Position numbers and translations under genes: made by a program. Below are positions 1 to 64,000 of a stretch of DNA of 64,000 nt, one piece after another. Location: positions 6,200,001 to 6,264,000 of the forward strand of contig OZ004591.1 in NCBI GenBank assembly GCA_963924555.1, written 5' to 3'. Numbering within the stretch: position 1 is the first letter of the stretch; each line of letters begins with the position of its first letter. The DNA is from Crambe crambe. Its lineage: Eukaryota; Porifera; Demospongiae; Poecilosclerida; Crambeidae. Below the pieces are notes generated by a model. That model was not told the origin of the DNA and did no database searches. It saw only the letters and a program-made list of their open reading frames with translations.

Positions 1-1
1 A

Positions 2-3000
2 GAGATATATGATGACATAGGTGTTGCAGGAGAATCTATTCCAGCCAAGGGGAACAAAAATGCAGGTGATAGGATCAAAGAGGCAGCAGAAGATATTGAA
101 GAAGTGTATGATGATACAATTGATTTCCAGCAAAGCATATCCAAACTAAAGGCAACGATTTCAATTTTTCCGCCTACTCAAAAACAGACTCGACCCCCAA
201 TTCCTGTGCCGACCATGTCTAATTTCGATGAGAATTCAGAGGAGTATGTGGATGTCACCACAACAGTATCAAATCCCCCCGTACCAGTACACAAGCTTCC
301 AAGTTTTGGCATCCAACTCGACAGCAGGCATGTGTTGAACTCAAGACCTCCAGTGCCTGTGATGAATAGTAATGAAGAAATGTACACCGACATGAATCCA
401 GCACAAAAATCGTCTGCAAATGGTGACGATGAGGGTCCAATATACGAAGACACGGAATCTGCTTTTCCCTGTGACAATATTCTGTTACATTCTATTGCCA
501 GCACTTCTAGCGTAAAGTCATCCAACCAGCAATACTTACACAACAGAATGTCAACAGGAAACAGTCCTCTAGATTGTGATGACTACACGGATGTAGACTC
601 GATTCCAGCTGCCAATGGCACTGCTCAGAAGGTTCTTCCTTGGATACCCACTTCTTCCCCTCCCATGTTCAGCCGAGCGGCTGTTTCAAATTCTGCCGCT
701 ACTAACGGTCGTCCACAAGGAAGAAGTATGTTCTCCAGTTCTGATGTGTCAGTACAGAGTGGTATCAATGACCACCAGGAAAAAGACATTCTTTCTCCTC
801 TTCCCTCACATAAATCACGTCTCTCGTCCTCGGGAAGTGACGTCTTTTTGCCAGGATCACCTCCTCTTCCACCAAGGAACTCTTCACAATACAGTCCTCA
901 CCAGATCAAGCGTCGTCCAGCAACAAAGTCTAAATCCACAGGCTCCGTGTCTCAAGTTCTGCCTAACCACTCAAGAAGAACTAGCTCACCTGCAATGAGC
1001 GGTCATGCTGTGCAGGAGGTCAGTAATCAGAACAGAATGATAATGAAAAAGTACTCGGATCCTACCCGACCTTCAACTCAAATACCTTCACACTCATCCA
1101 TCCACCATCTGCCCCTCCCTCCTGTCCCTGTCGTCAACAATCTCCACTCGTCCAGCCAGGACGACATTTACGATTACATTCCCGATTCCAAGATGTTGGA
1201 ACCACCGAACTCGGCAAATGCAAAAGGAGGTTTTCCATATATCCCCCCTCTTCAGAGAAAGTCGCATCCCTCGCTGTCGCATACCAAATCGGCCCCCAAT
1301 GCAACTATCAATGATGGTCTGAGTACGATTGATCGCCGGCCTCCTGCTCTTCCACCCATGACACTATCCAGGAATAGGCCTCCCGCCCCTCTTCCTGATG
1401 GATCTGGGAATATTACGGTCACACCTGCATTCTCTGAGGTCCCCAAGGTCCCCCATTCTCATACAAATGGTACTTCTCCAACACATGCAGCTGAAATTCC
1501 CCCACCTCCTGTCCTGAAGAAAAACTCCATCTCATCTTTACAGCAATCTCTTCCCATTCCGAAGAAAAACTTCACCCCATCTCTAATTCCTGTTCAAACT
1601 CCTTCCATCCCCTTGCCAATTAAGAGCCACTCATCTTCTCATCTCGTACATGCTCCCCCTCCTGTTCCACCCCACTCCCCTCCCCGTCACGTGACTCCTC
1701 CTCGTATGGAAAACCCCCATGCTCATCCTCCTCCTCATGTAGGTAACCCCTCTCCTTTAGGGTCTCCTCTACCCCCTAATAGGGGAAGTGTCTCACCTGC
1801 TCCACCTCCCATGGGCAATCCTATGATGAGTGCCACTCCCCCAGGGTCCAGAGGATCTCCTCTTCCTCTTCGTATGGGAAATGTCCCACCTTCTCCTCTG
1901 ATGTCTGCAGGAAGCGTACCTCCACCTCCTCCAATTCCAACCACAGGAAGTAATCCTTCCCCGTTTCTGAGAACTATGAGTGGTCCTCTACCTCCTCCGA
2001 TAACTATGGGGAGTGGTCCTCCCCCTCCTCCAGGGAGTGGTCCTCCACCTCCTCCGATAACTATGGGGAGTGGTCCTCCCCCTCCTCCAACAGGAAGTGG
2101 TCCTCCTCCACCACCACCTCCTCCTCCTCCGCCACCTGTTGGAATTGGACTAAGACAAGTGAACACTTCCTCTTCCGAGCGGTGTGTCCAACAGCCCAAA
2201 GCCACACCTCCCCCCACCTCCTCAACATCAAATGGCTCTGATGATCTTCTCTTGGGACTCATGTCTGTCAAATTAAAGAAAGCGTCAGAACGAACCATGC
2301 CAGAGGGAGGTGTGTCCAGTCCCCAGTCCTCGGGTGTGTCTGTACAAGGCAATCTGATGGCAGAGATGCAGGCATTCAAGTTGAAGAAGAAGCAGAGACT
2401 TCCTGTCCAGAGTACTAACTCTGTCGACCCAAGCACACCACCACCATCCCGTGAGAATGGTTCCCAAGGTTTCCACATCAAGTTAAGACCAGCATTGTCA
2501 GTTCCAAGTAACAGTCAGCCCAGCGAACAGGTTGAGACACCTCCTCCAATAAAACCCCGCCCCAACAAAACACCTGTGGCTCCACCTCATAGAGCTTCCC
2601 CGATACCTGCCAATGGCTCACAGCAAGATGATGTCCCTGAGTGGAAGAAGAACATTTTACAGAAGAAGAAACTGAAAGAAACCCAGGTGACTCAGGTGAG
2701 GCCGTAGCACAAGATGTAGTTATTATGTGACCTTTGAAACTATCAACCATAAAACAAGTGTAGATAAGCTAGCTATTAAATAAGTGACCTTTGAAATCAT
2801 CAAGCAGTTGGTGAATACATTCCACATGTCTTTAATGTACAGTACAGAGGTTCTGCTAGTTTCTTGGTTTAGCACAAAGCACTCAACAATGTGTCTCTCC
2901 CTTTTTTTCTTTCTTTCTGTAGCCACTGAAAAGACAAGTCACAGGTGATGCAGTACCGCCATGGAAACAAGAGTTATTGGAGAGTGGAGGATGGAAGAAC

Positions 3001-3015
3001 CTTGACGTCCAATAA
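2..3015 (+). CDS. Proline-rich, tyrosine-motif adaptor-like protein (5' partial)
   Basis: Open from the first bases of the window, so the start lies upstream. Exon to 2695 (CAG|GTGAGG), last exon 2923-3015 after a TTTCTGTAG acceptor, phase 0, stop TAA 3013-3015. The N-terminal half carries repeated acidic tyrosine motifs (YDDI, YDDT, YVDV, YTDM, YEDT, YTDV, YDYI) of the kind bound by SH2 domains when phosphorylated; the middle (about 1500-2150) is dense in PPPPP and PxxP runs suited to SH3, WW or EVH1 domains. The C-terminus has two similar short motifs, VPEWKKNIL and VPPWKQELL, one on each side of the last intron. No globular domain is visible in this part. The layout recalls scaffold adaptors such as ADAP or SLP-76, but I see no orthology. 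Role in signalling or actin control is inference. Confidence 0.75.
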
Positions 3016-3501
3016 CTAACTACATACACGCCCACTCCCACTGGCCACTCAGTGACAAAGTATCAATGACAGATTTCATCATTTTCACTGCTAAGTTCTT
3101 ACTCATACAAAATCATTTCTTTTTCTTTTTTTTTTTAATTTAATTTTTATTCTAATTGGAAGGGGACACTTGAATCACTTAAAATTCAGTTCCCTTGATT
3201 TTTTAATATATTGTTATTATTATTGTTGTTTTCATTTCCCCCTTCATCATTCAATACACTTTGCCAATGCCCTATTATAAGACATACAATTATATAATAG
3301 AATTTCTTACTCAAGTTTACATGAGAAGTTATAAACTTTTAACAAGTTTCCGGCAACTCCAATGCAGCTGCCAGAGTGACACAGCACTTCACTAAAGCCA
3401 TCACTGCAATGGGAAACACAACATAATTATAATTGAAAGGGGCAACCCCTTCATCAATCATCATTTAGCCATCAATCATAATTAGCAGATATGGCCAGGC
3501 A
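3016..3501. other. Convergent intergenic region
   Basis: 3' flanks of two genes that converge here. AT-rich with T runs near 3120-3160; no ORF or repeat family recognised. Confidence 0.6.
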
Positions 3502-5775
3502 TTATTCTGCACGCACGTACTGTGTTTTATGAACCAGTGATCCTCCCAAGAGAGTATAGCGGCTCTCCAGTTGGACTTTAGACGGCAGTGACCTTACTAC
3601 CCCTTCACTAGAAGCGGACATGTCTCCTTTACTACTCGACCAGCGATACACCTGAATTGAGAAGTCCTTTGAGCACGTCAAAACTCTGAAACTATCCTAC
3701 GAAATACAAAACTATGATTAGCTTATGGTCAATAGTACTTTATTCCTCCACTAAGCACACCTTTGAATTTCTGTTTCCCCATTAATTATTCTTAAGGGGG
3801 TAGTTCCCTATAATTATGTGCTTCCGTACGGCATAAATATCAGTGACTTCTCCCTTATGGTCTAGGAACTCCAAAAGATGTCCTCCACTCGTACTCTGCA
3901 AAGAAGCCTTGAAAAGCTCAATGCGTCCACTCGACTCCCCAACAACTATCATGCCATTGACTATCGCTAACGCTGTGGGAGGGGCTTGACACGTTATAGT
4001 CCTCTGACAGTTGTACATGTTGACATCAGGGTCCAGCGTTTGTTCCTGCTTTAATTTTTTCAAGTGACCTGCTACGTCCCAGAGTTCGATATTCACGGAG
4101 TAGCTGTGCCCATAAGTAGCCAAGATGCCAGCACCGATCCAGCGAGGAATGGAATTAGTGATACCACTGACGCTGAGAGCGGGTGCAGCTGGAGGAGGGG
4201 TAGGCGTGGTTGAGAACGCAGACGAAACATCCCAAATCTATTGAATGAAGTCCAAATCAGTAATTGAATTTCCATTTAAGATCGACTTCATATCTGAGAC
4301 ATAATTATGCTACTGTAGGCACATTCTGATATTAAATTTCATGCTTTGGCTAATATGAAGGCATGTACGTTTAGGGTTGATTTGCTGGGTATATTCTGAT
4401 GATATCAAATTTCATGCCCTTCATCTTTACCTATTATGAAGGCATGCACACATATGCATAGGTGGGAAATTACCCATTAAAGAGTGAGTGTGTAAGCTCA
4501 CATTGACATGTACACACGCACATTTGTCTCTCCAAATCTCCCGGGAACAGCAAGCAGTCCAGACGTCTCACAGAGGGTCAGATTCTTGTGGTCGTGGCCT
4601 GATACCTTCAAAGAGAGCAGAGGATTGGAAACTGTTGCTGAGGTTCTCATAGAGCTGGCTGGATCCCAAAACTCCAGGTACTCTTCACCATCATCTCCGA
4701 GGCTACACCACACCTGTTATTAAAGTAATAACGAGCTGAAATTCCTCTTGGATTTAAACTTCTCTTCCCCCTCCACCCTTTTGGCAAACAGTCACCACCA
4801 ACCCCATTAAACACCTTGTGTTACATAAAGTGGGGAGGGACTCCCTTTCATTTACCATTAGGAAAGTTCTGCCAGTTCTTGATAAGTGTCCATACTTAAT
4901 GAAGCTTACGGGCCCTCTATGGGAACCGTTACAGCGGACCAAATCTCTTTCCTGCCATGTCTGTGTGTTCCAAACTCCAACACTGCCATTGGCATAACCC
5001 ATAGTAAGTTCTTCAGAGAGAGAATCGGCAGTGATGGATGTCACATCACTGTCTCTTGACCACACAGCCTTATTCTGTAACCAAACACCACTTAGACCAT
5101 AGGTTGACCTAAAGTCCTGTAGGGCATCCTAAGCTTCTAATTACTGACCTGTAGGACATCCCAAGCCTTAACACAGTTATCATCTGAGAGACTGACCACC
5201 AAAGGGGGCTTCAACTCCTCCCAATTGACACGCTTACTTCCAATTATGAGTGCCGTTCTCACCTGGGCTTTGTGCCCTCTCAGGGCCGTCACCTAAAAGA
5301 AATACCTCTTGAAAAATGCACTTATGTATGCATTGACCCTTTACCTTATAATCACGGACTGGTCTTCCCTGGTCGAGACTTGCATCCACTTTCCTCCGGG
5401 CCAGAAAGTACCTTCGCCATGGGTGAGGACCAGGGGGCACCTGGAAGATGTCACAGAATGTCCAGCGGTGCAGGCAGTGGCGTCTGTAGAGGAGAAGTAA
5501 CAAATAAAGGTCAAAGGTTAAAAATCATTGCTAATACCTCCATAAGTGAGCCACTGAAGAAGCTTCATGGAAAAGCTAGGTGAATGTATTAAAGTGAGAA
5601 GAAAAAGGATAACTTCTGCTTTTTGGCTGATGGAGTAAATTTCTTGCACCTTGCATACGCTTGCGAACCTGCAGAGGTCTCTAGGAGATAGATATTCACA
5701 TACGCACACTATGCAGTCAAATGGAAGTTCTTCTAGCCACATGTTTCCATCTCTTCGAGGTCGAAGGTCATCCAT
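3502..5775 (-). CDS. F-box and WD40-repeat protein
   Basis: Nine exons on the minus strand: 5650-5775, 5538-5575, 5345-5483, 5263-5292, 5149-5232, 4856-5074, about 4516-4713, 3830-4237, 3502-3696; phases agree and give about 478 residues. Exons 1-3 encode an F-box (LPFDCIVCVCEYLSPRDLCR through VCKLFHEASSVAHLWRRHC). Downstream exons hold WD40 blades (TALRGHKAQ, CVKAWDVLQ, SVGVWNTQTW, LEFWDPASS, IELWDVAGH, ending FRVLTCSKDFSIQVYRW). F-box proteins recruit substrates to SCF ubiquitin ligases, with the propeller as substrate reader; the substrate is unknown. The donor of exon 7 is uncertain (4516 or 4522; the former gives the usual VRIWDV). I cannot assign it to a particular FBXW orthologue. Confidence 0.85.
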
Positions 5776-5833
5776 ACCTCTCCGTCCCAGCTCCGCCCCT
5801 TTTCCGCAATTTATAAACAAACTCCTGCAATGA
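5776..5833. promoter_or_regulatory. 58-bp divergent spacer between two start codons
   Basis: Only 58 bp separate the start codons of the F-box/WD40 gene (-) and the ANKRD42 gene (+). Both 5' leaders and the core promoter must overlap here or extend into each other's first exon. No TATA box is obvious. Confidence 0.6.
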
Positions 5834-8412
5834 ATGGCTGTCGTAGAGGAGAACATCAAACGAGCTATAAAGAGTGGGGACTTGGAGGGTCTCTCTGCTG
5901 ACAGACTGCGAGAGTTGAGAGTGGAACTAAATGTCGGGTTAGGGGTGGACGAGTACTCCTGCCTTCACCGGGCTTGTCACTATGGCAAACCAGAGGTGCG
6001 AGAATGAAGAGATGACAGTGTAAATTTTGAATATGACTCTCTGGTTGATAGATTGTCCAGCATTTCTTGGAGTTAGGAGCAAGTGTGAAGACACTGACAA
6101 GGCAAGGGTGGACTGCAGCTCACATTTGCGCCATTCGAGGTGGTGCAATATGCCTGGAGGCAAGTTTAAATTCATTTTGTGTATAATTATATTATGCTTC
6201 ATGGAAGGTACTTTTATAAAGATTTTGTGCAATTTTGGCATCAATTTATTGGAGAAAGATAAAAGAGGTTTGCTATAGTGAACGCTTAATTATGTAGTCA
6301 GTCTGGTGGCATCTCACACACAATGATGTTTTAGCTATGTGCATCACACCATCACAGGGTACACATGTGCTCACTTGGCATCAGTGCACGGGAAGTGCAG
6401 TGTCCTTCAGGTTCTGATCAAGGTTGGTGTGGACTTGACGGGGGTGGACAGAAGAGGTTGGAGTGTGGTCCACCACGCTGCCTTCCATGGCAGGCTGGGA
6501 ATTCTCCAAGTAAGAATTGCCAAAAATACAGAGAGGGCCATTCAAACATGATTTTTTTTTTGGAATTTCCGAACATGCCTTTTTTCACATTTTCAAAAAA
6601 AATCTGCTTCTTGTCAAACACAACAGGGTTTGCAAATTTTTTACACCAGAAATAGGAAAGCACCATGTGCATGCTCAGAGATATGCAGTATACCATATCC
6701 CCCATAGAACAGAGAAAAAGCACGGGCACAGTGCACATGATAGCACGCGCTAGCGAGCTATGTGAATGAAAAGGTCGTGTCAACTCCTTCCATTACTGTC
6801 CCATTTACCCCACGAAGATTCCTGCTATTATTTAATTTATAGTTGCTGGTGAAGCTTCCTGAAGTGGAGTCTGATTTGGAGGACTTGGAAGGGAACACTC
6901 CAGCTCACCTTGCAGCTGCCGAGGGCCAGTTGGAGAGCCTCAGGCTGTTGGTGTATCACAAGCGCCAACCTGCTGATATCTTGATTTCAAGGAACAATAA
7001 TGTGAGGAATGGGTGGACACAACAGAGAAGGGGTATAGGCTAAGGCAGGGGGTCCTTATAGGCCGAATATCAATCTGGCTAGGTACCTTAAATGTATAAT
7101 TAATGCTGATTACAGGGTTCTACTCCTAAGGATCTTGCAATTCAGTTTCATAAGAAGGAGTGTGTTGATTTTTTGATTTTAGCAGAGAGTGAAGTGGATG
7201 AACTTGATTACACAGGAAGTGAGAATTTATCCTCGCTAATATATACTTAGATATTGTTCCTATTTCATTCCCATTCCAGCGGGTGAGTTTCCTGCTCATG
7301 CAGCTGCTAGAGAAGGTAACCTTCAGCTGCTGAGCATGCTCATAAAGGAAGGTCATTGCAAAATTAATGACCAGGACAAGCAGGGTGCAACCCCTTCACA
7401 TAAAGGTCTGGAGTTATGCATAGCAACTGTCACACTTTGTTCAACATGTATGTTCTCTTGTTTGATAGCTGCTGGTAATGGACAGACAGAGTGTTTGCAG
7501 TGGCTATTAGACCATGGCGCAGATGGTATGTACTTATCCTTTTCATAAGCCTCTGCCTAGAGGTAATGGTTATTGAATTTGAGTGAAAAGAGCTGAGACA
7601 GACTGTTTTGTCCTTTCCTTTCTTGGTGGCAACTACATGCAACAGTAGCTAGATTTATCCTCTTTTAGAATGTCACTAATTTCATTGGAGGTTCTAATGA
7701 ATTGTACTCTTTGTTATTAGTGACATTAGTGAACAGCAAAGGAGAGACACCTCGTGAAGTGGCCATAAGGTTTGCAAACACGGGCTGCATTGCTCTCCTT
7801 GCCCTGAAGTCTTCCCTCCCACCCGAAAACTGGGAAGGAGAGGAGACTGAAATGGATCAGCCATCACCCATCTCCCTGGAGAGGGCTAAAGAGCGGGTGG
7901 AAAAGTTGCAAGAGATGCTGCAAGCAGCCAGGACCAGATTCAGGGAACTTGGAGGAGAACTTCCTGAGGATAGCGAGATAGAGCTCCTAAAAAGAGAACA
8001 TCAAAAGTAAGATGCTATTTGTAAACTTTCTCCAATGACCCTCCCTCTCTATTTTATAATAAGTTGTGTCGATGGACTGGAGGAAAAGCTCCAGTTTGAG
8101 AGGGAGAGGAGAGAGACGCTGGAGGCAGACATGGACCAGATACGAAAGCAGCTGCAGCAAGCTACGGCACAGTTGCAACGCTACCAGTCTGTCTCAGCTT
8201 CTTCACCCTTCCATCAGACCACAAATGTAAATACATTTTTCTCTTCCTACATGATTATTTGTCTTTTCTTTTCACTTTTTTAGGGCAGCCCCACCCCTGA
8301 GTCTACACCAGATCATGGATATGGGCACAAAGGAGGTCACAGGAAGAAGCAGAAAATTACTAGAAAAACAAATCCTGGTGGAGGTGCATTCATCAGAATT
8401 GGACCACCCTAG
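5834..8412 (+). CDS. ANKRD42: Ankyrin-repeat and coiled-coil protein, ANKRD42 orthologue
   Basis: Eleven exons: 5834-5995, 6052-6159, 6222-6267, 6358-6509, 6843-7001, 7116-7218, 7280-7405, 7469-7525, 7721-8006, 8064-8226, 8284-8412; 496 residues. About eight ankyrin repeats (for example QGWTAAHICAIRGG, HHAAFHGRLGILQLLVK, GNTPAHLAAAEGQ, KAAGNGQTECLQWLLDHGAD), then a coiled coil (LEEKLQFERERRETLEADMD) and a basic tail ending GGGAFIRIGPP. Repeat order, the coiled coil and the tail match human ANKRD42, which is listed as a PP1-binding protein. Exon 2 ends at a GC donor. The start was chosen because it opens with a repeat-compatible helix and sits just beyond the divergent spacer. Introns are 52-333 bp. 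Confidence 0.88.
6160..6221 (+). other. GC-AG intron in ANKRD42
   Basis: 62-bp intron with donor GAG|GCAAGT and acceptor ATAAAG|ATT. Using it joins ICLE to ILCNFG and gives a repeat of correct length and phase. No GT donor nearby restores the ankyrin repeat. Confidence 0.75.
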
Positions 8413-8529
8413 AACTCAATCACACAGCTACAGTAACATACAAGAGTATTTTAATTGAAAACCCTTTACCCATTAGTATTGAAAGAACCTTTGCACAAGA
8501 CGCTCCGTTCCTTACAGCGTGTGGTAACA

Positions 8530-10437
8530 ATGGCGGAATCAGCTCCTTCGATACCTGCCCCTGGAACTCCCAACCCTCTTTCAAGAAAGCTCCATAAAAT
8601 TCTAGAAAGCAACTTAGACAATGATAAAGAGACTCTAGATGCTCTGAAAGTCCTATCTGATTGTCTGGACAAAAATACTCTCCAAGCAAGGAGAAATCTA
8701 CGCAGTGACTTGGAAAAGAGAAGTCTATCTCTGAACGAAGACTTTCTCCACTGCGTGCAGGAACTGGTAGAGCAAGTGAAAGGACTACAGGAAGAATCGG
8801 CGAATATGAAAGCGTGTTGTGATGATATGCAGAGGCGATTATCAGGTGCCAAGTCTAGGACAACTGGACTCTTGAAGGAGACCTCTCAATTACAAGCCAA
8901 AACTAAGCTACTGGATATGAAATCTACTGTGGTCTCTGCTTTCCTAGAGAAATTCCAGCTCACCCCTCAGCAGCTGCAATTGTTGAGTGGACCGCCTGCA
9001 GGATCTAGACAAATGACTTCATCTCTGAACAGGCATAACAATATTGACAAGGATTTCTTCGAGGCGATGAACAGGGTGAAGCAAATTCATGAGGATTGTA
9101 AAGTTTTGCTGCATATGAGCAAGCAACGAGCAGGTTTGGAGATCATGGAATCCATGGCTATGCACTTGGAGTCAGCTTACGAGCAGCTGTATCACTGGGC
9201 ACAAAATCAGTGTCGCCTGATGACTAGTGAGGTCCCTGACTTGAACGCCACTCTACGTGATGCTCTGAAAGAGCTTCGCAATCGACCAATTCTCTTCCAG
9301 TATTGCATAGACGAGTACAGCATTGCAAGAAGAATGGCCCTTGTGCAATTCTTCATTGATGCCCTCACTCGTGAGGGAAACTCAGGAAGACCCATTGAGT
9401 TACACTCACATGACCCTGTTCGTTATTGTGGCGACATGCTAGGCTGGCTCCACCAGGCCATTGCTACAGAGAATGACCACATTTCTAGCCTTTTGATGGA
9501 CCATGATCCAGAGAAAGCACTCTCCATTTTGAGCATGATTACAGAGGGATGTTGCAGACCTCTTCATGTTAGGATTGAGCAGGTTATCATTTCAGCATCG
9601 AGTGCCGTCATGGCCTATAAACTAGTGAACCTTTTACGATACTACTCCAGTGTGTTTCAAAATCACCTTGGTCCGACAGCTCCACTAGTCAAGACAGTGT
9701 GTGACCTCACAGAGCTTCAATCAAAAATGTTTTTCAGCACTCTAAATGCCCAAACTGCAAAAATTCTCGGAGAAGTCCAAACTCCTCTACCTGATCTTTC
9801 ACCAACACCCAAAGCTTCAGAACTTCTCGTCTTACTCCAGAGTTTACTCTCCTCTAGGGACATGACTGTGTTCACTGGTGATGACCAAAATCAAGACTTG
9901 AAATTGATTTTGAGTTCTTGTATTGATCCTCTTATTCAGTACTGTATCGAGTCTGTATCTTCAATGAGCAGATTGGACAGAGCAATCTATATGATCAATT
10001 GTCTCTACTTTGTCCAGAGCACCATCTCTCTCTACGAATTCACAGATAGGCAAGTGGAGAGTTTAGAGATGCAGATAGAATCACATTCAGAGTCTATCGT
10101 TTCGGAGCAATTTGGGTTCCTCTTGAACACCGCTGGTATATCTGGTTTCTATGACTCACTCTGTCATGGGAAAGTTTCAGAAGAGAACTTTACGGCAATT
10201 GAAGGGTGTTCAGATCAGCTAAAAGCATTGATATCAGCTCCAGATCAGTATCAATTGCCACAATCCAAGCTTCTGTCCAGTGGTCGACTGAGAGATACAA
10301 TTTTGAAGAAATCTGTAGATAAATTTTGTGTAGCATATGAGTCTGTATATGGTGCTGTGTCTGAAGAGAAGGGAGCTGATGGTGTTCTCATGTTCATGCC
10401 TTACACCCCAGATCAGACTAGGCAACTACTAAATTAG
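8530..10437 (+). CDS. COG6: Conserved oligomeric Golgi complex subunit 6
   Basis: Single open exon of 635 residues, close to the usual 650 of animal COG6. The start at 8530 (ACAATGG) begins MAESAPSIPAPGTPNPLSRK; an in-frame upstream TTG is not needed. The N-terminal 150 residues are heptad-rich, with the family-typical stretch from LSGAKSRTTGLLKETSQL to FQLTPQQLQLL, followed by the long helical-rod region. COG6 belongs to lobe B of the COG tether, which docks recycling vesicles at the Golgi. The 117-bp gap from the ANKRD42 stop codon, same strand, leaves little room for a promoter. The absence of introns contrasts with all other complete genes here and may reflect intron loss or an ancient retrocopy; the frame is fully open and conserved, so I consider it functional. 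Confidence 0.93.
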   Translation: MAESAPSIPAPGTPNPLSRKLHKILESNLDNDKETLDALKVLSDCLDKNTLQARRNLRSDLEKRSLSLNEDFLHCVQELVEQVKGLQEESANMKACCDDMQRRLSGAKSRTTGLLKETSQLQAKTKLLDMKSTVVSAFLEKFQLTPQQLQLLSGPPAGSRQMTSSLNRHNNIDKDFFEAMNRVKQIHEDCKVLLHMSKQRAGLEIMESMAMHLESAYEQLYHWAQNQCRLMTSEVPDLNATLRDALKELRNRPILFQYCIDEYSIARRMALVQFFIDALTREGNSGRPIELHSHDPVRYCGDMLGWLHQAIATENDHISSLLMDHDPEKALSILSMITEGCCRPLHVRIEQVIISASSAVMAYKLVNLLRYYSSVFQNHLGPTAPLVKTVCDLTELQSKMFFSTLNAQTAKILGEVQTPLPDLSPTPKASELLVLLQSLLSSRDMTVFTGDDQNQDLKLILSSCIDPLIQYCIESVSSMSRLDRAIYMINCLYFVQSTISLYEFTDRQVESLEMQIESHSESIVSEQFGFLLNTAGISGFYDSLCHGKVSEENFTAIEGCSDQLKALISAPDQYQLPQSKLLSSGRLRDTILKKSVDKFCVAYESVYGAVSEEKGADGVLMFMPYTPDQTRQLLN

Positions 10438-10616
10438 AAATTTTTACTGCCATGAGTGTTTGCGCGTGCCACAATTAATGATCTAATTAATCGAGAGAAA
10501 AATTGTACAATACAGAAATATAGTTTGCAAATAATTATAGTTTGCATATCGTATCGGTATAGCTGCTGGTCCACTGCTCCGTCGTGTCTGCTCCGTGACA
10601 GCATCAAACAGGGAGA

Positions 10617-13600
10617 ATGTCCAAAGGGTTTTACAGAATTGCCCGGGCTAAACACGTATACCTGAGGACTCAACAGGTAGCAAGTTTTCCACCAATTAGC
10701 CTTAGGCTGCTATCTAGCTAGCTGCTTTATGCCTAGCTCTAGCTCTAAAAAATCCTGGAGGTGCATAGGAGCTATTTATTGCAAGACAAAGGGTATTTTT
10801 ACTACTTGGTTATGTAGCTGGAGTAAAGTGGGTATTTCCCTTTTATCAACCAGAGAAACAACACCTCAACATTCCATTAACACTTGCTCTATCTTCCTCT
10901 CTGCATAGCGTCGGCTACGACATGTCAAGAGTATTGTCATCAGAAATATATCACTGTCATACTTTGACGACTTCAGAGCTGACCCTTTGGACATAGGCAT
11001 CTTCTTTACAGTTCATCCTCTCTATGATGTGGACAAAAGTAAGCCTCTTCTATGCATAATTATTGTCACTTGTTTCAAATGAATACCCTTCCATGTTTCA
11101 CCTTGTATAATTTTGTAGCTCTCTTTCAAAGTGAAACTCTCTTTCAATCTTATGTGAGTTGTGTTGCAGATGGTATAGTACATATGAAGATGTATAAAGT
11201 CTTAACCCTCTCCTTTCCAAACCAAAGCTTATTGTCATAACACTTAACCACATGTTGTTCAAGTAGTTCTCCTTCAAAGTGAAACCCTCTGATGCAAGTT
11301 ATTACATAGCTAGATATTAGTCTTATCTCTCCTTTACAAACCTAAGCTTATAAACATGCTAGCACCACACACACACACCACACACACGTTGCTCTAAGTG
11401 ATACTACACAATATTTGCATAAAAGTCACGTGGTGAGGAGTAAATGCTCCTTATAAAGGTGTTCTGAATGGGTTATCACCTTGTTGGTGATGTTCAGCAT
11501 CTCCTGATAGTGAAGATAGTGATAGCAATTGGGGGGAGGGGGGGAAGGTTGGGTTTACTTCGTGAATGCATATGATTTTTTATTTATGATTTTAATCTAG
11601 AATCCTTCTTGGGAATCGATCCAATTCAGCACAGCAGAGTTTGGGAAACATTCTTCTCTTTCAGGTTAGTGTGAACTCCACTACTATGTGTTCGGTTCCA
11701 TGGCAAGAAAATCACAAACCCTTATATGTCAACCACTTAAAAAACAAACTTCAGCAATCTGTCTCTCAATTTTTACTGCTAGCTTTCGTCATCAGACTGT
11801 GGGTGGAGCTATCATTATCTAGCAGCAACTCCCCCTCCCCTCCCTCGGGGGGCAACCCTGTTCCTCTCAGTGTTCCACATTTGAGCGTGCACGATGAGGA
11901 GGGAGAGAAGATGTCAGTAAGAGGAGCACGAAACGATCGTAAACTGGCATTTGAGAAGATCATAGACCTATCTGACCTGGTCTACTTGGGAACACTGGTA
12001 AGATTTTCCATATCTAAAGTGTTCTCCACCCTTTTTGATTGTGTGATTCTAGTTATAATCGCAATTGATATGCTGTAGTCATGGCTACAAAGAGCTCCTT
12101 GGAGCCTCCATAACAACTTCTTTTAATCTGCATTTCTCGGGGAACTTTGATTTTGAAACCGTTTCACTTCTTGTATTATCATGCAGTCTTTATAGAAGTG
12201 AAAATACATTATATATTTCGATTGACTACAGTTGCATTTAATTTAGACTTTCTAACAACAACTGATGCAATATAAAGCCCCCTAAAATCATCAGACACTG
12301 CTTAATGTCCTTTAAAGCGTCCTTGTTGGATTGGTGGTTTAACTTGTTTTATAGCAAGAGTAGAACCTTTGGAATAGAGAATTGGTCAATAGTGTTATTG
12401 GAGCATGTAACTAAGAGGACAAGTGTGGCTATTATTGGCATTGAGGTTGAGGTGGAGTAAAGAAGTGTGAGTAACTTTGGCAAGACCTAAAGGAATTCTA
12501 TAGGAGTATGACATAGCTGGTTAACTTTTTAAATTAATTTTTATGTCTAATACTAGGTGAACAAGGATGGCTCAGACTATCCCCCTAACTCAGTTGTCAT
12601 TGGCATGTTTGAAGGATACTACAGTGACTCAGGAGTGGGTGGAGTTCTGACGGCCCCAGCCATCACCCACTCCCTTGTAGACCTCCTCCCCCCTTACAGT
12701 CTCCTGGAAGTGCCAAGGATTGAGGTGGGCTGTAATTAGAGTATGGTACCGTAGATTTGAATCAGTACTGAATATAATTTTTTCAGGTTCTTGATTCCTA
12801 TTTCTACCACACACTACAAAGGTAACCTTCAAGTTGTATGTAGGGACTTTACATCAACAATAATAATAACAATAGCAACCAACAACAGAGAATTATGAGC
12901 TGTTAGAGTGTCGGTCTTAAGTAGGCCTTTAATTAGTAAGCCAGTCAAATTTAGATGTCAGTTTCACACTGTTACTATGTACAAAACATTGCTGTGTGGG
13001 ACTAGTCTGATGTTTGAGTGGTATACTAATTTATCTGTCACCTTATTAGCCTAATATAATTAATGCTGCAATTATCAGTTGTTTATCAAAACCCTATCAG
13101 CTAATGTAGAAAACAAGCCTTCAATAATAATATAGCATGTGTGTAGACATGATTTTACACAAGGAGGTGTGGGTTGTTCCGGTTGCTTTTTTTCATGAAA
13201 GCAGTTGTTCTATTACAAGCCTCTTTCTTGCCACACACCGTTGGTAATACATCTCACTCACTCACTCAAAAGGGCATTGGAAATGCTGTATTCACCCTGG
13301 CCACATTATCAGATGCCACTACATGTTATGTAGATATTTCTCACATTGCAGAACCATCAACCGACAGGAGGTGCTGAACAACGCCACGGTCAGAGCCAAT
13401 GAGTCCAAGGGCAAAGTGGAGGAGTACCTGAGAGAGCAGGAAGAGTACTTCAGGAAGAAGAGGGAAAAGGAGACCCTGAAGATGAGGATCTCTCTCCTTC
13501 ACCGACAGAACCAGCAGCAGGAAAGGTTGGAGAAGGAAGGTAGGTTGAATAGGGTACATATATAATCACGCAGTGTTCTCCCCAACATACCTTAAGCATA

Positions 13601-16600
13601 GGGCCACTATGCCTTCAAGTACATCTTCCTTTGATGTGGTCAATAGAACCATAAATACCCTTTGATGTGTGAAACCACCCCTTTTCCTTGGGGAGAACAC
13701 TGGCAGTGTTTATAGAATTAAGTATTGGTCACATGGTTGACCATAATGGCTGTGTTTCAATCAACAGGTATGTATCAATTTTTTATTATTCACAGAGAGT
13801 GAGCGTTTGGCAAAGCAGAAGGCAGAGTTGGATTTGTTTGAGTCAGATTTACGTGATAAGCAGAAGGACTTGAAGCAGCGGATAGCTCAATATCAAGAAG
13901 ATATCCAGGGCCATCATAAACGCTTGTGAGTAGAAACACAGTGAAGACTCTTTAAAGGGATTGGATCTATACTCATTGTTGTTTCATTTTCTCAGGGATG
14001 CCTTATCTTGTTGTCAGAAGAGCTTGTTTCTGCGTCAGAGAAATATGATTTATGAGTTGAGCCAGACCTTCACTATCAAGGAGTCTAAGAATGATAAGCA
14101 AATCTTTGCAATCTGTCAAGTCATGCTCCCAAACTCCGACCAAATGGAACGTTAGTTCATGTCCTGATTAGGGAGGGAGGGAGGGAGGGAGGGAGGGTTA
14201 TAGTTGTGTGCGCAATTCACTAAAATTCTATTCTCTCTCTCTGTGTGTAGAGACTGGGAGTGCAGATCAGTTTGGTGTGGCACTAGGATACACAGCTCAC
14301 CTGGTGGAGCAGCTGGGCAAGGTTCTCCTCGTTCCCCTCCAGTACCCCATCCACTTCAATGGCTCCCGTTCAGCCATCAGCGACCACATCTCAGAGGAGG
14401 CCGTCATTGACACCATCAAAGAGTAATGACAACTGGGGAGGGTTTCAAGAGTCTTGGATTATCATCGGGAGAGGGGGGAGTTGCCATTAGGAATATCTGA
14501 AACAACAGTTGTTGTGGGGGGTGGGGGAAGTTTGGAATTTAGGGGAGGACTTTTCTGTCCCCCCACCCCACCCCAGATGAAATCCTGATAAATGCTACAT
14601 TAGTCAGTCTAATGTCTAATTCTTCCTCCTTCAATATGAGAAAGGAAAGATGGTATAGCAACTAGTCTAGACTAGACTAGACTAGACGTGGTCCTGGAAG
14701 AAGCCTCTAGGAATGTCAGCAATCCAATATACTATATGACGGCTAATATTACAGCTTATTTACTTCCAGCTGTATCCATGGTCACTATCCCATGCTGATT
14801 TCATTTTCAATGAAGCACTTTGGAGCCTTAGCCTAGCATTTTAGGATTAATACTGGGGAGAGACGGGACAAGGAAGGACTAATGTGTGTATTATTATATT
14901 TATTACAGGTTTCCTCTCTTCCTCAAAGGCAGCGAGAAGGCAATGTTTCAGTATGGACTCCACTTGCTAAACAAAGACATAGGACAGGTCAGTCAATGTT
15001 CATATGCCAGTAACATGCATGGCAGAGGCTTCATATGTTATTTTTGACTAGATTATGCAGCACTGTGAGTACGGGAGATCCAGAAGCTTACAGAAGAAAA
15101 TCTTGCCCAGCCTGAAGTACCTGCTAGATAATCTAGTCAAGGACTTGTAAGCTAAATACTGTGTCAGACTTGTTACAATCACCCCTGGACTAGAGAGGTC
15201 GAGGGGGGTGGGTTCCGCTGTATGCAGAATGAGCAATATTCTCCGGACATGGTACCCTCTATTAATACAAATTAGATCAGGCAAGGGCATACGTATCTGG
15301 GGGAATGTGCTGAGGTTATTATTTTGTATATATACCTATGAATATCATGTGCACTCCAGCCATGTGATGCTTCTCTCTCTGTCTTCTTTTTTATAGTGTA
15401 TACATGTCCAAACAACCGTGGTCTTCCACCTCCCCCAGACCCGGCAGACCTCTCTCACAATGGAGCACCACGTCCATACCCATCAACCCCACCAACCCCA
15501 AAGCTCAGAATGGTAGCCTAAGTAGAATGTCCACTCTCTCGTCTCAGAGCTCCAGTCTGGCCACCACCATCACAACGGGACTCTCCCTGACTCCTCCCAC
15601 TTTATCTCCACCTATTCCGTCCCAGCTAGCAGCCGCAGATCACGAGAACTTTCATAATATGGCCATTCCTGTTCCACCTAAAAACGCCTCAACGCAACCG
15701 AGTAATGCTGGTTCCAGGAATGGGATTCGGGAATTCATAGCAGCAGAAAGAAACGATGTAGTTAAGAATGGGGATTCAGAAAATTATGGAGTGTTTCGTG
15801 CTCGTTCCAATCGCATCATAGGAAACCATCCCTCAGAGCACCTCCCAGGAAGCGTAGAGAGTCATGAACAGCTGCATTACATCACGACCACAACAGGTAT
15901 GCCAGCAGAGGCAGGAAACGACGACTACCAGGTCACATCGAGTTTGGGGATTCAGCAAGATATGCTGGAGAAACAAACGAAGCTTAGTCAGGGGGATGAA
16001 TCCCCAACCCCCACTCCGCCTTCTTTTCCATCTTCCTTTCGGGAGGAACATCTGGAGGCTTACGGTGAAAATTGTTCTTCTAAAGTTCAGCAACAGAGAG
16101 ACACCAATGAGCATGACTTGAATCATGGACATTACAGTTCCAAGAATATGAGAGAAACAAGTCCAGCTGGTGCTGGGATGTTCGCACCCTCTGCTAAATC
16201 CAAAGATTTATCCTCCAATGTCAATGATAGCTCCAATCTGAGTGTACCTGATTCTTTTGAATCAGAGGAGCAAGGCAATATCATAAAGGATGACAGCAGT
16301 CATTTTGAAAGTGGAGAATCGAGTTTTCAATTAAGTAATGATGAGAAGGGTCCTCCTCGCTTTCTTTCTGAGTATGCCGAGTTGTACGATCTGGATGTTG
16401 AGAGCAGTATGGATTTTCCCAGCAGAAGACGTTCTAGTAGACTAGTGGATCCTAGTGATATCCAAACCAGGAGACTACGAGCAGAAGCAAGGGAACACAA
16501 TTTGGCTCCAGAACCACTAAAGAGTGACTTTCCTCGCAATTTGGCTCCAGAACGACTAAAGAGTGACTTTCCAGAACCCTCACCTTCAAATATGGGCCCG

Positions 16601-17386
16601 ATTTTCTTCACAGTTGGTGGTTTTTCCAGTGTGGATCCAAGCGATGGAGAGATGCTCACATCCACACCAACAAACCAGATAAATTCGGATAATCAGCTGC
16701 ATGAAAGAATTGAAAACGATCTCACAGGTACAGACACTCTAATTGTAAAAGAGAGAGACTATAACACGCTACATGCATCATGTGACGTCAGTCCTGTGGT
16801 GTCACGTGACAGTCATTCGAACTCAGAGTTAAATATCAGTGACTATAGTGGCACTAAGGATACTGGCCCAAATGATAGCTCTCCTAAAACATCAACTCTT
16901 TCTTTAGAAGTACCATCATATGTGTCTCCAACAGTTCATACCAGTAAACAGCGCAAGGAAGTGGAGTTAGTGGACATCACTTCCCTTTCCTCTGCTACAC
17001 CCCCTGTATCATCCCTTCATGGAACTGAACTCTCTACCGTTAATTCTACCCTTTACCAAACAGAACCAAAAGAATGCGTCTCCCCATCCAGTAATCCTTC
17101 AGTATCAGATCATGATAGAATACCTTCTTCACCTTCTGGATCAGTTATTGCTTCTTCAAAGATCTCTTTTGACTCCGCTCTGAACCATACAGCACAGCCA
17201 TACAGAAGTACTGTGGCCACTCCACACGTTTTAGGTTCCAATGTGGACCCCTATGAAGATCACTATTCTCATTCCAGTAGAACTGGTTCTGGTACCAGAT
17301 TGCAAGGCAACACTGGTTCCAGTCATTCACAAGCAGAGAGTGAAGGTGACAATCAGTTTTTGGAAGATTTTATTGATGGTTTCTAA
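10617..17386 (+). CDS. UVRAG: UVRAG orthologue (Vps34 complex II subunit)
   Basis: Fourteen exons: 10617-10676, 10909-11038, 11119-11153, 11601-11664, 11783-11997, 12557-12724, 12787-12821, 13352-13539, 13796-13925, 13996-14150, 14251-14422, 14909-14987, 15052-15146, 15397-17386; 1171 residues, all phases consistent. Exons 2-6 give a C2 domain starting RRLRHVKSIVIRNI and containing NPSWESIQF; exons 7-9 a long coiled coil (EEYLREQEEYFRKKREKE); exons 10-13 the Beclin-like C-terminal fold with ALGYTAHLV, PLQYPIHFNGSRSAI and FPLFLKGSEKAMFQYGLHLL. UVRAG joins Beclin 1, VPS34 and VPS15 in endosome maturation and autophagy. The last exon is 1990 nt and encodes a Ser/Pro/Thr-rich tail of about 660 residues, much longer than the vertebrate tail, with a tandem NLAPE(P/R)LKSDFP repeat. 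Exons 3 and 7 are only 35 nt each. Confidence 0.92.
13571..13702. mobile_element. Small hAT-like MITE in UVRAG intron 8
   Basis: 132-bp element starting CAGTGTTCTCCCC and ending GGGGAGAACACTG. Closely related copy at 43823-43967 and a longer relative at 53585-54862. No clean target duplication at this copy. Confidence 0.7.
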
Positions 17387-17521
17387 TTAGTGTTTTGTTT
17401 CCCCTGTATACAGGTTTTAATAATAATTTATTCCCAAAATTGATGTCTATAATCTACAATCAAAAAACAAGATTTAAAAAATCCATTCTATAAATAGTAA
17501 GGTTTAAAAAAGGGGGAGGGG

Positions 17522-20316
17522 CTAGTTTTGATTTTCCAGGTTTGATTTTCTTTCAATTCTTTGACTGAGGATTTTGAAGTTGTTCTCAAGCTCTTCCCGG
17601 GCCTCCACTTCCAGATGCAAAGTCTCTCGAACTTGATCGATTTCCTGAGATGGGGAAAGGTTGAGAATCAATATGTACATACATGTTATAGGGCCAAGCA
17701 AACTTGATATACTGAGTTCATCGTCACCTCCCTCATATTGAATTTTGATGAGGTACAGTATTCCAGTGTCACAAAAATTAAAAGCCTCAGCATTTCAAAG
17801 TAGGCTTGGTTATCCAAAGTGCAGTAAAACTAATATTCCCTCTCTCATGGAAATCTGAAAATCTTGTGATAATACAACGAATTTAGTTTGAGTGGCCTTA
17901 ATTGAAGTTACTGAACATGCACCCATGGTGCACCTGATTTTAAAGTTCATAACTACAGGTAATTATTATGATTAGCCACACGTACGTACGGCTGCCAGTT
18001 TGACCACCTGGCCTTCCAGTTTAGCCACCACTGTCCTAGAGTCTCTTCCCGAGCCTGAGTTGATGATGGCTGCAATGCACCAGGACCAAAAATGATATAA
18101 TTAATAAATTTTTATTAATCAGATGAAAGAGATCATAGAGAGGTTGTCCAATAGTATTTACGTTCAAGGCAGAATGCACTGACCAAGTAGTCACAGAGAG
18201 TCCTGTGGGCCAGACTTTATATAAGCTTTAATAAGTCTGGCCTGCAAGACCAAGGAGTAAATATTAGAGGGTGGTACATGCACCATAGAACTAAATGCAT
18301 TGTATAGTTTAATCTCTTTGCTCAAGGCAGCAAAATACAAGTTTGGCTGTGTTTTTTGATCCAACAAAGACAAAAATGTTGCTCAAGTGATACAATTCTT
18401 ATTGTTACAGTGAATTTGGGATGTAGTAACAAATCTACTAAGTGCACTTCAGAATAAATAAAAAAGTGAAATGAGTCGCAGATAACACTAAGTGAGAGAA
18501 TTTCATCTTTCATTTTGGAACTCCTCAAACGTTTCTGATTTTTTGGTCAACACTTTCTGCTCTCCTCCGGAATAGTGAGCGTTTTGAGTTTGCCGATTTC
18601 CCCCCTCCAGTTGCCTGTCGATCATTCTTATGACTACCGGAATAAAGTATAGGAGAAGGTGGTCGATATGGAAAACCAGGCAGATCTATTGTTGCCATTT
18701 TCGCTAAATGTTTAGGAGAAGGTGGAGCTTTGGATCGGCTGCTAGGAAGGGTGGAGCTTTTAGACCGACCTTCCTGTCTACGAATGTCAGGGCTGTCTAG
18801 GATGGATGAGATTGTGTGGCCACGACTGCTAGATTTGTCTGAAGAAGATTGAGATGCTTTTCTTGGATTGACAAATGTCACTGGTGTGTCAGAATCTAGA
18901 GAAAGAGAGAGCAATATTAAATAAACAGAAGATTTCTGTATAGTCATTTTGTGTTGTTAAAGCTATACCTGTTAAGTGCAGTGTTTAGAACTCAAGGAGG
19001 ATCCACATACCGAACTTCTCTAAGTGCATCTGAAAACAAGTTCTAGTTACTCTACTGCCAAGCATAAGAGGAGAGAGAAAAGGAACTGTGAAGAATACGT
19101 AGCATGAGCTTCTCACTTGTAAAAAAGGAAAGTCTATTCAAGTGCATTTCAACAGCGTAAGTTTCATCAAACACAAGACCTGTGCGGACTGTCACAATTG
19201 CCACAAAACCCCAAAACGTGACTACGTTACATCGCAGCTGATACCAATGAAACGTGATACAAGTTAGAAACCAAAACCAGGTCTTGGGAGGGAGGGACAA
19301 GGGTACAGGGCTTGGGAGAGATGTACGTACGCGACGGTCTTGGGAGGGGAGGGGGGGTTGAGACATGTTGAGATGATGGAGGAGAGGGAGGGAGGGGAGG
19401 GGGGGTTGAGACATGTTGAGATGATATGGAGGAGAGGGAGGGAGGGGAGGGTGCAACTGAAAGGGGAATACTGAATATCACGTGCTCAGCTCAAAAAAAA
19501 GAAATTTAGAAAAGCTTCTCGTCTGTATGTTCAAGTTAGAATGCTCCCTCTCATGTCTCTACACTTGTTTGATAGTACTGTTTTCCTCCCTAATTCTAAA
19601 TACTGCACTCACATAACACATATATAATCATGTGAATGAAATGCATATTTCTCCCAAGGCTATTTTGAGGTATTTCTGCTCTGGATTGCTCATACGTACT
19701 CTACTTTGACAACCTCCCTATGGAATGGGGAAATACTCGACCCACTGTGCCTGTTTTTACCTCTTAGCCACAGGAGGTATCCCTTAGAGTACAGGCAGTA
19801 CAGACTTACGTATTGCTCCACCCCTTCCACCAGCACAATAGGCCTCAATGACTCTGAGAATAGCGTTATCTCCTGCCTTGTTCTCCACAGGTACCTTCAT
19901 GTTCCCTGCCAATGACATCAGCTCTTCCATGTGCTTGGAAGCTCTCTCTATCATCAGTAAAGAAAATGTATTCATAAACTGTTTATTATGACACATGCAC
20001 ATATGTAGAGTTGAGAGACTTTTTGGGAAATTTATGCAGCTGTGGACAGAGCATAAAAGGGTTTTGTGTTGTGAGAAGCATTTCTTGTTTTTACAAGCTC
20101 CTTTGAGCCATAACATAATGAAAGTTGTGTAGAAGAGGTACCTAAACTTCCCTGCAAGGTGTACAGCTTCTTGATCAAAAGAAGCTTCCTAATGTAGATA
20201 CAAACCTGCACTATGACCTTTGGCCTCTTCAAAATACTCATTATAAACTGCCCACTTACTCTTTTTGACATTCGGATAACTGAATTTCTTTGAAGATTTT
20301 GGACTCTTATCTCTCT

Positions 20317-20390
<74 letters not shown>

Positions 20391-23300
20391 GCAGATTTAT
20401 TGATCAGTGATCGAAATTACAGTTATAACAGGGGCTTACCTCCTTGAGTGCCAGTAGTTGCTGTGTCTTGAGGGGAGGGGCAGGGCGGAGAGATTTGAAG
20501 CCCCAGTGATGGGGGCGCTGGATCTGGACAGTGGAACGACGAGAGGTACGTGTGGGGTAGGCAGTTTTAAAGATCTGTGCTGAGTCAGCATAGGAGAGAG
20601 CCTTTGATCCCATTCCAAGGGGAGTCTGTATATAGAATGGGAAAAGTTTTAAAAAATGAGAATTAAGAATGAGAATGGGAATGAAAGAATTAAGTAGTGG
20701 AATGAAGAATGAGAATGGAATTAATGATTGTAGAACAGGAATGAGAACAACTGACCCTGGGGGTAGTAGGTGTGTGTGAACCCTCTATTCGCCCCATAGC
20801 ACCTAGGAGCAACCGCTGGTCTGCCTCAGAGGAAAGGGAAGCATGGATGATGTCCGATTTGTGCTGAATCTCCACAGGCCATGGCCACTGCTCAGAATGC
20901 TGGCCTTTCTTCACTGTCACAGCATTCAACCCAAAGTTATTCTGTGTGGTTGTTATATAAAGTGGGGAATGAATTTCATAATCATGGTAGAAGGCATAAG
21001 GTATCTAGACTGCTCATAAGGCATTTCCCGGAGTCAAGAAACTGTATACCACTATTGGAAATGGATCTCAACAGCACTCACACATACCTTGATCTCATAC
21101 CCACTCAGACTCTGGCCCACAGCCAGAATGATGAAACAGCTTGGAAAAACCAAAAAGTACACCTCATCTACTTCCTGTGAATGACAGTGTATAATCACAT
21201 GATGATCACATGACTCCAAATTAGCCTTTTACCTCTGCACTCATAGCTTGGTTTGCTGCAATTACACACTTGCAATCACCAAGCTCATTGAGACACTGAA
21301 AGGATTGAGGCGGATGGGAAGGGGAGGGGGAGGGGGAGGAGGGAAAGGGACAGGGAGGGGAGAGGAAGGGAGGAGATTATTAATATCAGCTTCACTAGAG
21401 AGTGAAGTGAGAAACTTACACCACCACGGAAGCCTTCGACTGGATTGGACAACATCTCGTGCTCCATCTCTTTCTTTTTTCTAATTTCTTGAGTTCGAGT
21501 CTATAAAAATTCATGCATCAAATACTCTTTTTGACCACCGAGGCTAGCAGTTTACCAGTATAGTCTTATAACTCTCAATAGAGGCTTCTACATTTTCTGC
21601 ATCAGAATGTCCCTCCTGTAAAGAAAGACAGAAAGATCAGATCTGCTGACACTGTAAAGATCATATCCTGTACCATCAAATGTCTCTGCAACTCTTTCAG
21701 GAGAATCAGGTACTTTTCGAGCCGTCTGAAGGGCTGGGTATACAGGAGAGATCATAGATACAATGACATCAGGTAAGGCACATGGTTACTGTCAGTTTCA
21801 GACCTTGCTGAGGTTGGAGGTGAGAGTGATGATACCTGGACTGGCTGCACCTTTGGAGTTCATGAATGCCGACAACTTGTCTCTGTGGTGGTGAGTGAGT
21901 GAGGTGGAGGAGAAAAGGGAAGGGAGGGACGGGGAGAGGGAGGGAGAGAGTGAGAGAAAGGGAGAGGGAGGGAAGGGAAAAATAAGGAGGAGCTAGAACT
22001 TTAATATTAGTGACTAGTGGACCAGTGGGACAACTTACGAGTTTTCTGTGAGGACAGCAACTGCCTTTGGATGGTTGGCACAATACACACAGTATAAATT
22101 CTCGATCTACAAAATGTTATGGATGCTAATAATACCAACAGCCGAGGAAGTGCAAGAGTGAGTTTTAAAGCAACAGAAGCTGCATCTTCAAAATGAAAGC
22201 ATCATGAACCAAACCTCTACGAAAACATTCCCTAATCTGATTCATATCTTTAGAAAAAAGAGTCCCTGTAAAAATCGTCTCTACTCAATAAATAGCACCC
22301 TGGGCCTTGGGTCTGTAGAAAGCAATCTTACCATTGAAGATTAATGGGGAATGGAATGGAAATAGCTAATTCTGTTCAAGAACTATTCAAAAGTTCTACT
22401 TGGTAGCCTATGCACTCTCTCATTGGAACAGTACTGTAGCACTCACTACATAATTCTTTTCTTGTACGTACAAACGTACCTCCTGTACACATTTTAAAAA
22501 GACAGCACCCATCTTCTGCTTGGGAACTGGGAGTCTAAAGGGGAATAGAGAACATACCTTACCACCAGCTCTCACCACACACAGCACACATGGTCAGTTA
22601 TTTTTACCCAATCATCTGTGCAAAAATAAACTATGCACAATTAATGATGTACAAAGTATTAGTAGTTCCTAGTGTGGGGTTGCCCCTGCAATATTGAAGT
22701 TCTCAATGTGGACTCCCTTAAATGCAAAATTAACTTTTCCCGAGTCATGTAGCACACACTTCTTATGTAAAATTAATGAGTCACGTACCCTGGGCACTTA
22801 GTTTCAAAAGGTGACCACATCATTGTTCAATGATGGATGAACCATTATCACTGGCCCCTTATAGGGAATAAAAGCTTTCAAATCATTTGGTTCTTTTAAT
22901 GTGTTGATAGACTACAAAACCCACTAACACAAAACATTTCTCGCAATTAATCCAATCGACACCCTCCCTTCCCAAGTATGAAAAATATATGCTTGTTAAA
23001 CGTACATAGAACAGTCTTCTAATCTCTTCAAAAAGGACTGCTGCCACTTGCTGAGTTCTGGGAGGTTTCCCGTCAACTGGTCCACTTCCCTGGGAGATAT
23101 CCTATAGAGAGAGAGTATTCATATTCATGCAACAATCAGTTCCATTAGCAGTGCTTATGATAAGAAATTGATATTGACCAGACATGATGTCCCCACAAAG
23201 TATAGTTTGTCCTAACATTTAACTGGACATTGCATCAGCGTGAATTTTGACGAGTACTTTTGTCCTGACAAACAAATGATGACCAGACAATATTGGCCGG

Positions 23301-25818
23301 AAAATGTCAGGTGTCAGGCTGTTATCATAGCACTGCACTTACATATTAGTGGTCTTCAGAGGGTACAGGTATCTGGAAAGAATGTCCTGTTTGGAGAGAA
23401 GGTCATTGCATGCTTGATTCCTTCTACACAATACCACAGCTGGATCGCTTACATTAAGGTCCTGGACGTATGCTCGCTCTGATTCCAGTATATCCTGTAC
23501 TACCAGTCTGTGGTAATGGTGGGCATCATCCTCTGTACCTGCGGCAGCCCCACTAGCATCTATAATGTAATAATATTAGCCTGTGTCCTCACCACTTACT
23601 ATAGTCCTCTTACCTGTTGGCATTTCTTCCACATAATTCCCAGGGAACCACCCCACTTTTCCATTGCATAGCCCCTCCCACCAACCACCGTCCACAATGT
23701 TAGTGACAGTTATCAAGTCCCCTTTCTCAAACTGAAGCTACAGGAGAGAAATCGAAAATACAACCAATGAAAGAAACTCCTCACAATATTATGATTTCCT
23801 AGTGATATGCATATTAACATGATTGCTTAGCTACTATCTTCGGAAATATCGAGTGGGAATCAATATGAAAGCAAATACCATAACACAATAACACCATCTG
23901 TTTCCATAGCTGTAAGGCCCCCACATGTCATGGTGTGCCTTGCAGCTTGGAAGTGCATCTAGCCAGTATAATCATTGAGTATGCTGTCCCCACGTTAATG
24001 CTCGTAAAGTGGTGCATGCCAGTTCTTATTGTAAGAGCTACAAATTTCAAGAAGATAATGGCAATAGTTTGGCCTATAGACAGTTTTTTCCATGGTAGCA
24101 ATTGGCACTGCTTGGTGCTATCATATGGTAAGGCAAACAATTTTCCCACAATAAAGATTAACCAACAGCTGGGGCAAACGTACTCATCCTTATACAGCAG
24201 AGGACCCCAACTGAAGCCTGACTGACACAGACAATGAGCCCGTATGAGAGAGAGACTTTGAGTATGACATATGGATACAGTACTACAGTGGAACCTTTTT
24301 CACAGTATCATGATTAGAGAAATGTGCCTATTTCAAGGGTGAGTTAATAAATTAATGTTAAACCGGTTTCCAGCACATCACATTACCCTGTATTAGTGGT
24401 ACCTTGACTATAACCATACATACATGTCTCATGTACAGATTGCAAACAGACCTCATCATCATTAGAGCCGCTGAAAGGGAAAATGGCTCTGGCGTAGAGC
24501 TTGGGACCACTACTGTCTTCATCTTCCTCGTCCCCGGCGCTGCTGTGACTAGGAGATAGCCCATTCTCATTCTGAGGGATGGAATCTCTTTTCAAACCCA
24601 ATCCAAGCTCTACATCAATAGGACATGAAAATAACATCTCAGTACTCCATAGGGATTAGAAAAACATCAGGGCATAAAAAGTTCCCCCAATTACTATTAA
24701 TAAAAGTGTCCTGATTAGAGAGGCATCAAAAAGTGTCCTGATTAGAGAGGTAGAGAGCCAGATTAGAGAGGGAAATCAATGAAATCAGAATTTTTTCACA
24801 CATTGAAAATTTTTTTAAAGGGGGTGGAATACACTATTGTTAGAGAGGTGGTTTAGGGAGGAGGGTGGTGGATTTAGAAAAGTGGGGTGTGGTAGGTTGC
24901 TGGAGTTCAGCTCTCACCATCTGCCTTGTTGTAAAGAAGCTGCAAGGTGACTAGCACACTGCTCGAATCTCTCCCTGCATGCAGCAAGTCTGCAGGCCTG
25001 AAGATCTGAAATATGAGGTAAACACAATGTTGACCCTTTAACCACACAAGAATGCTGAACACCATGTGAAGCTCAGGCTGAGAGAGATTCTACTGTAGGA
25101 CAACATGAGCAGTAACATGCCATTAATGCACCAAGGAAATGTGATTCCAACCACTCTACAAAACATCATAGCCTTTTAAAGCTGGCCGCATACCAACAAT
25201 TAATCACATGAAAATTAATTGCATAAACTCAATAGACCAATAACAAAATAGTTGACATAAGCAGAGTGGAGAGAGGAAAATAGCCACCTTTGCACTTGCT
25301 TATGTACCATGTACATCTAGTGTTTATACTACAGCACTACTGTTGGAATACACAGAACTTGTGTCACCAACTACAGGCCTAAGCAGCAATGTAAGGTTTT
25401 CTTTTTCTGACCATCACAAGAGTAATGATCCAAGTAACATCAATCTAGAAACCCTTGATACCATGTATATGTCATGACATCCCTACCTTCTTGATTCCAA
25501 GAGTTGTGCAGGCCTGAAGAAATCTGAGAATGTTTTCTTCTGCATCTCCACTTGAACGCTTTGGCTTAATCTGAATATGAATTGAAAGCTTCCCTCAAAA
25601 ATCTTCAGAGACACAGGGTGACAAATTGATACCTCTCTCACCTCCTCAACACTGCCAGGCTTTATCCTGTTCACAAGCTTACAGAGAAGTATCCCATCCT
25701 TCAGCTTCTCTGCAACAAGAGTACTACCTTCTCCCTCTCCTTCCTCTTCAGTGAGCAAGCCCAGGCCCTCAAGCCATTGCCCCAATTCTTCAAAGCTCAA
25801 GTTTCGTGTTCCAGACAT
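17522..25818 (-). CDS. ARHGEF7: PIX-family Rho guanine nucleotide exchange factor
   Basis: Minus-strand multi-exon gene with start ATG at 25818 (MSGTRNLSF) and stop at 17522. Domains in order: CH (25642-25818, 25487-25562 and 24915-25010, with [19 protein letters not shown]); SH3 (24450-24520 and 23630-23760, [28 protein letters not shown]); DH (23580-21560, [45 protein letters not shown]); PH (about 21470-20700); a RPHHW..LRPAPPL segment (20450-20530); ILRVIEAYC (19800-19880); a Ser-rich exon (18530-18900); and a C-terminal coiled coil (17990-18069 and 17522-17644, [15 protein letters not shown]). This is the alpha/beta-PIX architecture (ARHGEF6/7); PIX proteins activate Rac/Cdc42 and scaffold PAK and GIT. 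Exon phase between about 18070 and 18530 is unsettled: the Ser-rich exon can run into a stop (TGA near 18530), so two C-terminal isoforms are possible. Confidence 0.88.
19301..19460. repeat. G-rich minisatellite in PIX intron
   Basis: Two to three tandem units of about 52 bp built on GGGAGGGGAGGGGGGGTTGA and GACATGTTGAGATGAT. The G runs could form quadruplexes on the plus strand, that is, on the non-template strand of a gene read in minus. Confidence 0.75.
20318..20386. repeat. Poly-A run followed by (AAT)n
   Basis: About 33 A followed by a dozen AAT units inside a PIX intron. It may be the tail of an old retroposed copy read in plus, but no body is recognisable upstream. Confidence 0.85.
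21898..21985. repeat. Purine-rich GGGA/GAGA tract in PIX intron
   Basis: Simple purine tract of GGGAGAGG-like units with strong strand asymmetry; a similar tract occupies 21310-21370. On the coding strand each is a pyrimidine tract near an acceptor. Confidence 0.6.
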
Positions 25819-26150
25819 CAGTCTTCAGCAAGCTGTATTAAAGGTACGGCAGTAAAACTAGCTAACTTTATTCGAAAGGATGTAGAACTTACCTAGAGTC
25901 CCCATTCTTTTACGCTTTCGCTGTTGCTGTTATACTACAAAATAGAACGGTAGCTAGTGATTGCCAGGAATCCCCGCCCCAAAAATTAAACGCCACACCC
26001 ACAATCACGTGACATTGCAAACACAGGAAATAAAAAGTTGGACCCCCCATTTCGTTTCGGAGAGGCCGGCCAAGGGTGGTTGGTGTGGTGAGCTGCTGAA
26101 AGAAGCTTATTATTCTTCTCTTTCTGGAACGAACCCATTCTGAGGTCAAG
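25819..26150. promoter_or_regulatory. Divergent promoter region of PIX and AGFG
   Basis: 332 bp between the start codons of PIX (-) and AGFG (+). On the minus strand a leader intron is visible: donor ACTCTAG|GTAAGTT near 25891 and acceptor TTTAATACAG ending just before the exon with the PIX ATG. The leader exon contains an ATG that, after splicing, opens a six-codon upstream ORF (MGTLAC, stop). Confidence 0.6.
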
Positions 26151-29100
26151 ATGGCATCGGCAATGAAGAAAAGACAGGATGAAATGAACCTCAAAATCCT
26201 GCGCGAGCTCATTTCTCTCGACCATAATAGAAAATGTTTGGAGTGTGGGCAGAGAGGAATTACTTACGCCGACATGACGACTGCTGGGTTCGTCTGCGTC
26301 CAATGCAGTGGATACTTGTGAGTAGCTCTGAAGTACACAAGTCTGCATGCATCCATTGGTTTTATCAAAGAAGAATGGGAGGAAGTTGTGGTGTGCCTTA
26401 TATGAAGATTACCATTATTCTTTCTAATTGATGCACCACCCTAATTTAAGAGCCAATCTGTATAGACGCATATAAAATTAGTATTTTGTACATTAATCTG
26501 CCACACCTCCTGACCTCTGGTAGTGTGTGTTTTCTTGAGGTAGACTTTTGTCTCCCCCACTTTCCTCATCTTAACTACCTTCCATGTCATCATTTCTCCA
26601 GACGTGGCATCAACCCGCCTCATCGTGTCAAGTCCATTTCCATGACTTCATTTTCGGAGAGGGAAATAGAACAACTCAAGGAGGGAGGAAATGATGTAAG
26701 AACAGTTCCCAATTAGACAGGGGCACATTATTTCGTATTTAGACTTGAAAGTTTTCAAGAGGGGGGGGGGGGGGGGGGCACTTGCATCTGTGTGGAAAAT
26801 CTGAGCATATTAGAACAATAGTATAAAATCACTGGAAGTGTATTCCTTAGGGACACGGTTGTGACTCTGCAGTGGTACATGTCTTGATTAGAGGGTCTGA
26901 TTTCAGAACTGACTGAATTCCACATTGCGCTAATTTTCTGGGTTGCCCTTGGCTCTCCTGCTACCTTTCTTTGTTAGTTAGGTGCCAACCTATGAGTGGG
27001 CAGATCACACCGGATTACTGATAATGATTGCAAAATGTGTCTTTAAAAGGTGTGTTCTCACACTAGGTAGTGCCATTGGGCCACACATGCATATTGGTGT
27101 ATCCCTACCTATGTTGTGCTAGTCAGGCTATCATGTATGTCAATGTGCTCTGTATCCCTATGTTGTGCTCTCTGATGTTACCCAGGCCTGTATCCCTATG
27201 TTGTTCTCTCTGATGCTATTATGTGTATCAATCATAATGTGCTCATGGGATAGAGCAACTGAATAGAGACCACCCCCTTTTTTCCTTCCATTGGTATATG
27301 ACTTGAAGTGGAGATGCCTATTCACTAGAACAAAGCCTAATGACCATTATTGTACTGCAGACTTGCGCTCTGATGACATAGCACTTGCTGGACATGAAAA
27401 TTACATCAGCAAGCAATACACTGATGTTGGATATGCAATCGTAGAAATGGCTTACTTTTTTGTCCTCTATTGGGTAGCTAGAAAGGGATCAAACTAAATC
27501 CTTGCCAAGCTTGAAATCTAGAAATTGAATTAGGGACTTGTCAGTAAAAAGTTGGAATCCACACGACCAACTCTAATTAGCATCAAATTTTGCCTAGAAG
27601 ATCAGGGCAATGTGTTAGGAAAAGACAGTGATTCCACCCCTTATCTGTCTGGGTTTGCATAATGGGTAACCACACCATAAGTAGATGGTGGCTTTTCTAT
27701 GAATATCAGGTATACTAATGTACAATGGTTCTTTTTCCCTAGGTGGCCCGTAAAATGTGGATGGGGAATTGGAACCCAGTGAAGAATAGAGAACCTGACA
27801 AAAAGGATGAGCATGCATTCAAGGAATTTTTGGTTCAGAAGTATGAGCGGAAGCAGTGGTACAAGAGTCTCTCAGAGGTGAAGAGGGAAGAGGAGTCAGC
27901 GTCCAGTGCTCAAGTGGAGAAACCAGAGCAGACCAAAATCCAACCCCCTCCATCCTCTAGGGTAACTGGATTGTTTGTTCGAAGATTAGCAGAAAGTGTT
28001 GATTGATGGTCCTCTTTGGAGTAGTGTGTGTGATTTTAAGCAGATGGGAAAACTTTCTATTCAGTGGCTTATTCCAATTATGAAATGAAAGTTTACCAAT
28101 GCAGGCTCTCCTTTGACTATCATAGTAAAATTTTGCTGCACATTAAGGGCCACGTTTTTGAATTAGCATCAAATTAATTTTGTTGTACAAATTGATTGTA
28201 TTTTCTTGATTTGTCCACTCGCAGACTCCACAAATGAGCTCTGAAAGGCCTCATGCAACAACTGCCGCACCCATCATTCAGGCATGCACAGCACCAACTA
28301 ACCCCACCCCCTCTGCTGTGGTGGCCACACCCACTACTGGAAGTGCACAGCCGAAGATGGACCTACTGGGTGATCTGGGAGGAGATCCCTTTGGTAAGGG
28401 GGATCTGATCTTTCCAATGCTTGAATGAATGATAACCTCTCTCTTTCCAGCTGCTAAGAAGCCTGTTGGAGCTGTCCAAGTGATGGCAGGTTTTGGTGGA
28501 GCACCTCTAATCCCTTCCAATGGTCCTGCTAAGCAGCAAGGTATTAGATGTCCATGTTAGTTAGTTACATGTAACAATCATGTGATTACAAATTATCATT
28601 TGTGACCCCAGTACATACACCATGTGCACTCATACTATGCATTGATCATGTGACCCCAGTACATACCAAATTCCAGTGCACTCATACTATGCATAGATCA
28701 TGTGATCCCAGTAGTGCATTCACTCATACTATGCATCAATCATGTGATCCCAGTACATACTTGCACTGGACATGTGGTTTCAGTGTATTGGTACAACTAT
28801 TATTATTATGATGCTTTATACCTTGTAGAGGAATTTGGCGCTTTCGCGAGTGCATCATCAGATGTTGGTGCCTCCTTATCTAGCACTTCTCTCACCCTTC
28901 AACCATCCAGCAGTAGCACATCAGGTGGTGGTGACAAGTATGCTGAATTGGCAAATCTCGATTCATCTTTAAGAGGACTTAGAGTGAAGGATGAACCTTC
29001 TCCTCTGCTCCCTCGCGCCGATCCCATTCAGTCCCAAACCGGTCAGCCATTCGGTGGTGGGAGTGGTTTCGGAGGAGGTGGGGCTACTGGTTCGACAAAC

Positions 29101-30203
29101 CCGTTTTCAAATCCTGGCCAATCGGGTTCTCCCGCAGGTGGCATGCCTGGTTCGTCTCAAGCTTCAAATCCGTTTGTGGCTGCAGGTCAGCTTCAAGGGG
29201 TGCAGAGTGGACCCCCCGGGGTCGTGATGGGAGGACAAGGACAATTTGGAGGTGGGGTTGGAAGAGGATTCCCTCAACAACAGCCAACGGGAGGACAGAT
29301 GCAAGGGTTTGGCAGCGGAGGACCACAGATGCAGCAGCAGCAGCAGAGATTTCCTGGACCCCAGCAAGTGGGAAGTGGCGGGGGATTTGGACAACCAGCG
29401 CAGTTTGTAGCGCAGCCGCAACAGTGGGGTGGCGGTGGCGGTGGAGGCATGCCTCAGCAACAACCTCAAGGATTTGCCGGTCAACAGCAGCAGATGGGAA
29501 TGAACCCTCAAATGCAGCAATGGGGAGGTGGACTGCAGCAGCAAGCACAACCAGTAGGAGGAGTGCCCCAGCAGCAGTGGGGGGTACAAATGCAACCCCA
29601 GGGGCAGCAGTTTGCTGGAGGGATGCAGCAGCAAGGTCCGGGAGGATTCGGGGGACCTATGACGCAACAGCAGCAGGTTCCAAGAGCAGGGGGTTTTGGT
29701 GCTGTTCCTCAGCAACAAATGCAAGGTCAGCAGTTTGGCGGATTCGTGTCGGCAGGTCAACCAGGAATGCAGCCACAGCAGCAACAACAGCAACAACAAC
29801 AACAAAAGCCGACTAATCAGTTTGACTGGAGTACTGTCAATGTCGGAGGAAAACAGCAACAGAACCAAACGGGGCAGTTTAGTTGGAGTAGTGCTGCTCA
29901 AGTGCAGGCTCAGCAGCCTCAAGCTCAACTCCAACAGAAAAAATACATAAATTGGGGAGGGGGAGCTGTCAGGCTGGACAATTCACCATCGTCAGCATCG
30001 TCTTCTGGTTTTTCATCATCTTCTGCTAACACTGCCCAGTCGGCAAGTACAAGTACGAGCAGTGGTGGTGGGGGTGGGGGGTGGAGCAGTGGTTTGACTA
30101 AACCTGTCGCTAGTTCATGGGACTCTCAGCAACAGACGCAAGCTTCTTCCATGGGATGGAGTTCCTCGGTGGTCTCTGGTGGTAATACTAGTAGTAATTT
30201 CAT

Positions 30204-30234
<31 letters not shown>

Positions 30235-30994
30235 CCACAACAAACTGGATTTGGAGGGGGTTTAGGCCAGCAGCCAGGAGTGCAGCAGCTGTCAATGTTT
30301 GGGATGGGAGGAAATCTGCAGAATCAATCAGGAGGGGCAAACCCATTTGCTGTAAGTTTAATTGCTGAGAGATCATAAGGGGTCACCATGGTGGTTAAAA
30401 ATGTACAGTGGAACCTCCAAATAATGGACACTCCAAATAAAGGACACCTCTCTGTAAAGGACACTTGTTGCTGTCCCACCATAGTACTTTGTGTATTAAA
30501 TGACCTCTGAATAAAGGTCACCTCTCTGTAAAGGACACTTGTTGCTGTCCCACCATAGTACTTTGTGTATTAAATGACCTCTGAATAAAGGTCACCTCTC
30601 TGTAAAGGACACTTGTTGCTGTCCCACCATAGTACTTTGTCATTGTGTATTAAATGACCTCTGAATAAAGGTCACCTCTCTGTAAAGGACACTTGTTGCT
30701 GTCCCACCATAGTACTTTGTGTATTAAATGACCTCTGAATAAAGGACACCTCTCTGTAAAGGACACTTGTTGCTGTCCCACCATATTACTTTGTGTATTA
30801 AATGACCTCTCTACAAAGGACAACTTTGGTGGCCCCAACTTGTCCATTATTTAGGTTCCACTGTAGGACCGGTTTTGGAAGACTGTCTTATCTCATAGTC
30901 TGTCTTGAGTGTACATGCCAAACTCATAATGATTGTATTTGTTTTGCAGTCAATGTCCACAGCACAGTCTGGACCCACCAACCCCTTCCTCTGA
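26151..30994 (+). CDS. AGFG1: ArfGAP with FG/NPF repeats (AGFG, Hrb) orthologue
   Basis: Seven exons: 26151-26317, 26602-26695, 27743-27961, 28225-28393, 28451-28540, 28829-30351, 30950-30994; 768 residues. Residues 1-130 form the ArfGAP zinc domain (CLECGQRGITY and FVCVQCSGYLRGINPPHRVK, zinc pattern C-x2-C-x16-C-x2-C), followed by FKEFLVQKYERKQWY. The rest is disordered: the DKYAELANLD motif shared with human AGFG1, NPF-type motifs (TNPFSNPG, SNPFVAAG, ANPFA) and the C-terminus GPTNPFL, identical in form to the mammalian end. NPF motifs bind EH-domain endocytic proteins; AGFG proteins sort VAMP7 in clathrin-coated structures. The 1523-nt exon encodes long Q and G tracts (29270-29810, 30205-30240), more extreme than in vertebrates. 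The last coding exon is only 45 nt and lies beyond a transposon-bearing intron. Confidence 0.93.
26761..26778. repeat. Poly-G run of 18
   Basis: Uninterrupted G homopolymer in AGFG intron 2. Length is likely to vary between individuals and to be error-prone in assemblies. Confidence 0.85.
27075..27245. repeat. Imperfect tandem repeat in AGFG intron 2
   Basis: Repeated phrases such as TATCCCTATGTTGT and CTCTCTGATG with spacing near 50-60 bp. The rest of this 1047-bp intron holds nothing I recognise. Confidence 0.45.
28595..28760. repeat. Tandem repeat of about 55 bp in AGFG intron 5
   Basis: Three to four units with ATCATGTGA(C/T)CCCAGTACAT and GCACTCATACTATGCAT phrases between exons 5 and 6. 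Confidence 0.75.
30406..30863. mobile_element. Tc1/mariner-pogo-type MITE with internal 74-bp minisatellite
   Basis: 458-bp element in the last AGFG intron. Left end CAGTGGAACCTCCAAATAAT, right end ATTATTTAGGTTCCACTG, each flanked outside by TA, the target dinucleotide of this superfamily. The interior is five tandem copies of a 74-bp unit (GGTCACCTCTCTGTAAAGGA...), one with a 5-bp insertion. Confidence 0.85.
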
Positions 30995-31314
30995 ATACAA
31001 CCACTCCTATAATTATTGTAGCAACCACACAGCTGTACTGTCACTGTTGTGTCCTCCTCACACGCACTTTATGCTTTGTGTTTCACCCACTTGAATGAAT
31101 ATCTTTTATCTTCGTTGTTAAGATTGCTACACAACATTATTAGATCTGTGAAAATTTATTATAGCATGATAATATTGTATTAGGAGTTTTATTTTAGTAT
31201 GTCTATCAAATCCTTTTCCCGTATACTCTCCGTTTCCTTAGCGTGCACGGTCGAGAGATTGAACTTTGAACTCAGAGTTGCTGGCTATGGCTGAAGTGAA
31301 CCAGACCCTGAAGC
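30995..31314 (+). other. Intergenic region AGFG to Kelch gene
   Basis: 3' flank of AGFG and 5' flank of the Kelch gene. AT-rich to 31200, then a less AT-rich stretch before the start codon, probably the promoter. No repeat recognised. Confidence 0.5.
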
Positions 31315-33876
31315 ATGGCAGCACTAATGGAGTGGAAGTATGAGCCAGAATCCCGTGTATATCACTACGGTGCTACAGTGGAAGGGCGTATCTACGTATG
31401 GGGAGGGATAGATATAGACACACAGAAAGATCTACCTGTCTCTACTGTGGAGATCTTCAGTCCTAATCCTACTGTTACAGCCCACTCTAGGTCGCCTCCA
31501 GGAATATGGAGCCAGTCAAGAGTGAAAGGACCTTCGCCTCCTGGGAAATATTGTGGTGTGAGTGCATCTTTAGGACACTACCTCTATGTCTACGGTGGCT
31601 ATTCCATGAAAGAACGTGGGATTCCCAGTTCCCTCCACAGGTTGGACATTACAACATTCACCTGGACAGAAATATCAAAACATGATAAGATTTTCAACCA
31701 TTGGAATGAAGGAGGAGCAATGGTGTGTTACAAAGAGAAGCTGGTGTTATTTATGAACAATGTGAACCAGGACGAGTATGAAGTGTGCCCCGTTAAGCTG
31801 CTAGCATTCGATCTCAAGGAAGGTGACTGAGAGAGACAAGTATTGAACGTCTAATAGTGATATTGGTATAATCTCATTTTCTCAGAGACATGGTCTGAGA
31901 TGGGGTCTAGTGGAGAAATTCCCCCAACCTGTACTCGTTCTTCGCTCACCATGACTGATGATCACCACGCTGTCTTGTTTGGGGGTTTCCATCACACTAC
32001 ACTGAGGAACAATCTCACACACACATTTGACTTTGCGGCATTGGTAAATGCTTGCCGAACCACCTGTGATTCTTAGTTTTGTAAGGAATGAGGCTCAAAA
32101 GTAGTGCAAATAATTCAATGGATGATGTGGTCTATATTATCAGAAACAGTGTTAGTATTACTATCAAAAACAATACATATTTAGGTACATGTCATCCAAA
32201 GCAGTACATTATTCATGAACTGAGTATTGGTGTATGATTAGTACTGTATTGATACTACTATACTGCTGGACCAGTGTAACCATGGTTATGGTGATAATAT
32301 TGTTGTAGCATTGGAGAAAACTCACTAGCACTGAGGAAGGTCCCTGGCCTGACAGGAGATGTAACCATGCTGCCTCTTGTCTAGGGTATGGAGGAAGTCG
32401 TCCACAGGTTTTAGTGAGTGGAGGATGAGGAAACTATGGAGAGTTTTTCAGTGATGTGTGGTTGCTGGATTTGGACTCTGAGACATGGAGGGAGGTAAGA
32501 GGACAGTCTCAGTTTTCTGGCAACCAGCAACTTCTAACTGCCCTACGTAGGTGTCTCTAGCCAAGGCTTTCCAGCAGCCAAGATGGGGTCACACTGTTTC
32601 TTCCTTGAGTTCCGGTCCGGGAGTGACAGAAGTGGTCATATTTGGAGGAAACGAGACAGATTGGAGTTCACCAATGGCCAAGACTTTCATATTTAAATTC
32701 AGTAAGTTCTTTTATTCATAGCATTATACAGACAGACTGACTAGCTACTATACATGCATAATCGTCCGGGCAACAACCCAATATGGAAGAAATAGAAATA
32801 CAGGGCACTTTCTAATACATCGTTGTAGTGCTACTACTATCAGAGAGAATAACCTCTACAATGGACAAAATATCCCAATGTTCCCTAAATTTTAGTGGTT
32901 CCATCATTCATTATGACTTATTCTCCATGTCTCTTAAAATGACATTCTGCATAAAACCAGTGATCTATATACAGTGGACCCTCGCTAATCCAAATAGCTC
33001 GGGACTTTAACCTGTAAAATTTTTGGACTAGTGAATTTACCCAATTCGTCACAAAAAAAACAAAAAACTGTGTGCATCTGCATGCAATCAATGGCTGCTG
33101 CTGTTGGAGCTGGTATCTGTGTGCTGGCTTCTTTCAGGAGTGAAGCAAAAGGAGTAAAGTTTTATGATGTGCTTACATCTGAAATTTATATAGGGCAGTC
33201 ACTTCACTGCTCAGTTAGAGCCACTGAACCCATTATGATAGCAACTGTGTTGCCCTTTATCTGCCATCTTCCTTTTATAGGCTCTCAACTCTGGACCTCT
33301 CTTCTTGATATCTGAAATAGTATGCCTATACTCCATAGACAAAACTTTATAGCTCTTTTCCCCCATCTGATCTAGAATCTTTTCCTCGACAGATAAGCTT
33401 TTGTGGGCCTGCTTTGGCATTGGTTTAGAAGCAGCCATAGCAAATAATAGGCTGAATGCTGCTGATTACATTGTGCGTAGTGCACGTGTTGACCTTTGAC
33501 CGCCAATAAAATTATTTGGATTAGCGGGGTTTCAGATTAATGAGATCCAGATTAGCGAGGATCTACTGCATGTATAGATGTTATCATCATGATGTCATTA
33601 TAAGACAGAGAATAAGCCTACATTATTGAGAAGCTTTGCATTGTGTCATGTATAGAGTACCATGAGAAACCCTCTGGGGGAGAGTGGGTTCTGATACATC
33701 AAGCTAAGAAGGGCTACCAAGCTGGAATGGATAGTGCTCTCACTGTGGAGGCAGAGAAAGTGATTGATAACACTTCAGCTTCAGTCGATCTTCATGGCAG
33801 CATGTCAGCTTCAGATGTGGTCCAACAGTTACGACGCTCAAAACGTAATCGTCGACCACCTGACAGATATGCCTGA
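31315..33876 (+). CDS. Kelch-repeat protein with an in-frame TGA, paralogue of the Kelch-kinase gene
   Basis: Five exons: 31315-31822, 31886-32043, 32309-32494, 32551-32701, 33656-33876, matching in phase the Kelch exons of the minus-strand gene at 38.1-57.1 kb (exon 2 is 158 nt in both). Kelch blades show the GG pairs and spaced Y/W: GRIYVWGG, YLYVYGGYS, HAVLFGGFHH, SDVWLLDLDSETWREV, TEVVIFGGN. The last exon starts like the paralogue (YHEKPSGGEWVL against EYQESASTSEWVL) but then ends with a basic tail RSKRNRRPPDRYA; there is no kinase. Codon 262 of 408 is TGA (32426-32428), where the paralogue has CGT for Arg in LVLGGRNSY. Everything after it is still in frame and conserved, so this is a recent nonsense allele, a sequencing error or read-through. 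Function unknown; Kelch propellers bind proteins. Confidence 0.72.
32972..33568 (-). mobile_element. Truncated Tigger/pogo-type transposon
   Basis: Left end CAGTGGACCCTCGCTAATCC, right end GATTAGCGAGGATCTACTG, the typical pogo/Tigger terminal inverted repeat. Inside, 33211-33438 on the minus strand encodes a CENP-B-type N-terminal DNA-binding domain (KSLSVEEKILDQ, HTISDIKKRGPELR). The DDE catalytic part is gone. It sits in intron 4 of the Kelch gene and accounts for most of its length. Confidence 0.85.
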
Positions 33877-34254
33877 CTGAATCATTTCAATTTCACGATG
33901 ATTATGGTAATGTGGTAGCAAGACAACTGGAGAAGTTTATTTGCTTTCTGCAACTAGCATAACAATCACTTTTTTTCCTGGCATTGCATCAGAATGTTTT
34001 TATTTGTATTTTTAACCTCAGGGAAATTTAGTATGATAATGAAAATGCAGCAATATAATTATAGATAGGACAGATTCATACAGTAGAGCTGAAGTAAGGC
34101 TGGAGCTACCTCCCTGATGTCCCCATGCACCTTCACGTACCTTTAAACATGGACAATTAACTTTGTATTATAATACTATAAACAATGCAAGTTAATAACT
34201 TGTCAATAAAAATATGACCACTAAGTAAAAAAAGCTTCCCAAATTCAGCAACTA
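33877..34254. other. Gene-free stretch between Kelch gene and kinase pseudogene
   Basis: Probable 3' UTR of the plus-strand Kelch gene followed by AT-rich sequence. Nothing else recognised. Confidence 0.5.
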
Positions 34255-34805
34255 TATAGCTATTGTCCTGTGCATGCTTTGGCACTGCTCCAGTTCATTA
34301 ATGATGTCCGAAAGCACTTGGTCGATTCTCTTTTTGTTGGTTCAAGCATCTTTGAATAAGTGCTAACAGTTGACGATGATGTATGACCCATCACTTGATG
34401 TCTCTCATCTGAGGGAGGCAGTTCACCAGTCAGCATCTCAATAAGGAGAATGCCAAAGCTGAAGATGTCCATCTTTGGGGACTGCATGTGAGGGTCACTA
34501 GCTTCAGGGGCAGCATATGTTGGGTTGCCAGGACACATTGGTAGAGGTTCAAGGAAGACATTAGCACTGCTGATATCACGATAGATGATTGGATCAGGCT
34601 GCATCTGGTGGAGGTAGTTGAGGGCTCTGGCCACATCCAGGCCAATGGAGGAGACTTGACTGGGAGGCATATATTCTCTCTCCAACTCTCTCCTCAAACT
34701 GGTAGGCATCAGCTCCATCAAGATAATCATCTCCATTGCGTGGGTATCGTGCTGTGTGGCGACTTCTACCTTGTTGGTATGCATTTTCAGAGAGTATCCA
34801 GGCAC
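34255..34805 (-). pseudogene. Decayed TKL-like kinase fragment
   Basis: Close relative of the kinase at 38097-39269 (shared MIILMELM, LNYLHQMQP, GNPTYAAPEA, MDIFSFGILLIEML). Differences that break it: no glycine-rich loop or VAxK lysine is encoded; HRD is YRD; the segment with the DYG magnesium motif and activation loop is deleted between EPLP and CPGNPTYAAPEA; a frameshift scrambles the last 40 residues. A copy of the kinase exon only, without Kelch exons, lying tail to tail with the plus-strand Kelch gene. Confidence 0.85.
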
Positions 34806-34910
34806 CGGCTAGTGCACCCACTGGGGAACCATCTGGGAAGATCAGCTCTGGTGGAGGTGAATATTAGGGTGGCTAGCCTTCTGGAATTCTAATGTCAATT
34901 ATTCTTACAG

Positions 34911-35168
34911 TGTCAATACAGATATCACCTCAAACAGTACATGTGCCAAGTGGGCTGGGTAGATCTCATGCAGGTAACTAAAAGATAGGGTCTTCCCCCA
35001 CTTCGATTGTTAGTGTTAATCTTATGCATAATTTCTTATAGTAGATGAAGAGACACTCAGTTACTGCACAAGTGGCTCGATGAGAAGAATTCGCTTGGGA
35101 AAGGTGGTTTTGGGGCAGTGTACAGAGGGAATTTGTATGGAAGTGTTGTTGCCATCAAGAAAATTGAT
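34911..35168 (+). CDS. Orphan kinase N-lobe exons
   Basis: Two predicted exons, 34911-34973 (21 codons, QYRYHLKQYMCQVGWVD) and 35061-35168 (36 codons), both phase 0. The second encodes a complete glycine loop and ATP lysine: SLGKGGFGAVYRGNLYGSVV followed by AIKKID. The LGKGGFG..Y and VAIK pattern fits IRAK/Pelle-type TKL kinases and differs from the kinase at 38.1 kb. No catalytic HRD or DFG part follows; a possible phase-0 exon at 35292-35380 (VELLMKQHGLLTAVDKRGGE) is not kinase. Probably a broken gene, cut by the insertions at 35.9-37.0 kb. Confidence 0.55.
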
Positions 35169-35689
35169 GTATGTTCATTTTATTACAGAAGATAGCTATG
35201 AAATAGTATTATTTTGATAGAGCAAGTCAGCTGCCTCATTTACTTCCACTATGGCCAGGTTTCCCTACCTATTATTTCGTAATTGTGCAGGTAGAACTAT
35301 TGATGAAGCAGCATGGCCTACTCACTGCAGTGGACAAGAGAGGAGGGGAATTGGGCCCTTACGTCTTCAATATAATATCATGAAGTAATACAATTATGTT
35401 TGAAGAAGCACAGCAAACATGCAACCAGTGATAAGGTAGCTATCATCTAGCGAAATAAAAATAGTAATTATAATGATGTCAATATTCTCTTCTCTTTTGT
35501 GCTAGATTGTTAGTGTGTGGAACAGGACAAACTTTTAGTCATGAATCTAATAATAAGTATACTGCAACAGAGATAATTATATATAAGGTGCAAAATTGTT
35601 TAAAAAATGGATATGGAGGATATAGGACTTGATGCATTTCTTTCGGCGTATCTCGGTGAAAATATAGATGCAATTCAGTACATCAATGA

Positions 35690-35850
35690 CTGGGTAAAGG
35701 GTCTCCGGATCTGCAGCTCATGCGCGCGCGCCAACCGCGGGCGATACGCGGTATGTGGGGCCGGGGGGTACCGCTGGCGGTATTATGGATACCGCGGGCG
35801 GCAGTGAATATTTGCGAAGCGGTCGCGGGTGACCCTTCTCGGCCACCATA
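35690..35850. other. CpG-rich island of foreign composition
   Basis: About 160 bp with GCGCGCGCG, CCGCGGGCG and paired phrases ACCGCGGGCGATACGCGGTA / ATACCGCGGGCGG, in DNA otherwise well below 45% GC. The paired phrases suggest a degenerate inverted repeat. It could be a mobile-element end or a regulatory island. The rest of 35169-35876 has no convincing gene. Confidence 0.4.
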
Positions 35851-35876
35851 AACACTCCTCATGGCACCAAACCAAC

Positions 35877-36266
35877 TAGCCTCGTCCCCAGGCCCCTCCC
35901 ACGAAGAAGGAGAGGGCCTGGTACAGACTGTTTGCGCATGCTCTATTTTCCCAGAAAATCTGGGAATCCGTATATCTCTGTAAAGCACTCAGCATATCTA
36001 AGCAGTAAACTTCTAATGTCGCGAACGTCAAACGGATAAGCTTAACCTTTGACCTTTCTTTGCCACTTGATTTGACATGTGGTTTCCCAGCTATCACGCG
36101 GCAAGCCGTATTTGTGGTCCGTAATATTTCTCCGTTTTGAATCCACGTAGATTAAACAATGTGCGGAGAAATTTACTGAAATATTTACGGAAAAGTTAGC
36201 GCATGCGCAAACAGTCTGTACCGGGCCCTCTCCCTTCTTCGTGGGAGGGGCCTTGGAACGAGGCTA
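35877..36266. mobile_element. MULE-type MITE with 9-bp target duplication
   Basis: 390-bp element with long terminal inverted repeats beginning TAGCCTCGTCCCCAGGCCCC and ending GGGGCCTTGGAACGAGGCTA. Flanked exactly by the direct repeat CAAACCAAC (35868-35876 and 36267-36275). Nine-bp duplications are characteristic of Mutator-like elements. Confidence 0.88.
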
Positions 36267-36271
36267 CAAAC

Positions 36272-36990
36272 CAACCGAATCAAAGAATATACTTGAAGGC
36301 AATAAAGACCATCTACTTATGGTGATGAGAGTAATGTTCGTAACATGTGGCTCAGGGCTATAAGTGATCCTGGCTACACTGGGCATCACCAGAACTCTGG
36401 AGGTTCTCTTGGACACAGGTAGTCTTCCAACAGGCGTTTCCAAACTGGAAGTTGTCAGACTCTTCCTAGGCACACTTGAGTAAAGGCCTCCTAAGTCACA
36501 AGGAAACGGCACAGCACTTCCTTCATTGATAGGAGGAGTGGGGATCATACTAGTCGACCCTGCCGATGATGAGCGAGTGTGACCAATCTTATCCAAAGTG
36601 ATTTTTTTATCAGTTGACATAGTTTCTTCCCTGATTCATACTGCGACGAGTGGGAACTGGGCTCCAAGATACAGGACTTCTCGTTCCTGTATTGGTGTCC
36701 ATGTTGAACCTGTAGTAGTCCTGGGGACTTGTAGTTTGACGTAAACCCAGATCGGCACTTCGTCTACCACCGTGCATCCCATATTTTCCATCCCCTCCTC
36801 CTCCTCCTCGTGCAAGATGTGAGGCAGTGTTATCATACACCTTCCGAGAGAACTTGGGAGTCCCTTTTCTGCCAAACACTGTCTTCTAGTGGCTGTATTG
36901 AAGTACATCATGATCCATACAAGCAACACAGCCAGCTCTGCAAGGACAGATCAAAGAAGAAATTATAACATTTCCCCAAAGGAGGACAGA
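36272..36990 (-). pseudogene. Duplicated last exon of the HSDL1-like gene
   Basis: Near-identical to 61335-62100: both carry CCAACCGAATCAAA then ACTTGAAGGC at one end and CAACACAGCCAGCTCTGCAA at the other. The encoded tail (KFSRKVYDNTASHLARGGGG, RFNMDTNTGTRSPVSWSPVP, VPRKSLTTSSLETPVGRLPV) is the same. The copy lacks about 27 bp (a TTTCCAGCCTTGGTGAG segment), a part of the exon start (CCCAGATCCTCTCAGGTAT) and some codons, and no other HSDL1 exon accompanies it. Transcription is not expected. Confidence 0.85.
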
Positions 36991-37828
36991 CCTGTCTCTC
37001 TTGGCCACATTTGTGGGAAACTGGTTTTATATCAGGTAAAGGGTATAAGCCATGTGTACACCAAATGAAAAGCATTGTAGTGATGAGAGAAATATCACCA
37101 AGATCTTTTTGTAAGTCTCACATTTATTCCTTCTTTGATTTGTTTTACAGGGTGTGATCACAAAGTGTGTGTATCCTGCAACTGGTCAGGAGTATGTGTA
37201 CCTACTGGACGGTCAAGTCTGTCATCTCACTCACTTGGAGTGTTCTAATTTTGCCAGAGATCTCAGAAGTGGAGGACGTCATCCTATGTCCACGTCCTTC
37301 GAGTCCCAGGTGCTCTTTATAAGGTATGTAGTGAAACCTGTCCCTATTGCAACCAGCCCAATCCAAGTGGTCCACATATTTAATGAAGATGTGTGATGAG
37401 TGAAACCAGAACTATGAACTAACAACTGATCGTTTCAAGCATTTTACTGGCTAAATTTCAGTGTTTTGAGGTTAATAATACCAGTCACTATTATTATGGG
37501 GTCTAACATTTTATCAAACTTGACACACACACCACTTAGTAATCCTCAACCTATTTACTTGACCACTATGTATAGGACATCAGCAGGAACAAGATAACTA
37601 AAAGGTATATCATGGTGGACATGGCTTAGTTGTTGGATGTCTTCATCACTCTCACCAAACATTTCAGGTACTAGCAGTGGAGGAGCAAACTGTTGATAAT
37701 TAATCTGTTGTTTATTTACCTATGTTGTTTATTAACCTATGTTGTTGTTTATTTATTTGTGGTTTCATTCCTTCAGGTGCGATAGATGTGAACCTCAGCA
37801 CCACTTCCTTAGAAGGAGCACAACTTAA
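36990..37828 (+). CDS. 3' end of an unrecognised gene
   Basis: Three exons with good splice signals and matching phases: about 36990-37035 (GHICGKLVLYQ), 37151-37323 (GVITKCVYPATGQEYVYLLD, then GQVCHLTHLECSNFARDLRS) and 37777-37828 (CDRCEPQHHFLRRSTT, stop TAA). Four or more cysteines with C-x2-C suggest a metal site at the end. I do not recognise the family. Upstream exons are missing or were cut off by the MITE and the HSDL1 exon copy; the orphan kinase exons at 34.9 kb might belong to it, but nothing proves that. Confidence 0.45.
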
Positions 37829-38096
37829 TTCAAAGGGTCAAAGTTCACTATTGTTACCAAGACTACAATGCAAGGTACTATCCTTGTGAGTGTGGAATAC
37901 TAATGTAACCATATCAACATCACAAATTTTCACACTATAATAATTGGTCAGTACAAAAATCAATTACAAAATTTCATCCACAAAGTGGAAAATGTGATAT
38001 ATATATAGAGACAAGTAGCTAATAATATATTCTACGAGGGGAAGACATTACTATAAAAACAGACAGCTAATCTCTAACTACTTTTTTTAAAAAGCA

Positions 38097-41000
38097 TCAA
38101 CGCTCCAGTTCAGAAATAATGTCAGAGGCACTTGGTCGGTTTTCTCTTCGTTGGTTCAAGCACCTCTCAATAAGTGCCAACAGTTGAGGATGTCGTATGG
38201 TGCCCATCACTCGACGTCTCTCATCCAAGGGAGGCATTTCACCAGTCAGCATCTCAATGAGGAGAATGCCAAAGCTGAAGATGTCCATCTTGGGAGACTG
38301 CAGACAAGGGTCGTTAGCTTCAGGGGCAGCATATGTTGGGTTGCCAGGACCTACAGTTTCCAGTTGCTGTTGGAGGTTGACTGATCCATAGTCAGTGACT
38401 TTGGCTCTCCAGCATTCATTTGGTAGAGGTTCAAGGAGGACATTAGCACTGCTGATGTCACGATGGATGATTGGGTTAGGCTGCATCTGGTGGAGGTAGT
38501 TGAGGGCTCTGGCCACATCCAGGCTAATAGAAGACACTACTGTTGGGGCCAGTATATAATCTCTCTCCAGCTCTCTCCTCAAACTGGTGGTCATTAGCTC
38601 CATCAAGATGATCATCTCCCCTTCGAGTGTGGCTCCAACAAACTGTATCAAGTTGGGATGACGTATTCTAGCAGCCATGTTCATCTCTCGCTTGAAGAGT
38701 CGCCTGTTGTGCCGTGAGATAATCTGTCGGTGGATGGATTTAGCAGCCACTTGCATTCCTCTAAAGGTAGCAACACTAACAGTAGCCCAACCCCCTCTCC
38801 CCAGTTCTGGTCCAGTCAGCTGGATCTCCTCCCTTTTCACTACCCACTGGGTCTCAAGTTGATGCAGTTGGTCTTCACATTCTGCTACCCTCTCTTCAGA
38901 CTGCTTGAATCTTCTCTCTGCCTCCCTCGTCCTCTCCTCTGATTCCCTCAACCTTCTGTCCGATTCACCCAATCTCCTCTCCAACTCTTCTGCTCTTCTC
39001 TTGCTCTCCCCTAACTTTTTCTTTGATGCTTGAAGTCTCCTCTCAGCAATTCTAGCAGCTTCTGACATCCTTTTTTCAGCTTCTTTGACCTGTTCCTTGG
39101 CTTCTTGGACTCTCTGATCCAGTTTCATCATTTCAGTAGACTGCTGGGTCATGGGAGTACATGATTTAGCTTGAATGATTTCACTCTTCTTTGCATTCTT
39201 CTTCGTGATTATCTCTGCGATCCTCTCCATTGTTCCTAGCTGAGTCATACCAGCTACATCAGTCAGCACCCACTCACTAGTGGAGGCACTTTCTTGGTAC
39301 TCTGTGAAATAAGAATCATTCAGAATGAGCAGCTAGTAAGTTGAGTGGATAAATTTTGCCAACATAATACATAGTCATAACATGAACTACAGAAGCTCCA
39401 ATAAAGGACCCTCTGTCACCTCCATAGTTATAAGGACACTTTCCATGTCCCCAGAAGTTAGTTTTTCCCTATGGAACTAAGACAATCTCCCAAATAATTG
39501 TTGTGTGGATTAGAATTATTTTTTTTGGCTTTTTGTAGTGTTGTGGTTTTGTGTGACATCCTGCATGTTCATTAAGGGTCATTCCATGTGAGATCAACAG
39601 ACACACCTCTCAGATTTCTCTCAAACTTTGTATACACAGAGTATGCATGGAGATATAAACCACAACAATTTTAGGTGCTTAAGTTTATGGGGACTCTTTG
39701 TATACATTTCATTGTACCTTGGCACATAAATGGATTATATCTCTGTATTGGATTGAGATATTACAAAACTAATAGGATATTCTTGTAGCACACGAAAAGG
39801 GCTTTAAGATGATATTTTACATGTATATGGTTAATTGGATTAGGGTCACGGTCAATTTTCAGAGATAATTTCTCCAGGTCAGGATCCTCTAATTTTTGTG
39901 AAATTTGTTCAAATGTACCTTTGACCTTCCTGAGTATGTGGTTAAAATTTTGTTTTGGGCTGTCCATGGGTTTAAATTTTCAGTGTCATTATACAGTTCG
40001 AGGTTATATTTCTAATGGATACTTTAATGATAAAGAATTTTTCATATTAAAATTATAAAGTTGGAAATTGGATAATTATATAAGTAGCTAGCTTTTTTAG
40101 TTTTTGTGTAGCAGCCTTGCTTTCATCTTGTGTGAGTGAGTAGGAACAGCCTGTTGTGGTGCGGGGCTTTACAACAGTCAAAATATCTGTTATTGGAACA
40201 TGAAGGATAAGTGGATAATTATACCATCGACTAGGTCCATTAGGAGATCAGTTTCAGTTCACCATTTTCACTATCTTTCTCCAAAACTTGAACCACCCAC
40301 CACTGACTCCTATGAATGCATGCATGTTACATGTCCTGTAACTTAATTCCTCCACTTCCAAATCTGTTGAAAACTTGTTTACTCTATGAAGTTGAGAATT
40401 ACTAGAAGCTTGGTTAACACAGTATCTTGTGACTGTGGTATGAAGCAGGGTAACCTGGAATTGTTTGGCAGTTATTAAATCGTGTTTCAAAATTTCCTTT
40501 TTCTAGTCATACTCTTCTATAGAGAAGATACCAGGTATGTTGGAAGATGACCACTGATACAGTTGAAATGGTGTCATAATCTGATCCGCCTTTGTAAGCT
40601 GGCTTTTGTTGCAAGGCCACCAAGTCCATTGCATGCACCTTTTCCATGTGATGTTGCTGAGAAGTGCCATTCTGCTGAAACATGAAAATCAGCTTGGTGA
40701 TTGCATAAGTTGGTGAAATTTTTTTTGATTTTTATATTGCAAGGAAGCACCATCTGAGAAGTACATAATGGTCACAGGAAAAAAACCTAGAGCATGCTTC
40801 AAGAATGTGTCTTGTATAACAAAGGCATAATTCTCCGAAAAATCAGCACATACTATGATGTCATTAGGATGATTTACTCTCATCAAAGAATTTACTCTGT
40901 TGTGAAGCAATGAAGGAATGAGAATGGAGAGCCTCAAGCTTCTCACAGAAGGTTTTGATGAAATCATCAGAATGCTGACTTACTGTCTCAAGTGAGGAGC

Positions 41001-44000
41001 AATCAACAGCTGTCCACTGCTTATAAGTAACAGTATCTATCATATTCTTATCAAAGATTGAGTATAGTTAATGTTTTATTGAATCTATCCCAGGGCAAAC
41101 TTTATATTCACCAAGATAGCAACCAGGAGATGGAGGATTACAAACAATCTTTGCTAAAATGTGATGGTAAGTTGATAAAGAAGAATTGAGCTCATGCATG
41201 TAGCTGTGCACCAAAGAGCATTAGCTTTACATTTTGATGTATGGTGCAAACACACACAGAGTGATTGCCATGGACTGGCCCCAGGAAGAATACAATGCTT
41301 CGGGCATAGCTCTGCAAATTTGGAAAACCCAATGTGCTGCTGGGGATACTTTGTTTTGAAGTATTGGTACAGCTCTTTGAAGTTGCACAAAATGAGGCAT
41401 TTCTGAACATGTATTCAGACTGCACTGAAGGCATACACCTGCTGTATTCATCATTTTCGTAAAGTCTACTACATGATCATAGGTTTCTTTCGATACTTGT
41501 CGGCCAAGTCGGGGGTCAGGACTAGAGAGCATACCTTTGTCCTTTACTAGCTGCTTAGCAGAGACACCAAATTCTGTTTGGATCTTTAGGATATAGACCA
41601 GCTCTTTGGTAATACAGTCAAAATTTGCTGTTTTGTGAGGTGGAGTGAAATTTCTCTTTGAGTTATTGCAGCATCTCACTTTCATCATTCTGTTTCTCTC
41701 CTAACATAACCTCACCCATCTTTGTTGTCAACACTTAATTCCAGCTTTTGTTTTGACTGCAGTTTTCTTTTAGTAACTGGCATCTCACCAAGTTCTGATG
41801 AGGTGGATGTGCTTGAGTCACTTAATTCCTGGATCTAGAGCAAGATCAGAAACTTGAGATAACTTTGCCAGCTTCTTCCTACAAGTATCACATATTCTCA
41901 AGCCTGTATGAAGAAGGGAGTTCTTCTCACACATCCGTTTTGAAACTGGTCTCAAAGAGTTCTTCCTTGCAGTATGACCTTGAATTTGAAATGGATCACA
42001 ACAAGTGCTCCTCCAAGTAGATTCAGATGTAGAAACAGCCTTGCAGCTTTGTTGATATAATTAAATTCCTCGGTTAATCATCTATTTATATGAGTATGGG
42101 ATTGGATTACAGTGCATTTATCATAACTGGACTTAATGACACTGAAAATCCAAACCCATGGATGACCCAAAACAAAATTTTAACCACACACTCAGGAAGG
42201 TCAAAGGTGCATTTGAACAGATTTTCACAAAAATTAGAGGATCCTGACCTGGAGTAATTATCTCTGAAAATTGACCGTGACCCTAATCCAATTAACCATA
42301 ATATGTGAAACATCATCTTAAAGCCCTTTTCGCGTGCTACAAGAATATCTCATCAGTTTTGTAATATCTCAATCCAATACAGGGAAAAAAATTATGCTAA
42401 ATACAAAGGCCATGTAGGGTTAGTCTGTACTTTAACAGTTTCTGTCAACAAAAATCAAAATTATGTTGCCTTCAATACTCCTCTCAATAATCCCTACATC
42501 ACTGCCTCCCACCAAGCTGCTTTAACAGTATAAAAGTGTTCTACTTGGTTTAGGCAGTGATGTAGGGATTATTGAGAGGAGTATTGAAGGCAGCATAATT
42601 TTGATTATTGTTGACAGAAACTGTTAAAGTACAGACTAACCCTACATGGCCTTTTAAAAATTTTTCCCTTTCACTTGTTTGTTTACTTTTTGTACGACCT
42701 TATTGTTTTCAAGTAAAATAGCGGGTTCGCATGCGCATACGTGCACGTGATAGTGGCAGACACGCGAGCATGACAAATGTGTCATTTTTAAATGGTTGAC
42801 AGTTATAATGAAAAATCGTTCAATATGAGTGATTATTTTGAAGGGAAACTGGATATAACGATGGTAAAAGCACATTGTGTAGGTTATAACTGCACAAGTT
42901 GATATGAATTTCATTGTCGTATATGAAAGGATCATGGAGTTACAGCCGTCAAAGAAGAAGATGATGATGAATGAATCATAAAAATTTTAGATTTAGGCGG
43001 TGGCTGGTGCTAATCGTTGACACTATTCTGGAGGAATTTGAGTGGTCATATCATCTTCTGCATTGTTTTTCAGATGTAAGAAGTTTAGTTCAGCCTGTAG
43101 CAAGAATAGAAGAGATACAGAGAGTCTAGTTTGTATTGTTCTAATGAGAGAAGCCACGCCCATTCTGTAAAGAGTGCTACCGCACTCTCTGATAATTCAT
43201 TTATGTGCCAAAGTACAATGAAATGTGTACGAAGAGTCCCTATTATTACTTAGAAGCCATACAACTTAAGTACCTAAAATTTGTTGTGGTTTTATATCTT
43301 CACACATACTCTGTGTATACAAAGTTTGAGAGAAATCTGAGAGGCACGTCAATTTTTCATGTTGATCTCACATGGAATGACCCTTAAGTAAAGTGTATTA
43401 GTGAAGAGGTAAGTATCAAGCCATTACAGTGACACTGTACTGCACAACAAGAGACACATGAATTCATGATGCACTGAGCAGTGAAAGGAGGTTCAGCTCA
43501 TGTCCTTTCACTGAACATAGTTACTAGACCATTCAGCAAGTGTGTGGAATAATGGCATCTAATAATACTCACCAAATCGCAGCACAGAAGTCTTAGATAT
43601 TCCACTTTGTAAAATTATTGTTTCTCTTCCTCCAAATATAACAACTTCTGTCAATCCCGGACACATGGTAAAGGCAGCAGCACAGTGACCCCATCTTTTT
43701 TGCTGGTGACCCTCGGGTAAAGACACCTATTATCATCATCAGACAAAGATCATCTACAAACACTCCACTGATTCACTATAACTATAGCTAACCAGAGGAA
43801 GAACCTCTAACTTCTGATTAGGCAGTGTTCTCCCCAGCATACCTAAGCATATGGGCCCACTATGCCCTAAAGTATATCTTCTCTTTGATGTGATCAATAG
43901 AATGCAAAAATACCCTTTGATGTATGAAACCACCCTATTCCTCCACTGATATTTAGGGAGAACACTGATTAGGGATATTAAATTTGGGGGCTGGATATGG

Positions 44001-47000
44001 ATGAAGACTTATGGTCTCACCATAAGAGCACTCTGTGGATATGAAACACCCGTGAATATGGATGGTATACGGATATTTCTCAGGATAATCATTGCAGCGC
44101 TTGTTAATGTGTAACTAAGAAATCGCGAGATGTAACCAGGCAACCCTCCCAAGGCTGCATCTAAGTTTGGGCTGCTGGAACTTCTCATGAGCCTTGATTC
44201 AGGTCATTTCAGTGTGAAACTGTGGATAATACACAAGGTGACCAGTAGCAAAAATATAATTTATTGTTTTTGCTTAGACCAAGCAGAGGGCCAGAACGAA
44301 ATGAATGACTTCCCTAGTAACGACTTTGTGTTAGATTTTCTTACACTGGATATCTATTGTAGAAGAATCTAGTTTGCATGGAGCTTCATTTCTTTATCAA
44401 ATACTGGGAGAATCTAGTATTGAAGTATAATAAAATATAGAAAAAGAGTATCGGCACCTTTTTCAAAATTGAGGTCTCCATTTTGTGTTAGATCATTTCA
44501 GAGAGTTATTGAATAATGCACTTAAATTGTGTGTATTATTATAGTACACAGGTCAGTGTGCTTGGAGAATGTGGTGATCTTGTTGGCATAACATGCACAA
44601 CTTCATAAGCACTCTTCCATCTACAACTAAACAACTTATTTCAGAAATGGTTTATTCAAATGCTATAATTCTTATACCAATCTACTCAGAAATGACTGCG
44701 CTATAATCCTTTACCTTTAAATCAACATATTCCAAAATAGCACGTCATTTTCCAACTTGTTAGCTTTTGCCCGCGGCGATTTTTTAATTTGGGAACGGTG
44801 TCAAAGTCACGGATGACTCCCCCCAGAAAATGACTCCCCCAGTCATTCCTGCCTAAGGCATAAATGACTCCCCCTGGTGAAAATGACTCCCCACACGGTC
44901 ATTCCTGCCCTGGCGCCTGATCACAATAAATCATGTAGCTAGCTAATTTGTCTCAGGAAGAAGTTGATGCTGAAGATGATGATGAACCTGTGGGACAATT
45001 TTTATGTATAGCTATATAGCTGGCTAGCAATAAAAATGGTGTCATGGATTTACTGCTCCTGTCAGATTCTGCATATTGTGACTGCCTGCATGATGCCAGA
45101 GATATGGTGGAATGTGAAGATTGCTTGAACTGGTTTCACCAAAACTGTGCATATTTTATTATAACTGTCCTTTGTGCAAGCACTATATATGATGCATCTT
45201 CCTTTGAACTTTAATGCATGCATATTCTGGTAGTCAATGACATTTGCTCCTATATAGGAGGGAGGACATTTGCTCTTATATGGGAGTCATTCCAGGATGA
45301 AATGGCTCCCTTCCATTTAGGGAGTCATTCGTGCCAAGGATGAAGTGACTCCCTTTCCATGGCTATTGATTGATTCATGCCTAGGATGAAATAATTCCCT
45401 TCCATGGCTATAGATTTTTCAGGGAGTTATTCATGCCTAGGATGAAATGACTCCCCTTCCATGGCTATAGATTTTTTAAGGGAGTCATTCATGCCTTGAC
45501 TCCCCTTCCATTTAGGGAGTCATACATGCCAAGGATGAAGTGACTCCCTTTCCATGGCTATTGATTGATTCATGCCTAGGATGAAATAATTCCCTTCCAT
45601 AGCTATTGATTTTTCAGGGAGTCATTTATGCCTAGAACGAAATGACTCCCTTCCATGGCTATAATTTTTTTCAGGCAGTTATTCATGCCTATGATGAAAT
45701 GACTCCCTTTCGTGGCTATTGATTTTTCAGGGAGTCATTCATGCCTAGGATGGAATGATTCTCTTCCATGGCTATAGATTTTCAGGGAGTCATTCATGCC
45801 TAGGATGAAATGACTCCCCTTCAATCATGCCGAGGATGAAATGATTCCCTTCCATGGCTATTAATTTTTCAGGGAGTCATTCATGCCTAGGATGAAATGA
45901 TTCTCTTCCATGGCTATAGATTTTTCAGGGAGTCATTCATGCCTAGGATGAAATGACTCCCCTTCAATTTAGGGAGTCATTCACGCCGAGGATGAAATGA
46001 TTCCCTTCGATGGCTATAGATTTTTCAGGGTGTCATTCATGCCTATAGGATGAAATGACTCCCCTTCAATTTAGGGAATCATTCATTCATGCCGAGGATG
46101 AAATGATTCCCTTCCATGGCTATTGATTTTTCAGGGAGTCATTCATGCCTAGGATGAAATGACTTCCTTCCATGGCTATAGATTTTTCAGGGAGTCATTC
46201 ATGCCGAGGATGAAATGATTCCCTTCCATGGCTATAGATTTTTCAGGGTGTCATTCATGCCTAGGATGAAATGACTCCCCTTCAATTTAGGGAATCATTC
46301 ATTCATGCCGAGGATGAAATGATTCCCTTCCATGGCTATTGATTTTTTGGGGAGTCATTTATGCCTAGGATGAAATGACTTCCTTCCATGGCTATAGTTT
46401 TTTTCAGGCAGCCATTCATGCCTAGGATGAAATAACTCCCCTTCCATTTAGGGAGTCATTCATGCTGAGGATGACTATTGATAATTCATGCCTGGTAATT
46501 CGCCTCATCAATCTCCCCTTAAAGCTGGTTCCCAAAAGGTCAGGATATTGTAATGGACCATTGTGCTACATACTAAGATTGTGCAGAATAAGGAGGTACC
46601 TGGTAATTGTCCTCGTCAACTTCCCCTCAAAACAGATTATCTGCTACAGTTTGCTTCAAAATCAATAGTCAACTATAATAGCTACCAATCCATAATATAT
46701 TATTGTAGAGAAAGATCCAAAGAAGATGAAAAATATAGTGCTGGGTGCAGTGGGAAAAGGATCTGTGATGAACATATCATCCTTGCTCAGCATATCTTGA
46801 AGATGCAATTTCCGAATATTGGTGGATTTCAGTCACCATTGCTCTGCCAAAATGATGCCTTGATTCCAGTTCAGAATGGTGAAACAATACGTATGCGTAG
46901 GTACATACATGCATAAGTAGCTATTATAGCTATAATTTGTTTTTCTCAGGAAGTGGATGCTGAAAATGATGAAACAATGGAATATAGGAATATGCTATAC

Positions 47001-50000
47001 ATAGATGTTCCTCCTGTGCAGCAACAAAGTGGTATCGTGGATCACAGGGAGTTATTTGCTCCTTTATAAGCAAACATCATTTCGTCCCCCAATCTGATTT
47101 ATATATGCATGGATGGAATGGGAGCTATTTCATCCTAGGCACAAATGACTCCCTGAAAAATTTATATCCATGGAATACATCCTAGGTACAAATGACTCCC
47201 TGAACTGAGATAAATGGACTCCACATACATGTGGTTGGAGCCAAACTAGCTATAGGAGAGTCATCCCAGGCACGAATGACTCACAATGAAGTGAACTTGT
47301 ACATGGAGTGGCACGGATTATACAGCTACACCAGAGTCATAGCCATGGAAAGGGAGTTATTTCATCCTAGGCACCAATGACTCCCTGAATTGAGATAGTT
47401 GGACTACATGATTGGAGTCATAATAGCCATGGAAGGGGAGTCATTTCATCCTAGAGGCACCAATGACTTCAGGAGTCATTGGTTCCTAGGATAAAATGAC
47501 TCCCCTTCCATTCAGAACGGTGCAGCCATGAAAGGGGAGTCATTTCATCCTAGGCACCAATGACTCCATGAATTGAGATGACTGGACAGTCATGATAGCC
47601 ATGGAAGGGGAGTCGACACATCCTACAGGCATCCTATCCAATAACTCCCTGAAAATCTTGCCTAATGCCTGGCTATAGGATGAAATGACTCCTCTTCCAT
47701 GGCTGTCATGACTCCAACTATGCATGCATGGGGGAGTCCATCTATCTTGATTCAGGGAGTAATTTCTTCCTAGGCACAAAAGAATCCATTCACTCAATTT
47801 CACAAGCAACTATGGTATAAATCCTTGACTTATTATGATTTTGCATGCAGCAATGCAATGAATTGGGACTGGTGAGTCTTTTTTCAGGGGCAGACAAGTC
47901 AGAAATGACTGGGGAGTCACTCAGACCTAGGTGTGAGTGACCGGGAGTCATCCACGCCTAGTCAAGAGTGTTCGGAACTGGGGAGTCATTTTTTCCAGGG
48001 GGGAGTCATTATAGACTAGTCAGAAATGACCGGGGAGTCACTCAGACCTAGGCGTGAGTGACCGGGAGTCATCCACGCCTAGGCATGAGTGACCGGGAGT
48101 CATCCACCCCTAGTCAGGAGTGACCGGGGAGTCATTGCCGAGGGGAGTCACCGCTGTGACTATGACAACGGTTTCTGGGTCAAAGGTCACCAGGTCGCGC
48201 GTGCTCAAAAAACTAGGAAAATCTCTGATGCTTGATTCCAGTAACTATTGTTTTGAAGTCTAGTAAGCTCAGCATTGACTTTTCGGCACCTCTTTTATTT
48301 GTTTATGGTCTCAAAAGTCTTCTATTTGCAGGTGAAGCTTGGAACTTGATGGTGTCAGAATTTTTTGCAACAGGTCAAAGGTCACAACTCTAGCCATGCC
48401 AATCAAGCTCCAAGCTTCACCTGCAAACAAAAGGCTTTAAAAGAGACTATGAACAGATAATGGAGGTGCTGAAAAGTCAATGCGGAGCTTAAAATAAAAG
48501 TTACTGGAATCAAGCATCAGAGATTTTCGAGCATGCGCGACCTGGTGACCTTTGACCCCAGAAACCATTCCCAAATTAAAAAATCGCCTTTCAAGGCAGA
48601 CATCAACTGACTAGCGAATCTGTCATTAGCTTTCTCGGTCTCTCGATGCTCAGAGCGTAACTCTAGGCACTAGTCTGGTTATGAATCAAACCCAACAGTA
48701 TATCAGGTACATATCAGTAAAGGCCTAAAAAAATTATTCAATCTTATCATTTCAGCTCATACAATATTATGAAATCTCCAATGAACTACATAGCTACAAT
48801 ACGTGAACTTTAACTTTTGATAGCATCCAGTTGCCTGTAATAAAATAATAGAATATTACATCAAAAAAAGATGATGAACAAGTAAAATAAAAAAGGGAAG
48901 TAGGGATGGCTGTGTGCGGTTCAAAAAAAGTTCAGCAATAAGAGTGAATTTCAGTCAAGTAACCCCTTACCCATCACCAACTACGAGGTAACTATTCCAA
49001 CTTCACTCCCTTAAATTATATCGCATCATGGGAGTGAAGTAGGAATAGTTGGCTCGTAGTTGGTGATGGGTAAAGGGTTACTTGACTGAAGTTCACTCTC
49101 TTGTTGCTGAACTTTTTTGAACCACACACGGGTGTTTCCTCTACGTTAATTTAGAACTTGTACATTTTAATTACGGTATGTGTCTGGGCCCATAGCAACC
49201 TGACCTCTTGGTTGCCTAGGGTCTGTTGACCTCCCCAGGTCCATTAACCATGTAGAAAATACTTAAAAAGGTCAAACAGCACTAGAACATGGCCATCAAA
49301 TGCTTTGCGCATGCTAAATACACACGATAAGCAACTGAGCATTCGGTTTCCAAGCAACGGTAATTTGATTCATAAAGAAGGCGGTCGCTTGTGGTTCAAT
49401 TGCTAAACTCTAAATATACTATGGCCCATTTTTTTATAGCAATGGAACACTATCTAAGTAACCAAAAAAAATTGTGTAGAATCTGTGGGCTGAAATTGAA
49501 ATCATATAGTCATGACCAAAAAATGAGACATAATGTCTACTTCCTTTGGGGTGGATACCACTGATGAGGATGAAGCACATCTGTATGCCATAATTGCTAC
49601 AGAATAATGCAGAAAATAGAATCAGTCAAGACTAGGGTAGCATTCAACACTGACCTGAAAATTTCAACATGGGTACCACATCATGAATTTTGCAACATCT
49701 GCTATGGTCGTAGTGGTGGTACTAAAAAGGTCAAGTCACAGGGAAGGCCCCGAAATGATATTACTCATTTAAGTAGAGAGATGATGAGGGCAGTCAACAC
49801 CATAAACCCTCCTAAGTACACTGACCTAACATTGTATTCATCTCTGTTCCTTAAATCTCCATTCCTCGATGATCTACTCTGTCAACATTGCAAATGCATC
49901 CCTAATCAACCTCTGGAACTCATTCCATGCCGGCACCTGATTTGTATATCTTGCATTTCAAAGATTACAGAGAGCCGCACCCTCATCTGTACATGATATA

Positions 50001-53000
50001 TCAATACCCCACCCTTTAGTCTTGAACATACTTGGCAGTCTCTTGCTCAAATACCCCAGAGAGTGTGGTGAAGTGATCGAGCTGGGACATCTGGGGAAAC
50101 ACTTGGCATCAAACTGCTCGCACACAAATACTCCACCCCTATCCCAAATCACACCTACTCGATTCATCACTTAGCAGCACATTAGAACAATACACCATGG
50201 CCATGTTGGCTGAGAAGTTTATACCCTCTAGTGGTTCTGTCACCTACAGGTCACCCAGTGGAAAGGTTTGCCCTAATAACATTAATCCCATAAAGTAGTA
50301 ATGATCTTACCTCTATAGCCACTGACATATGTCAGACTCACTACTCCAAGAGTTGAATCCAGCTCTGCTTCTGCTCGTACTTTGAAATGGAGAAGCAGTG
50401 AGATGGAGCAAGTTAGGGATGTGATCAGCAAAGGCTCTTCAGTAGATCAACTTCAGTAAGAGTTAAAAGTGCTGACAAAGGAAGATAGGCAGTCTCTCTT
50501 GGACACTGCTTCAGTCCATGATGTGTCAACAGTAATCCCCCCAAGTGAGGTCTTGGCCATGAAGCCTGATCTGTCTATCACATGGAGCAAACTCAGGATA
50601 CTACGGAGGTATGATAGTGTATACATCATGCGCTCTCATCATACCTAGATGGATGAGGGAATGGAAAATCAGCTTCGGCACAGAGTACAAAGAGCGGTCA
50701 TTAGCCAAAGACCTTATTGGTGCTAATGTTACCTCAGAGACTGTTGCCTTTACTTTCCCTTTGAATGGTGGAGGAGAAGAAGTTCGCAAGGCACCAATGG
50801 CATACATCCCTGACCTACCAGCAAAAGTCATACAATTGCTTGATTAGAATGATAGGTAAAACTGATACACTTACATCATGAAAAGTTTACATTGAATGAT
50901 ACTACAGACTGGGCCAAATGCAGATGCCATACCTCCAGGTGAAATTTCGCTGAAATTAGGAGGAGATAAGGGTGGCAAGTCGATGAAAATGAATTTTCAA
51001 GTGCTGAATACTCCTCACCCTAATTCTGTGTATAATACATGTGTTTTTTTGGCATATGAGGGGTCAGATACCAAGATGAACCTCAATGTGGGTCTTGGTC
51101 GTTACCAGTCACAAATTAAGGAGCTGCAGAAGTGCAAGTGGAGGTATATTAAACATGCGGACTTAATAAAAGTGTAATGCAATCAATGTATGTAGGAATA
51201 ACAATGGTGATGAATTTTCTGTCAAACTTCTGCTCTCTGGTGACTATGAATTCCTGTGTCATATGTACGGGTTGTCAGGAGCAAGTGGTATGGTGGTTAT
51301 ACCAATCAATCACAATTACCCACTAACTCACCCTAATTTCCCTAGGACGTTTGTGGTGTGAGATAAATGCTGAGCTGAAGGAACCAAGGAGTGAACGTAG
51401 AAAACCTCACATTCGTACTCTCCAAACACTTCAAGATGATCTCAAACGTTCTTAGATGATGGTGGCAATATAAAGAGAGCAAAGTTTTATAACAATGTAA
51501 TCTCAGAATATTTTTTTGATATTCCCATCAACTCTGTAAGTATAGCAAATTTAATCATCAAAAGCGTAATGTTTAAATAACAGGTCTGTTTACCTGGACT
51601 ACACATAACACTTGGGGTGTTCTTTCGCTTATTTACACTGATGGAAGATGAGTGTCACAACCTTATATGAAGATGGCCAAATCAAGTGTAGCGAGTGATA
51701 GTGACAAGCAGTCGTACAGAAATTTTACTGTCATGATTCACAGAGAGAGAGCTGTTAGATAAAAAGAAGACTCTGCAAGACCACGTGAAGCTTTTGAACC
51801 AGACTTTATCACTCCTTACTCTCATGTCTACATCTGCCACCCCTGTGAACTCTGGTACATCAAAAGTGGTTAGCGATGCTATCAAGGAAAAGAAAAAAGA
51901 AATTGGAATTATTGTAAGCCAATTTAAAAGTACAAAGTAAAGTTAGATTGATATGTATCATGTACCCATGAAAAGGATAATGAACTTGCATCACTGACTG
52001 CAAGCAAGGGGTTCAAGAGGAAGGATGGACCCTTTGTTCAGGCACTGGATAATGCTCTGGCATCCTTTAATGTATGCCGTCAGGCATATTATAGTGGAAC
52101 ATTTGTGGGAAATCACATTCATAGGACCTTGAAGGTTAGTTAAGTCATTATTTTTTCAATACTCACCTAAGCAATGGTATTAGACGGCGAACATGCAAAC
52201 TCTTTGTCAGTCAGTTGTTACAACTGCTACCACCCGATGTCCAACACTCATCCACGACGCAAAATTTGTGAATAAAACATTTGAGAAGGCATTCAGCTTG
52301 TTTGCAGCTTGTAGGGCAATCTATGATAGTGGAAAGATCTTGGATGAAAAACAAATTTCAGATCTAGGTAAGTATACAAGTTAGATATGATTGATGACTC
52401 GATCTTTCTTTGTTGCTGGATAGATAAATTCATGGAGTTCTACAGAGAATCATTCCCTGAAGCCACAGTAACCCCTAAACTCCATATGATGGAGGACCAC
52501 ATTGTCCCTTTTCTGCAGAAGTGGAAATAGGCCTAGGATTTCTAGGTGAACAGGGAGCAGAATCAATCCATGCACGCTTCAACTCGATTCGGTGCAACTA
52601 CACCAACATGCCCAACAGGGTTCAAAGATTAGAGTGCATCCTAAAAGAGCACTTCAACCGACAACCTTGTTAGGCAACCACCACCAAAGAAAAGGCCCAA
52701 AAAATCTTCATGATAGATACTTTAAACTTGCATCCCTCCCATTATTATTAATCTTAAATATATAGCTTACTTACCGAATGATTTTCTTCACACAAAAAAT
52801 GAGCCATTACTGGGACACAGTCCCATCCTGTTGTGCTTTCTCAGAGCTTCATTTCCAGCTATCATCCATGTCTTGGAGAGCTTCATAGACTTTGCTACTA
52901 ACAGTTAAAGCGTGTGTTGCCAGCGCTTGGTTTGACCTTTTTCTTTCCTTTGATCAGCTCGATCTTCCTTCTATTGCACATGAGTCACACACGTGGCCAC

Positions 53001-56000
53001 AGGACTGCTGACTAGGCTATAATAACTGTTAAATATATAGCGCTAGACACCGTTGCTATGGTGTTACTATACAATTTGAAAATTTCTCATTTACACGTCA
53101 GTGTCCACGTAATTAATGTAGCGAAACACCTGTGCACACACAGCCATCCCTACTTCTCTTTTTTATTTAGAATAAATATTTTTTCCTTTATTATATAATC
53201 ATCGATGAGATTCCTGCTGTTGCAACTTACTTCTACAGTCTCTTCCTGGATGCAGCTATGAAATCCGTATTTTTAATGTAGTATTCCGTAAATGGGTGCT
53301 GCAATGATTAAACCTCGAGAAAATGAATATCCGGGAGCGTTCCATATCCACGGAGTGCTCTATTATCTATATGGTCTCACTAATAATCTGCATGTTACAG
53401 GACTGTTTATGATTTGGGGCTCAAGTGGAATCCTGAGTGAGTGCAGCAAGGGCCTAAGGGTTACATAATCATGTGGTAGCCTTGTACCCAGGCTCTAAAA
53501 TTATGTGGAGGCGGGAAATAGAGCCTGGTACCTACTGTTTGCACATGTGCCAAAAATTTCATGCGAAATTCCCGCCTATTACATCAGGGTTCTCCCTAGG
53601 CATCTTAAGGCATAGCGGGGCGCTATGCCTCAGTTCTATCCGCTATGCTTTGCCCCTTACCGCTATGCCTTCTTCTTGTACCGCTATGCCTTGTAGATAG
53701 ATTATTCTTGATGTAGCACACCACATTAGTCATGCGTGGTTTGCAATAATAACATAATTCCTTATAAGGCAGGTGTTGTTATTGTAGTACACGTGTAGGT
53801 TGCAATGCATAATTGCTCTAAAGATCTTTGTAGTCAGACCAAGGTTAGATGATAGTGGAAGTAGTAAGTGCAGCTCAGCCTCTAAACCTCTTGTGATTAA
53901 TAAGCTGTTATAGTGCAAATAGAGCTAATCTGGGACCTTATTCAGGGGCGTAAGAAGATGTTTTCTGGTGGGGGGGCTGATGTATGTGTTTTAGCTGACC
54001 ACGCCCACTTTCCTTAACCACACCCATTTTTGGATACCATCAACTGGCTCAACAGTGCAGAGGTGTTGGAAGCAAGATTCGATTGGTCAAGCCCAAAATT
54101 GAAACAAATTCCCCAGAACACCGAAGTTCTACAGTTTGCTATACTTGAGCATCATATGTATTTAAGTTATTGATTGATAGCCACATAATAATTAATCCCA
54201 AAATATTTTATTATTGATTGATAGCCACATAATAATTAATCCCAAAATATTTTATTATTGATTGATAGCCACATAATAATTAATCCCAAAATATTTTATT
54301 ATTGATTGATAGGCACTTAATAATTAATCTTGTTTTTCCCAAAATATTGGTCAGGCCTGGGCCTGACTGGCCTTATCTGTTCCACCGCCTATGCAGTGGC
54401 ATCAGTGCTTGTGATTGAGGTCTCTGAAGATGGACCAGCATCATCACTTGTAATTTTTATTATAATGTACATATGCAATCTTACATCGATAGTTACCTGA
54501 GAACTGAATTGGAGCGATGAATTCTCCTCTGTGCCATAGTAGAGCCAAGCTAACTGCTGAGTTAGGTGTTACTAATACTTAATTAACCATTCTGTGATGT
54601 TAATACTTAGCTAGTAGGTGTTATTAATACTTAGTTGACATGCAGCATCTGTTTTGCATATACTAATGCCTATGTGCATTTTGAGTGGGGGGGCTGAAGC
54701 CCCCCCAGCCCCCCTGCTTCTTACGCCCATGTTATTGGATTCGCTATATTTCAGCTTCTGCACTATGCATGGGAGGGGGAACATCCCCCTCCCGCACCCA
54801 CCCCCTGTGGATGCCATACAAGCTCACCCCTATGCCTTAAGAAAATCCTGGGGAGAACCCTGTACATGTTATGATGGTGAGTGATGTCACAACATGTAAC
54901 TACGTGTATGAGCATGTGCTATAAGATACCAAGAAAGCTATTGCAATGAAATTCTCTGGAGAAGACTGGCACTTCTAAAACTAGTCATAATGGCAAGAAT
55001 TTCTTTATCCATAAGCCGCTCTCCCTTAAATCCAGAGGAGATGATCACAGCCTCAGCTCTGCACTATTCCCCAATGAATAAACAAACGGAGAATTCCTTG
55101 CTGCTGCTCCTTGTTCAGTACTAGGTGGGGTTGTCCCAGCTGAGATAGGGTGTAAAACAAACACACCATCCGCGAAGAACTGGTAGTTTGCTGCAGTGCT
55201 GATTTAGTAGTATTGCGTCATGCGTCATGGAAGATTACTGAGAGATTACAATTCCCCAATCATGGGGGAAAATTGGCGCATGCGCAAACAGTGGGTACCA
55301 GGCTCTTTTGCCTGCCTCCGCAAAATTAGAGCCTGGAGATGAGGCTAAATCATGTGGTAGCTAATTGACTAATTTTCTTGGCTGTAGTCATCAATTTATA
55401 CTCCAACCTGTAAACTTTCATTTTGTACTCCAATTGTCAGTATTTTACCATGAATTTATATTAAAATGTGTATAGTGCATTTATGTGTTTTTGCGAGTAT
55501 TTTTTATTTTTTGATATTCTTTGTACTGATGAATGGAGGAGGCTCTGATGTATTTAGCTTCTATTTCAAGTTTCAGGATAGACTCACCTCTTTCCACCTC
55601 CTAGAATTCACATCCAGCATCCATGCATCACTCAGGGCATCAGCATAACTGTTACGCCCCCCAAGCACTAGAAGTTGGGGATTGTCCCCACCATACCCCA
55701 GACAGACAGCAGTATGGGCATATCTCCTCACTGGACAGGGTCCTCCCTCCTGAATGACCAGCTTTTTCCGAGAACAAAAATCATCATGAACACTTCTCAC
55801 AGGATGAACTTCAATTTGAGACCAGTACTAGAAAGATATTGTGATACAGCAGGAATGAGTCACTGGTAAGGACTAAGCAGTAGTGAGATTATTTGGCTTG
55901 TATTAGGAACAATTGATCAGGATCTTTTAGTGGCATACCCCTTGAATGACTCACACTGCATGAGTCATAGCCCTAGCATATCCAAGAACACTTACCATTC

Positions 56001-57136
56001 TCTCCAAGTCCAGGATGTACACATCATTAGTCACACCTTGTCCTGGGACATACCCACCAAACAACACAGCATGATGGTCATCCACCATGGTGAAGGAGGA
56101 GTCACTACAGGGAGGAGGCCTTGTACCACTGACTGTAGGGGAGGACCATGTCCCTAAGGAAACAATTACAATAGCTTTACACTCTTAAAGCTCCAACATG
56201 ATCAAGCCATGGCATGTTGGTGATTTATAGCCTTGTACCCAGGGTCCCCCAAGAGCCTGAGTATGAGACTAGGGGATTGATCATCATGTTGAGATCCAAT
56301 AAGTTTCCTGACAGAGAATGGTACATAGATGCAACACACAGTTTGAGTCACATGACTTGCATGTGACTGCCTTTGATCAACTAGCTATAGCTCTAGCTAC
56401 ACATCATTTTCAAACAAAAATAAAATAAGCATTACAGTAGAACCTCATAAAATAGACAAAGGAATGATCCACCTCTGAATTAAGTGTTTGCTTTTTTTCT
56501 TTGATATACATAGGGTCACAATGTCAGTCATACACCTCACAAAGTAAAGTCATGTGGAATTCCACAGCAAAAGTCCAGATGTCATTATGACAGTGTCATA
56601 TGGTGTGTGTAACTATACATGTACCAACTCAGTGGCAGGTGTAATGAGGTGGTAGTGATGGTAACAACTCTTATTAGGACTCCCTCACCTTCATTCAGGT
56701 CAAAGGTGTGCAGCTTATTAGTATGCCGCCCAGTGTCACGCAAGCCTCCAAATAATACTAACTTCTGTCCATAGCACACCATCCTACATCCTTCCTTCTT
56801 CCCAGCTCTGTCTGATGATGACAATTTTGTCCACGTTAAAGTTCTAGTGTCTAACTGATAAAGAGAGTTATGACATGAAGATCCATCAGACCCACCGTAT
56901 GTATAGAGATGGTGACCTGAGGATGCACAGGCGCCACTATACAGCAGAGGGGGAGGATGTCCTTTAGTAGTTACATGTCTCCATGTCTCCAGTTTGGGGT
57001 CGAAGATTTCTAGATCTGTATTGGATTCAGGTAGTTTCTTCCTATCATTGAAATCATCAGTTTTTCCTTCATAAATATATAACTTTTCTTCCACTGGGAC
57101 GGTAAAGGGGTACAAGCGAGGAGAGGGTTCATACAT
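38097..57136 (-). CDS. Kelch - coiled coil - TKL-like protein kinase
   Basis: Five exons with consistent phase, 734 residues: 56689-57136, 55996-56153, 55588-55827, 43573-43726, 38097-39301. Exons 1-4 form a six-blade Kelch propeller (KLYIYEG, HLYTYGGSDG, KLVLFGGLRD, HAVLFGGYVP, LLVLGGRNSY, EVVIFGGRET). Exon 5 starts EYQESASTSEWVL, then a heptad coil of about 90 residues (ERRLGESDRRLRESEERTRE) and a kinase domain (about 490-734): loop GRGGWATV, Lys521 in VAAK, HRD 613-615 with DISSANVLL, DYG at 637-639 in place of DFG, APE 659-661, FSFGILLIEMLTG. All catalytic residues are present, so an active kinase is expected; DYG occurs in other TKL members. No signal peptide or membrane segment, so cytosolic. 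Intron 3 is 11.9 kb and intron 4 is 4.3 kb, both packed with transposons, while introns 1 and 2 are short. Ligand and pathway unknown. Confidence 0.85.
40689..41695 (-). pseudogene. Transposase remnant of the TTAA element
   Basis: Fragments in several frames: KRNFTPPHKTANFDCITKEL, then CNFKELYQYFKTKYPQQHIG with FSKFAELCPKHC, then in another frame SVCVCTIHQNVKLM, and further on HPNDIIVCADFSENYAFVIQ and MYFSDGASLQYKN. The spaced ADFSENY and FSDGA motifs look like the first two acids of a DDE catalytic triad. I recall similar proteins of unknown name in cnidarians and sponges. At least two frameshifts make this copy inactive. Confidence 0.7.
42403..42652. repeat. Foldback (palindromic) element, 250 bp
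   Basis: Arms of about 110 bp: ATGTAGGGTTAGTCTGTACT reappears inverted as AGTACAGACTAACCCTACAT, with a short central loop around CACCAAGCTGCTTTAACAG. It interrupts the right arm of the TTAA element, so it is younger. Confidence 0.85.
43823..43967. mobile_element. Small hAT-like MITE
   Basis: Starts CAGTGTTCTCCCC and ends GGGAGAACACTG; interior matches 13571-13702 (CACTATGCC, TTTGATGTG). ATTAGG stands on both sides, compatible with a short target duplication. Confidence 0.78.
44815..48140. repeat. 3.3-kb GGAGTCATT/AATGACTCC minisatellite in both orientations
   Basis: From 45270 to 46470 about two dozen copies of a 57-bp unit read GGGAGTCATTCATGCCTAGG-ATGAAATGACTCCC-TTCCATGGCTATAGATTTTTCA. 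From 47085 to 47780 the same unit appears in reverse complement. From 47900 to 48140 a shorter unit (GGGGAGTCACTCAGACCTAG, CGTGAGTGACCG) takes over. Each unit is itself nearly palindromic (GGGAGTCATT...AATGACTCCC). Small pieces of protein-like sequence are embedded at 44.95-45.17 and 46.7-47.04 kb. Confidence 0.88.
44950..47045 (+). pseudogene. PHD-finger and Ulp1-like coding scraps
   Basis: 45061-45160 encodes a PHD-like zinc stretch (YCDCLHDARDMVECEDCLNW, then FHQNC). 46720-46850 encodes RICDEHIILAQHILKMQFPN, similar to WMTDTIINAAQILIKQQFPH of the Ulp1-type protein in the Ginger element at 60.3 kb. Two SQE(E)VDAE acidic phrases at 44960 and 46950 suggest internal duplication. No continuous reading frame remains; it is likely a relic of a related transposon invaded by the minisatellite. 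Confidence 0.5.
48176..48570. repeat. 395-bp imperfect palindrome
   Basis: TCTGGGTCAAAGGTCACCAG and AATCTCTGATGCTTGATTCC on the left return inverted as CTGGTGACCTTTGACCCCAG and GGAATCAAGCATCAGAGATT on the right, centred near 48375, with GGTGAAGCTTGGAACTTGA / TCAAGCTCCAAGCTTCACC inside. Confidence 0.85.
48912..49130. repeat. Foldback element, about 220 bp
   Basis: CGGTTCAAAAAAAGTTCAGC with AGTCAAGTAACCC on the left returns inverted as GTTACTTGACT and GCTGAACTTTTTTGAACC on the right, with the centre near 49025. It sits directly inside the left end of the RAG1-like element. Confidence 0.85.
49607..52680 (+). pseudogene. Decayed gene with RAG1-like RING/zinc region and DDE core
   Basis: Order of fragments: FCNICYGRSGGTKK (49690); RING-like LLCQHCKCIPNQPLELIPCR then HLICISCI (49880-49960); next frame NILGSLLLKYPRECGEVIEL followed by GKHLASNC (50020-50115); KLGGDKGGKSMKMNFQVLNT and PHPNSVYNTCVFLAYEGSD (50950-51080); GDYEFLCHMYGLSGASG and LWC (51230-51365); LHMMEDHIVPFLQKW (52475-52530); and GFLGEQGAESIHARFNSIRC (52535-52600). 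In RAG1 the same order occurs: RING, the NSL..KCPA..C..E..L..Y..H zinc finger, the catalytic CDGMGD, the PNS..., G-G-x(n)-C..C, and the SEGNESGNKLFRRFRK catalytic Glu. Several frameshifts and stops lie between fragments and introns are unclear, so it is inactive. Homology by eye only. Confidence 0.55.
53585..54862. mobile_element. hAT-like non-autonomous element nested in the MULE-type element
   Basis: Begins CAGGGTTCTCCCTAGGCATC and ends with CTATGCCTTAAGAAAATCCT-GGGGAGAACCCTG. Same terminal motif as the MITEs at 13571 and 43823. Contains CGCTATGCCT repeats (53620-53690) and a 44-bp tandem array. No transposase is visible. Confidence 0.75.
54169..54346. repeat. 44-bp tandem repeat, four copies
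   Basis: Units of TTGATTGATAGCCACATAAT-AATTAATCCCAAAATATTTTATTA, the first three nearly identical and the fourth diverged (GGCACTTAATAAT). Confidence 0.9.
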
Positions 57137-57568
57137 GGTTATTGAGCCCCACCCAGTAAATTTTGGTTTGATCAGTTACTAGGGATCGGCTAGTCTGGCG
57201 TTGCTGACTCTTTACTTTCCTTTTATTGGTGAAAGTTGCGACAGTCAGATACCTAACCAGCAAGATGAAATTATCCCTGGTGTGTGCTTCTTCAGGTACC
57301 TCTGTCATCTTCATTAAGTAAAGCCATGGGGAAGGTATTCATACACGTAAGCTACCTTGATACTGACATAGATACTATCCTATCTATGAATTAGTCTGGC
57401 GCAGCCAGCCCCAAGCACTTCCGGTGTCGCAGCGAAAATGTTCCCACGCGCGATTGTTCCACAGGAACAAAAATGCTAGCGTAGGAGTTCCACCCGGAAC
57501 AATCACGCATGCGCGAAAATGTTCCGCTGCCGCATGTATGTTCCTGCATTTTCCTGCCAAAACAATAA

Positions 57569-59410
57569 TGACTACAAAGAGAGCGGTGACGTATGATGAA
57601 GTTTATCAGTATTTGAGTAAGGCTGACTCGAAATACGCTGCTAACTGTTCAGAAAGCAGGAGGAGAGCTATAAGAAAATTTTCTAAGAATGTTGTACTGG
57701 TAGATGGAGTTCTCCATTATGATGAGAGGAAGTGGATCTCTGATTCTAAGCTTCAGCAACAAATATTGAAATCGATCCACAGTGATTCTAGTGGCGGGTG
57801 TCACTTTGGGAGAGATAAAACGAGAGAGAAAATAGCCAAGAGATACTACTGGCATGGAATGTATGATGATATTGATTTGTTTGTTAAAACCTGCATCGAT
57901 TGTCAGAAGGTAGCTATGGCAGCATCTTTAATATTATAAAGCAAAAAACTATGGTTATTATTTTTTCTCAGGCTAATCCTAAATTCATGAAATCATTTTC
58001 CACTTTGAAGCCAATTCCTATCTCGAGTACTTGGGATAGAATTGGGATTGATCTAATTGGCCCGCTTCCTGCTACAAGGAAAGGAAATAAGTCAGTTGTA
58101 ATACAGCAATAGCTAGCTATATGTTAGCCGCAGATTATCATGTGGTTTTGTGCCTGTTTTTTCCTGAACATAATTATTATGTAGCTATGCATGGCCTTAC
58201 TTGTTAGAATGTGCATGCATGCTAACTTTTATATTTTGTTTCAGATATATCATCACATGTATTGATTATTATTCCAAATGGGTGAAGGCCAAGGCATTGC
58301 CAACTAAGGAGGGTCATGGTGTGGCACAATTTTTATATTCATTGATTTGTAGGCATGGTGTACCAAATAAAGTCATGTCTGACCAGGGAAGAGAATTTAT
58401 TAATTCCGTTAATAGCCACCTTTTTAAAGTTACTGGAGTGAAACATTATATCACTGGCATATCACCCACAAACCAACGGTTTAGTCGAACGGTTTAATCA
58501 AACTTTACAAAGGTCCTTATTAAAAATGGTTGGACAAAATGAAAATGAGTGGGAAAGTTACCTCGATTCAGTTCTATTTTCATATCGAACAAGCAAGCAG
58601 GACTCAACGAAATATTCTCCTTTCTTTTTGCTCTATGGTCGTGAGCCAAGACTACCAGTAGATTTAATTATTGAAGAAAAAGAGGTGTGTATGTATGTAT
58701 GTACATGTATGTATGTATGTATGTATGTATGTATGTATGTATGTATGTATGTATCTGTGTGTGGGTTTCTTGATCAGCAATAATTATACATAGTAATGAT
58801 ATACAGGGAGATGATTTAGATGAAGACAAGAATGATGAAGGTGGAGCTGAGGTACTCAATTAATTTGGTGCATGAAAGAGGCACGATTGTCACAGGGGCA
58901 CCCTCCCATATCTTTTTATTACTAGCTCAACTGCATGTCTATGCAGGGAGATGATGGAGATCAAGATTTGAAAAGTGACCAGAATATGAAACAGTTGGTA
59001 AAAGTGGGAGATGATAAGGTAATAAAACAGTCATTGTGCATGTAGCTATAATAATTATTATAATAGTTGTTGCAGGAAGATGACTTAGAAGATCGGGTCA
59101 AGATGATGGTACAGCTAAGGAGCCAGTTGGATGTTCAGGTGAAGAGTAATGTGAAAGCTGCCCAAGAAAAGCAAAAGAAGCATTATGACAGATGGCACCA
59201 GGAAGGAAGTAGGCCAAAAAGTTTTGGTAAGGAACATGAAGAAGTTGTCTAAAAAGGGGGACAAAATGGCACCTAGCTAACTGGTTTGGCCCTTATGAGG
59301 TAGCAGAATGTATTGGCACTAACACATATCACTTGAAAAAGAAAGATGGAAAAGGTCGTTTGAAGGTTGCATATAGCTAGCAGTACAAGATTAAAACTCT
59401 TCAATGAAAG
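57569..59410 (+). pseudogene. Ginger integrase (H2C2 zinc finger plus DDE domain), frameshifted
   Basis: Exon 57569-57909 from ATGACTACAAAG encodes an HHCC zinc finger (HSDSSGGCHFGRDK to CIDCQK). Exon 57972-58094 has the first Asp (IGIDLIGPLPATRKG); exon from about 58246 has CIDYYSKWVKAKALP and the second Asp (MSDQGREFIN); the Glu follows in NGLVERFNQT near 58480, in another frame: a one-base shift between ITG and YHPQTNG near 58460 breaks the gene. The end of the core is YGREPRLPVDLII (58640). Acidic mini-exons follow (58807, 58946), and 59076-59400 holds the KAAQEKQKKHYDRW and WFGPYEVAECIG region typical of these integrases, with stops. Confidence 0.82.
58686..58756. repeat. (ATGT)n microsatellite
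   Basis: About 16 units of GTAT in an intron of the Ginger integrase, starting at the donor GAG|GTGTGT. Confidence 0.9.
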
Positions 59411-59675
59411 AGGTAAAAAGTATAGCTATAATTAGCTAATACTATAATGTATTATCCCAGAGTTAGATTCTACTCAACCTACAAAAGGGGATGTTGCTTC
59501 ATCCAAAAAAACAGATTTCAATTCTACTCCATTAGAAAGGAATAAAGATCAGTCATCTACTAAGAGTTTGCCATTCATTTATTCATGTTCACATGAGGTA
59601 TAACCCTTCTAGCTAGAAAAGTTTACAAATGAGATTAAACGTATTATACGTATTATGTTATTATAGGAATTAATA

Positions 59676-60985
59676 GATGCTTTAATTGATCAACTTACTG
59701 ATGACCACCTTCTCCGTTTATGGAAAAGTGGCGGTGATTTCAGGACAATTGATGCTGAATTGGATGACTTTTCTGAGGTATATGCATGCAGTTATGTACC
59801 AACTTTGTGACATCGGTTGGATACCTATTCTTGTTCAGCTTGAAAGTTGTATGTTGGGTGACGAACAACATTGTAACATATGCATGTATAAAAAAGTGGG
59901 TAGAAAGAGGAAATTACTAGAAGACTCTACCAATGGAGGCAAGAAATGCAGAAGTAATGGAGACCATAGTATCGAGTAAGCAGTGTATATTAAAATGAAT
60001 GACTTGACTGTGATTATACATGCAAGCAGTGTTTCAAGAGTTAATGTGCAAGCTCAACACCTATTTGAGAAAATACGGTCTCAGAAGAAGAGAGAGCTCA
60101 AGCATTCCAAGTATTATAATTACTGTTTTTGTGCAACAAGTGCAATCATGCACTTGTATTATTTTTAATATAGCTATGCAGGATGTATATTGATCTCACT
60201 GTTGGTGATACCTCCAAGAAACCGAAGAAAATTTCCAAATGGATACCTGATTTGGACTTTACCATGTTTAATAAGCAAAGCCTTCTTGATCCAGGACCTG
60301 TTGGGTGGATGACTGATACAATCATTAATGCTGCACAGATACTTATAAAGCAGCAATTTCCCCACATCCAAAGTCTTCAGGATGTACGTTCAGATGGGTG
60401 AATTCCTGCAAATCATTTATTCCAATAATCATTGGTTTATTATATCTTCTATTGGAGTCAGTCATCCCACTTTTGATAGCATGTATTCCTCAGTTCTTAC
60501 ATTGGGAAAAGTTCAAATTGCCTGTCTTCTCTGCACACCAGAGGATTTAATTAAAGTCAGAATTATGGATGTTTCAAAACAAGCATATTGATATCTATAA
60601 TCATTATGTTCCTATTGTAGGTGGGTGGCTATGATTGTGGACTATTTGCCATTGCTTTCGCCACAGCAGAAGCACATGGAAAAGATCCCGATGTGTGCAA
60701 TTTTAATCAGGCTGCAATGAGACAACATCTTTACAGATGCTTCTCATCTAGGAAACTAACACCCTTCCCTGAGAAAGAGCATAGCAGAGCTGGTGGTTTG
60801 AAATCAGAAGATGATAGCTATTCCAGTGCATTGCAATTGTAGAATGCCAGAAATTAATGATGTCCCTATGACTGAATGTAGTGTGTGTCTAAAGTGGTTT
60901 TATGTTGGATGTTGCCATTACACTGATGAACAGTTGAACAATTCTGATGTGGAATGGCTATGTCAGTTTTGTAAGAACAACTAGC
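59676..60985 (+). pseudogene. Ginger Ulp1-like cysteine peptidase with C-terminal PHD finger
   Basis: Exons in plus: 59676-59776 (ELIDALIDQLTDDHLLRLWK), 60182-60383 (RMYIDLTVGDTSKKPKKISK, WMTDTIINAAQILIKQQFPH), about 60405-60590 (NNHWFIISSIG with the catalytic His; TFDSMYSS with the Asp), and from 60621 (GGYDCGLFAIAFATAEAHGK with the catalytic Cys). This is the C48/Ulp1 triad H-D-C of SUMO/NEDD8-type proteases. The peptidase frame stops at 60840, yet a PHD-like zinc stretch continues in the next frame (CSVCLKWFYVGCCH, WLCQFCK, to 60980), so a splice or frameshift lies near 60830. Role in transposition is unknown; a deubiquitin-like function in protecting or maturing the transposase is inference. 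Confidence 0.72.
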
Positions 60986-61394
60986 TAACTAGCTATTTAT
61001 GACTACGGTAGTAATGTTCTCAGCATACAAAGGGCTATAATAATAAGATTAACTATGCATGCAGATCTGCAAACCTGCTAGGCGGAACACAACCGCTATT
61101 ATCTGTATGAACCGGAATTTTTTCGCTAGCTCGTTAGTTCCGCGATCCGGGGGAACTATCACGCTGCCCGGAACAAATTCGCTGTTACACCGGTCCTGAC
61201 GATACGATCGGACGACATATCGAGCCGGCCCACCCAATTTGCTTTGACGACCTTTTACCAGTTGAATCCAGATCCCGAAGTGGGCCTGGGGTAGTCTCGT
61301 AGCCAGACTAGAAGTGGAGAGGGAAAATCCAACTCACCAAACTTTTATCAACCGAATCAAAAATATATATATACTTGAAGGCAATAAAGACCAT

Positions 61395-63765
61395 CTACTT
61401 GTGGTGATGAGAATAATGTTGGTAATCAACATGCTCAGGGCTATAAGTGATCCTGGCTACACTGGGCATCACCAGAACTCTGGAGGTTCTCTTGGACACA
61501 GGGAGTCTTCCAACAGGCGTTTCCAAACTGGAAGTGGTCAGGCTCTTCCTAGGCACACTTGAAGCAGCGGTCCTTTCCAGCCTTGGTGAGTAAAGGCCTC
61601 CTAAGTCACAAGGAAACGGCACAGCACTTCCTTCATTGATAGGAGGAGTGGGGATCATACTAGTCGACCCTGCCGATGATGAGCGAGTGTGACCAATCTT
61701 ATCCAAAGTGAGTTTTTTATCAGTTGACATAGAGTTTCTTCCCTGATTCATACCGCGATGAGTGGGAACTGGGCTCCAAGATACAGGACTTCTCGTTCCT
61801 GTGTTGGTGTCCATGTTGAACCTGTAGTAGTCCTGGGGACTTGTAGTTCGACGTAAACCCAGATCAGCACTTCGTCTACCACCATGCATCCCATATTTTC
61901 CATCCCCTCCTCCTCCTCCTCCTCGTGCAAGATGTGAGGCAGTGTTATCATAAACCTTCCGAGAGAACTTGGGAGCCCCACTTGCCTCCTTCTCTGCCAA
62001 GCACCGTCTTCTAGTGGCCGTGTTGAAGTACATCATGATCCACACCCAGATCCTCTCAGGTATCAAGCAACACAGCCAGCTCTGCAAAGACACACCACAG
62101 AAGAAACAATAGTCAATGTGGGACCAACAAAAAGTGGGATGAGACATGGTTCCACAGTATGCATGCATCAGTTTCTAAGGTAACAATGTCAAAACAAAGC
62201 TGATAATATGTATAGTATATACCTGTAATGCATGAGGCCAGTATCCACATACTCTGCTCTTGATGCCAAGGGTTGCTATGGCATGACGGACATAAGTCTC
62301 TGGTGAGGGTGTGAAGATGGTGGGAGACATTCCTGGTTGTGCCACAAAGCATGGAAGGAGAGTCTAATGAAATAGACACTATAATGGCCTTTTAGTATTA
62401 ATAAAGTGGGTACCATTTAGAATATAGTAGGCATTATTTAGAATAACATTGCACCTACTTGCACAGAGATTCCTTTGTGTCTATTCTCGTAATAAAGTGT
62501 CCGAGAGAAACTATCCACATATGCCTGCAAAATAATGACCAAAATCAAAAATCAAAACTTCAAAGATATTTCAGCTGACCATGGAGGCAGTGTACTCAGC
62601 TGTGAGGGGTATGGGAGGAGTTGATGCAGCCACCGAGCAGACATTGATGATAGCTCCTCTCTCCCTCTCCAGCATCTGCGGGAGGAGCAGGTGTGTCATG
62701 ACAGTGATGGCAGTCACATTGGCATCCATCATTTGCCACATTCGCTGGTGGGGGACCAGGGCAAAGTACTGAGGATGGTCGTATCGGATTGCCACATCAT
62801 TCACTATAGAGATCAATGTCAAAAATAATTATAATGATACAGTGAATCCAGTTATTGGTCATACACTTATTCTGCTCTTTAAAGTGGTCACATTGATTTA
62901 ATCTGGAGGTCATGTGACTTCTACATTATGGTCTACAAAATAATCAGCGATTGTCTACCCAGTCTCACTATAGCACTGACCCAACATCCCTACCTCACTC
63001 GATCTCAAGACCTCACTGACCCCATGTTTCTACCTCACTAGAACATATCCCCATCTCGATTAAAAAATCACTAACCCAAATATCCACTTCACTATTGCAC
63101 TGACCCAATATCCACTTCCCTATTGCACTGACCCATGTCCACCTCACTAATGCACTGACCCAATATCCCTACATCAAGATCCTTCAAAGTATCCTCAACA
63201 TCTTGGTAGACTTTGCCTCCCAGTGAGAAGTCAGCATATATCCCGTAAGTCTGCACACTGTACTTGGTCTCTAAAGGGAAGGAGAGAGTGAACCATTTGC
63301 TCTGACATGAGCACCAGTAGCCTTGAATAGTTCTCAAGGATATAAGTACCTCGAGATATCACTTACGTAGATCACTAATGATGTTAACAAGATCATCATA
63401 AGATCTGCTTATAAGAACCACATTCATCTTCCTCTTTGCAAACTTTAAAAAAAAAAATACAGTCAACAAGGAATTGAAAATCACTAAATAATACTCACCT
63501 CATGAGCATATGCCAGACCTATTCCTGAAGTTCCTCCTGTGATTACTGCCCACTCTCCATACCTCCCGCCCAAGTCTCTATTGCTAGCTCTGCCAAAGGG
63601 AATGAAATAGGTTCTAAATCCACTACAGGCACGGATCACCAGCCTGGCTACGTTCTTGGCGCCGTACAATACACCAGCATAAAATAGATAATCCAGAACC
63701 TCATTTAGAGGTCCCAATACGCCGTTAACTAACTCGAAAACCCCTCCGTCAGCCATCAGTGTCAC
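61395..63765 (-). CDS. HSDL1: HSDL1-like short-chain dehydrogenase with long C-terminal tail
   Basis: Seven exons: 63499-63765, 63367-63442, 63160-63270, 62580-62803, 62459-62524, 62223-62363, 61395-62081; 523 residues against about 330 in human HSDL1. The SDR cofactor motif TGGTSGIG is at 76-83; VLISRSYDDL and DVGILVNDVA follow; the catalytic Ser is in INVCSVAAS. The YxxxK motif reads Y222-T-A-S-M226: Tyr is present, Lys is Met. SRTLYYENRHKGISVQ and GYWPHALQSWLCCLIPERIW align with HSDL1 to its end. The last exon adds about 190 residues of Ser/Gly/Arg-rich tail (ARGGGGGGDGKYGMHGGRRS) found in no SDR I know. Start: MTLMADGG; Met4 is possible. Likely enzymatically impaired, as human HSDL1 is thought to be. 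Confidence 0.85.
62985..63160. repeat. Short tandem repeat in HSDL1-like intron 3
   Basis: Six or more units around CTATTGCACTGACCCAATATCC and CACCTCACTA with 25-40 bp spacing. The array reaches the donor of exon 3 (CACTGACCCAATATCC), so the donor itself is inside a repeat copy. Confidence 0.75.
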
Positions 63766-63859
63766 GAAAGACTCTATTTAATGCACACCATCATGGGAAC
63801 TTTATTTAATGCTCACCAACAGAAGAGGTCATTAAGGTCGATTGATTCTGCATAGGAAA
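63766..63859. promoter_or_regulatory. 94-bp divergent promoter of HSDL1-like and UQCRH-like genes
   Basis: Start codons of the two genes face away from each other with 94 bp between. Contains a repeated CTNTATTTAATGC phrase (63769-63783 and 63799-63814). Confidence 0.6.
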
Positions 63860-64000
63860 ATGGCGGAGGAAGAACAAGACGTAGCTGTAGAAGAGGAGGA
63901 AGAAGAGGATGTAGAAGAGGAGGAAGAGGAGGTTAGAGACTTATTTGTATTTTATGTATTTTAAATTTCGATTGATTATGACAGGATTTGCTAGACCCTC
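63860..64000 (+). CDS. UQCRH: Cytochrome bc1 hinge protein (UQCRH)-like, 3' partial
   Basis: Exon 1 is 63860-63931 (24 codons, MAEEEQDVAVEEEEEEDVEE then EEEE), exon 2 starts at 63985 (DLLDP) and runs off the window. The acidic N-terminus leading into EEEEDLLDP resembles the hinge protein of respiratory complex III, where EEEEELVDPL precedes the cysteine-paired helices. That part lies outside the window, so the call rests on 29 residues and could be another acidic protein. Confidence 0.55.

Follow-up and report, generated by a model that had tools for sequence, protein, structure and literature searches.

The window, a 64,000-nucleotide stretch of Crambe crambe DNA, contains at positions 49127–53134 (plus strand) a decayed 4008-bp element that we identify, with a probability of about 93%, as a dead copy of an autonomous cut-and-paste DNA transposon of the Chapaev type (CMC/CMCT group), the identification being made at the level of Chapaev as a whole and not of a subgroup. 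It was assigned to Chapaev and not to the RAG1/Transib family because of its DUF1280 core, its CAC...GTG ends and its identical 4-bp flanks. A sequence-only reading of this region had proposed a RAG1-related transposase; the N-terminal part of that proposal stands, but the family, on the three features just named, is Chapaev. The transposase gene, probably intron-bearing, would have encoded a Chapa zinc region, followed by a RING finger, then by a RAG1-type second zinc motif and last by a DDE (DUF1280) core. An intact transposase would be expected to bind the CAC...GTG inverted-repeat ends, excise the element and reinsert it, duplicating 4 bp of the target. If RAG1 is taken as a guide, the RING may have acted as a ubiquitin ligase and the zinc modules may have kept a dimer together.

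The left terminal inverted repeat (49127–49151, plus strand; CACGGGTGTTTCCTCTACGTTAATT) and the right one (53111–53134, minus strand; CACAGGTGTTTCGCTACATTAATT when read inwards) are imperfect, matching at 11 of 16 positions in an ungapped alignment, and 49127/53134 was the sole pair of ends to pass the screen. The CAC and GTG termini found at these two positions are, together with 3–4-bp target-site duplications, the hallmarks given for Chapaev in PMC4079192. Both ends are flanked by CACA (49123–49126 on the left and 53135–53138 on the right), a duplication delimited by an empty-site test in which the length deleted was varied at the right join only. With 4 bp deleted, 42 of the 45 positions of a foldback arm were restored, compared with 27–38 of 45 for all other lengths tried (0–3 and 5–12 bp), the 5-bp deletion giving 35 of 45. 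The resulting 4-bp duplication, read from one copy and lying inside a CA-rich CACACA run, falls in the Chapaev range. A 5-bp duplication, as given for Transib (PMC8355894) and suggested by the sequence-only reading as a feature to look for in intact copies, was not seen at this single copy of the element, where 4 bp restores the site best.

The restored arm belongs to an older foldback (hairpin) element, in whose stem the present copy landed. Its left part (48885–49126) and right remainder (53139–53168) were delimited from inverted repeats (I1, I6, I9 and I11 for the left part) and from the alignment of the arms after the flanks were joined, which yields an element of 272 bp. The insertion thus proves itself: the empty site is legible in the opposite arm of the hairpin, and both the ends and the duplication are fixed from a single copy. 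The transposon had previously been taken to be bounded by an inverted repeat at 48885–53168. This 32-bp repeat exists, with 97% identity, but it is the outer portion of the arms, that is, the ends, of the older foldback element, which the transposon split on insertion; it was rejected as the transposon termini because its flanks yield at best a 3/4 duplication and the foldback arms explain it. The reverse order of events, with the hairpin inserted into the terminal repeat of the transposon, was overturned by the empty-site restoration. Within the window the foldback terminus occurs solely at the two ends of the foldback itself, and a pattern scan of viral_contigs for this terminus gave no match.

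The peptides listed in the sequence-only reading are encoded on the plus strand and in the RAG1 order given there. The probable start of the transposase (49421–49561, plus strand; MAHFF...LCRICG) carries the first Chapa zinc pair and matches Pfam PF12560 at E 0.0032 and 17.5 bits, which is below the cut-off but co-linear with the downstream match (profile positions 91–120, followed by 164–222). The next piece (49574–49996, plus strand) comprises the Chapa region (CHNC...WVPHHEFCNIC) followed by the RING finger; it exceeds the cut-offs of both PF12560 RAG1_imp_bd (E 6.9e-9; 36.1 bits against 23.3) and zf-C3HC4 (E 1.6e-4; 21.9 bits against 21), and its best PDB matches are RAG1 chains (E 4.2e-4), which bears out the earlier claim of a RAG1-like N-terminal zinc region. 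A stop codon stands where the final zinc ligand is expected. The strongest RAG1-like part, CRICG...CHNCYRIM...WVPHHEFCNIC (49475–49702), is the Chapa region, which the earlier reading had not named. The second zinc motif, NILGSLLLKYPRECGEVIELGHLGKHLASNC, lies in another frame (50025–50117, plus strand). Its assignment to the RAG1 type is favoured by the PDB, where RAG1 1rmd is the top match, albeit a weak one (E 0.11), and RAG1 accounts for 8 of the 10 matches listed (E 0.11 to 1.3), but not by Pfam, in which the motif matches no RAG1 zinc finger. By sequence comparison, the RAG1 similarity of the N-terminal part exceeds chance.

The core begins with a piece containing GGDKGG and PHPNS (50896–51174, plus strand), which matches Pfam PF06918 DUF1280 with an E value of 5.8e-12 (46.1 bits; cut-off 25), the sole core family above its cut-off. 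The codon of the probable first catalytic Asp, within GGDKGG, is at 50965–50967; a PDB search with the KLGGDKGG/PHPNS/EGSD piece returned no chain up to E 10. A probable short GT...AG intron (51144–51195, plus strand), recognised by its donor and acceptor, would by eye join KCKWR in frame to NNNGDEF. The piece that follows (51196–51287, plus strand) contains SGDYEF, with the probable second catalytic Asp at codon 51242–51244, and GLSGAS; its PDB matches were chance-like only, and none was RAG1. Splicing of a second probable short intron (51288–51345, plus strand) would yield GLSGASGRLWCEIN, an alternative donor at 51285 being also in frame. Of the motifs described for Chapaev transposons (PMC4079192), C(2)C lacks its second Cys, the first standing in GRLWCEIN after the probable intron; LH and H(4)H are present in KLHMMEDH (52477–52500, plus strand). 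The latter aligns with YLHKVIEH of RAG1L as well, so LH/H(4)H does not separate Chapaev from RAG. In the catalytic-Glu region, GEQGAES (52545–52565, plus strand) aligns with SSEGNEA of RAG1L 6b40, the one PDB match up to E 10 for this piece (E 0.98 for the match as a whole and 4.7 for the stretch), a weak match that fits a distant kinship with RAG1.

None of the 29 element pieces gave a Pfam match to a RAG1/Transib-type core. DUF1280 has been assigned to Chapaev transposases and placed in one clade with RAG1 (PMC3985635), and Chapaev, CACTA/EnSpm, Mirage and Transib have been grouped together, with RAG1 possessing their motifs (PMC12730594). The core can therefore be called RAG1-like in the wide sense of a shared clade and shared motifs, but Pfam places it in DUF1280 and in neither the RAG1 nor the Transib family. 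A true RAG1-like transposon of the Transib/ProtoRAG clade, bounded by the 32-bp repeat, would account for the N-terminus and for the RAG1L match at the catalytic Glu; we regard it as very improbable, given the DUF1280 core, the CAC...GTG ends, the 4-bp instead of 5-bp duplication and the place of the 32-bp repeat in the foldback element. The Chapaev element has in common with RAG1 and RAG-like elements (ProtoRAG, TransibSU) the Chapa region, the RING, the second zinc motif, a distant kinship of the core and a weak similarity at the catalytic Glu, and differs from them in core family, in duplication length and in carrying no RAG2-like gene, no Kelch or RAG2 match having been obtained with Pfam among the 29 pieces on both strands. 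Since RAG2L has been lost from some TransibSU copies (PMC4411706), this last difference is by itself weak evidence.

The coding stretch is interrupted by stops and frame changes, and the present copy is therefore non-functional; probable short GT-AG introns would account for part of the breaks. The longest open stretch is 140 aa, a length exceeded in 10 or more of 200 base shuffles; openness alone is thus no proof of coding, and the proof lies in homology. Because the stretch is broken, a single continuous reading frame cannot be demonstrated, which would suit a composite in which an N-terminal fragment and a core fragment, each left by its own insertion, came to lie together by chance. We give this explanation almost no credence, as a single end pair with a single duplication encloses all the modules, these lie on one strand in RAG1/Chapaev order, and Chapa and RING on a Chapaev core have already been published (PMC4411706).

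That description (Kapitonov and Koonin 2015, PMC4411706) reports a Chapa region in Chapaev elements, with a RING in two subgroups, and gives lancelet and sea anemone as the source genomes of Chapaev. The present element shares with these elements the Chapa region, the RING and a Chapaev-type DDE core, and differs in being a decayed copy and, provided that it does come from a sponge, in its host. The arrangement is thus not new, and the element is another member of a group already described in other animals. With Chapaev3 (Garfield, Merrow, Conan), as described in PMC4079192, it shares the CAC/GTG ends and the LH and H(4)H motifs, but Chapaev3 duplicates a 3-bp TWA site and the present element the 4-bp CACA. 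N-RAG-TP of the sea slug Aplysia is likewise a transposon with a RAG1 N-terminal-like region, and an element of that type would fit the N-terminus seen here; by its description in PMC8355894, however, N-RAG-TP has that region only, whereas the present element adds a DUF1280 DDE core, and we think such an identity very unlikely. N-RAG-TP may itself be related to Chapaev and would then be no true rival.

The sequence-only reading had concluded that the N-terminal module was attached early to the core. Early fusion of the Chapa/RING module was already argued in 2015 from Chapaev elements (PMC4411706), and the present core is Chapaev and not RAG1/Transib; the element lends independent support to the published view that Chapa/RING joined a DDE core before RAG1 domestication and, if its sponge origin holds, would add an early-branching host. 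Horizontal transfer of Chapaev has been reported (PMC4079192), so one host gives no date for the fusion. It is possible, though we hold it only tentatively, that a sponge Chapaev lineage retained on its core every module of the RAG1 N-terminal chain, from Chapa through the RING to the second zinc motif; if so, the full N-terminal module would be as old as animals, and the ancestor of RAG1 need not have gained it by later fusion.

Protein scans of viral_contigs and genome_contigs, collections unlikely to contain animal transposons, returned no relatives, and the window holds no further copies beyond the inverted repeats of the element and the foldback themselves. Rfam gave 0 matches in the window. 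Structures predicted for two pieces, each from its sequence alone, reached a mean pLDDT of only 37.6 and 39.1 and were discarded. A literature search judged by titles, with Repbase Reports outside its range, found no sponge Chapaev. The sequence-only reading had also suggested looking for a RAG2-like Kelch neighbour of intact copies; Kelch ORFs were ruled out as a RAG2 partner, since they are of general Kelch type and lie beyond the ends of the element. The nearby Kelch ORF, at 56585–57172 on the minus strand, matches general Kelch families.

The 4008-bp stretch at 49127–53134 is best explained, with a probability of roughly 93%, as a decayed Chapaev transposon carrying RAG1-type zinc modules ahead of its catalytic core. 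The sequence-only reading had bounded the transposon by a 32-bp inverted repeat (48885–48916 and 53137–53168), but these ends were rejected, the best flanking duplication being just 3/4, and the repeat belongs to the arms of a foldback element. A long hairpin is located between 48912 and 49129, and joining 48885–49126 to 53139–53168 yields 272 bp whose very similar arms match throughout their length. Hairpin and repeat are one foldback element, and the transposon therefore inserted within it. No second foldback copy was found in the window at the E-value applied, and the terminus occurs solely at its own two ends.

The transposon begins at 49127 with CACGGGTGTTTC and ends at 53134 with GAAACACCTGTG, with CACA flanking it on the left and right. 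Deleting 4 bases at the right join restores the foldback arms at 42 of 45 positions, compared with 27–38 of 45 when 0–3 or 5–12 bases are deleted. All CAC...GTG pairs in the end regions (starts 48885–49329, ends 52950–53171) were screened for identical 4-bp flanks and a minimum of 9/16 terminal-repeat matches; 49127/53134 was the sole pair to pass, with 11/16 matches. These ends and the 4-bp duplication, the best at this single copy and lying in a CA-rich site, agree with the CAC...GTG ends and 3–4-bp duplications described as Chapaev hallmarks (PMC4079192), whereas Transib duplications are of 5 bp (PMC8355894).

A set of 29 translated pieces of the element, some overlapping (10, 3, 10 minus-strand ORFs and 6 further plus-strand ORFs, the last extending beyond the right end), was compared with Pfam, covering stop-to-stop ORFs of at least 50 aa inside or across the ends of 49127–53134, one of them partly. 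The peptides named by the sequence-only reading are encoded on the plus strand in the order it gave. Two of the 29 pieces scored above the curated cut-off; apart from one upstream piece described below, the others had below-cut-off matches to unrelated families or none, and the 10 minus-strand ORFs had no matches. The first piece (49574–49996, +) matched the RAG1 importin-binding region, Chapa (RAG1_imp_bd, PF12560), with 36.1 bits against a cut-off of 23.3 (E 6.9e-9). It also matched zf-C3HC4, with 21.9 bits against 21 (E 1.6e-4). An upstream piece (49421–49561) matched PF12560 below the cut-off (17.5 bits, E 0.0032), co-linearly, with profile positions 91–120 preceding 164–222 of the first piece. 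The second piece (50896–51177, +) matched DUF1280 (PF06918; E 5.8e-12, 46.1 bits, cut-off 25), a family attributed to Chapaev transposases in PMC3985635.

Five element pieces were also compared with the PDB. RAG1 provided the top 3 of 12 matches to the Chapa and RING piece (whole-sequence E 4.2e-4, 4.2e-4 and 2.4e-3; best-stretch E 0.063, 0.063 and 0.0041), pairing CHNCYRIM with CHDCWSIM and WVPHHEFCNIC with WHPHTPSCDIC; the remaining nine were eight RING ligases and one other protein. The second zinc motif, NILGSLLLKYP-RECGEVIELGHLGKHLAS, had no RAG1 zinc-finger match in Pfam; its top PDB match was RAG1 1rmd (E 0.11, aligned over a 30-residue stretch), and RAG1 accounted for 8 of 10 rows. The DUF1280 piece gave no PDB matches up to E 10, and the SGDYEF/GASG piece only chance-like ones, headed by plastocyanins. 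The catalytic-Glu piece, queried as two frames joined with two X, had RAG1L 6b40 as its one matching chain within E 10 (E 0.98, stretch 4.7), pairing KLHMMEDH with YLHKVIEH and GEQGAESIHARFN with SSEGNEAGNKLFR. On these Pfam and PDB results, the N-terminal likeness to RAG1 is solid and that of the core, by sequence alone, weak.

PMC4079192 gives C(2)C, LH and H(4)H as characteristic Chapaev motifs, and the element has part of this set. LH and H(4)H lie in KLHMMEDH, and only the first Cys of C(2)C remains, in GASGRLWCEIN, whose reading crosses a probable GT-AG intron (51288–51345). Such motifs alone cannot separate Chapaev from RAG1, since RAG1 has both C(2)C and the H(3-4)H motif in common with a group made up of EnSpm/CACTA, Mirage, Chapaev and Transib (PMC12730594). 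The transposase gene probably contains short GT/AG introns, with another at 51144–51195 (+) and further candidates at 50856–50907, 51536–51583 and 52368–52423. This copy is dead.

The proposal that the N-terminal module was joined early to a RAG1-related core was right in spirit but already in print, as Kapitonov and Koonin argued for it in 2015 (PMC4411706); N-RAG-TP has also been described (PMC8355894). Judging by titles, we found no publication on a sponge Chapaev. The host, a sponge according to the sequence-only reading, and the RAG1-type second zinc motif retained in it, may be new. Beyond the observed domains, their order, ends, duplication and decay, family analogy suggests that the transposase would cut at the CAC...GTG ends and insert with a 4-bp stagger, that the zinc modules may serve dimerisation or partner binding, and that the RING could act as a ubiquitin ligase, functions described for the corresponding RAG1 modules (PMC4411706).

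The sequence-only reading had also suggested looking for a RAG2-like Kelch neighbour. Kelch-repeat ORFs lie at 56585–57172 (-), approximately 3.4 kb from the element, and 31312–31827 (+); the former could be mistaken for such a neighbour. Both matched general Kelch families, with a KLHDC2/KLHL20/DRC7 Kelch domain on top; the RAG2 model was absent among the 11 and 9 Pfam families listed, respectively, and RAG2 was named in none of the 60 PDB sequences listed, out of 92 matched, for 56585–57172. These ORFs lie outside the element and give no support for a RAG2 partner. Within it, the 10 minus-strand and 6 plus-strand ORFs yielded no RAG2, Kelch or additional core families in Pfam.

Directly upstream, a nested inverted-repeat structure at 48177–48558 (arms 86–95% complementary) is probably another foldback element, and short tandem arrays flank the transposon at 48001–48128 and 54123–54329 (units of approximately 31 and 44 bp). 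An ORF at 57367–57936 (+) with an integrase H2C2 zinc domain is a likely retroelement remnant. Elsewhere in the window, a single unbroken 660-aa frame (8455–10437, +) encodes the N- and C-terminal domains of COG6 (Golgi complex). Two protein-kinase ORFs that resemble each other, 34260–34808 (-) and 38097–39332 (-), share stretches such as MIILMELM.TSLRRELER, which suggests a local gene-family expansion.
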